Source: Jaapia argillacea MUCL 33604 (taxonomy: Eukaryota > Basidiomycota > Agaricomycetes > Jaapiales > Jaapiaceae). From it: 64,000 bases of DNA. The stretch covers positions 314,914 to 378,913 of the forward strand of contig KL197722.1 in assembly GCA_000697665.1 (NCBI GenBank), in the 5' to 3' direction. The position numbers were made by a program, and so were the translations under genes. Positions 1 to 64,000 of the stretch are shown here, one piece after another (position 1 is the stretch's first letter; each line of letters begins with the position of its first letter). The notes beneath the pieces are model-generated. The model was given only the letters and a program-made list of their open reading frames with translations. It searched no databases and was not told where the DNA came from.

Positions 1-369
1 AAATGATACGAAAGCGAATGAAGTCCAATAAAAGAATGAAAACAACAGTAAATCTACAAGTCCAGACGCATTCACAACAAAGAGAGCAAATAAAGAAGGT
101 GTGAAGTGTGCACTTGATCAGAGTTTGAATACTACGGGAATACCCAACACTTTATGCAATCTCTCTGGTCAGCAGAAAACAGTTGTTTGGAAAGACAGAA
201 TAACATTTAGGTTTTCATGTAATTTTATTATGATTTTATACAACACTTTTGTTCCCTTTATGTGAACCCAGTCATACAGGTGTTGCAAAAGGGTTGATGG
301 TTTGCAACATGCAACATGAGCAGTGAGAAGCTAGATGTGTAGAGATTAGATCCTCCATAGCAAACTGGT
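1..369. other. Gene-free left edge
   Basis: AT-rich stretch downstream of the tRNA. I see no open frame or repeat that I can support here. Confidence 0.5.
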
Positions 370-373
370 AAAA
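370..373 (-). terminator. Pol III terminator of tRNA-Thr
   Basis: Four consecutive T on the minus strand begin four bases past the tRNA discriminator base, the usual RNA polymerase III stop for a fungal tRNA gene. Confidence 0.7.
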
Positions 374-376
374 CAT

Positions 377-460
377 TGCCCACAGGCTGATTCGAACAAC
401 CGACCTCCCCATGGATCCATCCTGTACGAGTGGGACGCACTACCACTGTGCTATGAGGGC
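377..460 (-). tRNA. tRNA-Thr (anticodon CGT) with a 12-nt intron
   Basis: A full cloverleaf folds on the minus strand. The acceptor stem is 460-454 with 384-378 (one T-T mismatch). The D arm is GCAC/GTGC with a 7-nt loop. The anticodon stem is TCCCA/TGGGG. The variable loop has 5 nt. The T stem GGTTG/CAGCC closes the loop TTCGAAT, and the discriminator is A. The anticodon stem closes only if a 12-nt insert at 424-413 is removed. That insert lies directly after position 37, the canonical site of eukaryotic tRNA introns. The spliced length is 72 nt. Anticodon 428-426 is CGT, which reads ACG (Thr). The A-box (TAGCACAGTGG) and a B-box-like TTCGAATC are present, and a T4 terminator follows. The slightly imperfect acceptor stem and T arm leave a small chance of a decayed copy. 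Confidence 0.82.
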
Positions 461-617
461 TTGCGGCCTTGATCAAATTGGGGTACTATCTTGCTTGCGT
501 TCAGTTACAATCACGTAAGACGGTGGGTCGCAAGGCTTGCAGTTCGCGCACTTAGGGCCATAATGTCATCAACGGCGGCGACCTTGCCGAAACGGTGTAT
601 CGGGTTCCAGTTTCCTC

Positions 618-2183
618 TCATCCTCCACCATTTCTTTTCATCGGCCACATCTCTTCAAATCCAATAACCCCGCGCAGGGAGACACCCAAACCAATCTGAA
701 GGATATGCACGGTGTTCTCCAGCACCTCTCCCCCTTCGTGAGACGTGCCGCATTGCCAGGGAAGGATATAATACTGCGCAGGTCCATCGTTGATACGGAC
801 GTGTTCCGCAACAGCAGTTTCCTGACGTAGTAGCGTGTTGACGGAATCGAGGATAGCGGTTGGGGTCATCCAAGCCACTGTCGGGACAGGCCCGTCGAAA
901 CGGGACGAGGTTTTGGGAGTCATACCACCGGAGTATCTCTTCGACGATTTCAGTCAACATGAGTATCAGGGCGTGTATTCGGCGAGAGATGTTTAGCGTC
1001 GAATCTTGGAGACGGCCGAGCAGACCCAACAAAGCTGGGCGGTTCTGTCTGTGGTTTCTTGGGTATCGTAGCTGCGACTCCCTCTACTCATGGGGGAGGA
1101 GGTTGAGGCAGCAAATTTCGCGACATGGGGAAGGCCGTGAGTTCGTAAGGTATATCAGATCACATACTGACCTACAGCTATGGAATAACACCAGCGCTTA
1201 GAGCAGTAAAAGTAGTGTAGTGAAGGCACGCACGTTGGTTGTGCACGACTCGCACCACGAACTAGGGTGGTAGTGGCAGCCAAGAACCCCATGAGTTAGT
1301 TGATAGCCGCGGCGCGGCCTGCTGACCTTCCCAGAGTCTGTAGTACGAGCGAAGGTCCAGGCTTCCGTGATTTGCAACGTTGAAAACCCAAAGAAGATCC
1401 CAGGGGTGGTGACGAGACGTCGCATTGAAAACCATGCCAGAACGAGATGAGGGTTGTCGGTTGCCCGGCTGGAATGATATGAATGTTACGAGATGTTCGG
1501 TCCACAAACGACTGCCTTCATGTGCAAGTTCATGGCTGCACCGCATTGGGCGAGGGTATGAATGGAAACTTCGGCCGGTGGGGGTAGGAGTCTGGAGGAT
1601 GGCGATGTGCGGGGCCTGAGAGGTGACAACCGTTAGACGGCAGTTCGCATATGGGGAGCGTCCGCCAACGGCGGCTCTGGTGGAAACCGTGAAGCTATAG
1701 TTTCTGGCGAATAACACACATTTGGAGCGGACGAACTGTGGAGCTTTCATACCACCCAAATAAAAAGAGTCAACGAGGAAGACAATCCTGTCCAACGTGA
1801 TCTCTCCGCTAACCTCCACGGACTTGCAATGAAGGACTGACCTGGAATAACGGCTGTTTACCATGTTTCCAGAACGACCTGGATCGCTACACGACTTACC
1901 CGTCTCCGATGTTCTTCCCTGAGAAGGCCTACGAAAGTCCTCAACTCCAGAAGTTAACTGCACCTCCCTCGCCAGTGAGCTGGCGACACGTAAAATGGAA
2001 CGTGACAAACGTAGCCATCCCCAAAACGAAACTAACTGGCATAAATGTCATAAGACCGAAAACCATCGTTGGGATCATGGGATCCGGCCAGGATTCTTGA
2101 GGACGAAAGATTCGGCGGTTCGTCTTGACGTTGCTGCATGACCCATAATAATATAGAGCGACCGCTGCAGAGGGTACATCCAC
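618..2183 (-). CDS. Candidate multi-exon membrane protein gene (low confidence)
   Basis: I do not recognise a family. Three protein-like blocks lie on the minus strand in order. Block 2183-1941 has a hydrophobic stretch (MVFGLMTFMPVSFVLGMATF) that could span a membrane. Block about 1835-1320 is a long open frame after a plausible acceptor (TTATTCCAG). Block about 1075-618 ends at a TGA. The third block changes reading frame near 880-960 with no convincing intron, so either an exon boundary was missed or the gene carries a frameshift. Exact exons are therefore not given. It starts close to and divergent from the next candidate gene on the plus strand. The composition looks coding, but this is the weakest call in the left arm. 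Confidence 0.32.
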
Positions 2184-2437
2184 TTTACCTTCGGATTATA
2201 CTTCGATAGAGCACCAGTTGAGAAACTATGATATTCCCCGCTGACAAAAATGCTCGCAATTCTTCCCTCGTAAATATGGGGCAGTTGGTCGAATCAAGTT
2301 TCCGTGTGGTTTTCCTTGAAGTGGGAAGAAGGAAACTGTGAGCATTGGCGCGAAAATGAGGAGGCTACGAAGGAAATTCGTGCAATGACATTGGCTCAGA
2401 TGCTATATCTTCAAGTCAGATTGAAGGATGTACTTCA

Positions 2438-3923
2438 TGCCGAAAGAATACGTGGAGGTCACCGACTACAGGACCCGTGCCTGAGAGTCTCAGTGTCGCA
2501 CAAAGAACTTCCCGAGGCGGGGTGTTTGCCAACTGACACCGCGGTGATGGTGTGAGTAGTCTACGAGTCATGGGAATCCAAGGAAAAGCAAAGCCCAACA
2601 TCAAGATGGCATAACCATGCGAGTCGAAGCAGACCTACAGCGAAAGAACCGGTAGCGATACTCCCAATCAACATCATACTCGTATTGAGCGGCTGTACTC
2701 GGAGGGGTCACAAGACACGTAAGTGGAAGATCAAGTGGGAGAGGGTGGGGGAGCACCTCCCAAAGACCACAGAGGCGTGTGGGGTAGCGAGCTCAGAGCA
2801 ACGACCGGCGGAAATCTAGAGGGTGCGATCAGCGATCTCCAGATCGCTGGCCACTGAGCTCCAGTTGCCGTGTTGACAAGCGTGAGTTTAGCTGAGGAGT
2901 GGGAATTGTCCATCAACTGCCGCGGTGAGTCTGGGCAGGGTGTCTCAAACATCGACCGTCGACAGATTCTGGGGAGCACTTAGCAACAGATTTGGCTGGG
3001 GTAGTGCTACCGTCTGGTGAGACGCCGTTGGTAGATTTAGAAAGGCTATGGCGTTCTGTGATGCAAGTGCGAATGAGAAAATCGATCAGTGAATCGATCG
3101 AATACCGAGTCACCCGTGGCTGCGATCTGCCAGGATCACTTTCGTTGGGGGAGAAGGAGAACAACTTCTAGGAAAGAAGAACAGCCGATACCAGCTGGAT
3201 GGTAGTGTTCGATCGTAAGGGTGCTCCAGTTAGAACACTTGAGGGCTCATCACGAATACGAGAGATCCAACGAGCCCAGCACCCTAGGTCGGTTCTCCCG
3301 CTGTCGACAGCCAGCTCTTTGATAGTTGACGGAAGGAATTCGACAAACTCGAGTAACCAAGATTACTAGACACTGGACAACGTCAGGACGCTATACATAC
3401 GAAATAGCTTGATCGGCGAGGACGTACGGAAGATATTGGAGTGATCATTAGGGCGAATTAGGCGCGCCGGCTAACTGCACTGAGGAGCGTCGGTCGAGCG
3501 AGGCGCCGGGGGCATGAGAGGGGTTGGTGCATATATCCACCGTACTCTAAACCTCGACGCAACCGACGAGCAGCGAGGATATTATCATCTAATAAACGCA
3601 TTAGCCCACGCAATCAGTGAATGCTCGAGAGTCGTGTTGGGCAGGAGCGTTGACAATATCGAAGTTGAGATGACGCGTTGGTTGAACGAGAATGTGCATT
3701 CGCTGGCCGTGGGAACATTCGTCCAAAGTCTGAGCACGACAGAATCCAGCCTCATCCTCCAGGTTTTGTGCCTCCAGAGCTCAAGCGCATATATGCAACA
3801 CATCTCGCCGATCGCGAGCTTGTCGAAGAAACGGTACGACCAATCTGTCATATTCAACCACCCCGCTACATCATTATCGCCATCTCTCATGCAAGTACAT
3901 TCAAGATCATCCATCATACATAA
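2438..3923 (+). CDS. Candidate multi-exon gene, unknown protein
   Basis: I do not recognise the product. A chain of short exons is supported by splice signals that keep one frame. About 2858-2924 ends at GTGAGT. 2969-3117 ends at a weak GTCACC donor. From 3181 after TTCTAG the frame stays open to about 3351. A block around 3480-3690 ends before GTGCAT. The last exon follows GAATCCAG (near 3753) and runs to TAA at 3923. Joined pieces give a charged, ordinary globular-looking protein with no obvious membrane segment. Exons upstream of 2858 are only sketched; an ATG at 2438 is a possible start. The end lies 60 nt from the stop of the minus-strand gene at 3984, so the two would be tail to tail. 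Confidence 0.38.
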
Positions 3924-3983
3924 CCCATAGTATGTCGATTTGTATCACCAGAGGTTACGATGATGCTGATCTGTCATTATTCG

Positions 3984-5086
3984 TTAGCCTGATGATACCG
4001 ATATCCTCAGGCACTGGAGCTGGAACCCACTCACCAACTGTTGATGAATCGAATCTCTAGATCGCATTTCCGTGACAATCAGCTCCAACAAAGCCAGTTG
4101 TTGGCGAATCCGCGCCCCAGCCACTCGACGTGGAGTACCATCATCCTCCCGCCCCCGTCCGCCATGTAAGTAGCTCACGCGTGTACTTCGCTCCGGGACG
4201 GTCAAGTTCACCGCATCTTCGTAGGAAATCGGCTCCATAAATCGAGAAGAATCGTGATGATGGTGAGGGGAGCGTGCTGTGGGGACAGCGCCCTGCGAAT
4301 ACCCTCGAATATCGCCTCCAGATCGCACCGAAGTGACCTTGGAGGCTCGATGTAGTGCAGACGACACGTAACTCTCGTAAGTGTTGCATGGACCAGCCGT
4401 ACCGATGTATGGCCAAACCGTCCAGTCGATGTTATCCTGGTCGCTCTCTAGTTCCTTTATTTCATCCCATTTGGCGTGTCTTGACCGCGTACGACCGACA
4501 ATGGTGATTTCCGATCTCGGCCACGAGTACGGCATCGGGGATTCAAGACCTAACGTTGGGGGTCTCTCCTCGCAATGCACATCCAGGAATTCGCATTGCT
4601 TTACCCACTCGGGTGCGTATGCTTTGTGAGGCTTCGGATGCCTAATGAAGGGATCGACGAATGTGGGGAGGCCGTTACCCGCTGCGGTTTCGCTCGTTGT
4701 CGATAGAGGCGACGCCTCTTGAGGTTGTATCCAACCCCCCGATCCTCGGGTTGCTGCAGCCCTGCAGAAAACGGAGGCTTCAGCGGTGTTGGCCCCATCT
4801 TCGGAGCTCTCGTCCTGTATCGACAATGTTGGCAACCAATGAAGTCGGACCAGGATTGGTGAGCACTTACATTGTTCGATCTCTCCAGTGGCTCCACTCC
4901 CTCTACTGGGACGCCTTCGGCCATGTATAAGTCCTGAATCCATCTTTGTAACCTTGACTGCCCAAACTCGTGTGCAGGTGTTCCGAACCTCGGCGTTGGA
5001 GGGTATGGTGGAGACAGGTAGCGGAAGCTACCCATCGACATCTTTTTACCCTCCATATTCGAAGTACTCTGAAGATTGAGAGCCAT
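3984..5086 (-). CDS. Hypothetical protein, two exons
   Basis: Exons 5086-4871 and 4814-3984 join across a 56-nt GTAAGT..CAG intron in phase 0, giving about 348 aa. I do not recognise the family. The N-terminus is Pro/Tyr-rich and the middle is rich in Trp, His and acidic residues (for example PEWVKQCEFLDVHCEE). No signal peptide or membrane segment is visible. The C-terminal third is helical and charged. The start chosen is the first in-frame ATG; upstream only a GTG is available. A GTGAGT donor at 4034 could splice to 3970 and end the protein at 3914 instead, but that exon would overlap the convergent gene, so the unspliced end is preferred. Confidence 0.5.
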
Positions 5087-7284
5087 TACTCGAGGAGGGC
5101 TGATGAAGTGAGGATGATTGTAGTTGCGGAGAGGAAGTGTTGTGTTCGCGCATGCCACTTTGGCGCGTCAATGCACTGTAGGTCCCTTGTGCCACTTCAC
5201 GGTCAGATCGGTGTGACACCACGCGTTATTTTCGTAGTCCTCTGAAGACCTGAAGATTGTCTCAACGCTTTCGCTTTGATTCTGGTCCAAGGGGAACCAA
5301 ATAGGCTTTGCTGAGCGTCTGAACAACCAGCAAGGACATGAGGGTTGCCGTGAGGGGCTGGTATTAGTTTCAGAACAAATGGCCCATCTACTTATGTCGT
5401 TGGTATAATTGTCCTTCCTTCAGCCATATCAGCTTGAATTGACCGTCACTTTCGTCCAATCTAAACCACAGGAGCAAGACTGTTTCGCATGGTAACAATA
5501 GCGACGTCTAACTTGGTCCCGGCCTATTGTGTGCACGGATTTTCAGAATTCGAGGCTCTTGCAATGTACAACGTTTCGAGCTACTCTCTACTCTCGAGAT
5601 GCGTTGGTTGGTGTGCCGTGGCCATGCGAATACACATCACCTTGCCACCATTCACCCTCGTTCACCAAGTACGCGACATGTCACAGTCACGTGCGAGTAT
5701 CACAAAGCTTGTTCGAGGTGCCATCATGATTCTGAAGCTTTCTTGAATCTACTCACCGTCTAGGACGGCCTGATACTTCAGCTGAGAACGCGATCCAACC
5801 ACGACGGTGCTGTCTTGATTCCCGGCCCAATGTCGCCGATTTTCATTCCCATTGCTTCGGCTCCTGAGGCTGAAGCGCTGAAGGCCTACAGTCGTGCTCG
5901 CCTCAAGCGGCACTAATACCAAATACTTCCAGGGCTTGGTCACTCAGGGTGCCCTACGCTATTTGACACCACTCTCTCTGTTTGTTGGGATGTTTTGTGG
6001 CGTAGAACGACACGCTCCTGCTTCGATTCTGCAGGCTGCCGATGGGCTAGCGCTGGAGATTTTGACCCCACGATTGCGGAGTCGCGTACAGTAGTTCAAG
6101 ATTGGGGTGCTTCCCTAGGTGAGGCCCCTCAAATGGCCTTCTCCGCGGTAGAATAGCGAAAAGCTCGGAAGATATCGTGCCGCGAGGTGAGACTTTTTCC
6201 CTCTGTTTCTTGTCTCCGAAGAGCATTCACGTCAACTTGACGGCAATTCTGGGGGCGTGTGGGGTGAGCTGTCGTTTTTCTCGTCATTAGACCGGACGTA
6301 AACATCCTTTCAAGCAGACTCTCGCACCTCGCACCATACGAACGCACCCAGGTGCAAGCTCTTCGAGAAAACTTTCAGTTAGCTTGACAATCAACATGCG
6401 CACACGTTCCTTATTATCTTTTCGCCTGCCATCCCGTACAGCACCACAGTTTCTTGGAGTTCGGTTGTGGTAGACATTCGTGTTGGGAAGGATCAATCTC
6501 GGGACTACGCCGATTAGATTGCGTAACAAAGAGCATCAAAGATTCGGCGGTGACCAAATGAAGTCGAGGCAACACGGCCCAGTCGCTCTCCCCCAGACGA
6601 GGGAGTAACGTTGGTGACGAATAGAATTGCTTTCCCCCCACATCAGGCGGAGCACCGCCCATCCGCGTCCAACAGGGCCTGTCGATCGTACGTCAAACGC
6701 TCAAACACGGTGGAGAAGATCGCGACAACGTGTAGGCCTTCCAAGGAACGGAATATTCTCCATCTGACTAAGGTTAGCTCTTTCCGAAGGTGGACCGATA
6801 TCGAGAAGTTCATTGCGTTATCAGAAGGGAGGACTGCGCGGTAAGCACCTCATCGTAACATCGCCCCCGCAAAAACACTTTAGCTCAACATACTTAACCC
6901 CAGTAGGCGCACTGGATACTGCAATGATGGACTGATAGCGAGGGAGGAAAGCGGCGGCATTGGGTAGAGTTCTCTGCCCCCGCGACGCGAGTGGGGTGAA
7001 GGGGGTAGTACCATACCTCTTCAACCAATGGTAGCTGGTGGGCGAGGTATCCTGTCCTATCTGATAGGAAAAATCAAATAGCTGTGGACTGTCGCGCAAT
7101 CAGGAATACTACAAATCACGATGGAATCGCAGAGAGGAACACGACAAATCTGGAGTGCAAGCGCCTCGGGCGGCATTGAGTTATCCGATCGGACTCTCAA
7201 TTAGGAAGGTACAAACGTACGACGCCGGCGCAACCCCCATTTTTTCTTTATCTTCCATTGCCTCGAGGTCGACCCACCAAAAAC
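5087..7284. other. 2.2-kb stretch without a supportable gene
   Basis: Only short open frames on both strands, none with a convincing splice chain. Fragments on the minus strand between 6100 and 7100 look faintly protein-like and could be remains of a decayed gene. The right end holds the INO1 promoter. Confidence 0.4.
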
Positions 7285-7293
7285 CTATATAAG
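7285..7293 (+). promoter_or_regulatory. TATA-like box of INO1
   Basis: CTATATAAG lies 171 bases before the INO1 start codon, followed by a CT-rich leader. The position suits a TATA element with a leader of roughly 140 bases. No clear UAS-INO (CATGTGAAAT-like) element was seen. Confidence 0.45.
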
Positions 7294-7463
7294 CCAGCCA
7301 TCCAGCTCGCTGAGCTTCCCCCATCGCTCACCGTTGCATGTACTCGAACCAACTGAGCAGCTCTCACAATCCCCATAGAGGAAACAAGCACTCTTCTCCT
7401 AGTCCTCTAGCAGCTCATTGATTTTTTCTTGCTCTCGTCGCCTAAAATCTACTTTAAATCGTC

Positions 7464-9250
7464 ATGGCTCCCAATACCACCCACTCTTCCGGATTCACCA
7501 CCCCGGACAACGAGCTCGACGGGTTCACCCCCGTTCACCCCACCGCAGCTCGCCCCGCCTCGATCACTGTTCAGTCTGAGAATGTCGCGTACTCGGACGA
7601 GCACATCGTCTCCAAGTTTTTCCATCGCAGTGCTGATGTCGTCGTTTCGGACGGTCAGTATACTGTCAAGCCCACTGTCAAGCCTTTCGAGTTCCAGACC
7701 ACTAGGAAGGTTTCCAAGACGGGGTGAGTGGATCCAAGTTTTCTATGTCTTGGCGATCTAACACCCGTACTATTATCTAGTCTTATGATGATCGGTATGG
7801 GAGGTAACAACGGTACCACCCTTATCGCCACCGTACTCGCAAACCGTAACGGCATTGCTTGGCGCACCAAGTCCGGTGTCCAGCAGCCCAATTACATTGG
7901 ATCCGTCTTGCGCGCCTCTACCGTGAGCCTTGGAACTGATCCTTCCACCGGGAAGGAGGTCTATGTTCCAATCTCCTCTGTCGTACCTATGGTCCACCCG
8001 AATGACCTCGTTCTTGGGGGTTGGGACATCTCCGGTCTTCCCCTCGATAAGGCCATGGAGCGCGCTGAAGTCCTTGATTATGACTTGCAGCGCCAAGTCG
8101 CTCCTCACATGGCCCTGCTCGGCAAGCCGATGCCATCCATCTACTATCCTGACTTCATTGCAGCCAATCAGGAGGATCGGGCTGACAACCTGATCCCTGG
8201 CACCGACAAGCAGGCTCACCTCGAGCATCTCCGTGCGGACATCCGCTCCTTCAAGCAGAAGCATGATTTGGAGAGGGTCGTTGTTTTCTGGACCGCCAAC
8301 ACCGAGCGTTACAGTGATATCATCACTGGTGTGAACGACACCGCCGACAACCTCCTTGCTTCGATCAAGGCCTCCCACTCCGAGGTCTCCCCATCCACTC
8401 TCTTCGCCGTCGCCGCCATCCTTGAGGGTGAGCCCTTCGTCAATGGTGCTCCTCAGAACACCTTCGTTCCAGGTGTCATTGAGCTCGCTGAGCGTCATCA
8501 GTCGTTCATCGGAGGTGACGACCTAAAGTCCGGACAGACGAAGCTTAAGTCCGTCTTCGCCGAATTCCTCGTTAACGCTGGTATCAAACCCCTGTCCATT
8601 GCGTCGTACAACCATCTCGGTAACAACGACGGGCGCAATCTCTCCTCCGATGCTCAGTTCAAGAGCAAAGAGATCAGCAAGAGCAGTGTCGTCGATGATA
8701 TGGTTAACGCCAATCATTTATTGTACAAGCCTGCTGCTGAGGGTGCGCTTCCCGTCAAGGGACAGAAGGTCGCGAAAGGCGAGCATCCTGATCACATCGT
8801 TGTGATCAAGTATGTGCCTGCTGTTGGTGACTCGAAGAGGGCCATCGATGAGTACTACTCCGAGATTTTGATGGGTGGGAGGTCCACTATCAACATCTTC
8901 AACGAGTGCGAGGTCAGTCGAATCATTTTTTCTCTTGTGCCACGCCTCCTGACCAACCTTCCTTGAATCAGGATTCTCTTCTCGCCACCCCACTCATTCT
9001 CGATCTCTCGATCTTGGCTGAGTTCCTCACTCGCGTCAAGTATCGTGACGCCTCCGCAAACAACTCCTTCAAGCCCCTCTACCCCATCCTTTCGCTCCTC
9101 TCCTACATGCTCAAGGCTCCCCTCGTTAAGCCTGGCACCGACGTCGTCAACAGCTTGAGCAGGCAGCGTAATGCTCTCGAGGCCTTCCTCAAGGCTTGCA
9201 TCGGACTGGAGGGTAATGGCGACCTTTTGTTGGAGACCAGGATTTGGTAA
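7464..9250 (+). CDS. INO1: Inositol-3-phosphate synthase
   Basis: It converts glucose 6-phosphate to 1D-myo-inositol 3-phosphate in an NAD-dependent reaction, the first step of inositol and phosphatidylinositol synthesis, in the cytosol. Exons 7464-7723, 7781-8912 and 8972-9250 join in frame to 556 aa, the usual fungal length. The N-terminal extension is followed by the Rossmann motif GMGGNNGTT (about residues 92-100). Family blocks follow, such as [34 protein letters not shown], and [14 protein letters not shown] near the active site. The C-terminal [10 protein letters not shown] matches the usual end. Introns are 57 and 59 nt with canonical ends. A TATA-like box lies upstream. It runs tail to tail with the F-box gene, 345 bases apart. 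Identification is secure. Confidence 0.97.
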
Positions 9251-9595
9251 ATTGGTGGAGATGCTGTGCGAGGAGCGTTTGTGGACGAGGTTTTCAACAA
9301 CCTTGAGCGTACCAATAGTGCTTGTTTCTTGTTTGTGGAGCCATTCATCTGGTTCGAGAGCTGCAATAATACCAACAATCTTTCTGCCACTATTTTCTGT
9401 GCACCGCGCAAGCAAAGTCAAGTCCATAAGTCCGTACTCCAGTCACTCAATCCGTTTCTTGTCGTAATTCTTAGTTCGTTGAACAATGACGATGTCGATG
9501 CGATTGAAATGAAGGAAAGCAACTAAGATGACATGAATTACCACAGCAGATGAACGAGATCCTCCGCACACCACGATTACCCAAAAGTCCCATAA
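9251..9595. other. Convergent 3' region
   Basis: Shared 3' flank of INO1 and the F-box gene. Open frames here are short and I see no gene. Confidence 0.5.
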
Positions 9596-12500
9596 TTATT
9601 CATAATTTAGAATGAAAATCTTACCCTCCTTGACACTGAGAATTACGCTCCCATGGCTCTGGTCGATGTTGATCGTGTCAACGCAATCCAAATCCAACTC
9701 CTCTGGGATCTCCAATGTTCGGGCAACACCCTCGACAGCCCTCTCCCTCCCGCTCCACCTAGAATTATCCATCTCGCAATCCGTCTCCTCCTTCCCTTTC
9801 CCTTTCCCCTTGCCTTTTGAGGGTCGGAGGAACGTCGCAGGTGCTCGAGGGGGACCCAGAGGAGGGAACGAAACGAACCTCAACCTCTTCTCCTCTCCAC
9901 CACCCCCACTAGGATGACGGTGCGGAGTCCCTTCATCATCACCATCCGGATTCGCAGGATCGTAATATTCGATCCAAGCTGCGTGACCGAAGTCAACAGC
10001 GACGAGTGGTCGACGTCGGTCGCTTGTGAAGCTACCAGCACCTCCATTCCCTCCCCCATCGCCTCCATCGCCTCCATGACCGTCTGCTGCATCATTGAAG
10101 CCTCCATCATCATGCAAAAGGCCGATCTCTTGTATGACGAACCCATCCTGGAAGAGTAGGTCGTCCTCTGACAACGTCTCGGGTACGCCCACCACCTCGA
10201 ACGGTTTGCTAACGTACCACATCTTCATCAGATGCCTCGCTATCGGGTCTTCTTCCTCCTCTTCCCCGTCCTTTCTACCACTTTCAATACCCTCAGGGAT
10301 CTCCTCACATAGCGGCACTCTAAAATAATGCTGTCCAAGCACATAAACGCTCCTGCCCCTCCTGGCATCATATCTGGCCATCAACAACACCGTACAACTC
10401 AAGCGAGGAACGCCAGGCAGAGTAGGCCACCACTGACGAACGAAATGGGCAGATTCGGGGTACCAAGGTGGGGATGGGAAGGGGTTAGGTGCAGGTATCG
10501 TCGGGGGTGGGTGAGGTGTCATTGTTGCCAGCAGTCCGTTTTGATGGTGGATGTGAGGAGGGTTGGGAGGAAGAGGAGCTACGGTGACACCTGGGATCAC
10601 GAGCCCATGCATATAGGCGCTGGCGTTAACAACGTGACCACCAACCATCAAGTCATCGCCCTCAATCACAGCGCTCAGATTCCCATTCTGAGGAGGTTCG
10701 ACTTCGATGTGGATGCCCTGAGTAGCGCCAGGTAATTGCACAGTAAATCCACTTCCTTCCAATCCAACAACGTCGTCCCCTCCTTCGCCCGTACCATTCG
10801 TTCTCTGTACCTGAGGAGCCACATGGGTCTGTACCTCCCTTCTCGGCACCTGTAACCCACCCTTGACAAGCTTGGACGCCTTCGCAGGAAATTCAAACTT
10901 CTCCGTGATTGTCCTGGCAGGCGGGACTCTCCCCGCCAATATCGGTACACCCGCCTGCCTGGATTCTGCCTCCGACCCTGACGCTTGTCGATGAAAAGCG
11001 CCGGGACATGAAGCATACGAGGAAGGGTTAACGGGTGGTGAGAACGGAAGTATATATTGTCGAAGTAGTGATATGGGGTAGAAGTATTGACAGGCCGAGT
11101 CTGAGTCTTCTGCGTGGATGACTATTTGGTCGTCCGGCGTGAGGATGCATGACCAGTTTGATGAGAATGTCTGAGGAAGGCGGATAATCAGTGTGTGTTC
11201 ATTGAGATAAAGAAAACCCGGAGTATATGCGTCGGAAATCCCCAATAAATTTGAGAGTCAAGAAAAGCCACTCACGCATTCAATTCCGGTATCGATGAAA
11301 ACATACTCTCCGGCTCCAACTCCTCCCCCAGCTTCACACCCAGCCCAATCAAGCAAAACGAACAACCCAATGGTGTTCGTACTCGCAACCCATACAAACG
11401 CCGATAACAACCTCGAAGCGGGTGAGAGGAGGAACACATTCATTACAATTCCGTGGGTCTTGAACGATGAGAGGGTCGTGAATGTTGGGGGTGGGGGATG
11501 ATATGAGAATGAAGACGCTTGTGAGGAAGAGGAGGCTTGTGATGAAGAGGAGGCTTGTGATGAAGAGGAATAAGAGGTTGTATGGGAGAGGGGGGATGAA
11601 GGTGAAGAAGTGTATGAAATGGTAGGGGGCAGGGTTGGAGAAGTGGGAGAAGGATCTTCTGGGAAGCACAGCTTGATGAGGAGGAATTGCATCACTTTAT
11701 CTTCGAACCTAGATAGGAAAAGTGGGAGGTGATCAGCATTGGTGGTTGAGCGAAGTGCATATCAGAAGAATATAGAACGAGAATACGTGAATAACAGGTG
11801 CTCGTTGGCAGGCGAGTGAATCGAGATGAAACGCAGATCGAGGCGAGTTTGTGATGCCAGAGTAGCAGGACGAAGTGGGATCGCAACTCCACAACAACAG
11901 CAGGTCCGAAAGCAGAAAACCGCGAGATGAAAGACGCAACCTACAAACGACAGTACTCACCCTCCGTCCAAAACCATCGCAACACAGAAGTACACTCCTC
12001 TCTCCTCGAACTCGACTCTACATTTCCACAACTCCCATTTCTCCTCCTTCTCCTCTCGATTCACACCATGCCCGTGACCACGGGTCCTTGTGGTGGGAGG
12101 CTCCCACACAGCTAGGCTGACATCCTTCTCCACGTCCCAACAAACAACCTTTCCCGATTTGGTGGCACAAAGGGTGTAAGAAGATGTTATGGGTGATAAC
12201 CAGTCAATGTCTTCAGCAGGCGGCGTCGAAATAGTTTTGTACCATGACTTGTCGACTTCTTTCTTTCCTTCGGGTCCGTGTTGTGCTGGTCCAGGTGAGA
12301 GATAGGCTATCGATGGGGGACGCCTGGCGGCCCTTGGTCCCCTCACCTGCCACTCCCACTCCATCCTGCCTGCCTTTGTGACAGCCTGGATTAGCTCATC
12401 GGTGCTAAGGTCACTGATCCGTTGGAAGCCATGGAGAGGGAGAGCTCGGCATCGGGTGAGGAGGGAGTGGGCGAGAGAGCGATATACGGGTCTGGTGGAC

Positions 12501-12696
12501 GTGAAAGAGTGGAGGGATTTACAGGTCTACGGGAATGCAAGGTGAGCGAGAGATAATGCGGAAGGGGATGAACGAGGGGAAGGGCGCTGACCTGCTGAAG
12601 AGCCTGAACGTCAAACAGATCAAGATGGGTAGCAACGTTCAACAGCAGGTCGTATGGAAGCGACTGCAGTGTCATGTTTTCGCTATTAGTGTCCAT
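9596..12696 (-). CDS. F-box protein, 892 aa
   Basis: Exons 12696-12592, 12526-11961, 11708-11276 and 11170-9596 join in frame. Residues about 9-45 form an F-box (LQSLPYDLLLNVATHLDLFD). By family knowledge this binds Skp1 and makes the protein a substrate adaptor of an SCF ubiquitin ligase. The F-box is followed by a typical basidiomycete continuation (TCKSLHSF), then a long region with beta-strand-like blocks (LCATKSGKVVCWDVEKD, IDQSHGSVILSVKEGK) that suggest a propeller-like fold. Low-complexity inserts interrupt it: a Ser/Gln repeat near 11560, a Gly-rich run near 10060 and a Lys-Gly run near 9800. Introns are 65, 252 and 105 nt. The 252-nt one is long for this window and could hide a small exon. 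The substrate cannot be guessed. Confidence 0.8.
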
Positions 12697-13336
12697 TTTA
12701 TCGTGAATCAGCGAAATCTAGTTCGCGTGTTGTTAGATTTAGTGGACTTGAAGGGGGGGAAACTAGTATTATGCAGAGCAAATTCCGTGAGGCAATTAGT
12801 CGATCAGAAGACAGTTCGCGGACGGTTGGCTCTGGTGAGGATGAGGGCGAGTTCGATGCAAGGATCGTCGTTGTGGGAGGACAAGGGTTGTTTTCCGCCT
12901 GTCTTTGATCCGTGGCTTCCACATGGCTAGTCACGGTAACCTTGTCTCCTTTCACCCACCATCACACCAGCTTATTCCAGGTTTGTCATGAGCAGGTATG
13001 GCACCATATGCTATACACTGGTAAACTTCCAGAGAGCCCGCAAGTATTCGTGCCCCCCTCCCTAGGTTATATCGAATGATTTCAAGCCGTTGTGCCTCTT
13101 GTTCATCATCGTTAGCTTGCATGATGCTTCCCAAACGCCAGATCCAGGTCACAATTCGACGAACAGCACACCAGCGGCTAAGTGGATTAGTTCTTGGGAG
13201 AGTTCGAATCCACATATCCTTGGACACAGCACCCTAGCTTACGGGAAGGGAATTCTACATGGTCGAGTTATCCCAGCCCCATCTACCCCATGGTTTCTCG
13301 TAGTAACCCGAGCATACTATGCACCACCATCCACAC
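12697..13336. other. Intergenic 5' region of F-box gene
   Basis: Between the F-box start and the end of the carrier gene. A 92-codon minus-strand frame (13227-12952) is open but has no splice partners. A tRNA-like A-box/B-box pair near 13171-13215 is spaced too closely to fold. Confidence 0.4.
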
Positions 13337-15099
13337 TCAAACTCCCGTGAATTCGTGGAGGTATTCTAGTCGGCGTCGTGTGAGGATCAGGATCTAAAGG
13401 GTCAAAGACAAGACGTACCTCGTGTGAGCTCAAATGCGGCAAAAGTGGCTGCACCTGCTGGTATTCTTGTTCGCCAATATCATCAGCTCCTGTCGTAAAT
13501 CATGCCAGTGTTGCCAAATAAAAAACCTTACGTTCGCAAAACTGAGTAGGAAGGACTGCGTCAGCATACGGACATTTCACGGTGGAATGAGATACATACG
13601 AGCTGGTGATAGCCCTCGGAATAGCCCAGGACTAACCACAAGAATCCGTCAGACAATAGTAACAGTTGGAATTCAAGGAAATGGGACTAACACTCCAGAT
13701 TCAGACAGGATTGCTCCGAATTCTCTGGCAATGTATTGGACAGGCGTTCCAGTTGGTGGTATAGGCCGCAGTTGTATACGAGACTTGATCACGTCTGCAG
13801 ACGGAGATGGCGTCAGGGAAACGCAAGAGGCACGAGAAATGTTGAGAGCATGGACAAACCAAGAGGATAACAGGACAACCAGTAAGCAACCTGAAGAGCA
13901 TTGGCGAGGCAGGGTTTTTGAGTCGACTGAGTGGATGCGGAGGTTATGCACATACCCCGCCACAAGAGCCACTGGCAAGGAGCGCCCAAACAGGTAATTG
14001 AGGTCCATATTTCTTCGAGAACTTGCGTTTTGAGAACTCAAATGCTGCAAGCCATTCGAGACGTTGTTAAGATTCAAAGTCCCAAGAGATTTCGAGAGGC
14101 AGTGGACGAAGGAGTGGACGAACCAGTATAGAATCTGGAAGGCAATGACACGGGTAGAAACAATTCAACTGTCAATCGCTCGTGAACAGCACGGTGGCTT
14201 ATAATCAAAACTTGCGAACTTACCCTGCATACGCAGGAATTTCTCGAGCGACAGTTATCTATCCATCAAAGCAATGAGGCGAGTTGAATGGGGAAGGGCC
14301 GGGTTGGATAGAATACGGCAGTGGCACGTACCCAGTACCCGCGCATGACACCTTTGCGGAACCCCCACTGCGACCACATTTCTCGAGCAACGACGCTCAG
14401 CCGTTTATCGGAGGGATCCCCATACTGGCCTTGCATCCGAACCTTGAACATCTCCACTACAACCAAAGTACGGGGAGTAAAGTTAGCATACAGTACGACG
14501 GGGATGGGAGGAACTGGACGGTCACGAACCTGGACTGGCAAGGATTGCGTTTATTGCGCCGGCCATTGCACCTGCGGCAGCGATTTCCTTCGACGACAGA
14601 TCAGGAAAGGGGGAGATAATGCGCTTGGAGGCTCCATATGCGGCGAAGAGGAGCGAGTTTACGCCAGCAATACCAATAAGGGGGCTGGCCATGCCTTTGT
14701 AGAGTTCGTCATCGTGAAGCATTGGAAGCGGCTAGAAGATGAATCACCCTTATAGAGAGCAAGAATCCCTTCCTTTCGGACGGTTTGTAGGAATATATCC
14801 ATCGGACCTTTCTTCACCAAACATCATCAGATCAGTAGTACACCAAAATGACAAGAATCAAGATGACCAAAACTCACAAACATTCCCTCTAGTCCATCGT
14901 AACGCGTAGATCACGATCACCAGCGCAATCCAAGCAACGTTCTCATTAGAGGTCAAGAATATAGCAAAGTTCAGGTGAACGCACTCGGTGCGATCTGCGC
15001 ACGCGTCCTGATCGTGTCCAAAGGCTGGCCAACGATCACTTGTGCAGCACCCGCTACGCTCCCGGCTACTAACTCATTTACTGTCTGTAAAGATCCCAT
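13337..15099 (-). CDS. Mitochondrial carrier family (SLC25) protein
   Basis: Fourteen exons join in frame to 288 aa: 15099-14985, 14888-14878, 14811-14748, 14694-14530, 14456-14332, 14258-14224, 14134-14124, 14044-13956, 13890-13860, 13794-13692, 13631-13600, 13541-13532, 13465-13419, 13365-13337. Three solute-carrier repeats are complete. Their signature motifs are PLDTIR, PVEMFK and PLDVIK, each at the end of the odd helix of its repeat. Blocks such as KGPMDIFLQTVRKEGILALY and the C-terminal AAFELTREYL fit the inner-membrane carriers of the YMC / carnitine-acylcarnitine branch. The substrate is not decided by sequence alone. Microexons of 10, 11 and 11 nt are required to keep the repeats intact, which explains why no long frame marks this gene. 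Confidence 0.88.
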
Positions 15100-15480
15100 T
15101 CTTGTTCTAGCGTTGGTAACAGGGTAACGGTATGCGTGGAAGGCCGCAAAAGGCTGCAGGGGACATAGACTGGAAAGTTCAAGCCTTCAAGGTGAGAACA
15201 ACGCTAATCGGTGACAATAATGACGCGAGAGACCATACGAATGATCGAAGAATATTATTGGCGCTGTAACTGTCTGATTGCCGCTAATTTAAGCTACTTA
15301 TATTTATTGAAGTGCAAATACAAGCCAGCCCTCCTCAAAGCCGCAAAGTTTCTTCCCGACGAGGGGTCCCAACGGTTGAAAGGACTGCAGATTTCACCCT
15401 CATGCAGGCATCGAGTCGTAGCGCAACCAAACAAGAAAATAAATAAAACTGGATTCAAGCTATACGGGAAACGATACAAC
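15100..15480. other. Carrier gene 5' flank
   Basis: Upstream region of the carrier gene. A 124-codon plus-strand frame from 15211 runs into the tandem repeat and has no protein-like features, so it is not called. Confidence 0.4.
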
Positions 15481-15747
15481 AGGGAGACTATCTACAATAA
15501 GACATGGCTAGCATCAATAAATATTGAATGTAAAAGCGTCCAGGGAAAAGAGAGGGTACGAGGAAGTGAATTCCATCAATTATAACAAAGGCGATCGGTA
15601 ATGGAGATTTGGGATACGACGAGGAGACTATCTACGGTAAGAGGTGACTAGCGCCAATAAATACTGAATTTGAGACGTCCAAGGAAAAGAGAGAGTGCGA
15701 AGAATTGAAGTCCACGAATAATAACAAGGAGAACGGTAATGGAGAGA
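15481..15747. repeat. Two imperfect tandem copies, 140-bp period
   Basis: The block from 15481 (GGAGACTATCTAC...) recurs from 15621. Matching segments line up at a constant 140-bp offset: CAATAAATA.TGAAT, CGTCCA.GGAAAAGAGAG, and CGGTAATGGAGA near the ends. Scattered substitutions separate the copies. No coding function is apparent, and it sits between the carrier and metalloprotease genes. Confidence 0.7.
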
Positions 15748-15962
15748 ATTCCGAGGAAGTGAAGGTGGCGAAGGCCATAAATATTATGATAATAGCAAGG
15801 GTAGGATGTAGGTCTTCGAGGGTACGAAGGTGGCGGTAAGTAAAATGAAGTAGACTGGAAGGATGGTTAAGTGGGGAGGGAAGACTGGGGAGGATGTGAA
15901 CGGGAGGAGACAAACACATGCCGTACAAATGTGTTTCGAAGGAGCGGAAATGCGGGATCCAC

Positions 15963-16856
15963 TTATAGGCACCAAGCAACCCGTACTTGCCGATCAGGAG
16001 GATATGGATACATTCTGCCGATGAACTGCTTGTCGGTATTCGACAACCTCGATATCCTTGGCACGGATAAGCCGTTGCGCGTGAAGTGTGGCGGGATGTA
16101 ATAGGTCATAATGGATCTCCGGTCGAACAGAGAGAACTGTGTCACCTCGGAGTGGGCGCGGGGTCTCAAGACCTGTTCATCTACCTTATCCTTATCCCAA
16201 CCCCGCTTTCCATACCACCGATAGACCCTCTCGGTGCGCCACTCGATTCTGGCATCCGGCGAGCCGTGTTCGTGATGGCACCCAAGAGCATGTCCAAACT
16301 CGTGGAGGACTGTACCTCTGAACTCGGTGGGGCTCGTTAGGGAAGTCACTGCAAGGTTCATGGTGGGATGCGGTTCCGGAACAGTCAATGCATCTGTCCC
16401 AACAAAAGAGTGGGACCCATTCTCCTGGATGAAGGAGATGCGAATGTGAGAGGGAAGGGTAGGAGAGAATCGAAACTTGATGTTCGCGTGTGTCTCCCAC
16501 ATTCTCGCATAACGGATCACATCTCTCCGAATCGCATAGCTACCACCAAGAAAGCGGATGCGTATCTCCCGACCGACATCCCACATGAGGCCACGAGGGT
16601 TGCGATCCCCGCTACCTGCAGCTGCCATCACCAGAATACATCTGAATCCGACGGTATTCTCAGGCGCAGCATCAGAGTCGGTCGACGCGTCATCAACGTC
16701 AGATGTCTCCCGTGTAGGAAACTCTGTCCGTGACGGCACCTCAGTGCATATATCAAGCGCCAAGGATTCGTCGCCTGATGAATCTCTGGCAACGTCAAAC
16801 CCTTCCTCTTCGTGGGTATCAACAAACGAATGCGGATCGGAATATGTGTGGGGCAT
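15963..16856 (-). CDS. Zinc metalloprotease (astacin/metzincin-like)
   Basis: A single exon of 297 aa. It carries the zinc-binding consensus HExxHxxGxxH as HEFGHALGCHH (His185, Glu186, His189, His195) and a downstream Met-turn SIMTYY (Met250), the two marks of metzincin peptidases. The catalytic domain is about residues 90-290 and starts around RGLMWDVGREIRIRFLGG, a strand-rich block typical of ZnMc domains. The first 80 residues are acidic and low complexity, with no recognisable signal peptide, so a missed 5' exon or an intracellular enzyme are both possible. A potential donor (GTACGG) near the end could extend the C-terminus. It is divergent from REX4 across 502 bases. Confidence 0.8.
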   Translation of the reverse strand: MPHTYSDPHSFVDTHEEEGFDVARDSSGDESLALDICTEVPSRTEFPTRETSDVDDASTDSDAAPENTVGFRCILVMAAAGSGDRNPRGLMWDVGREIRIRFLGGSYAIRRDVIRYARMWETHANIKFRFSPTLPSHIRISFIQENGSHSFVGTDALTVPEPHPTMNLAVTSLTSPTEFRGTVLHEFGHALGCHHEHGSPDARIEWRTERVYRWYGKRGWDKDKVDEQVLRPRAHSEVTQFSLFDRRSIMTYYIPPHFTRNGLSVPRISRLSNTDKQFIGRMYPYPPDRQVRVAWCL

Positions 16857-17358
16857 TTCTTCTAGGATTCGAGATATCGTTGGCGTACAATACCTCTGTA
16901 ACGGGGAGATTGTGTAACGTTCTCGAATACTGCTTTCGAGATCGGTGCGTGCGTGATATGGGAATGACGATGAATTCTAAGTGACAATGGTCGACGAATA
17001 CAGACGTGAGGTGATACGCAGAGACCTAGATTCGTAGAGATGTGTATGGGGGAGACGAAAGAAATAACTTGAATAACAGGAAGTGTGTGTAGTTGAAGCT
17101 TGGGGCTTGAAGGGCGAAAGTTCCAATGTGAGCGAGTGTGCGGTGATGGTCAATAGCAAGGTGCAGAGTCGATTGCATTTCCTCCTCGCCATTGTGAGTT
17201 CATTCTCCGCTCGGCAGTTCCCACGACCCATATATACCAACAGTGGTTATGTTTGTTCGGGTGCAGATACAGGCGAACTCTGCATGTGGCGTCTTCCAAG
17301 TCCCAAAGTTTCTTCACGTTTCTACCGCGCACTGACCACCATCGGCCCGCCGAAATCA
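16857..17358. other. Divergent promoter region
   Basis: Shared upstream region of the metalloprotease and REX4-type gene. No further gene is supported. Confidence 0.4.
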
Positions 17359-18836
17359 ATGGCAAAAGGCAAATCTGCTGCGAGTACCTCTACAGGACCA
17401 TCTTCTAACTGGCTGGCACTCCAGAAGGTTCGGCTACATCGCCCGTCCTCGCTCGTCTCCTTCCGACTCATCTCTGAGCTCGATATCGTTCGAAACTTGC
17501 TAGAAGCTTCCTGGATCTCCGCACCAGTCTCATACTCTCCATGAAGGCGATACCAGACCTCATAAGAAAGCCAAAAAGCGACATGAACCACAGGATTTAT
17601 CGATGGAAATACCGGAAGCAGCCCCGGTGGCTTCGTCCTCCTCCCTGACTCTAGATTCGCCCCCTGTGGAAGGCGGTTCCGGAATGAAAAACGGAGAGTC
17701 CGTACCATGGCTGCGGAACATGATTCTGGGACATGTTGAGTATACGCCAGCTCAATTACTGTGAGTAATTTTCGTAACTATATTACATGGTAAGAGCGAG
17801 TCTTCATTCACTCTACAGCCCTGGAAAATACTTGTCGCTTGATTGCGAGATGGTTGGTGTTGGGCTTGAAGGCAAGGAGTCATCACTGGCGCGTGTCAGT
17901 TTGGTCAACTATTATGGAGCTGTTCAACTAGACGAGTTCGTTCGGCAACGGGAAAGGGTTGTCAACTACCGAACTGAGTTTAGTGGTATCCGGCCTAGCG
18001 ATATGGTCAAAGGTATGCGTGTTTCTATCAAATGTTTAAACCACTTTCAATCAACCATCCATTATATCTCCCATTCTAGCTAAACCATTTGCCGAAGTTC
18101 AGAAACAAGTCGCCGACCTTTTGAAAGATCGTATCTTAGTTGGACATGCAGTTTTCAACGATCTTAAGGTACCCCGTTATTTCGGTCCACATTCTCGCTA
18201 CCCTTCAGAACAGTATACTCATTTCGAAACTACTATCAGGCCTTGCTCCTCACCCATCCCGGAACCCATACGAGAGATACCCAGGGTTACGCTGGCAAAC
18301 ATAAGGTTACAAGTAGTCGACGACCCGCGCTCCGTCATTTAATTCAACAGGAATTCGGTCTCGCAATCCAAAGCGGAGAACATTCCAGTGTACGTTTCTC
18401 GTTACTTCCCCATCCATCACAACGTCACTCATCCTTCCGCTGGTCGCAGGTGACGGACGCTCGAGCCACTATGGCTGTATACCGACTTCATCGTAAACAC
18501 TGGGAGAAGGGAAACAGGCCCATCGCATCCGAGCCCGCGACGCCTTCTGCAAAATCTGGCAAGAACAAAAACAAGCGGAAACGTGTCGAACGTGAGGATG
18601 GCGACGGTGTATCGGCTGATGAGGATCCTCTACTGAAGGTGTTCCCCGGTGGAGGTAGAAAAGGGATCAGCTCTGGTTTATCGGTCGTGGTCAAGAGAGC
18701 TGGAGTGAAAGAGAGTAAGGTTGCACACGGCGGACGTGGGGACCGACGAAGTGTGGGTGTAGGAGGAACGAAGACTCAATCCGAGTGGTGGAAGGATTTA
18801 GGGAGTTCGGGGTCAAAAGGATCGATCAGGTTGTGA
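17359..18836 (+). CDS. REX4: RNA exonuclease 4
   Basis: A DEDDh 3'-5' exonuclease of the Rex4/ISG20 type, expected in the nucleolus in pre-rRNA processing. Exons 17359-17427, 17504-17760, 17819-18012, 18080-18168, 18240-18389 and 18450-18836 join in frame to 381 aa. Exo I is LSLDCEMVGVG (Asp117, Glu119). Exo II is GHAVFNDLK (Asp201). Exo III is EHSSVTDARATM (Asp256, with His251). Between them lies the typical TRDTQGYAGKHK block. The N-terminus is Lys-rich (KKAKKRH) and the C-terminal tail is basic (KNKNKRKR), fitting nucleolar location. The last intron (60 nt) is in frame and would pass unnoticed in a simple ORF reading. It ends 101 bases from the convergent RT-A gene. Confidence 0.95.
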
Positions 18837-18937
18837 ATGGAAATGTGTGATATGAGTACAGATGATGCTATGCAAACAGGGGGTGCCACCACCGATGGTC
18901 CATTACAGTTACAAACAGAACTTTGCCCGTCTCCAGC

Positions 18938-21900
18938 TCACGAATCCCAGCTGATTTTGGAATTTCTGAAGACTGACACCATCCCGCTGCGAAAGATAGG
19001 TTAACTGAGTGTAAGCAGGAGAGCCAAAGTGATGATACTTACACCGGGATGAGGGTTGGCTCGACGATTATGAGTGTTCCAAACCGCTTGAAGAGCTCCT
19101 CGGCGTAACTGGTAAAACGAGGACGAAGTTGAGCATGATGAATCGAAGATCAACAGGAAAATCACACCCACAGTGCGACAACCCAGGCGTCGTACGGCGT
19201 CATGGAGAATGATGAACCATAGTCTTGGTCTAGCCGCGTGGGCAAGGCAATTTTTGTAGCAGAGGCAAGGCTCTGCATCCGCAGATACGTCGCCCCCCAT
19301 GTCGTAAGCCTGGTCTCCCGTCCTAGAATATACTCTTCGAAGGACATGAAATCTCCTCCCTTGTGGTTTGTGTCCCGGACCTCCACATCCCAGCTTAATC
19401 TGTTAGAGGGAACAGTGGCAGAGGTTTCCCATGCTTCCTTCAAAGAAATATGGGTCTTCTTGTCATTCTCCATCTCCGACGGGAACATAGTCTCAGGTGA
19501 ATCAGACAAGGATTCGCGGAGGGTCAGGTAGTCGATGATAGGATTGTGGATTTCGAGCCCTGGTGACGAAGTCAGTATCTTCCGCCCACATTACCAAGGC
19601 TACTGACCTCCGTAAGAAATTGGGAAGAAGAACCACCCAAACGGAATGTCCTTGATGCCAAAACGCGCCTCGATCATTCCTTGTAAACGCTTGACGATGC
19701 TCCCATTAGTATCTGGGAAGAGTTCATTCTGAATTCTGTTAAGAGTTTGGATTATTTCGTCGACGTGGGCTTTTCCGAAACACTGGGCCGATTGCCCAAA
19801 CTGCCTTTTGATAAACTCGATGTACTTGTTGTACGCATTGACGAACCCAAAGACGCTTTTGGTGGCACCTAGCTGACGACGAATTTCCTTAATGTGAATG
19901 TCAACTCCGGCCTGATCGATAACGAATCTGCCTTGGTTGGCGTCGAACTTTAAGAGCCCCCATCCGACGACCCCTTTTGGAAGCGAAGGCTCGAGGTCAC
20001 CACCAACGCAGGCACCGCCTGTCTTCTTCATGTTGAATGTGATACCCACGAGGTTGGCGTATTGCTGCATCTCACGCCTGGAGTAACCAAGTGAGTCGAA
20101 GAAGGCTATTCAGACAGACTGGGCGTACCATGCAGTGGCGCACTTTTCCGGGTCGTGGTGCCAGAACCAAAAGTCGTCATAGATCCTATATAGATAAAGG
20201 CCGGTCTTTTGGTTGACGGCAAAATCCATGCCGAAAAGGACCGCTTCGCCACATAGTACCTGTAGATCAAGTTGGCAAGGGATTACGATACGGAAGGGAA
20301 AACAACATACACTGAGACAGTGGGCGATTGGGACACCTCGCCGACGAGTTCTTGATGGAACGTCGACGTCGAAATGAAGTGATGCAGTGAGCCACTTCTC
20401 GAGGAAGGTCAACCACATGGGAGGTAATCCAAAGAATCGGAGGACAGTCAGTACAGAATCGTGGGGGAGCGATGGCCCAAACCTGTGGCAAAGGATGAGG
20501 CAGAAGTATAAACACAAGTTCGAACTACTCACCACTCCAGATCCGCCCGCATTATTGTGAACCGCCCATGGAGCGCACGTTGGAGATGCGCCTCTGTGCT
20601 GACCATCCTCAATATAATCTGCTGGGCATGGAGTCCACTGTTTGCTTTTTCGCCCGGCTTAGGCTCCTGGTCGTAACTACTTTGGTTGGTGTACTCCCCA
20701 GGAAGCTGCGTCATGAAGAAATGCTCCGATTGCTGCTTTTGTCGGTGACCTTCTATCGATGTCGAGAATATAGCAGGCCCCGCTGTCTCCGGTAGGTAGT
20801 CAGATCGGCGTTGGAGCTGGTCTCGGGTCAAGAATGCAGTATCGCGCTTCCAAGCCCGGGACTTGACGACCGACCGGAAGGCGTCCTTGAAAGCGATAGA
20901 CCATTTCATTCCGAGGTATTGGAACAGGAGAGCGGTGATGATTTCCGTATCCATATACGCCCTGTGAAGGTATTCCATCAGGCACTGACCATAGTCACTT
21001 CTGACTGAGACATACCTGTACTTTCCGGAGAGATGCCTTCGCATCTCAACGTAAACACCCTCCTCCGGCCATTCCCAACTTTCCAAGCTTGCAAGTTGCA
21101 TGTTTAATACGCTAGCAACCTCCTCGAGGACAACCGTATTTCCGAGGAATGTCTTCACTGTTGCCGCCTTCTGCGCGGAGAGGAGATCGCGAGAAAGCAA
21201 AGACTTGATCAGCCAATCAAGGTCATCCGAGTCGACCTTCTCGTGTCGCAAAGACGATCCGAAATCGTTAAGTGTTTTCCGAACGGATTTGAGAGCAGCC
21301 GAAGCCTCGTCGCCAGAGAATAATGATTCCAAATATTCTTCGATGGCTTTTGTATCCATGACCTTTGGTTCAAAGATCAGCTCCTGGATCTTTGCCTTTT
21401 GTTCGAGTTTTTCGGCCCTGACATCCTGGGGTACGGTGGGCGTCGACGGGGTGGCGCTCTCGGAAGACTCCTCGGGTGCTTCGACTGATGCTGACGCCGT
21501 AGCCTGCGAGTCCCCACTTTTCAGCCATTCCGTGAGCAAATTTCCAAATAGTTTGGCGTAGTCGAAACGGGTGACGGAGTGTCGTAGCTGAGTGCTCAAG
21601 ATACCCGCCCAGTCCCGTAACTGTTCTTCAGCGATACTCGGATCACTTCGAGCCTGATCCAACCACCTGCATCGGCAAGGTCAACGCACTGGGACAACAC
21701 GAAATTAATCCAGTGGAGACTAACTTTTCGATATTATCGAGGTTGTGGGTAGGAGAGATTGAGTCTGCAAGACCCGACCACTCTTGGATACCTTTGATCA
21801 GAACAGAAACTCGAGTGACGGGGTCGGATGTGGCCTCAGCCTCCCCAAGCACTTTGTTGGCATACGCAGTGAAAGTGTCACGCTGACGTTCCAACTCTTT

Positions 21901-22083
21901 GAGCTTGATTGAGGTGATGAAGTGGAGGGTTTGGCCCAGGGCAGTGCTGCAAGATTGACGGTGTTACTAACTCAAGTTTGAAAACGACGAAGTTGCATAT
22001 CTCACCTGATTTCGTCTACGAATCCGATGGAATCGAGGTCAACGAAAGATTACGATTTTGAAAGATTGGAACTCACTCGACAT
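18938..22083 (-). CDS. Reverse transcriptase-like cellular protein, copy A (884 aa)
   Basis: Ten exons join in frame: 22083-22077, 22016-22007, 21946-21725, 21666-20533, 20482-20311, 20259-20129, 20077-19608, 19559-19166, 19108-19043, 18986-18938. RT palm motifs are visible. Motif A is ADLEW..SLPHD (Asp455), motif B is RRGVPIAHCLS, motif C is IYDDFWFW (Tyr542-Asp544), and motif D is NMKKTGG. The catalytic Asp triad is intact. The first 450 residues are mostly helical and carry a Ser/Thr/Pro-rich linker. There is no integrase, RNase H or endonuclease, and no LTR. Together with nine introns this fits the non-mobile rvt class of RT-related cellular genes better than a retroelement; that assignment is inference. 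The start ATG gives exon 1 of 7 nt and exon 2 of 10 nt. The copy ends SWDS-stop and lacks the tail of copy B. Confidence 0.85.
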
Positions 22084-22360
22084 CGTTATAGTGAGGCCTC
22101 GCGGAGGCCTTGAATCGAAGATAGCCGTTGAGGAGGGCTATATACCTCACAGACATATAGCGGTTCCGCGATCGTGAGTCAAACGTCATTAGAGGAGTCA
22201 CTCCCAAAGAACACAGTAGAACGTACGTAGAACGTTCGAAAACTCTGAGTCGGTTACAACGCTGTGTAGGGCAAGTGACAACTTGCAAGCCTCGAGGACA
22301 TCGGAGCGCCAAGTACACCGATATGCGATGCAGCGTGGCCCATCAATGAGAACCAGAAAT
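18944..22360 (-). repeat. Inverted-repeat arm A
   Basis: About 3.4 kb matches 29010-32451 in reverse orientation. It covers the whole RT gene except the last two codons, plus roughly 280 bases upstream. Intron positions and exon lengths agree (exon 8 differs by one codon). In the 378-codon exon about twenty residues differ. Confidence 0.85.
22139..22144 (-). promoter_or_regulatory. TATA-like element, RT copy A
   Basis: TATATA about 55 bases before the start codon, at the equivalent place in both RT copies. Confidence 0.35.
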
Positions 22361-22637
22361 CCATACAGGTCCTGCATGGCGCCGATGGATTGGGTTATAA
22401 TAACTCGTCTTCTCTAGTAGTCAGAATATACGAACTTGGCAGAAGAGGGTCAAGGAATCAATGACGTGACAGGCACATATTGGGCCTACGAGACACCGAC
22501 TCAAAAGACTCGCAACAAAACATGGATGAATACACAGATAGGAAAGTACACCGCAGTATCAGGGATATACGAAGAAGACTGTCCCGACAATCCTTTCAGG
22601 GATACCTACGCATATATAATCAAGGGGAGCTGACTTT
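22361..22637. other. Gap beyond repeat arm A
   Basis: Similarity to the other arm ends near 22360. A 65-codon plus-strand frame (22436-22633) has no support. Confidence 0.35.
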
Positions 22638-23625
22638 TCAATGACGGCAACGAGGCGTCAGAAGAAAGGCGAGCGCTGCGAGACAGCGAGACCCGCTGGT
22701 GAGGAAAAGGAGAAAGCGGTCGGTGTCAGATGGGGGGGAGAGATGGAGGATGTGGTTGCAGTTGGACTCGAAAGCGCGAATATCTCTCTGGACGTTAGTT
22801 GGCGTGCATTTCGCAAATATGCTACTCGTAGCTCCTGAAACGCCCACGACCTGTAAATATGGTCATCCTTTGTGAAATCGAAGATGAAGTGCGCACCTCA
22901 AGACTATGCATGGAATACTCCTGACTGGTAGATATTGTGACAAGGGCATCAGTACCATCAACCGCGTAGATCTCCCCAGGATCAACCTGAGGCGTCGCAG
23001 GAGGGGTTTGGAGAGGAACATTCGTTACAATATTCGGACCAGTCATAGGAACGGGGTCTGGGATGGGAGGAATAGGATTGAGTGGCACATTCTTGCCCTT
23101 TGAGTACGCATAGTGGCGAAGTTCCTGGAGTAGATGCCAATGTTTCAACATCACAGTTCACGCAGGGAACATCCCTATGCGTTAAAGGAGCAGCAAAGGG
23201 CTCACCTCTGGAGAAAATTTGCTGAATTCGCTCTGAACCACGATGTTCATATAGATCTGACCCGCGTCCCTCAACGGTCTCAGAAGCTGAATCTCCGGCA
23301 GAGTCGACGTCGAAGCCACTTCTCCAGCCCTTTCTTCGGGTCCTGCTTGAGTGTATATGGGATGTGGTTTGAATAACGGCGGTAGGCCCAACTTTGACCG
23401 AGCATCATCCCAAGTCGGTGTTTGAGGGCAAGGTGGTGGAGGTTTGCCTGTAGCCGTGTACGCTTTCAGGTAATCTTCGATTCGTAATTCCTGTTCAAAG
23501 AACAGAGAGAAATTAGGTTAGGTTGTGAGTGCGTAGAGGGAAAGGGACGATGGGAGTTGTGCGATGAATTACCCAAGCACCTCGAAGCTTTGCTCTTTGC
23601 CATCCACTACAGGTGGTACACTCAT
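22638..23625 (-). CDS. Orphan modular protein C (256 aa)
   Basis: Exons 23625-23581, 23490-23206, 23124-22897 and 22850-22638 join with all three introns in phase 0. I do not recognise a known domain. Each internal exon begins Glu-[Leu/Ile]-Arg and ends in Ser-x-Glu, so the exons look like interchangeable modules. Exon 2 has ELRIEDYLKAYTATGKPPPP. Exon 3 has a Pro-rich core and ends ISTSQEYSMHSLE. The last exon is Cys/Leu-rich and less certain. It is paralogous to the next gene (protein D) in sequence and gene structure. It lies between the two RT copies, on the same strand as its three neighbours. Confidence 0.6.
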
Positions 23626-24021
23626 GAATAACTCTGATGAAAGTCTTGGGTCTGCCATATCCTACAGATGGAGTATCGCGAGGCCCAGAGATGCGAGGAT
23701 GGTGAAGGGCCCAAGCGCAAGATGAATGCCAAACGCGGCCCACGGTGAAGGTTCGAAAAGATAGGGGCCGTTGGGCTTGACTCCGTCGAACTCGTCGCCG
23801 CGGCCCAAAAACGATTATGAGGGTACTTTTGCGCACTCCACAACGTCAATACATCGGCCATGGATAGCCCACTCAACTATACTGTATCAGGGATCCAACG
23901 TCTGGCTCAGAAACACGCAAATGATCCGCTTGGCGAATCCTTGATTCGCTGCATTCAAGTTGCTATACATTAGATGTGATATATAGAGTGCTAGTAAAAC
24001 ATTGCGACAGTACAGTACAAC

Positions 24022-24866
24022 TCATGCTTGATCCAAGATCCGACGTTTCGGCATCCGACGTATGGGAAGTCCATCCTTGCTCCGATCAACGTAGACAGGC
24101 GAAACATGATCTTGTAAAGTGCCGACGGCGGTTAAAGGGGGTATTCGAATCGTAACGCCCCGAGGTCGCGTTTGTACAGGTATATCTGGTATGAGACTGG
24201 GAAGTACTGGGGCGGTAGGAATAGGGAGGGGATGGACTGGGAGACGGGGAGGTTTCGGAACTGCGACTGGAATGGGGGTATCAAAGGAGGGTGTGGGGAG
24301 AAGAGAAGGAATAAGCGGCGAGAGGGACTGGTGCGTATCGTCAGACGACATTTCGACATCGTGATCTAGTAATGTAATAACTTGAGGAGTAGGCGACAGA
24401 GCAAAGCAATGGAGTTCCTATGATGAGAACCAAGAAGTAGCATCAGTCCATGTCACATTCTACACTCATAAAAACGCACCTCGAATGAATACATTTCATA
24501 ATCGGGTTGGGCGCTAATGTTACAGAGAGTTTCTCCGTCAGCGCTGGTAGGTTGGTATCTTTGAAGGGTAGTTGGCATATGGCCAGCAGGAATAGGGACA
24601 GAGACAGGCTCAAAAAGTGGCGGCATATTCAACGCCACACGCTCTGCTGGGAAGGTCGGAAATTGTGGGCAAGGAACGGGAGGGCAACCAGTTGCTGAGT
24701 ATGCAGCCACGTAGTCGAAGATGCGAATTTCCTATTAATCAGGCGTATTTATTAGGTTTCGAGAATAGGGCGGGAGCGTGGAACGCACCTCGAAACTTCG
24801 TTCATCCTGCCCTTCCTGGGGCAGGAGACACATGAAGACCTCTCGTTCAGATGAACCTGCCATCAT
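24022..24866 (-). CDS. Orphan modular protein D (241 aa)
   Basis: Exons 24866-24789, 24731-24480 and 24417-24022 join with both introns in phase 0. It is a paralogue of protein C. Exon 1 ends in SFE as in C. Exon 2 opens with EIRIFDYVAAYSATGCPP (C has ELRIEDYLKAYTATGKPP) and closes with ISAQPDYEMYSFE, which matches the end of C exon 3 rather than of C exon 2. Exon 2 of D therefore reads like a fusion of C exons 2 and 3. The last exon is Pro-rich and basic at its end (IRRMPKRRILDQ), possibly nuclear. Function unknown. Two adjacent ATGs (24866, 24863) could start it. Confidence 0.65.
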
Positions 24867-25571
24867 GATAGTGGAGTAGGTGGGGAAGTGGACACAAGAT
24901 GAGAACCTAGCGAGAAGCCAAAGATAGTGGGTTATGGAGGGACCGCAGATGCAGGCCTATATGTAGACAGTTTGGGGGAATGAGTGGCACTTGTGTCCAG
25001 GATGGGTTACAATCGTTATTGTGGCGGGTATCAATCTACCATGACAACTTCACCATCGTGGCTGAATAGTCCTGATGGAGAGTTAGTGCTAGTGAAGGGC
25101 TGTCAAGGTTGGATCATGATGTAGCTCGGAAAGCTATTTTTTGTGTAGTGGGAACATCGCCAGAGATCTGACATCGTGGTTTGATTGGGCGCACCAAGTG
25201 CCTTACATGTGATGACTTAGTTATCTCTTATCACGGAAATATCTTGGGTATTTATGGAAGTATAAACTTGGTATTACCCGGCCAAGTGCTTGACCATTGC
25301 CAAAATGCGATTCATATGGTCTTTCAAGATCGCTGGACTCAGTCTCGACTATTGGACCTGTCCTCAAGTTCTCCACGTCTATTATTCATCACCCAACAGG
25401 TTAACACGATAGCAATAACAAAACATTCCATCCAAACCCAAGGACCCTCCACATCCACACCCAAACAAACAAGAGACAGACTTCCAACCTATGAAGTCCA
25501 TCTCCCCACAAACGTCAACTCCAACCAACTTCCGACACCATTTTCTACAAGAAAATCAGCCCCTCTTGAAT
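24867..25571. other. 705-bp gap inside the island
   Basis: Upstream of gene D and downstream of gene E. Short frames only; no gene or repeat seen. Confidence 0.4.
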
Positions 25572-26991
25572 TTATTGATCGTCGTCACTGTCAGAATCAT
25601 CATCGTCGCCAACCTTGATAATAAACTTGCTCTGATCTTGTGCACCCGCTCGCGCGAGCGTATCGGTTCGATGACATACAAAGCTCGTCCGGTTCCTTCC
25701 CTCTTCAGACTCGTCGTCCGAGTCCTCGGTAACCAAGATCAAGTTGGAGCTACGGACCAGTTGGCGGTAAGTTCGAAGGTTGAGGGGAAGGGGCGTGACG
25801 CACGTTTCATAATCAAGGGCCAACGACTTGCATGCATGACCCAGCAACTTCGACACTAGAATGTCGGGCCGTACTTTGAAGAATACCTCTCTCCCTGTCG
25901 GTGAGTGGGTAACCACAACCGTTATCTTGCCACCTGGCACCGTGGACACATTCGAAGTTTGAGATGCCGCAGGTTCCTCTGATTCGCGATTTTGTTCTTG
26001 GGGATCTGGTGACGAAACAAAGCGGGGGTAAGTGGATGATATGTGAAGATGAGAGTCACGTTACGCACCATCTCGATGGGGTGGATGAGGGGTCGGTGCA
26101 GCCGCTTCGGTTCTGGACTCGTCCCTGGTTTGCCTGAGGCCAAGCGGGCGTTGCGCTCGAGTTTCATCTACAGAGAATAGAGGTCAGCGTCGGTATAGTG
26201 GTCTATCAATGCCTGTGGGGAGACCACTCGCTCTGATGTAACGACAGTCGATGCTGAGGTTGACCCATCCCTTCACCCTTGCCTTCGATCACTCCGCTCT
26301 CTGTAGCCTCCGGTACGTCATCTTCTCTCCTAGTTCCCCGGTTGGTGCTCGTTTGATCTTCGTGGTCATCTGCGGGATAATTCTTTGAATCATCAGGGAC
26401 GTCAGAGTCTTCGTCGTGGACGACGTGGGAGGCCTTCCCCTTCGAAGAAGACGGAGATGAAGCCCTCGCTTTCGGTGCCACTAGAACAAATTCGTCATGG
26501 TCGCTCTCCGGATGCTGGCGCATGGGTGGCTGGACACTGTTAGTCGGCGCGGTTTTGGACGACGAAGCACAAGGAGCTGGGAATATATATCTCAAACGTT
26601 TGCCCTGGATGCCTACTATAGAAACAACGCACCTGAACTCTGATCAACCTTGGTTACAACGATGTTAGCTAGCAAAGGCCTTAACCCCTCCCATGCCGTT
26701 GGATGTATCTTCGTAAAGCTGCCTTTACAGGCATCCGCATCGTTCGTCGAAAACCGAAAGGCCAACCGAACGTCCAAATCGAAGATTTGTCTGGTCAAAT
26801 CGTACATCTCCTATGAAATTCCGCGCCAAGGATTAATCATTATCAGCTGTCCACATGCTGCACGAAGAATAGAGAGCTCTCACATCGAACGATTCGGGGA
26901 GAGCCACAATTTCGCTTTCATCACCATAACGAAGGACCGCGAGTTGGATTGTAGATTGGATGGATGGATCCACTGCTGATCGAATAAGCAT
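25572..26991 (-). CDS. Ubiquitin-fold family protein E (376 aa)
   Basis: Exons 26991-26884, 26810-26633, 26576-26265, 26167-26069 and 26005-25572. Residues 1-95 form a conserved module: two strands (IQLAVLRYGDESEIVALPES), a helix (EMYDLTRQIF) and a strand (VRLAFRFS), a PB1/ubiquitin-like pattern. A Ser/Asp-rich linker follows. From residue 259 a second module begins KITVVVTHSPTGREVFFKV, then the helix VSKLLGHACKSLALD, and after an insert ends RTDTLARAGAQDQSKFIIKV, the order seen in SUMO-like folds. The protein ends in an acidic run (DDDDSDSDDD) with no Gly-Gly, so it should not be conjugated. The exon 3 donor (GTCAAC at 26264) is weak; the frame only demands a phase-1 donor near there. Fold assignment is inference. 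Confidence 0.62.
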
Positions 26992-27363
26992 AGCTTGGTA
27001 GGTCTCGCTGTAGCGTAGTGTCACGTATCGCGAGAAGAGGATGGTGGGGTGGGCGACAATAATAGACGCGCGATGGAAACACGACAAGGAAAATGCTCAC
27101 GTGGGCGTGAATTGACTTCGCGACTGCACACTAATGTCACGGTCACCAATGGCTGCCCCCGTCGAATCTTCACAACGAAAACATGTTGAAGTGGATTGGC
27201 CCTGAAGGCCTGATGTTGTGATCAAAGCGAACCCGATTCAAACGAGCTGGCTGAGCGATTTGAAGTGGAGTTAACTCGATCATATATGTACGACGCCGAT
27301 CGCTCTTCAAGCTTCAAGTTTTCAGTCGGATGCGCACAGTACTATCGAATCAGAATATCGTCG

Positions 27364-28554
27364 TCAATGGTCTCCGTCGCTCGCGTCTGCGACTTTCAGA
27401 ATAAACTGGGCTCCATCCGTTTCCCCAACCTGCACTAGAGTATCCTCCCTTACACATCCGAACTGAGTTCTGGTCTTGCGTTTGCCTCTACGCTCTCTCT
27501 TACTCGGACGTTTTGAGTCGGATCCATTATCAGATTCGGAGTCTTCAGTCACCAAGAGAAGGGCCGACCTGAGGTAACGAGGTGTTCGTCGAAAACCCCC
27601 ATACTTCAGCAGTGTATTCAAGACAAATAGACCGTGAGCGTACTTGGTAGCTTCCAGTCCAAACCGTTTGCAAGCGGAATTTAGCAATTTTGAAACTTGA
27701 CAATCATGGTCCACGCTGAAGGAAGTTTGTTGGCAAGTTGCAGGATGTTGGACTGAAACTTTGATTTTGGTCTTTGGCGCACTAGGTACATAAGACGGGG
27801 CTTGGGATGTGTGGGGTGTTTGTGATCCTGGCAGTTCACCGCAGTCCTCCCCGCCTTCAAGTGTAGAGGAGACGACGTTGGTTTGACGAGTGAGCGGAAC
27901 GGTTCCGGAATTCAAGCTTGTTCCCTGGTTCCTCTGCTCTTGCCGTGTTGAACCTTGACATACGGGGTGAGCTGTTTACTTAATGCGAGATACTCACATA
28001 CTAACCACTCCGATTCCAAGACAAACTTTGGCCAGGAGAGAAGAGGGGATGGACGGATGTGTCTTTGCCACAGGAGTGAAGTACATTCCCTCCAGGTGGG
28101 GGTCTTGGTGAGAATTCGGAAGACTCGGGCCCATCATCACGTTCGACGACTTCACCCCCTTGTTGTTCATCCTCATCCCGTAAGCTGATGGAGCATTTGG
28201 CCTCGTCCCTGGTAGTGACAACGATGTTCGCCAACAAAGCCCGAATACCGACCCAAGCTGTCTCGTGGATGGGCAAAAGGCGACCCATACAAGCATTCAA
28301 GTCGCAAGTGGAGAGCCGAATATCGGTAGTGAAACCAAGGCCGAATATATTTCTAGCCAGATCCTGTACCTCCTACAGGCGTTGCGTTCCGAGTGAATCT
28401 ATCAGTTATGCGCCCTGTGTGAGTTCGCAGGCGGGAATATTCTCGCCTGAAACGATTCTGGTAGAGCGACAATCTCGCTGTCTTGGCCATGGTTGAATAC
28501 AGCCAGCTGTATGGTGGATTGTACAGGTGGGTCTATTGACGACCGGAGCAGCAT
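27364..28554 (-). CDS. Ubiquitin-fold family protein F (353 aa)
   Basis: Exons 28554-28447, 28372-28027 and 27971-27364 join in frame. It is a paralogue of E. Exon 1 has the same 36 codons (QSTIQLAVF..EIVALPESF) and exon 2 opens EVQDLARNIFGLGF. The C-terminal module starts at about residue 220 (KIKVSVQHPATCQQTSFSV) and ends VREDTLVQVGETDGAQFILK. A basic insert (KRPSKRERRGKRKTR) lies between the helix and the last strands and could be a nuclear signal. Intron 1 starts GC rather than GT (TTCAG/GCGAGA), while E has GT at the same place. The intron 2 donor is GTTTGT. The C-terminus has no Gly-Gly. Function unknown. Confidence 0.62.
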
Positions 28555-29009
28555 ACCAGGATAAAAGAGAGCACCTAGAGTATCTTCAGGTCAAGCTCTC
28601 AGAGGAGTTGAAGGAGCAGGGTCAAAGATGTAACTAAGTCCTGCTAGTTGTACGACTCGGACTCGGAGAGGCGAACAGAGGTTCGAATGGGTTCAACTTC
28701 AACTTCAACTTCAATAGGCCGCGAGCCCTTGACTGCCAGCAACATCGACCTCGGCGTCAGAATTCTCCTCCATTTCTGCCACCAGTACCAGTCCATCTAT
28801 CCATCGGGACATACTGACACTGCGGTGTATCTTCACCCATGGTTCGTTGGGAGTCCTCTTTGTTGGGCGGCTCGTAGGCCAATTAACGCGTTACAGTCCG
28901 TCACTTCATAATCTTCAACATTGATGCCGGCTCAGAGTCCCTCTTTCACCGAGTTCGTAAGTTATATGAGAGGACGACCAAACCACCGGCATCCGCATCC
29001 TGAAGAAGT
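28555..29009. other. Gap between gene F and repeat arm B
   Basis: Upstream flank of gene F and outer flank of RT copy B. Short frames only. Confidence 0.35.
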
Positions 29010-32000
29010 ATTTCTGGTTCTCCCTTGCTAGAATGTAAGTAGAATGTAAGGCCACGTTGCATCGCATATCGGTGTACTTGGCATTCCGATGTCCTCGAGG
29101 CTTGTCACTTGCCCTCCACTGGCACAGCGTTGTAATCGACTCAGACTTTTCGAACGTTCTGCGTACGTTCTCCTGTGTTCTTTGAGAGTGACTCCTCTAA
29201 TGACGTTTGACTCACGATTGCGGAACCGTTATATGTCTGTGAGGTATATAGCAGCCCTTCTCAACGGCTATCTTCGATCCAAGGTCCCCCCAAGGCCTCA
29301 CTATAACGATGTCGAGTGAGTTCCAATCTTCCAAAATCATAATCTTTCGTTGACCTTGGTTTCATCGGATTCGTAGACGAAATCAGGTGAGATATGCAAC
29401 GAATTTCGTCGCTCTCAAACTTGAGTTAGTAACGTCATCAATCTTGCAGCACTGCCCTGGGCCAAACCCTCCACTTCATCACCTCAATCAAGCTCAAAGA
29501 GTTGGAACGTCAGCGTGACACTTTCACTGCTTACGCCAACAAAGTACTTGGGGAGGCTGAGGCCACATCCGACCCCGTCACTCGAGTTTCTGTTCTGATC
29601 AAAGGTATCAAAGAGTGGTCGGGTCTTGCAGACTCGATATCTCCGACTCACAACCTCGATAATATCGAAAAGTTAGTCTCGATTGAATTCATTTCGTGTT
29701 ATCCCAGTGCGTTGACCTTGCCGATGCAGGTGGTTGGATCAGGCTCGAAGTGATCCGAGTATCGCTGGAGAACAGCTGCGGGACTGGGCGGGTATCTTAA
29801 GCACTCAGCTGCGACACTCCGTTACTCGTTTCGACTACGCCAAACTGTTCGGGAATTTGCTCACGGAATGGCTGAAAAGTGGGGACTCACAGGCGACGGC
29901 GCCAGCATCGGTCGATGCGCCCGAGGGGTCTGCCGAGAGCGCCACCCCGTCGACACCTACTGCTCCCCAGGACGTCAGGGCCGAAAAGCTCGAACAAAAG
30001 GCAAAGATCCAGGAGCTGATCTTTGAACCAAAGGTCATGGATACAAAAGCCATCGAAAACTATTTGGAGTCGTTATTCTCTGGCGACGAGGCTTCGGCTG
30101 CTCTCAAATCCGTTCGGGAAAGCCTTGACGATTTTGGATCGTCTTTGCGACACGAGAAGGTCGACTCGGATGACCTTGATTGGCTGATCAAGTCTTTGCT
30201 TTCTCGCGATCTCCTCTCCGCGCAGAAGGCGGCGACGGTGAAGACATTCCTCGGAAATATGGTTATCCTCGAAGAGGTTGCTAGCGTATTAAATATGCAA
30301 CTTGCAAGCTTGGACAGTTGGGAATGGCCGGAGGAGGGTGTTTACGTTGAAATGCGAAGGCATCTCTCCGGAAAGTACAGGTATGTCTCAGTCAGAAATG
30401 GCTATGGTCAGTACCTGATGGAACAACTTCACAGGGCGTATATGGATACGGAAATCATCACAGCTCTCCTGTTCCAATACCTCGGAATGAAATGGTCCAT
30501 CGCTTTCAAGGACGCTTTCCGGTCGGTCGTCAAGTCCCGGGCTTGGAAGCGCGATACTGCATTCTTGACCCGGGACCAGCTTCAACGCCGATCTGACTAC
30601 CTACCAGAGACAGCGGGGCCTGCTATTTTCTCGACATCGATAGAAGGTCACCGACAAAAGCAGCAATCGGAGCATTTCTTCATGACGCAACTTCCTGGGG
30701 AGTACACCACCCAAAGTAGCTACGACGGGGAGCCTAAGCCGGGCGAAAAAGCAAACAGTGGGCTCCACGCCCAGCAGATTATCTTGAGGATGGTCAGTAC
30801 AGAGGCGCATCTCCAGCGTGCCCTCCATGGGCAGTTCACAATGATGCGGGCGGATCTAGAGTGGTGTGTAGTTCGGACTTGTGTTTATGCTTCTGCCTCA
30901 CCATTTGCCACAGGTTTGGGCCATCGCTCCCCCACGACTCTATACTGACTGTCCTCCGATTCTTTGGATTACCTCCCATGTGGTTGACCTTCCTCGAGAA
31001 GTGGCTAACTGCATCACTTTGTTTCGACGTCGATGGTCCTGCAAGAACTCGTCGGCGAGGTGTCCCAATCGCCCACTGTCTCAGTGTATGTAGTTTTCCC
31101 TTCCGTATTGTAATCCCTTACCAACTTGATCTACAGGTACTGTGTGGCGAAGCCGTTCTTTTCGGCATGGATTTTGCTGTCAACCAAAAGACAGGCCTGT
31201 ATCTCTATAGGATCTACGACGACTTTTGGTTCTGGCACCACGATCCCGAAAAATGCGCCACTGCATGGTACGCCCAGTCATTTTGAAAAGCCTTCTTCGA
31301 CTCACTTGGTTGTTCCAGGCATGAGATGCAGCAATACGCCAACCTCGTGGGCATCACAGTCAACATGAAGAAGACAGGTGGTGCTTGCGTCGGCGGCGAC
31401 CTCGAGCCTTCGCTTCCAAAGGGAGTCGTCGGTTGGGGACTCTTAACATTCGACGCCAGTCAAGGCCGGTTCGTCATCAACCAGCATGGAGTTGACATCC
31501 ATATCAAGGAAATTCGTCGCCAGTTGGACGCCACCAAGAGCGTGTTCGGATTCGTCAATGCTTACAACAAGTACATCCAGTATATCAAAAGACAGTTTGG
31601 CGAATCAGCGCAGTGTTTTGGAAAGGCACACGTCGACGAAATCATCCAAACTCTCAATAGAATCCAGAACGAAGTCTTCCCAGATACTAATGGGAGCATC
31701 ATCAAACGGTTACAGGGAATGATCGAGGCGGGCTTTGGCATCAAGGACATTCCATTTGGGTGGTTCTTTTTCTCGATCAATCGCGGAGGTCAGTAGCCTC
31801 GTCCGTTTTGCCGGAAACAACTGACACCGTCACCAGGCCTCGAGGTCCACAACCCTATCATCGACTACCTGACCCTCCGCGAATCTTTGTCCGATTCACC
31901 TGAAACTGCGTTCTCGACGGAGCTGGAGAATGACAAGAAGACCTACACTTCTTTGAAGGAGGCATGGGAAACCTCTGCGGTTGTTACCTCCAACAGTGGA

Positions 32001-32451
32001 GACTGGGGCATGCCAGAGGTCCAGGACACAATCCACAAGGGAGGAGATTTTATGCCTTTCGAAGAATACATCCTTGGACGGGAGACTAGGCTTGAGACGT
32101 GGGGAGCGACGTATCTGCGGATGCAGAGCCTCGCCTCTGCGACAAGAATTACCTTGCCTGCGCAAGTCGCCGCAGAGTATGGTTCGACGTACTCCATGAC
32201 GCCATACGACGTCTGGGTTGTCGCACTGTGGGTGTCGTTTCCTATTGATCTTTGGTTCATCTCGCTCATCTTCGTTTATGTTTACTAGCTATGCTGAGGA
32301 ACTCTTCAAGCGGTTTGGGACACTATTGATCGTCGAGCCAACCCTCATCCCGGTGTAAGTGTCTTCACTTCATTTAAATCGTACACTCAACCAAGCTATC
32401 TTTTACAGAGGGATGGTGTCCGTCTTCAGAAATTCCAAGATCAGCTGGGAT
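29010..32451 (+). repeat. Inverted-repeat arm B
   Basis: Partner of 18944-22360. Similarity begins about 300 bases before the RT start (ATTTCTGGTTCTC present in both) and stops inside the last exon right after the codons for SWD. Confidence 0.85.
29245..29250 (+). promoter_or_regulatory. TATA-like element, RT copy B
   Basis: TATATA 59 bases before the ATG at 29309, at the equivalent place to copy A. Confidence 0.35.
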
Positions 32452-32559
32452 GCTACTAATACCTCTGCCCCTCAAGTTGGTGTAGGTCGAGGACGAGGAC
32501 GGGGACGGGGTCGAGGTGGACGGGGCGGCTACCTGGGACGAGGACGAGGATGGAGTTAA
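29309..32559 (+). CDS. Reverse transcriptase-like cellular protein, copy B (919 aa)
   Basis: Exons 29309-29315, 29377-29386, 29450-29671, 29730-30863, 30914-31085, 31137-31267, 31319-31788, 31837-32233, 32289-32354, 32409-32559 join in frame. It has the same domain order and catalytic residues as copy A (motif A Asp455, YDD 542-544). Exon lengths are identical except exon 8 (one codon longer) and exon 10. The last exon adds a tail of about 36 residues dominated by Arg-Gly repeats (VGRGRGRGRG), of the kind that binds RNA. Frame, splice sites and catalytic motifs are intact in both copies, which argues that both are under selection or that the duplication is recent. The exon 8 donor (GTCGTT) is weak but is forced by frame. 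Confidence 0.86.
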
Positions 32560-33650
32560 ACACCTCTTGCCACTCCACATGGATCTCACGCCCTTATTGC
32601 CCCAACATCTCCTACCACATATCCACTGCCTCTTCCACCACTGTAACATCACCATCGTCGTCTATCTCCCTATCCGTCGCCCCCTGTGTTTTTCAGGATG
32701 CGCGATCGATGGTTGCTAACCCCATCTGTATTCAGCAGTCTACTCTCTTGTTTGCCCACTTTGACTTTCCGAACAAATCGAATTCCTCGACACACAGACA
32801 AGTAAGTTAACGGAAAAATAGATATCGAACATGATCAAAAGGAAGAAAAAAAACCATACACATAAACCCAGAACAAAACAAATAAGTAAAATGGCAACAA
32901 GGAAAGAAAGGAGTGACAACAAAACAAAAACGTCAAGAGTGAACAAAAGGAAGGTGCCAAAGGGCAATGAGGGTAGCGAGCAACGAACAAAACAAACGAA
33001 GCGAGGGGTGTTGTTTCAAAGAGACTAGGAAAGTAGGATTGAAGGAGACTACGTGATGAGAGACAGACATGTAAGATAAAATTTATAAAGGCTCGACATT
33101 TTGTCGAATTTTAGTCGACGAAGCCGGGGTGTGTGGATGTATGTTTAGGAGGATATGGAGGGTGGGGTATGTACAATAAATCGATGATGGGAAATGTCTT
33201 GATTGATTGATTGATTGATTGTTGGGTGAGGCAGTGATGAGGTGTGAGCAAGAGTCGGAACGATGATGCGAGTGCGATGTGATGCGAGGGTGGGACTAAT
33301 CTGATGCGAGGACAGGCCGAAACCAATGCGAGTTTGAGTTTGAGTTTAGTTTTAGAATAAGCGTGTTGAGGGTGCCATATAGCGATAGAGGCTTTGTTTG
33401 TAGAGCGAATGTTGGCCAGAGGCGATGATGTATGCAGAGTATGTACCACTTGAATGGGCTGCGACGGGGTGGTGACGTTGACGAGATAATGAGGTTTTGA
33501 AGTTGACGAGCGAATGGGGCTAGCGGCGTTGACGAGAGAACGAGAGAACGAGATTTTGAGGTTGACGGGAGAACGAGGTTTTCAGGTCGACGAGCGAACG
33601 AGTTTGCAACGCCGACAAAAGAAACCGGGGGGAGGCAAGAAGACCAAAGA
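32560..33650. other. 1.1-kb intergenic stretch with simple repeats
   Basis: The 3' flanks of RT copy B and CDH1 (tail to tail). It contains an A-rich part (32820-33010), a short GATT run near 33202-33222, and scattered GATGCGAG copies (33255-33310). No gene seen. Confidence 0.5.
33477..33606. repeat. Degenerate tandem repeat, about 30-35-bp units
   Basis: About five units built on GTTGACGAG, followed in most units by GAACGAGATTTTGAG or a variant. They lie just past the CDH1 stop. Confidence 0.6.
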
Positions 33651-36531
33651 TCATCGAATCAACCTCCCAAAATCCAACCGACTCTCCCTAACCTCCCCAC
33701 TCTCCCTCTTCGGAAACGCATTCCAAAACCTCAGCGTCTCATCCCCAGCTCCCGTCACTATCGTCTCTCCATCGGGGCTCATGGCGAGGTATAAGACACT
33801 AGAGGGCGAGGTGGGGTTAGTAATGGGGTGATAAGTATGGTCGAAATAATCGGGGCGATGAGAATGGTGAAAGTCATGGGATGTGAGGATGGTGAAGGTC
33901 ACAGGTTACGAGAACGTGATGAGGATGGGAGAGTCATGAAATGAGAGAAGGAACTAACCGATGAGTATGCCCAGTCAAACTAGCCACCATATTCAAACTC
34001 GGATATTTCCAAATACAAATCTGGTTTTGAGCCGAAGTGGAGGAGAATCCATGTGTGGAGACTAGTTCGTGTGAGTTACGGGACCATAGGAGGTTGCAGA
34101 CCTGTTTCCACATCGATGTCAATCAATATCAACCACACAAGCGAGTGTGCAAGTACGCGAGGAGGGGGGAGAGGGGAGCAAGTATGCAAAGGGAGCAAAA
34201 GAAACCCACCTGAGACCCAGTATCCAACTCCCCCAACATCCCCCCACTAAAAACATTCCAAAACCTAATATGTTTATCCTGCGTTCCCCCACCACTAGCC
34301 AACACACCAGAAACATGAGGGTCCCAAGCGAGTGCTTTAACAGCTGCTGTATGTTCATGGAATTTCCATAAAGGCTGTTCTCCTACTCCTTCTTCCGTTT
34401 GTTGGGGGATTAAGCCTGAGTTTGACCGGGCGCGAGTGGTGTGAGGGTGTGTTGAGTGTGAATGGGAAGTGGAAGCAACGCCTGAATGGGAAGTAGGAGC
34501 GCTTGAATGGGAGGTAGGAGCGGCTGAATAACTCCCCACTCCATTCATTCCACCCGCATGCGAACCCCCACCACCAATACCACTTGAAGAACCAATAGAA
34601 CCCCCAACACCAGACCCAACACCCCCTCTCCCCCCAGATCCGTTCGCTCGTTTACTACCCCTCAAATCCCAGATACAAACCTTGTTATCGTTACCTCCAC
34701 TAGCGAGTAACGAGCCTCCCCAAGCTCCCGCTCCTCCTCCTCCTCCTCCACCATTCCCTCCTCCACCTCCTCCACTTCCCGTTCCTCCGGTTCCTCCTCC
34801 ATTCCGATCTGCGGGCTCCGATCTACCCACAAAACCCCCACCCCCACTTCCACTCGCACTTGCATTCGTAGCAGCACCAACAACCCCCGCAACACCCATA
34901 ACCCCAGCCCCCGCCACACCACCACTGGAACCGACCCCGGCACCAGCACTAGACCCCCCATCATCCCCACTCCACCTCAACCCACATACCTCCTGTCTAT
35001 GCCCCGCCCATTTCCGGAATGGTTTAAGAGAGGGATCGCGGACGTCTCTGTGGTGGATCCATCTGGTGTTGTCGCAAGGGGTTAGTGGGGTGAATAAATG
35101 GAGGAATGTGAGATGGGAGGAATGGAAGAGGTGAGAGGTGGTGGGGAAGGGGTGAGGGTAAGGAGAAAGGGGAGGGAGGAAAGGGTGAGGGAAAGAGTAA
35201 GGGTATAGAGAGACACTAACCGATCGCGACTCCCACTACTCAACACACTCCCATTCCAACTCAGCGCTCCAATCCTTTGTGTATGAGCTTCGTTATAACT
35301 TCTTAATAATTGTAAAGTTGGTGCGTCGTAGATGTGTAAACGACCTTGGAGGGTACCGATTGCTAGGGTTGAGCCCTGTGGTATCAGGTTAGTGGGGTGA
35401 GGATATGAGCAAGACACGGGGTGTATGCGCAACGCCAGGGATGGGTGTATGCGCAATAAAAGAGCGGGTATATGCAAGGAACGTACCTTCTGAACCCAAC
35501 TAACACTACTAACAGTATCCCCCTTCCCCGCCAAATCACACAACTTCGAAACCGCCGCCGTACTAGCAGTCCAAAGATAAACACACGAACCCAATCCCAC
35601 CCCCAGCACCCCACTCGAGCTCCAATCCACCAAGTTAAAATAAAAGTCGTCTACCAATTCTGGTGCGTCTAGGACTCGATAAGGAGTTTTGCAGACGGAG
35701 CGGAGAGTGCGGCGGGGGGAGAGGAGGAGGGAGGTTGAGGAGGGGTTTATTGGGGAGAGGGAGTAGAAAGGGGAGGTGGGGGTGTCTAGGCGGGTGCTTG
35801 TTGGTGTGCCTACGAAGGGGGGGGAAGGTGTTAGTGGGGGGTGGAAGGAGGGAGGGGGTGGGGGATATGTGGGACGAACCTGGAATGTTGGTGCCGCCAG
35901 GTGAACTCCAGTTGAAGAGGCGTTTCTTGGTGGGTGTGCTTGGTGGTTGAGGGTTTGCGCCTGTACCTGAGGTACTTGGCCGAGTGGGAGAAGCGGGTCT
36001 TGGTGCGGTGGTGGTTGATGGGAGGGGGAGGTGGGATGAGGATGAGGGTGGGGTCACTTCTGTGTGGAGGATGGATGTGAAGAGGGAGTTTGCTTGTTCT
36101 ATTTCGAGGTTCTGGTTAGTAATAATGAGAGGAAGGAGAGAGGGAGAGTGACCTTTGAGAGCATCCGATTCAGACGGTATAATCCTATTCTTGCTGGGAG
36201 TAGCAGGCCCATCATCCATAAGATGATAACTAGTCCTCATATCCCCACTATCCCTACTCGGAACGAATCGATCTCCATAATCTTTTGCACTAACAGGAGA
36301 TTCACTCCTGCCTGCGCCGGCGCCGACGCCACTCTCGGCGCTGGAACCGTCGAGGGTGGGTGTGGATGAAGCACTGGTGGTGGTGGAGGAAGAGACGCCG
36401 AAGATGGGGTTGACGCGTTGGCGAGTTCGTCTGCCTGTGGGTGGATCTATAGGGTCTGGAGTGGAAGTGGATTCTTCGTGGTGGGATGCGCGTAGACGTT
36501 TGCCAAAGGGTGAGTTTTTGAGACCTGACAT
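33651..36531 (-). CDS. CDH1: APC/C activator Cdh1 (Fizzy-related)
   Basis: A WD40 co-activator that recruits substrates to the anaphase-promoting complex in late mitosis and G1. Exons 36531-36153, 36098-35880, 35809-35487, 35375-35221, 35062-34210, 34101-33959 and 33798-33651 join in frame to 739 aa. The C-box is DRFVPSR (residues 87-93). The family block SESDALKEQANSLF follows, then the lead-in [23 protein letters not shown] blades include KVCIWDLRG and [20 protein letters not shown]. The C-terminal Ile-Arg tail (GRLIR) is present. Exon 5 carries a long Gly/Ser-rich insertion after LRWSGDDGG and a second after KVCIWDLRG, so the protein is longer than most relatives. It is divergent from SPT7. 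Confidence 0.93.
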
Positions 36532-36957
36532 TGGGGGTGTACGAGGGAGGGAAGGAGTGACGGTAAGTGGCGCAGGGATGTAGGTAGAAGTGATACGGAA
36601 ATATCCAAGCGGGGTGACAGGATGAACAATGGATAGTATAGCAGAGATCACGTCGGCAGCGCGATACCGAGGCTGGTGTGGACAGACATTGCAGAAGCAA
36701 CCACCCTCGCGATTTGCCAAAGATTAGTCAGCGGGTGGCCAGATCGGGGTGTGATGTGTCAGCAGTCACTGAGGGATGTGCGTTCTCACGCTCCTTGGAT
36801 TGCTTCGACGTGCTTGATTGACTGCAAGAGAGATCGCGACTGCTTGACGTGCTTGCTTGACTGCATTGGCTTGTCCTAGCACTGTACTAGTCGTACTAGT
36901 CGCCATACACCGGCGCCACACAGTCAATCCCTCCGCCACACCTGCCTCCAGTGATAC
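36532..36957. other. Divergent promoter of CDH1 and SPT7
   Basis: Contains short near-repeats (TTGACTGC, TTGCTTGACTGC, CTAGTCG) between 36805 and 36905. No gene seen. Confidence 0.4.
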
Positions 36958-39900
36958 ATGAATGTTCGTCCATCCTCCTCCCTCCATCCACCCCCACTAA
37001 CATCCCATCCCCCAGAACCTCCTCCGCACTCTCACAGAGAGTACCTCAAAGTCATCTCTCTCCCTCCCAGAGTCTGACTTGAAGTTACTCCTCACAACCG
37101 TCAAGGTCTGTCTCTCCCCTCTCTCCTCTCTCTCCATCTCATCTCAAATTAACCCCAAACAGAAACAATCCTTCGACCCGAAACCTTCCTCCGAAACTAG
37201 AGCTACAGATCCCTTTTATGATTCGCTGGAAGAACTCTTGACAGATCTAAGAACTGTAACAGTCGTACGTCCCCCCCCCCTCGCCTCGCCTCCCGTCTCA
37301 TCTCATCACTTACGCGCGAATAACAGGATAACCACGACGCAGAACCATTCCTCAAACCAGTCTCCAAAGCCGAAGCTCCAGATTATTACGATGGTACTTC
37401 CTCCCTCTCACTCCTCCCTTAACCCTCCCACTCCCTTAACCCACTCGACCCGTAACTAACCCCTCAACCAGTAATCCCCCACCCAATGGACCTCCAAACA
37501 ATGCTCAAAAAAGTAAAATCAAAAACTTACAAATCAAAAGCAGAGTTCAAAGATGACCTAGATTTGATTTGGAGTAATTGTTTTGTTTATAATGCTAGTG
37601 AGGTCCGTCTCTTCCCTTTCTCCCTCCTCCCTCCTCCCTCCTCCCCTCCTCCCTCTTTTATCCTCCTTCCCTCCTTCCTCTTTTACCCTCCCTCAACTTA
37701 ACCCCTCTTAATCACCTTAACCCTCTTCCCTTGAACCCCCTCTCTAATCACCTTACCCTCTAACGCCTACCCCTAACCCAGACCCACCCCCTCCGCCTCG
37801 CCGCAACCCGCCTCCAAAAAAAATCAACCCACCTCCTCAAGAACATAACAGACAGACGTGACAGACTCGATTTTTCAGGGATTGAGAGGTTGGTTGGTGG
37901 TGGCGGCGTCAACGGCGTTAGTGGCAGCGTTAATGGCGGGGTGAACGGTGTTAACGGAGGGGTGAAAGGGATCAATGGAGTTAATGGAGGACCAAACGGA
38001 CTAGGGAGGAGAAGATCGCCTAGTCTCGTAGGAGGTCGGACGACTATCACTATCAAACCCCAAGTTCGGAGTACGGGTTCCGTCCCTCCCAGGTCCCTTG
38101 GCGTTTCTCTCGCTCAGGGGAAGGGACAAGCGCATGCATCAACTTCATTACCACCTCACCTCCATCCACCTGGAGTGGGGAGGGAGAAACTAGGTCAGAC
38201 GAGGGAGAAGGCTCAGATGAAGGATATGAGGGATAAAGCAAAGGATAAGAACTTGAAAGGGAAGGAGAGAGAATTGCCGTTTGAGGAGACGTTTGCTATT
38301 GTGAGGGATGTGGAGGGTATGAGGAAGTTTTGGGAGTTAGATTTAGGGTTGGAGGGTGTGGAGGTGTCTACGCTTCCTTATTTGGGGGTGGGTGGTGGTG
38401 GTTCGTCGGTGGGTGGGGTATATGATGGCGGGGTGGATGGTGGATGGTCATCGGGCGGCGTGGGGAGGGTGGTGGAGAGGTTGAGAGAGGTGGTTGGTGA
38501 GGATGGGATCGGTATTGGAGAGTTTTTGGGAGTTGGTGAAGGTGGGGAGGGAGAAGGGGAGGGAGGGATTGGAGGTGGGGGTGTCGTTGGTGAGAAGAGG
38601 AGGTTTGGGTATGTCTTTCCTCTTTCTTTCCTTCCTTCGTTCCTCCCTTCCTTCGTTCCTCCCTTTCTTCCTCGTAACTCTTATTCAACTGGCTCCCAAC
38701 TCTGATCCTCGCATACCAGAACGACCCCAGACTCCAACACCCGCCCCCACAAACGCCCTCGTACCTCCTCCCCCTCCTTCCAGATCTCACAAGAAGAAAG
38801 CACAGCGTTAAACCTCTGGTGGTCCGCTACGCTCTCGAACGAATTGATAGGGAATGGATTACCACCTCTCGTCCTCTCGTCCTCTCCTCCTACTCCTACT
38901 CTCTCAAAACTCAAGAAGGAGAAGAGGAAGAAGAAGGGAGGTAAACCCAAAGGGAACAATGAAGCAGGGACGAAGGAACCAAACCAAAAATCAATCCTAA
39001 CGTTGATGAACTCCAACATAAAAACCATGAAACACGTCCGGAGGACCCACGCCAAACTCTCTGCTCTCTCCCTCACCACCAACCAACCCGCCTCAGCCGA
39101 AGACGGCCCTGCACCCGCCCCTCTGCCCCCTCCGCCTCCGGTGCCAATGTTGGAAGAGAGGGAGGAGGGGGATGTTGTTGATAGTGTTGATGAGAGGGTT
39201 TGGAGTGTTTGGGGGTTGGGTGTCGAGCCGAGGAGGAAGGGAGGGAGGGGGAGAGGGATGGGGATGGGGAAGGGGAAGGGGAAGCAGAGGGAAGAGAGGG
39301 AGGTGGAGGTTGGAGAAGCTAGAGCTGATGAGTGTTTACATTGGGCTGGGGGTAAGATTTTGGAACATGTTGGGTTTCAAGGTCAGTTCCTTATCCTATC
39401 ACCTTTGAAACACCTCCACTGACTTTCGCGATGATGGGTTTGCGCAATGATGGATTTGTGTGATAATGGGACTTGTAGGAACGACGAAAGTTGCGTTGGA
39501 CGTGTTGGCTGGTGTCACGTCCGAGTATTTATTAAATGTGGGGAGGACGATGAGGTTTTTGTGTGATAGATATTCGAGGAAGATGTCTGCCGAGGTACGT
39601 CCCTTTCCTTCCCCCTTCCTTGCTCTCCCTCTTCTTCTCCCCTCCTCCCTCTTTTCCTCCCTCACTCTCTCGCCCCCTCCCCTATCCATCCCCCCGTGCC
39701 GCGTTTCTGACGAATTGTATAGGAAATAATATTACATACGTTATTCGAAAGCGGAACGTCCAAGATATCAGATTTGGAGAGGTATATCAAGGATGATGTA
39801 CTTAGGTATGGGAGTCGGTTGGGGGAGTTGGAGAAGAAATTGGTTAATGTTTATACGGAGGCGGTGTGTATCCTTTGCTCCTCTCTCTCCTTCCTCACTC

Positions 39901-40790
39901 CAAACCCACCCTTCCTCACTCCAATTCCCCCTCCCTCACCCCTCACTCGGTCGAGTACGCTTTGCTGACTGTTGTCGTTTGTAGACCGCCGACGAAGCCC
40001 TTGATGACGACGCGCTCTTTGGCGAGGAAGATGAAGAGGAGGATAGTGCATTCGTCATGTGCGTTTTCGTTCTCACTTGTTCTTGCGTTGGTTCACTCAA
40101 GGGATCATGGATGTTTAGGGGCAACTTCGCCGATGCGCTTGGAGACGACTTTTTGGGATTACGAGAATTGGGTATCGCAGATGAGTTTGGGTTGTCAAGC
40201 TTGGCCGTACCCAAGAGGTTACTCAAAGGGAAGAAAGGAGAACAAAAAGTTTCTGTTGCGTGCGTTCTTTATTTCCCTCCTACCTTTACCCCAAGGCAAG
40301 GCATACTGAGTTCTTTGGGGATTTTAGGGTCAAGCCAACCGAACCTCCCTTACCTTTCCCTCTCCCACCTCCATTCATCGCTCTCGACTCAACCAAGATC
40401 GACGAGCAAATCGGGTTATTAAGACCATACTACCACCAACGTATCTCATCCATCCAACCTACCCAACCTCCACCTACTTTCCCCTATCCTGGCCCACCAA
40501 ACCCCGTATCGGTCACGTTACCAGACGATCTGCCAACTACTCAACAAACTAAACTTGGACCTCTTGGTCAAGTTATGAAACCGAATGCGTCGGGTGGTAC
40601 GACGAAGAAGAAAGTTAAAGCCAAGGAGGCTCAGGCTGCTGCTGCTGCTCCTATGGCGAATGGGGTCATGTCGCCTGTTGAAGGAGAGGGTAACGTTCCT
40701 CCTAGCGCTAAGAGTCCGAAGAAGGGTGGACCGGGGAGGAAGAAGAAGGTAGCTGTTGTCGCTGATGCAGTTGTCGCTGCCGTGGCGTGA
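36958..40790 (+). CDS. SPT7: SAGA complex subunit Spt7 (bromodomain)
   Basis: A structural subunit of the SAGA co-activator with an acetyl-lysine-binding bromodomain and a histone fold. Exons 36958-36963, 37016-37105, 37163-37264, 37327-37393, 37472-37602, 37782-38608, 38720-39381, 39479-39594, 39723-39863, 39985-40058, 40119-40259 and 40328-40790 join in frame to 939 aa. The bromodomain runs about residues 45-155 ([33 protein letters not shown]). Next is [19 protein letters not shown], as in Spt7. The histone-fold region is about 630-715 ([18 protein letters not shown]). The C-terminal block [17 protein letters not shown] is also typical. The 2-codon first exon is inferred from frame and a branch-like CTAAC; another start is possible. 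Several introns are strongly pyrimidine-rich. Confidence 0.9.
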
Positions 40791-41177
40791 CCGGTCTTGC
40801 GTTGGTGGTTGGTAGTTTGGATGGGGAGTGGTTAGATTTTGTATCGAGTATCTTTATGCATTGCACTGGATGGTACATTTGTAGCTTTATACGCATCATA
40901 TATTAATTGGCATTGGCAGTGTCGAATGCATCTGCTCAGAAGTTCCCCACTCATCATGAGGTGACTTGGCAGTGGCATTGCTGCCGAGTCCAAGTCTCCC
41001 TAAAAGAGATTTAGTATAGCGTGTTCCAAAGGGAGCAATGGTTACCGTCAATGAGGCTCGAGCTCCGTTCACTGGCCAGCTTGAACTGCGTGGGCAATGT
41101 CCAATGAATATATTGGAAGGCGGTTAGATAGGGTAGAAGCCACCCCGTCGAACATAGTAGAAAGCGGCCAAAGCGGC
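40791..41177. other. Convergent 3' region
   Basis: 3' flanks of SPT7 and the F-box gene. No gene seen. Confidence 0.4.
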
Positions 41178-42669
41178 CTACAAAATGTCCAATAGCATTA
41201 TAGTCTTGTCCTCACTGTCGGATTCTCCTCGAAAGAGAATGCAAAGACGTCCTGCCCATTCGTCCAGACTTATCGACTCTGGAGTCTGATCCTCTGGTTC
41301 ATCAACGAGTAAAGAACCGACACGAACAGGGAACTCTTCGGCAGAGGCCTCCTCCAGGTGAGAACCTCCATGAATCATCGGAAAGGTGCATATCCTGATG
41401 GTGACCCCCGGGGCCGACAGTGGAGGACTGACCATCGGATTCCACCATGCAGCATGACGGGTACCTATCGCTGTAACGTCCCCATCATCTCGAGTGGGAA
41501 GCGATATTGTACGATGCAGGGGTGGGATACCAGAGAGGATATGGAGGCAGTGATAGTCGAGGATCATGACGTTAGGTGAACGATGCATCCAGTCGACATG
41601 GCTGATGATTGGAGGATAAACCAGTAAATCGCAGTCGAGAAACCAAAAAGGTTCCACAGAGATGGCACTGTGATGATCAATGACCTGGACTGGAGTCATA
41701 GGAGGCATCTCGAAGATTGCGAATCCATACGAATTGGAGACGAAAAAACGATGACTCCCAAGCAACGCCATAGTCGAATCCTCCAAGGTCTGGGCGAAAC
41801 GTTCAGGGATCAAATGATTTGGCTTATAAGAAGCATGACACACCGTGAAGGCGTCAATGTCCATCACCACCTGTTCAGCTGGTCTGTCCCCTCCAAAACT
41901 TCTCGCCACGACTAATTCATCCTCTCCAGCAGTGGAAGCGTAAAGAATCAAGTTTAAACCCGCTGTGGCTGTCAGGATCTTTTCTGGAAATGTCAGCGAA
42001 ACTACCACCTCCAATGATGGTACGGTTAGGTCGACACGGTGCAACAGCAGGTGGCTGGTGCTGACCAGACAGTTAGTATTCGAGATTGATTTGATGTGGA
42101 GTCGGACGCACCCATCCAGATCGGTTCCAGTTGAGAGGACAACGTTGTCTTCTCCCGACGAGAGGACCTCACATGTGAGGTATTCTAAAAAAGGCGCCAC
42201 GGAAGGCGTTGAGAGTGAAGCCTGGTTGGTGCGAATGTTTCGCAATCTGAGAGACCCATTGTCTGAGGCGACAACAAGCCAGTCCGAACCAGGTATGATA
42301 CGGGCAAATTTCACGTTTTCAGGGCAAGTAAGGGTGATCACAGATGTAGGTTCAACATCCTCCATGCACCACAATGTTTGTAGACGAGCAACTTTCAGAG
42401 TCTCGCGCCGGAGGTCACCATTGGACAGTAGTGAAGTATGCGCCCGTATTGAAGAACCGACAATGGCGGAAATGGCATATTGCCATACGGTGCGGTGTTC
42501 AGTTGCACTGTAGAGGGATCTACAGGTCTGGGGCCAGGTGAAAGTGTTTTCAGATGGTGTGAAATCAAAAGGTGGAAACTCCACTCACCGCGCGCGCATT
42601 CAGAATGTCTTGCAGCGACAAGTAGAGGAGAATCTCCAATTGAATATCGAGGGGGAAGTGTTGAAACAT
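41178..42669 (-). CDS. F-box protein, 459 aa
   Basis: Exons 42669-42589, 42527-42112 and 42060-41178 join in frame. Exon 1 is the F-box (FPLDIQLEILLYLSLQDILN), and exon 2 opens TCRSLYS as in the first F-box gene of this window. The rest is strand-rich with propeller-like repeats (WLVVASDNGSLRLRNIR, FVSNSYGFAIFEMPP), again a likely SCF substrate adaptor. The second intron (51 nt, GTGCGT..GGTCAG, with a CTAAC branch site) is a multiple of three without stops, so an ORF scan would add 17 wrong residues. It is a distant relative of the F-box gene at 9596-12696 in layout, not a recent copy. Confidence 0.85.
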
Positions 42670-43132
42670 AGTCCAGTGGTTTGCAACGAACGATTGCGGT
42701 GATCGGGTGTATATATGGCGGCAGGCTCGACCTCGACCTGGGACGCATCTTTAGCGATTTGGAAAGACGGGGCCAGTTATCCGACACGGAAGTTGAGGCA
42801 AGATGCATCTGAATCTAAGCAGGAGACCTCGAAATTCCATTGACAAGATGGTGAAATCGAGTCGAAACAGTGCATTAACCCTAAAAAGCAGATAAGATTA
42901 GAGGCCGAATCACGATCGAAGCTAGCCCGACTCCGGGGAAAATGTGAAAGACTCCTCTAGGTGCGCCCGAGCTGCGCCAGTTCAATTCTCTGCGCTGCCT
43001 CACACAGTTGGCTCGAGCCCGCGCCGCGATTGGCCGGAGGTGGAACGAGGTATCATAAATTGTAAGTCATAATAATGAGCTAAACAGAAGGGCATAATCA
43101 TATCAAAGAGATGGCATAATCGTAACCGCGCC
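42670..43132. other. Intergenic region
   Basis: Upstream of the F-box gene and downstream of the small membrane protein gene. No gene seen. Confidence 0.4.
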
Positions 43133-44046
43133 TCACTCGCGGTCAATCATCATCAATTCCTTCACGTCTTCGAACTGCACCCAGCCGAAGGAGAGTAACA
43201 CCACACAACAATGATGAGAGATGAATGGGAGAGAGAGGAGAGTGATGGACGCTAGTAACAGGAGCTGCATTTCGGTGGTCATTCCTGTCTTGCGACAGAT
43301 ATTCTTGACGGATGTGCGCCACGACCGTAACACTACACGAAGGGGGGATGGATGCTCTTCGAATAGGGATCAGCTAGGCATCGTGGCAGACAAGTCCGAC
43401 GCAACGCACCGATGAGGATGACATATCCCTGCCCTTCTTGCAGGACCCTAAGAGCGAGGGCCGTTAGTCGATCTGGGTTGGCAGGTTTGACGAGAGTGTA
43501 GCGATATGGATCGACGGCCTGGAACCAGGAACGGTGCGATAGAGGTGAGCAAGATAATGAGGTAAGTGAGGTAAAAGGACGTACAGAGCAGTCATCGAAG
43601 CCCCATCGCCTCTTGAGCTTTCCAAGGTCGAGATCTCCACAAGGTTCAAGGGGTATGTCCCATTCAACGTGACAAACCTTGGTGTTAACTAGATCAAGTG
43701 ATGGATACCACGCTATGCGGACGTGTCTTCGCCAAGCGGTTGGGTCGGTGAGGGTCAAGGAATGCTGTCACAAAAACGGAGCATACCTGTCGGGGACTTT
43801 TCGTGGCGGAGGGCCTTGGTTCCTATCACGAACCCGAGCATCCTCGAGATGCTCCTCGGGAGTCTTTTCAAAGAGGGCGTAAAGAGCTTGTCGGTGAGGA
43901 GGATAATACTTTGCAATAGCGTCGATATAGTAGGCGACGTTGTAATAGCATAGAAGAAGGAAGGTGAGAGGAAGCTTCAGAGGGATAACCGACAGTTTCA
44001 TCCTGGCACCAAAGCCCAAAGTCGCAAGGATGTCTCGAGGCGACAT
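43133..44046 (-). CDS. Small membrane protein, unknown (236 aa)
   Basis: Exons 44046-43787, 43726-43585, 43518-43410 and 43332-43133 join in frame. I do not recognise the family. Hydrophobic stretches lie near residues 25-42 (PLKLPLTFLLLCYYNVAYYI) and near the C-terminus (LLLLASITLLSLPFI, then CCVVLLSFGWV), so two or three membrane spans are likely. The middle is soluble, with many Asp/Arg/Tyr residues (VRIAWYPSLDLVNTKVCHVE). Intron 2 (66 nt, GTACGT..TTCCAG) is a multiple of three and stop-free, easily mistaken for coding. Intron 1 uses GTATGC..GCGAAG. Confidence 0.65.
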
Positions 44047-44447
44047 GGCGGGAACGTTGCTTTATCGACCACCAGTGAGGACACCAAGACACCACAAGAG
44101 CTGTTGCTACGACTGTCCGAGAATGTTGGGGTGGATTTGAGGTCCGCCATTTTCAGTACAAGGATGAGAAGCCCAAGTACAAGGTACTGTACTCGGGTAC
44201 TCGACGACACAAAATGGTGGCGAGAACAAGACCAGGTCGTGGGAAGGTGACTTAGATTTCCAGTCCAGTCCTGGCTGCAGCCATGCGCCTGGACCACCGA
44301 AATCCCAGAACGGGCTACAAACGGGCTATATTCCAGACGATATTCAACAAGTAGTCTGCGTATCGGTGATGTTCTACACATAATAGAGAAATAAACCCTT
44401 CCAAAATCGTACAGTCCTTTCATCTTGCTACAATCATGGTGATTTCT
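44047..44447. other. Intergenic region
   Basis: 401 bases between the membrane protein start and PEF1 end. No gene seen. Confidence 0.4.
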
Positions 44448-45710
<1,263 letters not shown>

Positions 45711-46073
45711 GTTCAAGATTTAGTGACGGGGGTAGTGTTGAAGAGTGTTGTTATCGAGTGCGATGGTGGGCGTGGAGTTCAGAATAGCGAGCCTATATAG
45801 GAGTGTCGAAGGCGATGATAGAATGGAATGCTGTCCGGCTGTTGCCGACGCAGTTGATCTGGATGGAGTTCGACGACCACAACGTCACCCAAAATATCTG
45901 AAACAGAAGAGACCCAGCCTGGTCGCTGTGTTCAAGTTGGGCGGTGACGAACTGCAATCGCTGTCGCAGTCGCAAGGCAGATGTATTGGGTCAGAGAAAC
46001 TGTACGCAACACACTGCACAACCAGTGCCGAATACTAGTTTGGCCTTCAGCACCAGCAACGCTACGCACCCCC
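45711..46073. other. Intergenic region
   Basis: PEF1 upstream region. No gene seen. Confidence 0.4.
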
Positions 46074-47607
46074 TTAGTCGATGAAACTCTCCTCCTCTTG
46101 AAGGTCCTCAGGCTCCTGATCATCTTCCACCTTGACTATGAACGTCGAACCTTCCGCTGCTCCAGTTGCAGCCATAGTATCGTCATTCTGACAAACCATC
46201 TCATGTTCCTCCATGACGATCATAAGAAGTTTCGCTCTATCAAAGAAACCAAAAGCTTACAACAGTGGTCAGAATGATGGAGGGGGAAATCCGCACTTGT
46301 CAAAATCAAGCTCGAAGGATTTGCACGCGGCCTTCAATACTTTCGAAACCAGAGAATTTCCACTGGTCTTGAAGATCGATGCGCTGCCGGTTGGAGGGTG
46401 CTCTATGGTGATCTGGAACTTGGGTTTCTTGGATGACGACCCCACCTGAGATGGCGGAGGTTGTTCTTGAGATTCTTCACCATCTACGCCTGTCAATCCT
46501 GAGTGAAAAGAGTTTGGAAGGAATTTGATAGTCCCCGCACCATTATCAGCCAGCTGAGCTTCGGATTCAGATTTTGTTAGAACCTCAAGTTGCTCTTGTT
46601 TCACTTGCACCGAGGGTGGCTCCTCTTCTGGAGTTTGGGTACGCGGTGCCGGGGGCGATGGTGGTGTCATCATACCTGGTCGGAAGCTCGAGCCGCCACC
46701 ATTTCGTACCAGCGGTTGTGCAACTGTAGCGTGTAGTCAGGATGATTGGGAATATGATTCTCCGGAAAGATGAGAGCCAAACGTACCCGGAGGTCTAAAT
46801 TTCTCCTGTGGTGATGAAGAAGGTAGAACGCCTTGACTTGTTGCGACGTCAGAGGAATCGACACCAGTTGGGCCTTCGTCAAATGAAGCATAGAGGTCCT
46901 CGTCTTCTTCCTCTCGCGAAAGCGCATTCAATGTTGCGTCAGTAGCACTAGATGCTTCGGGCCTTTTTTCTAATGAGAATTTATGTGGATGAAAAGCGGA
47001 TAAACGGACGTACAAGGCTTGGGATGTACTTTCTGGCTCAACGGCCTTCTGTTTCCCCTTGTTCGAAGAGCCAGCGGGATTCTTTCCATCCCGTGTAATA
47101 CCAACTGGTTCATGCCTTCGCTGCACGGGGGAAGGACTGTGCTCAACCCGACGCCTCTTCCCTTCGCGAGGACTTTCCGAGGCGGTCGCCGCGGTCGGCC
47201 GTTTAGAGGGACCTAAGACCGCAGGTTACCACAGCCCCTTGAATATTGGTGGAACACACCAACCCTGACGTTCACCAATGCTAACGATGAAAAGAGTCGA
47301 CAGTAATGGGTGGACTCCAGCCCATCCGCTTCTGTTAACGAAAGAGAGCTCTCCTCCGGAAGAAGCAAAGTCACGCGTTTGAAATCGAATGCGATGTCCT
47401 GAATCAAGCTCGAACACCTCACGAACAAGCTGTTCTGTCTCCTAAGTAGATAATCTATGAGAAGAGTTTCAGCCAAGATAAAAAAACATCGAGACTCACG
47501 TCATATGTCTTCGGGAGTGCAACGATCTCCCTTTGTCCAGAGTAAGATAGGACAACTAGGGGAACAGTCGACTTGACATCGGGGTCCAAATCAGAGTGAA
47601 AGAGCAT
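46074..47607 (-). CDS. Ubiquitin-fold family protein G (433 aa)
   Basis: Exons 47607-47500, 47441-47264, 47212-46787, 46723-46297 and 46236-46074 join in frame. It is the third member of the family of E and F. Exon 1 is again 36 codons (STVPLVVLSYSGQREIVALP), and exon 2 has the same 178-nt length as in E. A basic patch KRRRVEHSP and an acidic linker (SREEEDEDLYASFDEG) separate the modules. The C-terminal module begins at residue 339 (KFQITIEHPPTGSASIF), has the helix VSKVLKAACKSFELDFD, and closes CQNDDTMAATGAAEGSTF plus IVKV, the nearest to an uninterrupted SUMO-like fold in the set. There is no Gly-Gly end. A 44-nt GTACGT..TTAG stretch in exon 3 is read through, because splicing it gives a stop. 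Confidence 0.66.
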
Positions 47608-49148
47608 TTTCTGGAGTAATAAGTTGGTTCAAATCGGCCCAAACGACGCGTTGTAAGCGAACAAGCTCCAGTTCAAGATAAGTAGGAGAGGAAAACACGA
47701 GGAAATAAATTGGAAATAATCAGAAGCGCGTCTAAAGTGAACATCACGTGCATGTGACTACTCGTGACCGGCTTTGACCCATGTCACTCCGCCATCGACC
47801 AGGCAAGTTGATCGCCGCCCCCCCAGCCTTTCCTCTTCATCCCAGTCCTCAAACCATCTTGAAGCAATATGCTGGCCTCTCCTGAGAGCTTTAGGATTGA
47901 TGGCTTTGTGGGCATATGTATCCGGGTAATGTGCTCACGAAAGTGAAACCAGTGGACACGAACTAATTGCTGTTGCACCGTCCCCCGGCGGCCCAAGGAT
48001 GCTCAAGCACCTACCCGTCGAAGGTTGCGAGTAAACTTGGTGTCTAGGAGCATCTGATTGACGAGTTGAATTAGAACTCAGACGAACTCATGGACCTCGT
48101 CCCTATCCCTCGCCCGTCACCGGAAATACTCTCCCAAATCTGTTAGCATGCATGTGCATACCAGGTGATTGATGCATCACTCATCTGCACTGTTTTCATA
48201 TTTGTCAAGTTTTCTGCCATTGGCCCCTCTATTCATCTCTAGCCTCCATCCCGAAGACCCACAGCTCGCCAAATATTTGTATTGTTCAAGCATCTCACCC
48301 ACTTCAAAGAGAGGCAATCTGTTTAACTTCGTAGGCCAATATGCATCTGGTGGTGGAAACTGACGTCTCTCGCAGATCGCTACCCAGACTTACCCAATCT
48401 CCGAATCCCCCGAGTTTATTATCGTTCGCGAAAGTCGGGGTTTCGCCGACCTGCGACACTGCTTCACTGGCTGTGACGGAGACTATCCCAGCCTCACCTC
48501 AGGCTGGTTGGCTTTGCCAGGTCCTCGCAGTTTTCCCCGTCACATTTTATCTTGGATCCCTTTCTCGTTCAGAAGTTCGTTGAGTGTGGCATTGACGCTG
48601 GACGGATTTGGGCTGACAATCGCGCGACTACATTTTTTGCACCCAGAGCTGGGATGGAACTCTACCCAACCTTTGGCGTGGGTAGCCCCCAACTCGGTGG
48701 ATCAACATCACTTGAATGCATTTCTCCAAGTACGATATTCACATTGAAATACTGTAGTTACAGAGCCAAAGCTCTGCGCTCACGGTGATGGTACGAGTCG
48801 AGTACCTCCAGCCGCTCAGTTACAAACCAGGATCTTCTGTCGTGATTTAATTCAAAAACTAGATGATACATATTGAACCGGAGAAGACAACGATACACAA
48901 GGTAAGCAACCTGAAAGAACGAGATTAGGAATCAGTCTTATCGGAGGATAGTGTCCCAGGCAAAACGGTGTAGTACCAAGTAGAGAAATCGTCTCAGCGT
49001 AAATATCATAACAAAGGTTGTCGTAACAAGATAGGTCTGCGTGATAATTGTCCATATCCCGCAAGGTCATAATTTTCAAATGGTTCAACCCCAAAATCCA
49101 AAACATTGTCAGTTGGCCCTCCACCACCCCAGCGGCCGACTCCAGTTT
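47608..49148. other. 1.5-kb stretch without a supportable gene
   Basis: Short frames on both strands without splice partners or protein-like composition. Confidence 0.45.
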
Positions 49149-50243
49149 CTATGATGGGTTCGAATCCGATTCCATATAGTTTAAACTGGCATGTCTCGAC
49201 ATCGACCTAAGCTGTTTTTGCTGATGAAGTTCCGGTGTCTGGGGTGTACCGGCATTCTTGAGGTGCGCTCGTCGTGAACCAAGAGGGTCAGGCGTCGCTG
49301 TCAATCGTTCCGAAATAGGTGGCATAGATGGTCTAGATGAACCTCCAGACGACAAAGACAAATTGGATGGTGAATTCGACAGGGATTGCTCATCGGCAGT
49401 CAGATACGTCGCCGACGACGCTGTGATGGAGGGGTATCTGCGAATGACAGATGCTCCAGAGGATGATCTCGACGCCGCCGTGCTATCCGATCTCAAGCTC
49501 ATCCGGAAGGCACCTGTCAATGGTTGAGCGCTTGGGAGTCGGTTGAAGACGGTTGGACGGCGTGACCACCAAGTATTGTCTGCAGCTAAAGGAGGGCTGG
49601 TGGGGCTCGTCGTCGAGGAGGGATCTGGCTGCTCGAGGACGGGTTCCATGGGTTGGTATGGTAAAACAATCCTGCCTCGACTTTTATTCCGGCTGGATTG
49701 CTCGCCGCTCACATATGGTGGCGGAGGAGACAAAAGGGCTGGGTCCGATGACGAGGGTGAATGTGAATGTGGTACATCCTGACGGGAGTGTGGGCGCGAG
49801 GTATCGGAAGGTGGGTCAAGGATAACGCTGATCCCAGAACCGATGGACTGAGAACGTGTAGTTGCAGACCTGATCATCGAAGGGTATGACTCAGTCGTAT
49901 GGCCATCCTCGCTCAACTTCTCTCCACTATGAGGCAAACTCCCACTCCTTCCGAAAAGCGGAGAAACGGGCGGGAGCAATGGTAATGAAGGGTCCGCGCC
50001 GCCAGAGATAGCTCTGGTGTGACCGTTCCCCGAATGTGAATGTGAGGGTATCGAAGATGTACCAGATTCGAGATCGAGGTGTTTCGTGGTACTGCTGCGC
50101 TGGAGGATTGACACACGCCTTTGGATCGCCAAATGCTTTCTGGCAAAAGGGACGATGATAACCACGACCAGCAGGATGAACGCTACGGCGCCTAAGATGA
50201 TTCCTGCCAACACTCCGCCTGGCACGCCGCTGCCTTGACCCAT
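49149..50243 (-). CDS. Single-pass membrane protein with PPxY motif (364 aa)
   Basis: A single exon. Residues about 9-32 (VLAGIILGAVAFILLVVVII) form one membrane span preceded by a short Gly-rich N-terminus and followed by a basic FARKH, so the long tail is probably cytosolic. The tail (over 320 residues) is Ser/Pro-rich and apparently disordered, with many possible phosphosites. It contains PPPPY, a PPxY ligand for WW domains of Nedd4/Rsp5-type ubiquitin ligases. No signal peptide separate from the anchor is seen. It may be an arrestin-like adaptor or receptor tail for Rsp5, but this is inference. An additional upstream exon coding an extracellular domain cannot be excluded; such anchor-plus-tail exons often follow one in basidiomycetes. 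Confidence 0.65.
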   Translation of the reverse strand: MGQGSGVPGGVLAGIILGAVAFILLVVVIIVPFARKHLAIQRRVSILQRSSTTKHLDLESGTSSIPSHSHSGNGHTRAISGGADPSLPLLPPVSPLFGRSGSLPHSGEKLSEDGHTTESYPSMIRSATTRSQSIGSGISVILDPPSDTSRPHSRQDVPHSHSPSSSDPALLSPPPPYVSGEQSSRNKSRGRIVLPYQPMEPVLEQPDPSSTTSPTSPPLAADNTWWSRRPTVFNRLPSAQPLTGAFRMSLRSDSTAASRSSSGASVIRRYPSITASSATYLTADEQSLSNSPSNLSLSSGGSSRPSMPPISERLTATPDPLGSRRAHLKNAGTPQTPELHQQKQLRSMSRHASLNYMESDSNPS

Positions 50244-51046
50244 GGTTCTCTACTGCCGATTAAATGGGGCGTCGGTGTCGCCAGAAATATGTGTGATATT
50301 TGAGGAGTCGGCTACAAAGAAGATTGGCAGAGGACATCAGTCGAAATTCGTCAGTCGACGTGGGCGGTGAATGCGTACGTCGAAGTTCGAGACCGACGCA
50401 GACTCGGAACAAAGGTGAACACGACAAGGTAACAAGGAGCGTCGTGTTGGCTAGACGAGTCTGAGATTATTGAGCGACCGAGGCAGATGGCGTGGTGGAG
50501 GCTGGGAATGTTGGAACAGCTGTGAAATGACTGTGGATATCTGATGCCGTCACCGCCATTCGCAGCACCCGCGAAAGGCTTGCCAGTGGTTGAAATAGAT
50601 TTATCTAAACTGCCACGCTGTTCCGTTACAGAAGATCAATGATCGACGAATCACCCTTCTCATCCCTATCCAATCATAAGAATAGCCAAAGACCATGGCG
50701 CCCAGGAACCACGGGGACCTGAAGGCGATGTTGTTCCCCCATAACCACGATGGATTTTTATGTTGATGGAAATCTTATACATAGGACGCTGGTACCAAGT
50801 TACGTGTACATGATCATATACAACACAAGCTTGGGGCCACAGATGCTACAGAAGAACACTTGGTTGATGGACTACATTGGAATAGCAAACGATAGCAGAA
50901 AACATTGCGACAGCGTAGTGAACGATAGAGGAGGTCGGACTGAGGAAAACAAAGGGAGCGCGTTTTGAAAAATGGTGATACACAGACGTGAATGGAATGG
51001 AGGAAGGATAGAGAGACACTAGGAGGTTAAAAGCAGGGCGACCCGT
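50244..51046. other. Intergenic region
   Basis: 800 bases between the membrane-anchor gene start and the WG-protein end. No exon for either gene was identified here. Confidence 0.4.
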
Positions 51047-53597
51047 TCACCAGAACCCATCCGAGGCATGGCTCCATCCACCAGTACTCTCAGCAGCAAC
51101 ACTCCCAGCCCTCGACCTACCACGACCCGTGCTTTTCGCAGCGACACTTTCGGGCCCACCATTGCGGGACTGCGCGGGTTCATTTTGACGACTGCCATTA
51201 TAGTTGTTTCGACTGGGCTGAGGCCCTCCGGGTGTAGGGCCCCATGGCCCATTGGAGGCCGTATCCCAACCTCCGGCATCCGAGTGATTAGAACTGGGTG
51301 GAACGCTGTTGGTGACGTGGGTGTTGGCCCTGGTAACAGTGGACTGGCGTTGGTGCTGGGGCTCAGGTTCTGCCCAACCGTTACCCGAACTACCAGGCCA
51401 GGGCCCCTCCGACGCCGTGTCCCAACCTCCTGCATTGCCCTCAGACTGTTTCGAACTCGGCGTGCGCATGACAGAAGATGGACTTGTCGTCGCGTCCTTC
51501 GTCCATACATTCCTAGAGTTATTCGTCGATGGCGGCGGTCCGGACCTGGCAGTACCATTGGTGTTGCCATCGAAATTTCCACGACCGCGTCCACGTCCAC
51601 GACCTCTTCCTCCGAAATGACCTATCGAACCAGAAAGAACCGCACATCACAAGGCGAGCGACGCGATAAGACCCAAAATACCACAAAAAGCCAGGTCGAG
51701 GCGAAGGAAAGAACCAAACTCACCATTATTATTAGCTCCTCTTCCTCTCTTGGTATTCGCGTTCTGCTTGGCTTCGGTCGCACGTTTCTCCTTTGCCTTC
51801 TTTCTCTCCAGATCGCTCCTCCACGAGCATATGCCCTTGGTACACTCTTTTCCATGATGGGGACAGGCGATCACATCGTCCGACGGCTTACTACCGTTGG
51901 TTGCGTGGTCGTCCCACAGTGATGCTTCCTCATCAGCATCGTCTTGTTGATAAGAGGAGACAGAATCGGAATGAGTGGCGGTGACAACACTCTGAATCTC
52001 CCAATCGGGGGCGTAATCCGCAACGGCCAGATCTGACATCGAAGTGTACATCTCCTCCATGAATTCAACTGCGCCTGGAGCAGCAACGCTGGGAGTCGGG
52101 GCGATGACGGACGAGCCATGGTTAGAACGCTCGTTATCGTCATCACTGGATGCGCTCTGTTGCGACGAAGAAGAGGTACCACTATTGGTATTGCTTCGGA
52201 CGAGACCGGGTGGACCGTCAAAGTCGAAACTAGGAGACAAACAGCTGGATGCGGGCGATTGGATACCAGGTGGGCTGGTCGGGTTCCAAGGTGCTCCCAT
52301 AACGGGAGGGACAAATGGAGAGGTAGAGGAGACCGCTGATCCGGGGCTGCGAGCAGACCATCCAGATTGTACTGAGGGTGATTTGGAACCTCCGATAGCA
52401 GGCCCTGGACGTTACAGAAAAAATTAGCCCAAATCCAAGCAAAAATGGAAGTGCAGAATACGAACATGGATTGACACTTGGGCTCTTGCTGGAGTTGACA
52501 GCAGGGCTGGATGTGGCGACCGCGGGACTGGGCGAAACCCTCGTCCCTCCACCTCCTCGATTGGGGATGACGAGAGCAGGTGCTCCTTTACCCCACGCAC
52601 CGCCAGCTGATTTCGCTTTACCCGAACCCGTCTTGGCCGCTGTCCAAGCAGCTGAACCAGGAGGACCTTGCTTCGCCTCGATCCATTCTGGGGAGCCAAC
52701 TACAGAAGTTCGTCAGCAATTTCGCAGAAAAGTGAGTGCTGGGACATACCCGGAATTGGGGGTGGCATATTCTCGGGAGGGAACAATGCTACCGGGAGAG
52801 GTCGGCAAAATGGTTTGTTGGTGATGTCTTCGGTAGGAGGATCACAACGAGAGGATAATGGGTAGGGATGTTCAATAATCCTATAACTCATTTTATATCA
52901 AAATAAAAATCAATAGCGAAGGGAGTCAACTCACTTGTTGATGGGAGTCCATCCTCTGGTGAACCACGCATCTTGAATGTCGGTCTTCTTCCAACCTGAA
53001 ATCACGAGAAGCGTTAGCATATCCTACTACCTTTAGTGGAACCTAGGTCTAGAAAATCAAGACCGTCGATTTACCTTCTTTCTGTACTTCACGTCCACTG
53101 CCAAGAGTACAATAGAATATTTTGCTGGATTTTGTCTTTTCATCGTCTGAAGGGTTTCGAAGAAATTGGGACCATTTGTGCTCGCCAAGAAGTTCACGGA
53201 ACCCTTGGAAGTTCCTCGCCACCTCTATAATAATCATGTTTCGTGCCTGGCACACCGTTGCCGCAAACAAAAATCAGCCACACCGACAAAAACCGAAGAG
53301 CGTGACCATGCATCGACACAAATGAAAATGTGGTCGAGACGAAGACAAGAGCGGAGAGAAAAAAGTGTCGAATTGTCACTTTCTTCCGCAAATGCAAGCG
53401 AGCAAAACGGAGAAACGCACAGAAGGTTTGTGGTAGATCGCCCACAAGTTCTGAGGTTTGGTGATACAAGCCAACCAAAAGGCCATTTGCTTCACGTCGC
53501 TCTCAAGCATATAGGCCGAGGCGGGGTATGGGTAGACGACGGTGAGGTACCTCGGTTCATCGTCGCTGGGAGGAGGTGTAGCAGGTTTCTTCACCAT
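51047..53597 (-). CDS. RGG- and WG-repeat protein (676 aa)
   Basis: Exons 53597-53421, 53246-53075, 52995-52935, 52880-52750, 52699-52466, 52404-51724 and 51621-51047 join in frame. I do not recognise the family as a whole. The N-terminal 180 residues look folded (WAIYHKPSARNMIIIEVARN, then WFTRGWTPINKIIEHPYPL). The middle is Ser/Pro-rich and contains a Cys/His cluster, CPHHGKECTKGICSW, that could bind zinc. An RGG block follows (GGRGRGRGRGRGN). The last 140 residues repeat Trp next to Gly: GGWDTASEGPW, NGWAEPE, GGWDTASNGPWG and GGWSHASDGFW. GW/WG repeats are a known Argonaute-binding platform in several eukaryotes. With the RGG block this suggests an RNA-silencing or mRNP role, as inference only. 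Confidence 0.72.
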
Positions 53598-54258
53598 AGC
53601 TGCAAGCTGATAGATATCTGAAGCTGGATGGAAGGGCTATGGACAAGGGAGACGGGAATACAATATCTGACGCGTCGATGAATGAAAGTGAACGGGGATG
53701 TCAAGGAACAGAAGCCTTGATTGCGCCTTTTATATCATCTTGTCACGATCGGTGCGTGAATCTGTCCAGGGTATAAAGTTGGTAGGTGGCAGGTCGTATC
53801 CCTTTTCTGATAACGGCCATAATCTTGTATTGCGTGCGATTGTCTCCGCGCCTATCTTTTTGTCTTGTCTTTATGCTGCGAGTATCCTCGTTGTCTGTGC
53901 GCTGCGGATGATTGATCCAAGAATTCAAGATGGTGCGTCGCGGTGTTGGAACTGGAGACATGTCGCGATCGTTTCGCACATGGTTGATCACTCCCTCCCG
54001 GACGCTGACCGGTGTTTGAAACAAGGGTGGAAGAGAGAACCCTGAACTCGTCGACGTCGCTGGGTTTTCACCTGAATATCTTGGAATATCCCCCAAGATT
54101 GACTCGCCATCGCATAACGTGAACGGCATCGGCATTTCGGATTTATCTGGAGCTCGACGATGACTAGATATAACCCTACCCTTGGCTTCCATCTGTGAAT
54201 TCCTTCTGCAGCGTTCCAGTGGTTTGAACCCGCTGGCTACTTCTGGGAACCTCTACAG
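53598..54258. other. Divergent promoter region
   Basis: 661 bases between the WG-protein and ABC gene starts. No gene seen. Confidence 0.4.
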
Positions 54259-56311
54259 ATGTCTTATATCTTGAGGCGATCCTCTCGAACGACATCTTTT
54301 GTTCGTGGACAAGAATCCCTCACCCTTGTTCTGCGCGCTGGGTTGCGAACCAAGTCAGATTCCGCACCCCTTCCTATCCTCGATATCCCAAAGTCCAACA
54401 TCTATCGCTTCGGCGACGCCAAAAATCCAGTCTTTCATGACATCGAATGGACGATCCAGGACGGGGAGAGTTGGGCTGTGGTTGGGTCAGGATCTGGCGA
54501 GAAAACCACTTTGCTCGAGGTACTCATCTTGCCACCCCCTCCTCTTGTTACCCGCTAATCACCCCTCCGTTTTTACAGACATTAATAGGCAATCTACGCA
54601 TTACCCCACCCCCTCCTCACGGCCTCTTCCCGTTCTCCACCAAAGATCCCCACAACACAGTTTCCCTCGTCTCATTCTCCCACCGCCCCCGTGCCTCCGG
54701 ATCCAGTTTCGTCGACTATACAGCTCGCTATGGAGCTAAATGGGAAGAAGATCGAATCACGCTCCGACAAAGTATGTTTCCCGAGACATTGCCGGAATTC
54801 GCGAGGCGGGACAACCGTCATGGCTCTGTCAAAGAGATGAGCGAGGAGGAGAAGGCAAGTTTTGAGGCCCTGGCGAAAGATTTGGATTTGGAGAGGTTTT
54901 TGGATTTGCCGGTTATTGCGTTGAGTAATGGTCAGACGAGGAAGGCGAGGATTTTGAAAGCTTTGTTGAGGAAACCGGAGATGCTGGTTTTGGATGAGCC
55001 TTTGAGTACGTTCATTCCTCATTTATATTATGAAGTTCGATTTGACCTGATGTTGGACTTATAGCTGGGGTAGATGCCGCGACCCGACCCATCCTCCTCT
55101 CCCTCTTGCACTCACTCCATGCATCCAAGAATCCAAGAATGATACTTGGGTTGAGAAATCAAGACCCTATACCAGATTGGATAAGTCATCTGGTGGTGTT
55201 AAAGGGAGGTGGTAGAGCGATTTCTGGGAGGAGAGGTGACGTCGAGGGGAGTTTGGGTGCGGGTGGGCACAGTCATGGGCACGGAATCTCGCATGAGGGT
55301 TTGGATGCGAAAGAGAGGCCCGAGGAGAATGTTGGTTCCGGTGGTACTGAGAAAGACAAGGAGAGGAGGGTGGTTGTTGAGATGAGGAATGTTAATGTTA
55401 AGTATGATGATCGACATGTCAGTTTCTGGGATCGGACCCCGTCTCTCCTCCCAAGGAGGTGATCAGAGCGCTAACGAGAGTCTTTTATTCGATGCGTAGG
55501 TACTCAAAGACATCAATTGGTCAATACGAGAAGGTGACCGATGGCACCTCCAAGGTCCAAATGGTACTTCCCTCTGTTTCTTTTGCTTCGCCCTGTAACG
55601 CATATTCCCCTACTAGGCTCAGGGAAGACGACCCTCCTCTCCCTCCTGACCGGCGACCACCCCCAATCGTACACTCAAACACCTCCACAATCCCACCTCC
55701 ACCTCTTCTCCCTCCCCCGTCGCAAACTCGCAACAGCTGTAATCGCGACTCGCGTCGGCGTCGTCTCACCCGAAATATACAACGCATTCCCGAGGAGGAA
55801 GGGAATGAGTGTTTGGGAAGCTGTTGGTACGGGTTTTGATGGGGGTTTCGTGCCGAGGGGTGTGAAGGGTGTTGGACTCGGGTTGAGTGGGGGATTGCGT
55901 GAGGAAGAGGAGGTATGGAGGGTCGGGAGGGTTCGAGAGGTTGTCAGAGCTTTAGGACCATCTGCTTGGTCCCAGCTCGCAAATTCCCGCCACCATACTC
56001 AGGAAGAATTGGGCGCTCTCGATCATTCGTTCTCCCAACGCCCTTTTGCCGACCTTTCACCTGGAGAACAAAGTGTTGTACTACTTATGAGGGCCTTGGT
56101 GGGTAAACCTCCGTTGGTGATTTTGGATGAGGTGTGGAGTGGGATGGACGACTTGATGGTGGAGAGTAGCAGGAGCTATTTGAGGAGGGGAGGAGTTGGG
56201 GAGGAACAGGCTGTTCTTGTGGTTAGTCACTGGGAGGAGGAGGTTCCTTGGGGGGTAGAAGATGGGGTTAAAAGGATGAAGTTGGAGGGAGGGAAGGGGT
56301 TCGAGTCTTAG
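54259..56311 (+). CDS. Twin-ATPase ABC protein without membrane segments (599 aa)
   Basis: Exons 54259-54519, 54579-55005, 55065-55417, 55500-55563 and 55617-56311 join in frame. Two ABC ATPase domains lie in tandem. NBD1 has Walker A GSGSGEKTT (residues 76-84), signature LSNGQTRKARIL and Walker B MLVLDEPLTG. NBD2 has canonical QGPNGSGKTTLL, signature LSPGEQSVV and Walker B LVILDEVWSGMD. There is no transmembrane region. The layout resembles the ModF-type soluble twin-NBD proteins, although the function of fungal members is not known to me. The N-terminus (ILRRSSRTTSFVR) is basic and Ser-rich, compatible with mitochondrial import. In NBD1 the second Gly of Walker A is Glu. The linker between domains is charged and Gly/His-rich. 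Confidence 0.85.
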
Positions 56312-56710
56312 TGACATTTGAACCAGAGGGATGTTGGGGGATGTCGGTGTCTCTGCTATACTAATAAGATGTTACAGTAGTTTGAGACCTTTCTTTTCCA
56401 ACAAATTATGGAATTTTGACGATTTATCTACTTGTCATGCCGGCATGATCATCTTAGCCGAGGATCCCGACGAGTTTGTGCCCGGCGTGGCACCCACACC
56501 CGAACTTCGTTCTTCCAGATCTCTGCCTTGCGTTTCTCACCGAGCTGCGCCATTTGTACATAACATGACTCTCAGGCCTCCACACCGTCTTGATAAATCC
56601 AACGTTTCCTTGTAACCATCGCTGGACTGACTTGAAGTTCGTTTGCCGTCCTCGACCTCCAAAAGCTACCGTATTCTTGACGAGGCTTCAGCGGAGGTAC
56701 GAGGTCCGGG
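56312..56710. other. Intergenic region
   Basis: 399 bases between the tandem ABC and PFF1 genes. No gene seen. Confidence 0.4.
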
Positions 56711-59700
56711 ATGACGTCCCGCAACCTCTTGAAGAAGTTCCTAGCCCACAGATTCGTCCCAACAATTTTGGTTGCCGCTAGCTATATTGCGATATTTGCC
56801 GTCGTTCTGGTGACTGATGACCCTCCGCCTGTACCCTCAGACCAAGGCGGTCTGAACCTGACACAAGCTTGGGACGACCTCCATGTTGTACGTTCACTCT
56901 TTCTCCTCGCCCTATATGCCTCCGGAAGTTCACTGTGTATGGGTTTCATTTGGTCTTTTGAAAGATTACCTCGCATCCTCATCCGGTCCTCTCACATGCA
57001 AACGACCACGTCCGTTCATACCTCTTAACGCGCCTCAATCAAATCGCGTCCGCAAATCCAAGTCAAATCCATATCGTCGATGACCTATCACTCAACGCCA
57101 GTTGGGCACCCTTCGGACCCACCCACTCGCATGCAGTGTACGCGGAGTCTACCAACATACTCGTCAAGATTGACGGGTCGCAAGTTTCGGGTAACGAGGG
57201 AGAGGAGGAAAGGGATGCAGTGTTGTTCTCCGCTCACTACGATTCGGTGTCTACTTCGTATGGAGCGACAGATAATGGGATGGGGTTAGTTGCTACCCTA
57301 CAAATGATACAGTATCTAGCAGAAGCGAAGCGGAGGGGACATGGGACGAAGAAGACTGCAGTTTTTAACATCAATAACGGGGAGGAGGATGGGTTGTATG
57401 GTGCTCATTTGTGGGTATATTTCTTATGACAGATATGGTGGATGACTAATGGATGAATAGGTTCATGGAACACCCATGGTCCAAGATTTGTTCGACGTTT
57501 TTGAATGTCGAAGGTGCTGGTGCCGGCGGGTACGTCCCATTCCCTCATTCTAAATAAGCCGGACCTAATATTTCCCCAGCCGTCCCCTCCTCTTCCGCAC
57601 AACCTCCCTCTCCCCCACCCTATCCTTCACCCACACTCACCACCCCCACACAAACGTCATCTCAGCCGACGCCTACGCTCGCGGTGTCGTTCGCTCCTCC
57701 ACTGACTATAAGGTTTACACCGGTCCCAATTTCTGGATGCAAGGACTCGATTTCGCGTTTTATAAGAATAGAGCGAGGTATCATACTTTGCAGGACGATA
57801 TGAGGGATGTGGAGGGCGGGAGGAGGGCCCTTTGGGCTATGATGGAGAGTGTAAGGGATGCAGGTGTTGGGTTGTTGGATGCTAAGGAAGGGAGGAAAGC
57901 GGGGGCGGTTTACTTTGATGGTGAGTTGGAACTATCTGCCTTGTAATTGGCTCTTGACTGATACATTTTCCAAACAGTGTTAGGAAGGTTCCTCGTCGTC
58001 CTCCCCCTTTCCACAATGATAAGCCTCGACGTCTTGCTCCTCCTATTTGGCCCCATCTCTATCGTCTGGTTCCTCTACCTCATAAACACCAAACAATCTG
58101 AGAATGGCTGCACATTCAGATTCAATAGGAGAATATGGCGTGGGTGGATGAGTGAGTTGAGATTTAGAGAATGTATGAGGAGTTTGGGTGTGAGAGAGGT
58201 GTTGAGAGGGTTGGGCCTGTTTTGGATATGCTTAGGATTGAGTGCGATTGGGGAGGCGGGGTTGGTTCTTGGGTATGTGTTGTTCAACCCGTTCGTACGT
58301 CGCCCTCGTCTTGTCTTTTGGATTCTACATTTTGTTAACTGACTCTGTCCCTCTTGTGTTTTGGTAGATCATCCACTCCCATCCCCTCCTAGTAATCACG
58401 TCATCCTTATCGTTCTCCTACCTAGCCCTCATCGCCCCCACCTACATCATCAACAAGTTCCCTTCACTCAAACTCAAGCTCACATCTATTCCCATGACGA
58501 TGACTGCCTCGCTGCTGGGTCTCTACACCTTCACATACGTATTCCTCTTCATTGCCACCGTCGCAGAGATTTCGTTGGGAGTTGGGGGCTTGTATTGGGT
58601 TGGGTTGTGGAATGGAGGGTCTTTGGGAGGGTCTTTAGTGGGTCTTGGCGTTCAGCTGAGAAGCGGCAGGGGAGTGGTGGGAAGTGGTGAGCGGGAGGCT
58701 GGTGAGACGATCCATGGTGATGGGGACAGTGTGCAGGGTGTGGATGAAGGTCTTCATGAGAACGGATATGGGTCCGAAGAAGAGGAGGAGGCTATGGGTG
58801 AGGATGAACCCTTGATGAGTGGGCATCGGGAGAGATCATTGGATAAAGACCGCGGTGAGTAAACTCTTCCATCCTTGACTCCCGGCCATTTCCTGCGCGT
58901 CTCTCACTTGTGCTGACTGGAAAGTATGGGATGTAGAAACGTCCAATAACTGGTGGATCCTTCAACTCCTGCTCTCATTACCCCTGCCGGTTCTTCTGAT
59001 ATCCCAGCTGCTGGTCTTGCTTACGGGGACGCTGGGACAGACATTGGTTGATGGGAGTAGTTCAACTTTTGGTACGAAGTTCTAGCCTTTCTACACCTAC
59101 GTGCCGATTTAACCCTCTTGTTAACGCAGTGTATTTCGCGATTTGTTTCCTCTCGTTTCTCGTCACCTTACCCGTCCTGCCGTTCCGACCAAACCTGCAC
59201 CGAACGCTGACATACGTCACACTGGGCGCATTCGTGGTCTCGACCATATACACATGGACTTCGTTCCCGTTTACGCGGGATGCACCTTTCAAGGTCCTTT
59301 TCAGGCAGAAGCTTGAATTTGATGGGGAAGGTGGGATGAGGGAGGTGACCAGTTTGACTGGGGTGGGGGCGTATTTGGAGAGGCTTGTTATGAGTGAGAT
59401 ACCGAGTACTTGGGGGAAGGAACTTAGGTGTGGGAAGGAGGATGAGGATGGGATTGTTATGTGCGAGTGGGAGAGCGGGTTGTTGCCTAATCCCGGAGGT
59501 CCAAGCTTCAGGGAAGGCGGACTCTCATCGACGACGTTGGACGACTGGATGGAGTTCAGCGTCACAAGACTTAACGAGACTTCGGCGACGTTTAGGATGA
59601 AGGGCTTGAATACTCGAGCGTGCAAGATACATTTCGACAATGCTAGGATCGACTATTATCACGTTCACCATGGTGACGGTAGCCCAACTTCCATGCAACC

Positions 59701-59968
59701 AGGGTATGAGATCTTGCCTCGAGGTCTTCGCTCATTGCGGGTGTGGAGTCGGGAGTGGGAGCAGGAGTTTGTCGTGGAGGTTGCTTGGAATGATGGGAGG
59801 CTAGGGGAGGGGGAGCTGTTGAAAGGGAATGTTGGGTGTTTGTGGTCCGAGTTTGAGAATGGTGGGATGCCTGCGTTTGAGGAGGTAGTGAAATTCTTGC
59901 CGAGCTGGAGTTTGGTTACGAATTTGGATGATGGATTGGTTAAGGTTGAGGTGCCGTTTGTTGTTTAA
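56711..59968 (+). CDS. PFF1: Vacuolar membrane M28 aminopeptidase-like protease
   Basis: A multi-spanning vacuolar protein with a lumenal M28 zinc peptidase domain, of the Pff1 (yeast YBR074W) type. Exons 56711-56887, 56965-57410, 57461-57529, 57580-57920, 57978-58294, 58368-58854, 58925-59071 and 59130-59968 join in frame to 940 aa. The N-terminal anchor is about residues 15-37. The peptidase blocks are FSAHYDSV (His150), ATDNGMG (Asp162), NNGEEDGLYG (catalytic Glu and zinc Glu near 199-200), VEGAGAGGRPLLFR and RARYHTLQDD. Several membrane spans follow in exons 5 to 8 (SLDVLLLLFGPISIVWFLYL, ASLLGLYTFTYVFLFIATVA), interrupted by an acidic cytosolic loop in exon 6. The C-terminal lumenal domain is complete. 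Identification is secure. Confidence 0.95.
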
Positions 59969-60005
59969 TAGGATGGTCGTATTATTAGTTGTGATGCTAT
60001 CCCTG

Positions 60006-60371
60006 TCATAAGTAGTCCTGTAATACGTTGGAGAATGGACTTGTTTGAGATTTCGAGGAGGTCCTGGCGGAGGTCCGCAGGAATGTTTCCATGGAGTCCA
60101 CAGCAGGTCCACATGGGCCCGATGGACTAGTCTCTCCATCCGACGTCATTCCTCCTGTTATCCCCTGCCCATCTGATGTTCCCAGAAATTGAGTTCCCGC
60201 TATAACGCGAGAGGGTAAGTATGGATCCTCCATGTCAAGCACAGGGTAAGCTCCCCATTTGTATCCTCTCCATCGCAGCGATTCCAAATAAATCTTATAT
60301 CGCTTAGCTTGCGAATTACAGTCGTGTCTCAACAAGAACACATACAAGCCAGACAAATGTGACAAGTACAT
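60006..60371 (-). CDS. Candidate small protein (121 aa)
   Basis: A single open frame with an ATG start. The first half (YKIYLESLRWRGYKWGAYPV) looks like a folded segment and the second half is Ser/Gly/Thr-rich. No known domain recognised. It may be the last exon of a longer gene: minus-strand frames at 60748-60329 look protein-like too, but I could not fix a splice. It lies tail to tail with PFF1 only 37 bases away. Confidence 0.3.
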   Translation of the reverse strand: MYLSHLSGLYVFLLRHDCNSQAKRYKIYLESLRWRGYKWGAYPVLDMEDPYLPSRVIAGTQFLGTSDGQGITGGMTSDGETSPSGPCGPAVDSMETFLRTSARTSSKSQTSPFSNVLQDYL

Positions 60372-61193
60372 GAGGAATTTGTATGAATGTTGTCAGGCCT
60401 TGTATGAGCGCGAAGGAGAGAAGGCAGAGTCGACTGCATGTCCCATGCCGGGTGTGGTCCGGAGATGGTTGAAGAACCATCCAAAGAAGTGAACTTGGTG
60501 TGTGGTAACGCGTTACTCCTGGATTGAACACGGGTGGAACTCTGAAAATGTTCCCTTCCAGTGTGTAATCCCGACTTGGATGGCGTCGCCCACGAAGTTA
60601 TCATAGAACCATAACTGGTTTGTATTTTTCGGATACCGAGATAACGAATATGGGATGATTGCGATAGGCGTCGTTCAGCCCCGCTGTCAAGATTCCTGTG
60701 TTCCGACTCGGATATCGTAACCATATATCGCCAGTCATGTTCCTTCACATCGCCATGAGCCCGAAAGTGAGTGTGAAGTTATGAAGTCTTATCAGTATTC
60801 TGACTTGTCGAAATGTATCTTATCAGAAAACGCCACATGATTATATCGGTCTCACTGACCGGTTTCGTTGGAGGGAAGAAAACAACGGGGCTCAGTCGTT
60901 TCTACTGCCTTGGGCCAGTTTTGCCGTTCCGAGTCATGAGTAGCACACTGGTGCTCACTGGGACGGGCCCAAACAATCGAGCTATCCGAGACACCAACGA
61001 ACCAAATTTTATTGCTAACGATACAGTCAGGGTCACATAGTAAAACGGGCGACATAACGACATAAGGGATGGTCAAGGCATAGTGTGATACAGAGTCATA
61101 ATCTCTCACCCATAGGTCTCGCTAAAGAAAGTCTGGAAGTCCCATATCGTCCCAAACGATAATAGGTTAAACGGATAACAAAGTGCAGACGAG
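60372..61193. other. Intergenic region
   Basis: Holds only short frames; possible upstream exons of the 60006-60371 candidate. Confidence 0.3.
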
Positions 61194-62766
61194 TCATTTC
61201 TTGCCCATGTCCCATTCCACCATCGACTCCAGTACGACCTTGGCTCGGACAATCGCCGTATCTTCCCACTCGTCCTCATCATCATCGGCCTTGACCTTAT
61301 CCATGCGTCCAACCCCAAGTTCGACGGTTGCCAGCACCCTTGGGACCTCTCTCGCCCCCTCCTTCTTCTCCGTCTGCTCTGGGTCGATATCGACCATCCA
61401 AGCAGAGTCGTAGGCTTCTTCGGGACTAGCCCAAGTCGCGTCCAAGTCGCAGGATAGGATATCTTGTCCCATGAGTTTGTTGATGTCGAGTGAGGAGGAT
61501 ACGACGCCTTTGATCTTTTCGAGGAGTTTCGATTTGACGGTGTCGTTGATTTGTTTGAGGTTGCTCTTGCACCCCGCAACGAGCAGTATGTCGATTAGGC
61601 GTTCGGCAATGGGTGGGATCAGGGTTGCTGCGACGTCAGAATCGCCATGTACCACTCCTTGAATGTGCTTTCGGCTTAGCGCTCTCCAGCGCCTCGCGAC
61701 CGCGAGTGGCTCTATTCATCGACTGGTGAGTTTACGTTTCGTGGTTATCTTGGAGATACGACTCACCAGACTCTCGCATATGGTAGTAAACATCGTCATA
61801 CACGTCACATATCGTCTCATTCTCCCTCGCGAGATCAAAATGCCAACCCCTAATAATCCAATGACAATACATAGTCAAACAACCTTGTAACGCGACCTGC
61901 ACGATAGTCGGGTCATCGGTCGACTTCAACAACTGAGCCATTCGAGGGCCCAAAGCAGTCTCGGCCCATTCGCGCGCAGCAACGGCTTGTTTGGAAGGAT
62001 CGATCTTGTTTTCTTTGAATTGGAAACTTTCGGCCATGGACGCTGCGATGTGGTGGATGTCACCGTTTAGGTCCTGGACTTTTTGGGTTACGCCTTCGAC
62101 GGATGCTGAATCGGTCGTGGAAAGGAACGTTTGGGCGACTTGGAGCTCGGCGCTACGGGACTCGAGGAGGGAGAGGATGTGGTCATGTTGGGCGGCTAGT
62201 GTTTCGTATCCTTGCTTCTGCTCGTCGAGAGTGGAAACGAGTGTCGTAATTTCCTCTTTGGCTTTGTTGGTGATGGCATTGTCTGCGGTGACCTTCTCCT
62301 GGAGGGTACGCATCTGGTCTTGCAACTCCACCGTCTTGACCCTACTCGCTTCCGCCGCCTCCTCCGCCGCCTTCCTCCCTTTCTCTTCGCCGCTGACCCG
62401 CTTCTCTAGCTCCGCCTTCTCCTTCTCTACGGCATCCAGTCTCACTGCAATTTCATCCTTCTCCGCCACCACGCCTTCCAGTCTCTTCTCGAGGCTCTCC
62501 TTCTCCATCACCGTGACCTCCAATCGCCCTCGGCATATCTCGAGTTCTCGCAAAGCTTCCTCAACAGCCGTCCTATCAATACTCTCCAGCTCGGTACCGG
62601 GATCTACCTCGGTGGATTTGTCGACGTGATCGGTTGACCCCGTCCAAGACACGAGGGTCCTAGTGGGCGCAGGGTTTCGTACGAACTGCAGTCCCCCATA
62701 GTACGCGATCCAGCCGCGTAGACTATAAGCAAAGTTTGCTAGAAAACCTCCAAGACCAGTTGGCAT
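61194..62766 (-). CDS. Coiled-coil protein, unknown (505 aa)
   Basis: Exons 62766-61767 and 61711-61194 join across a 55-nt GTGAGT..AATAG intron in phase 1. The N-terminus (GGFLANFAYSLRGWIAYYGG) is hydrophobic and could anchor the protein. Residues about 65-215 are Glu/Lys/Ala-rich with heptad spacing (KESLEKRLEGVVAEKDEIAV), a long coiled coil. A helical domain with Trp-rich ends follows (YCHWIIRGWHFDLARENETI). The C-terminal part is acidic (VKADDDEDEWEDT). I do not recognise a named family. A nearer acceptor (CACCAG) would hit a stop at once, so the one used is fixed by frame. Confidence 0.72.
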
Positions 62767-63853
62767 ATTTTGACGTTGACGTGAGAGCGGTTGGTGTGTT
62801 CCGAGTCTGAGGTACCTCCGAGCAACCTTCTATATATGCAGCACGCTTTTGGATTGGCAAACCGATCTCTCAAGGATGCAAGACGCAACGTTCCGATTGA
62901 CGTGCGTATGAGGCGTGGTATTTGGTCTGCCACGAGGCCCCTCGCCTGATTAATGGGTGGGTGTGTTTACCCGGGGTGTGTTCGAGGCGAGGTAGTGTCT
63001 TGATATAATCTACTGGTGCAGTTATCATTAACGATCGGACTTGGGTCTCTCCCCTTGAAACTTCAGATCCGCTCTCAGGCTAGACTGCCACCCGCCTCCT
63101 TCGACGCCGCCTTTCCCTTCGAATATTGATCATTTCTGAAAGTATTTGTCTGGATCGTAAGTAATGTTTTTTTCTCTCGGACCGGATGCAGCGTGAATCA
63201 CCTCCAGGCAGGGTCTTGGCTCGCACAATTCATGTGTTTCAGCGTGGATCCAAGGTTAGCGTTGTGTCCTCCACAACCGCAAGTTTGTTCTGGACCACCG
63301 AGCTTGGGGTGGAGGGCGGGGGGTCATTTCTTTTTTGTTCTAACCGCTGCAAAGTGCGTGTAGGCAGTTTCGACGGCTCTAATTCGTCGCACTCTTGGTT
63401 CCCCCGCCAGCGGGAAGCCGTTGATTGTGACGTACGTATCTTAATCTCCTTCGCGGGACGTGCGAACTTCTCATGTTCAAGGGAAAGATGACGACCTCCT
63501 CCTCCAACTTCCGTAACTGCTATCTCGGTTTGTTGGGGTGGATACTAATCTCCTGGCGGATTGTTTCTGCCTGCCCTCATCCCCATTGGCTAGAGTCACC
63601 GGATGTCACAGACTGTCACAGCTGAATTGTCACGGGTCACGGGGCTTCCCAGTCGATCTGCTTCTGGCATGGGTTCGATTGCAATTGATAATGCAGTGGT
63701 GAGCGGTATCCAAAGGTGTCCCCGCCAGCTACATCTGGCAATGACCGGATCTCTTGTGATCGCCACTCCGGCGGCCCATACATTCCTCCGAGACACTGAT
63801 GACAGGTTTCGTTTTTAATGAGCAATACCTCCATCATATTTTACGACCTCGAC
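62767..63853. other. Upstream region without a supportable gene
   Basis: About 1.1 kb of short frames. The left part is the promoter of the coiled-coil gene. Confidence 0.4.
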
Positions 63854-64000
63854 GATGCCAACCCCTTTGACTATCGATACGGCGACACCGACTCAGAACT
63901 TAACTGACAGGGTCTTCCATCATACCGAGGCTCACCAGGCCAGCGCCGCTGGCGGTGGGAGGCGACTGTCTGCGCGACGGTTCTCTCTATCTGGGTTCAA
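63854..64000 (+). CDS. Possible first exon of a gene running off the window
   Basis: From an ATG at 63854 the frame stays open for 49 codons to the right edge. The peptide (MPTPLTIDTATPTQ...) is Thr/Pro-rich then Arg/Ser-rich (RRLSARRFSLSG), a plausible disordered N-terminus. No domain can be seen, and chance openness over 147 nt is not excluded. Confidence 0.35.

Follow-up and report, generated by a model that had tools for sequence, protein, structure and literature searches.

The fungus Jaapia argillacea MUCL 33604 carries an inverted pair of reverse transcriptase (RT) genes resembling the rvt class around four other genes. We estimate at roughly three in four the probability that a cellular rvt-type RT gene was duplicated here locally in inverted orientation, with a few hundred bp of its upstream sequence, and that the enclosed genes, from two other families (C and E) that would also have been duplicated locally, are a by-product of a duplication-prone region rather than a module. 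The rvt genes are said to have been described by Gladyshev and Arkhipova in 2011 as reverse transcriptase-related cellular genes. We consider the multi-GLEBS proteins encoded by two of the enclosed genes to matter more than the RT pair, and what surprised us most was these two proteins, C1 and C2, together with two GLEBS genes of contig C8.

We analysed a window of 64,000 nt (assembly GCA_000697665.1, contig KL197722.1, positions 314,914-378,913, forward strand) that is internal to an 887-kb contig, and within it studied the locus at window positions 18,938-32,559, whose limits in the first-pass annotation are the gene ends 18938 and 32559 (Table 1). An ungapped search pairs 18944-22340 with 29050-32451 as an inverted repeat in seven blocks, and blastn returns a single 3413-bp match between the arms at 89.7% identity, which bears out the earlier description of ~3.4-kb inverted arms bracketing four genes. 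The high-identity arms are separated by a 6709-bp spacer that holds C1/C2 and E1/E2, two tandem paralogue pairs all on the minus strand, as had been claimed and as our gene models and pairwise alignments confirm. Each arm consists of one RT gene and its upstream region, with no larger block. Weaker homology reaches ~240 bp upstream beyond the high-identity arms (local score 109 versus a shuffle maximum of 63; 0/300 shuffles). The inverted RT pair around four genes thus stands as first described, but the homology extends further upstream, and a third E-family gene lies beyond the arms. The arms showed no RIP-like decay (CpG observed/expected 0.99 and 0.98).

Table 1. Features of the inverted RT locus and its surroundings, in window positions.
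Feature	Position	Strand	Description
RT copy A	18938..22156	-	10 exons, 885 aa, terminates after ...ISWDS; spliced model
Low-divergence tract of arm A	20018..22340		6.3% from B; read as gene-conversion tract; 0/2000 permutations
Diverged homologous upstream region of arm A	22348..22581		pairs with ~28789-29022 adjoining arm B; score 109, 0/300 shuffles
C2	22658..23658	-	255 aa, three GLEBS-like motifs, 4 exons; model
C1	24022..24866	-	241 aa, two GLEBS-like motifs, 3 exons; model
E2	25572..26991	-	354 aa, 6 exons, conserved N-terminal domain and probable SUMO-like C-terminal domain; model
E1	27364..28554	-	329 aa, paralogue of E2, 4 exons, first intron GC donor; model, alignments A1, A2
RT copy B	29233..32559	+	10 exons, 921 aa, extra RG-rich C-terminal tail not in A; spliced model
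E3	46077..47607	-	third E member, outside arms; N- and C-terminal domains found; two trial splice models hit stops

Our RT splice models, made by hand from the sequence and not RNA-based, place all introns (9/9) and the start codon of A and B at common positions. Both genes are intact, as the first-pass annotation had held for their splice sites and frame, and the catalytic motifs are indeed kept, with the motif A Asp and the motif C DD conserved in A, B and a third copy on contig C3. An upstream first exon for copy A was dropped for want of a matching open start in copy B; we preferred the ATG at MSVRYI, common to A and B, because it requires no additional intron. Two first introns enclosing a 10-nt exon were dropped because the frame, read by eye, was broken, and a single first intron of 130/134 nt was preferred. 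The two proteins are identical at 812/885 aligned residues, with dN 0.043 and dS 0.315 over 885 codons (NG86; dN/dS ~0.14), and both copies are under purifying selection. The third paralogue is nearly intronless and 39% identical at the protein level.

A 383-aa segment of the RT, used as query, found 3 places in the 43.7-Mb genome, versus at least 150 for ordinary RVT_1; given this count and their nine introns, the RTs do not belong to a retroelement. In copy B, on which the palm was scanned, RVT_1 matches residues 435-583 at E=5.9e-6, but its 26.6 bits fall short of the 29.6 cut-off, and the alignment to solved RTs is weak (best E=0.019). Like members of the rvt class, the RTs are free-standing cellular RTs that have introns, are under purifying selection and contain RT motifs (motif A region ADLEWFGPSLP, motif C YDDFWFW); the assignment is made from these motifs and the layout rather than by matching a named rvt protein. 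In the excerpt available of PMC5718144, rvt genes are reverse transcriptase-related cellular genes whose proteins have a large insertion loop 2a between motifs 2 and 3. By eye, ~140 residues lie between the presumed motif 2 and motif A of our RTs. The presumed motif 1-2 region joined to the palm scored 29.8 bits, two control stretches 29.3 and 29.8, and the palm alone 28.2, in a scan that covered 3/5 joined versions. No rvt-specific model in Pfam or NCBIfam matched, and no RT relative was confirmed in two scans of prokaryote contigs or among viral contigs. Two short RT peptide patterns matched 88 stretches on prokaryote contigs, of which 0 were confirmed; the sole pattern hit, L024, failed to match the RT profile, and a weak Geminocystis hit from a plasmid search (E=2e-3) was set aside as a general RT. 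Going by published talks on Neurospora and other rvt proteins, each RT would be a free-standing enzyme of the cell, whose role under stress is probably that of a non-templated nucleotide polymerase.

The arms differ at 330/3392 sites, and the differences are unevenly spread: A-B divergence is 6.3% 5' of position 20018 versus 17.2% 3' (0/2000 permutations), in a test that fits a single breakpoint inside the arm and treats sites as independent, so that uneven mutation could contribute. Introns show the same step, with 45/571 sites differing in the 5' part versus 43/163 in the 3' part, and A-B protein differences go from 28/579 to 42/262 across the same two parts. Protein divergence of A from the contig C3 outgroup is similar in both (331/579 and 165/262). 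The 5' two thirds of the RT copies are much closer to each other than are the homologous stretches that flank them, forming a block with diverged homology on both flanks because the upstream region has diverged too. Such a mosaic would be expected if old inverted duplicates had undergone partial gene conversion, and the alike part was probably homogenised between the facing arms. The mosaic could also have arisen with no conversion at all, if one copy evolved faster in its 3' part or had that part replaced from a third paralogue that has since been lost. The single-breakpoint, within-arm design leaves some room for this, but we think it unlikely, as the step is seen in the introns as well and divergence is also present upstream of the tract.

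The first-pass annotation called the four enclosed genes orphans, which is only partly right, as C1/C2 carry GLEBS-like motifs and E1/E2 a probable SUMO-like domain. To our knowledge, GLEBS otherwise occurs as single motifs in nucleoporins and checkpoint kinases. C1 and C2 are 49% identical over the first 72 alignment columns. C2 matches the Nup98 GLEBS family PF21240 with E=4.6e-6 (27 bits as printed, cut-off 27), whereas C1 stays below the cut-off (11.5 bits, E=0.32), as do all five motifs scanned singly, only 2/5 of which give any hit. A profile of the five motifs (A5), picked by eye, finds the Nup98 peptide 3mmy_B in PDB (E=1.3e-4); 7/8 sequences in that listing are named Nup98 and one is a peptidase S59 protein. 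Two adjacent glutamates are invariant in 5/5 motifs, which were chosen for this likeness; in the part of PMC3061984 at hand, such glutamates make salt bridges, shown for Bub1/Mad3-Bub3. Each motif is split by a phase-0 intron, which falls between its two glutamates, at the codon junction used in the genome's own Nup98. C1 and C2 thus share with the Nup98 GLEBS the Glu-Glu pair, the profile match and the intron junction. Unlike Nup98, they are small, have two and three diverged motifs, and lack the autopeptidase domain PF04096, which occurs at one genome place, on contig C1, and is not among their Pfam hits; no other Pfam domain was found in them. GLEBS anchors Rae1, an mRNA transport factor, according to an excerpt of PMC8790125. 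Judged from their sequences, C1 and C2 would bind the WD40 protein Rae1/Gle2 via repeated GLEBS motifs descended from the Nup98 motif, and the repetition predicts multivalent binding.

Searching the genome with PF21240 gave two places, both below cut-off: Nup98 (14.7 bits) and one on contig C7 (16.1 bits), which on translation contained no GLEBS. C2 was missing from this search, presumably because introns split its motif. A split-motif DNA pattern gave 5 places versus 4 for the backward control, so that the count proves nothing, but translation confirmed 4/5 (Nup98, one on contig C8 and two in C1; the fifth is on contig C5). Contig C8 holds two neighbouring genes with a C-terminal GLEBS. Run over fetched stretches, one of which (L040) contained Nup98 itself, A5 found a single C8 piece (E=0.064) and did not pick up Nup98. 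No further C family member was found in the genome (2 genes). GLEBS seems to have spread together with its intron junction.

E1 and E2 are 59% identical in the N-terminal domain and end in a probable SUMO-like domain. A C-terminal profile of E1-E3 (A1) finds SUMO-2 as its best PDB match (E=0.0034), and 4 of the 6 PDB sequences at E<=10 are named SUMO or small ubiquitin. For the Rad60-SLD family PF11976, E1 and E2 score 15.0 and 11.9 bits (cut-off 23.8), and Ras-binding domain families score about as well; E3 gave no PF11976 hit, its best being another ubiquitin-like family. The predicted structure of the domain is of low confidence (pLDDT 59); most of the 50 Foldseek rows shown are ubiquitin-like, none at E<=0.001. 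The E domains differ from SUMO in their weak scores, an acidic tail and the absence of a terminal Gly-Gly. No E member was found elsewhere in the genome (3 genes). We note that a functional module would also predict finding C and E nowhere else.

Both a functional module and a hotspot of local duplication had been proposed for the locus. The hotspot is better supported because three families (RT, C and E) are duplicated locally, E spills outside the arms, and an arm comprises one gene plus its upstream region. In a module, the RTs, the Rae1-binding multi-GLEBS proteins and the ubiquitin-like proteins would act together, for example in RNA handling in the nucleus under stress or against transposons, with the palindrome keeping them linked. 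The confinement of C and E to this locus fits, and GLEBS anchoring of Rae1 (PMC8790125) and the link of rvt to stress (PMC10680173), as far as excerpts of both go, make a shared RNA theme conceivable. We nevertheless regard a module as improbable, with E3 lying outside the arms and no C or E relative found within ~50 kb of the contig C3 RT in a search that is weak for GLEBS motifs; the silence of A5 there is weak evidence because A5 is weak on split motifs. An unlinked single RT elsewhere had been named beforehand as evidence against linkage, and the contig C3 copy partly provides it, although A and B are linked to both families. We give still less credence to a bolder version, in which the Nup98 GLEBS exon junction entered new proteins of this fungus on more than one occasion (C1/C2 here, the two neighbouring genes on contig C8), and Rae1-binding adaptors or decoys, the duplicated RT and ubiquitin-like proteins form a nuclear RNA-handling module held by a gene-converting palindrome. 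Coding-capable inverted arms of this length, set around cargo genes, recall the terminal repeats of a mobile element or composite transposon, but this is very improbable: the arms are made of a nine-intron gene under purifying selection, their homology fades gradually upstream, and when 1001 bp of arm A were searched against the genome, only A and B came up. Misassembly is known to arise at inverted repeats, but an artefact, or a false head-to-head join of haplotypes, is scarcely credible with arms that differ as counted above, different gene ends and flanks, and only two near copies in the genome; the earlier worry on this point found no echo in our data.

Copy number sets the RT apart from rvt genes as usually described. 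The available part of PMC10680173 describes rvt as single-copy and links the proteins to stress; being single-copy is typical, not strictly defining, and here there are three copies, two as an inverted pair, one nearly intronless, and one with an RG-rich tail that may add RNA binding. An excerpt of PMC8381367 also reports copy-number gain of a possible RVT-class gene, which in Arcadia and other foxtail-pathogen strains lies in a tandem 4-kb subtelomeric repeat, whereas the Jaapia pair is inverted; a subtelomeric setting for this pair is unsupported, given the internal position on the contig. The RT pair adds an example in which an rvt-type gene is multi-copy, its inverted copies have apparently undergone conversion and one paralogue is near-intronless; it is useful for the question of enzyme function.

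We analyzed the inverted repeat in the 43.7-Mb assembly of Jaapia argillacea MUCL 33604 (95 contigs). Contig C14, which carries it, is 887406 bases long, and the window (C14:314914-378913) is therefore away from contig ends. Alignment of the arms (18944-22340 and 29050-32451) gave seven ungapped blocks with a complementarity of 84-95%, which blastn joined into a single 3413-bp match at 89.7%. One reverse transcriptase (RT) gene lies in each arm, A or B. The first-pass annotation had proposed an inverted repeat of two intact RT genes with arms of about 3.4 kb, and both parts of this proposal were borne out. In our hand-made splice models, A (885 residues) and B (921 residues) have the start codon and all nine introns in common and agree at 812 of 885 aligned residues. 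The two copies are free of decay, with a dN of 0.043 against a dS of 0.315, and we found no CpG depletion in the arms (CpG observed/expected 0.99 and 0.98). Past the last shared codons, where A stops, B alone continues into a short RG-rich C-terminal tail (window 32450-32559).

Divergence between the arms is not uniform. Of 3392 aligned sites, 330 differ, and a single breakpoint fits best at position 20018 of arm A, with 6.3% divergence on the 5' side and 17.2% on the 3' side. Treating sites as independent, the likelihood ratio for this breakpoint was 46.4, a value reached in none of 2000 permutations (largest, 9.3). Intron differences show the same step (45/571 vs 43/163 sites), and protein differences between A and B rise from 28/579 to 42/262. 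Protein differences between A and a third RT paralogue on contig C3 are near-constant across the breakpoint (331/579 vs 165/262). Homology continues for about 240 bp upstream of the arms at far higher divergence (score 109; none of 300 shuffles exceeded 63). A highly alike block flanked on both sides by diverged homology is the pattern of gene conversion, which would have acted between the arms.

We next considered the class of the RT. Pfam RVT_1 matched residues 435-583 of copy B (E=5.9e-6), at 26.6 bits below the curated cut-off of 29.6, and a profile of A, B and the C3 copy gave weak alignments across the palm of solved RTs (best E=0.019). A free-standing, intron-bearing gene under selection fits the rvt class of cellular RTs, an assignment made by features rather than by direct match to a named rvt protein. 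This class is described as having a very long branch and a big loop 2a (PMC5718144), and as single-copy, stress-linked and capable of non-templated polymerisation (PMC10680173). A scan for that loop, with the palm fused to the putative motif 1-2 segment, gave 29.8 bits, in the range of two control stretches (29.3 and 29.8) and near the palm by itself (28.2). RVT_1 fragments are abundant elsewhere in the genome (at least 150 places); many of the 150 that we scored contain stops, mostly TGA, which may hint at a RIP-like decay of which the RT arms are free. A, B and the C3 copy are absent from these 150 places because their single exons fall below the limit or score of that search.

When we searched the genome with 383 residues of the RT, three places emerged: A, B and the C3 copy, the last at 39% identity over those residues. 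Over the whole protein, the C3 copy matches A at 345/841 aligned residues. Since the C3 RT lies within one long open frame, none of the nine introns of A and B is present there; a single predicted intron lies close to its start. It opens with its own RG-rich N-terminal stretch, at the opposite end from the tail of B. We infer that it is an old cDNA-derived copy, with intron gain in A and B as a formal alternative for the difference.

The first-pass annotation had left a choice between (i) a functional module and (ii) a local duplication hotspot. Within about 29 kb, local duplication has affected three families, one of which extends beyond the arms (E3), and a profile search of about 50 kb around the C3 RT (L006, L041-L044) found no member of the C or E families. 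We therefore favor the hotspot, in which the inverted RT pair surrounds other genes by chance and conversion acts between its arms. The C and E families were found only here in the one genome searched, as a module would have it, but E3 and the C3 neighborhood make that reading the less favored. Only the closer C and E profiles are informative in that search, as even Nup98 escaped the GLEBS profile applied around the C3 RT. An RT apparently unlinked to these families over about 50 kb lies elsewhere, as had been envisaged, but the RT is not a single copy.

Coordinates of the genes and motifs discussed (window positions unless a stretch is named)
Feature	Position	Strand	Description
E1	28554-27364	minus	N-terminal domain in common with E2
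E2	26991-25572	minus	N-terminal domain in common with E1
E3	about 47607-46077	minus	third member, outside arms
Gene C1	24866-24022	minus	two copies of S-x-E-E-(L/I)-(R/H)
Gene C2	23658-22658	minus	three copies of S-x-E-E-(L/I)-(R/H)
Third RT paralogue	L006 (C3:754000-763900), 6251-3552	minus	one 900-codon open frame
C8 GLEBS gene pair	L039 (C8:486000-495900), ~4230-4404 and 6700-6880		near-canonical Nup98 GLEBS split over last exons; 28.1 and 28.6 bits

The enclosed genes had been called orphans, a label that now holds in part: C1 and C2 carry motifs like GLEBS (the Rae1/Gle2-binding motif of Nup98), and the C-terminal domain of E1/E2 may be SUMO-like. The E N-terminal domain has no Pfam match (E2 and E3 scanned). 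Pfam Nup98_GLEBS scored 27 bits for C2, equal to the printed cut-off, and only 11.5 bits for gene C1; scanned singly, two of the five motifs gave any match, below cut-off. We picked the five motifs by eye, and a profile built on them found eight PDB sequences at E<=10 (best 1.3e-4). Seven carry the name Nup98 or Nup98-Nup96, the eighth is a peptidase S59 domain protein, and Bub1 and Mad3 chains are absent from the list. In our splice models, a phase-0 intron splits all five motifs between the two glutamates. The genome's own Nup98, located on contig C1 by its autopeptidase domain, is likewise split by an intron there, as are both motifs of a gene pair on contig C8, which score above the Pfam cut-off. 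The junction thus carries an intron in 8/8 motifs examined, although one (C8a) came from a pattern search that itself demands the intron, and motifs repeated in one gene or in adjacent genes may share one origin, so that independent observations number far fewer than eight. Upstream of the C8 motifs is a repeated region, presumably basidiomycete BTB-like, with no Pfam match for one copy. Judging from position, motif and upstream region would form one gene, and the pair probably reflects one capture followed by duplication. The GLEBS of Nup98 is the anchor for Rae1, which functions in mRNA transport (PMC8790125), and the two glutamates in Bub1 and Mad3 form salt bridges with Bub3 (PMC3061984); by analogy, C1 and C2 are predicted to bind Rae1. 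Titles and abstract openings among the GLEBS literature matches listed, which covered few subscription journals, showed no multi-GLEBS protein family of basidiomycetes.

For the E family, the N-terminal domain gave nothing convincing against PDB (best E=0.22). With a C-terminal profile of E1-E3, six PDB sequences came up at E<=10 (best E=0.0034), and four of these bear the name SUMO or small ubiquitin. Rad60-SLD Pfam scores of single E sequences were below cut-off and about equal to those of Ras-binding families, which are also ubiquitin-like in fold. A model of the C-terminal domain, built from two sequences that both retained a translated intron, had a low pLDDT of 59; with it, Foldseek returned ubiquitin-like structures as most of the best 50 of 895 matches, none of the 895 reaching E=0.001. 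The first intron of E1 (window 28446-28373) has an apparent GC donor (GCGAGA...CTGTAG), where the E2 and E3 models use GT.
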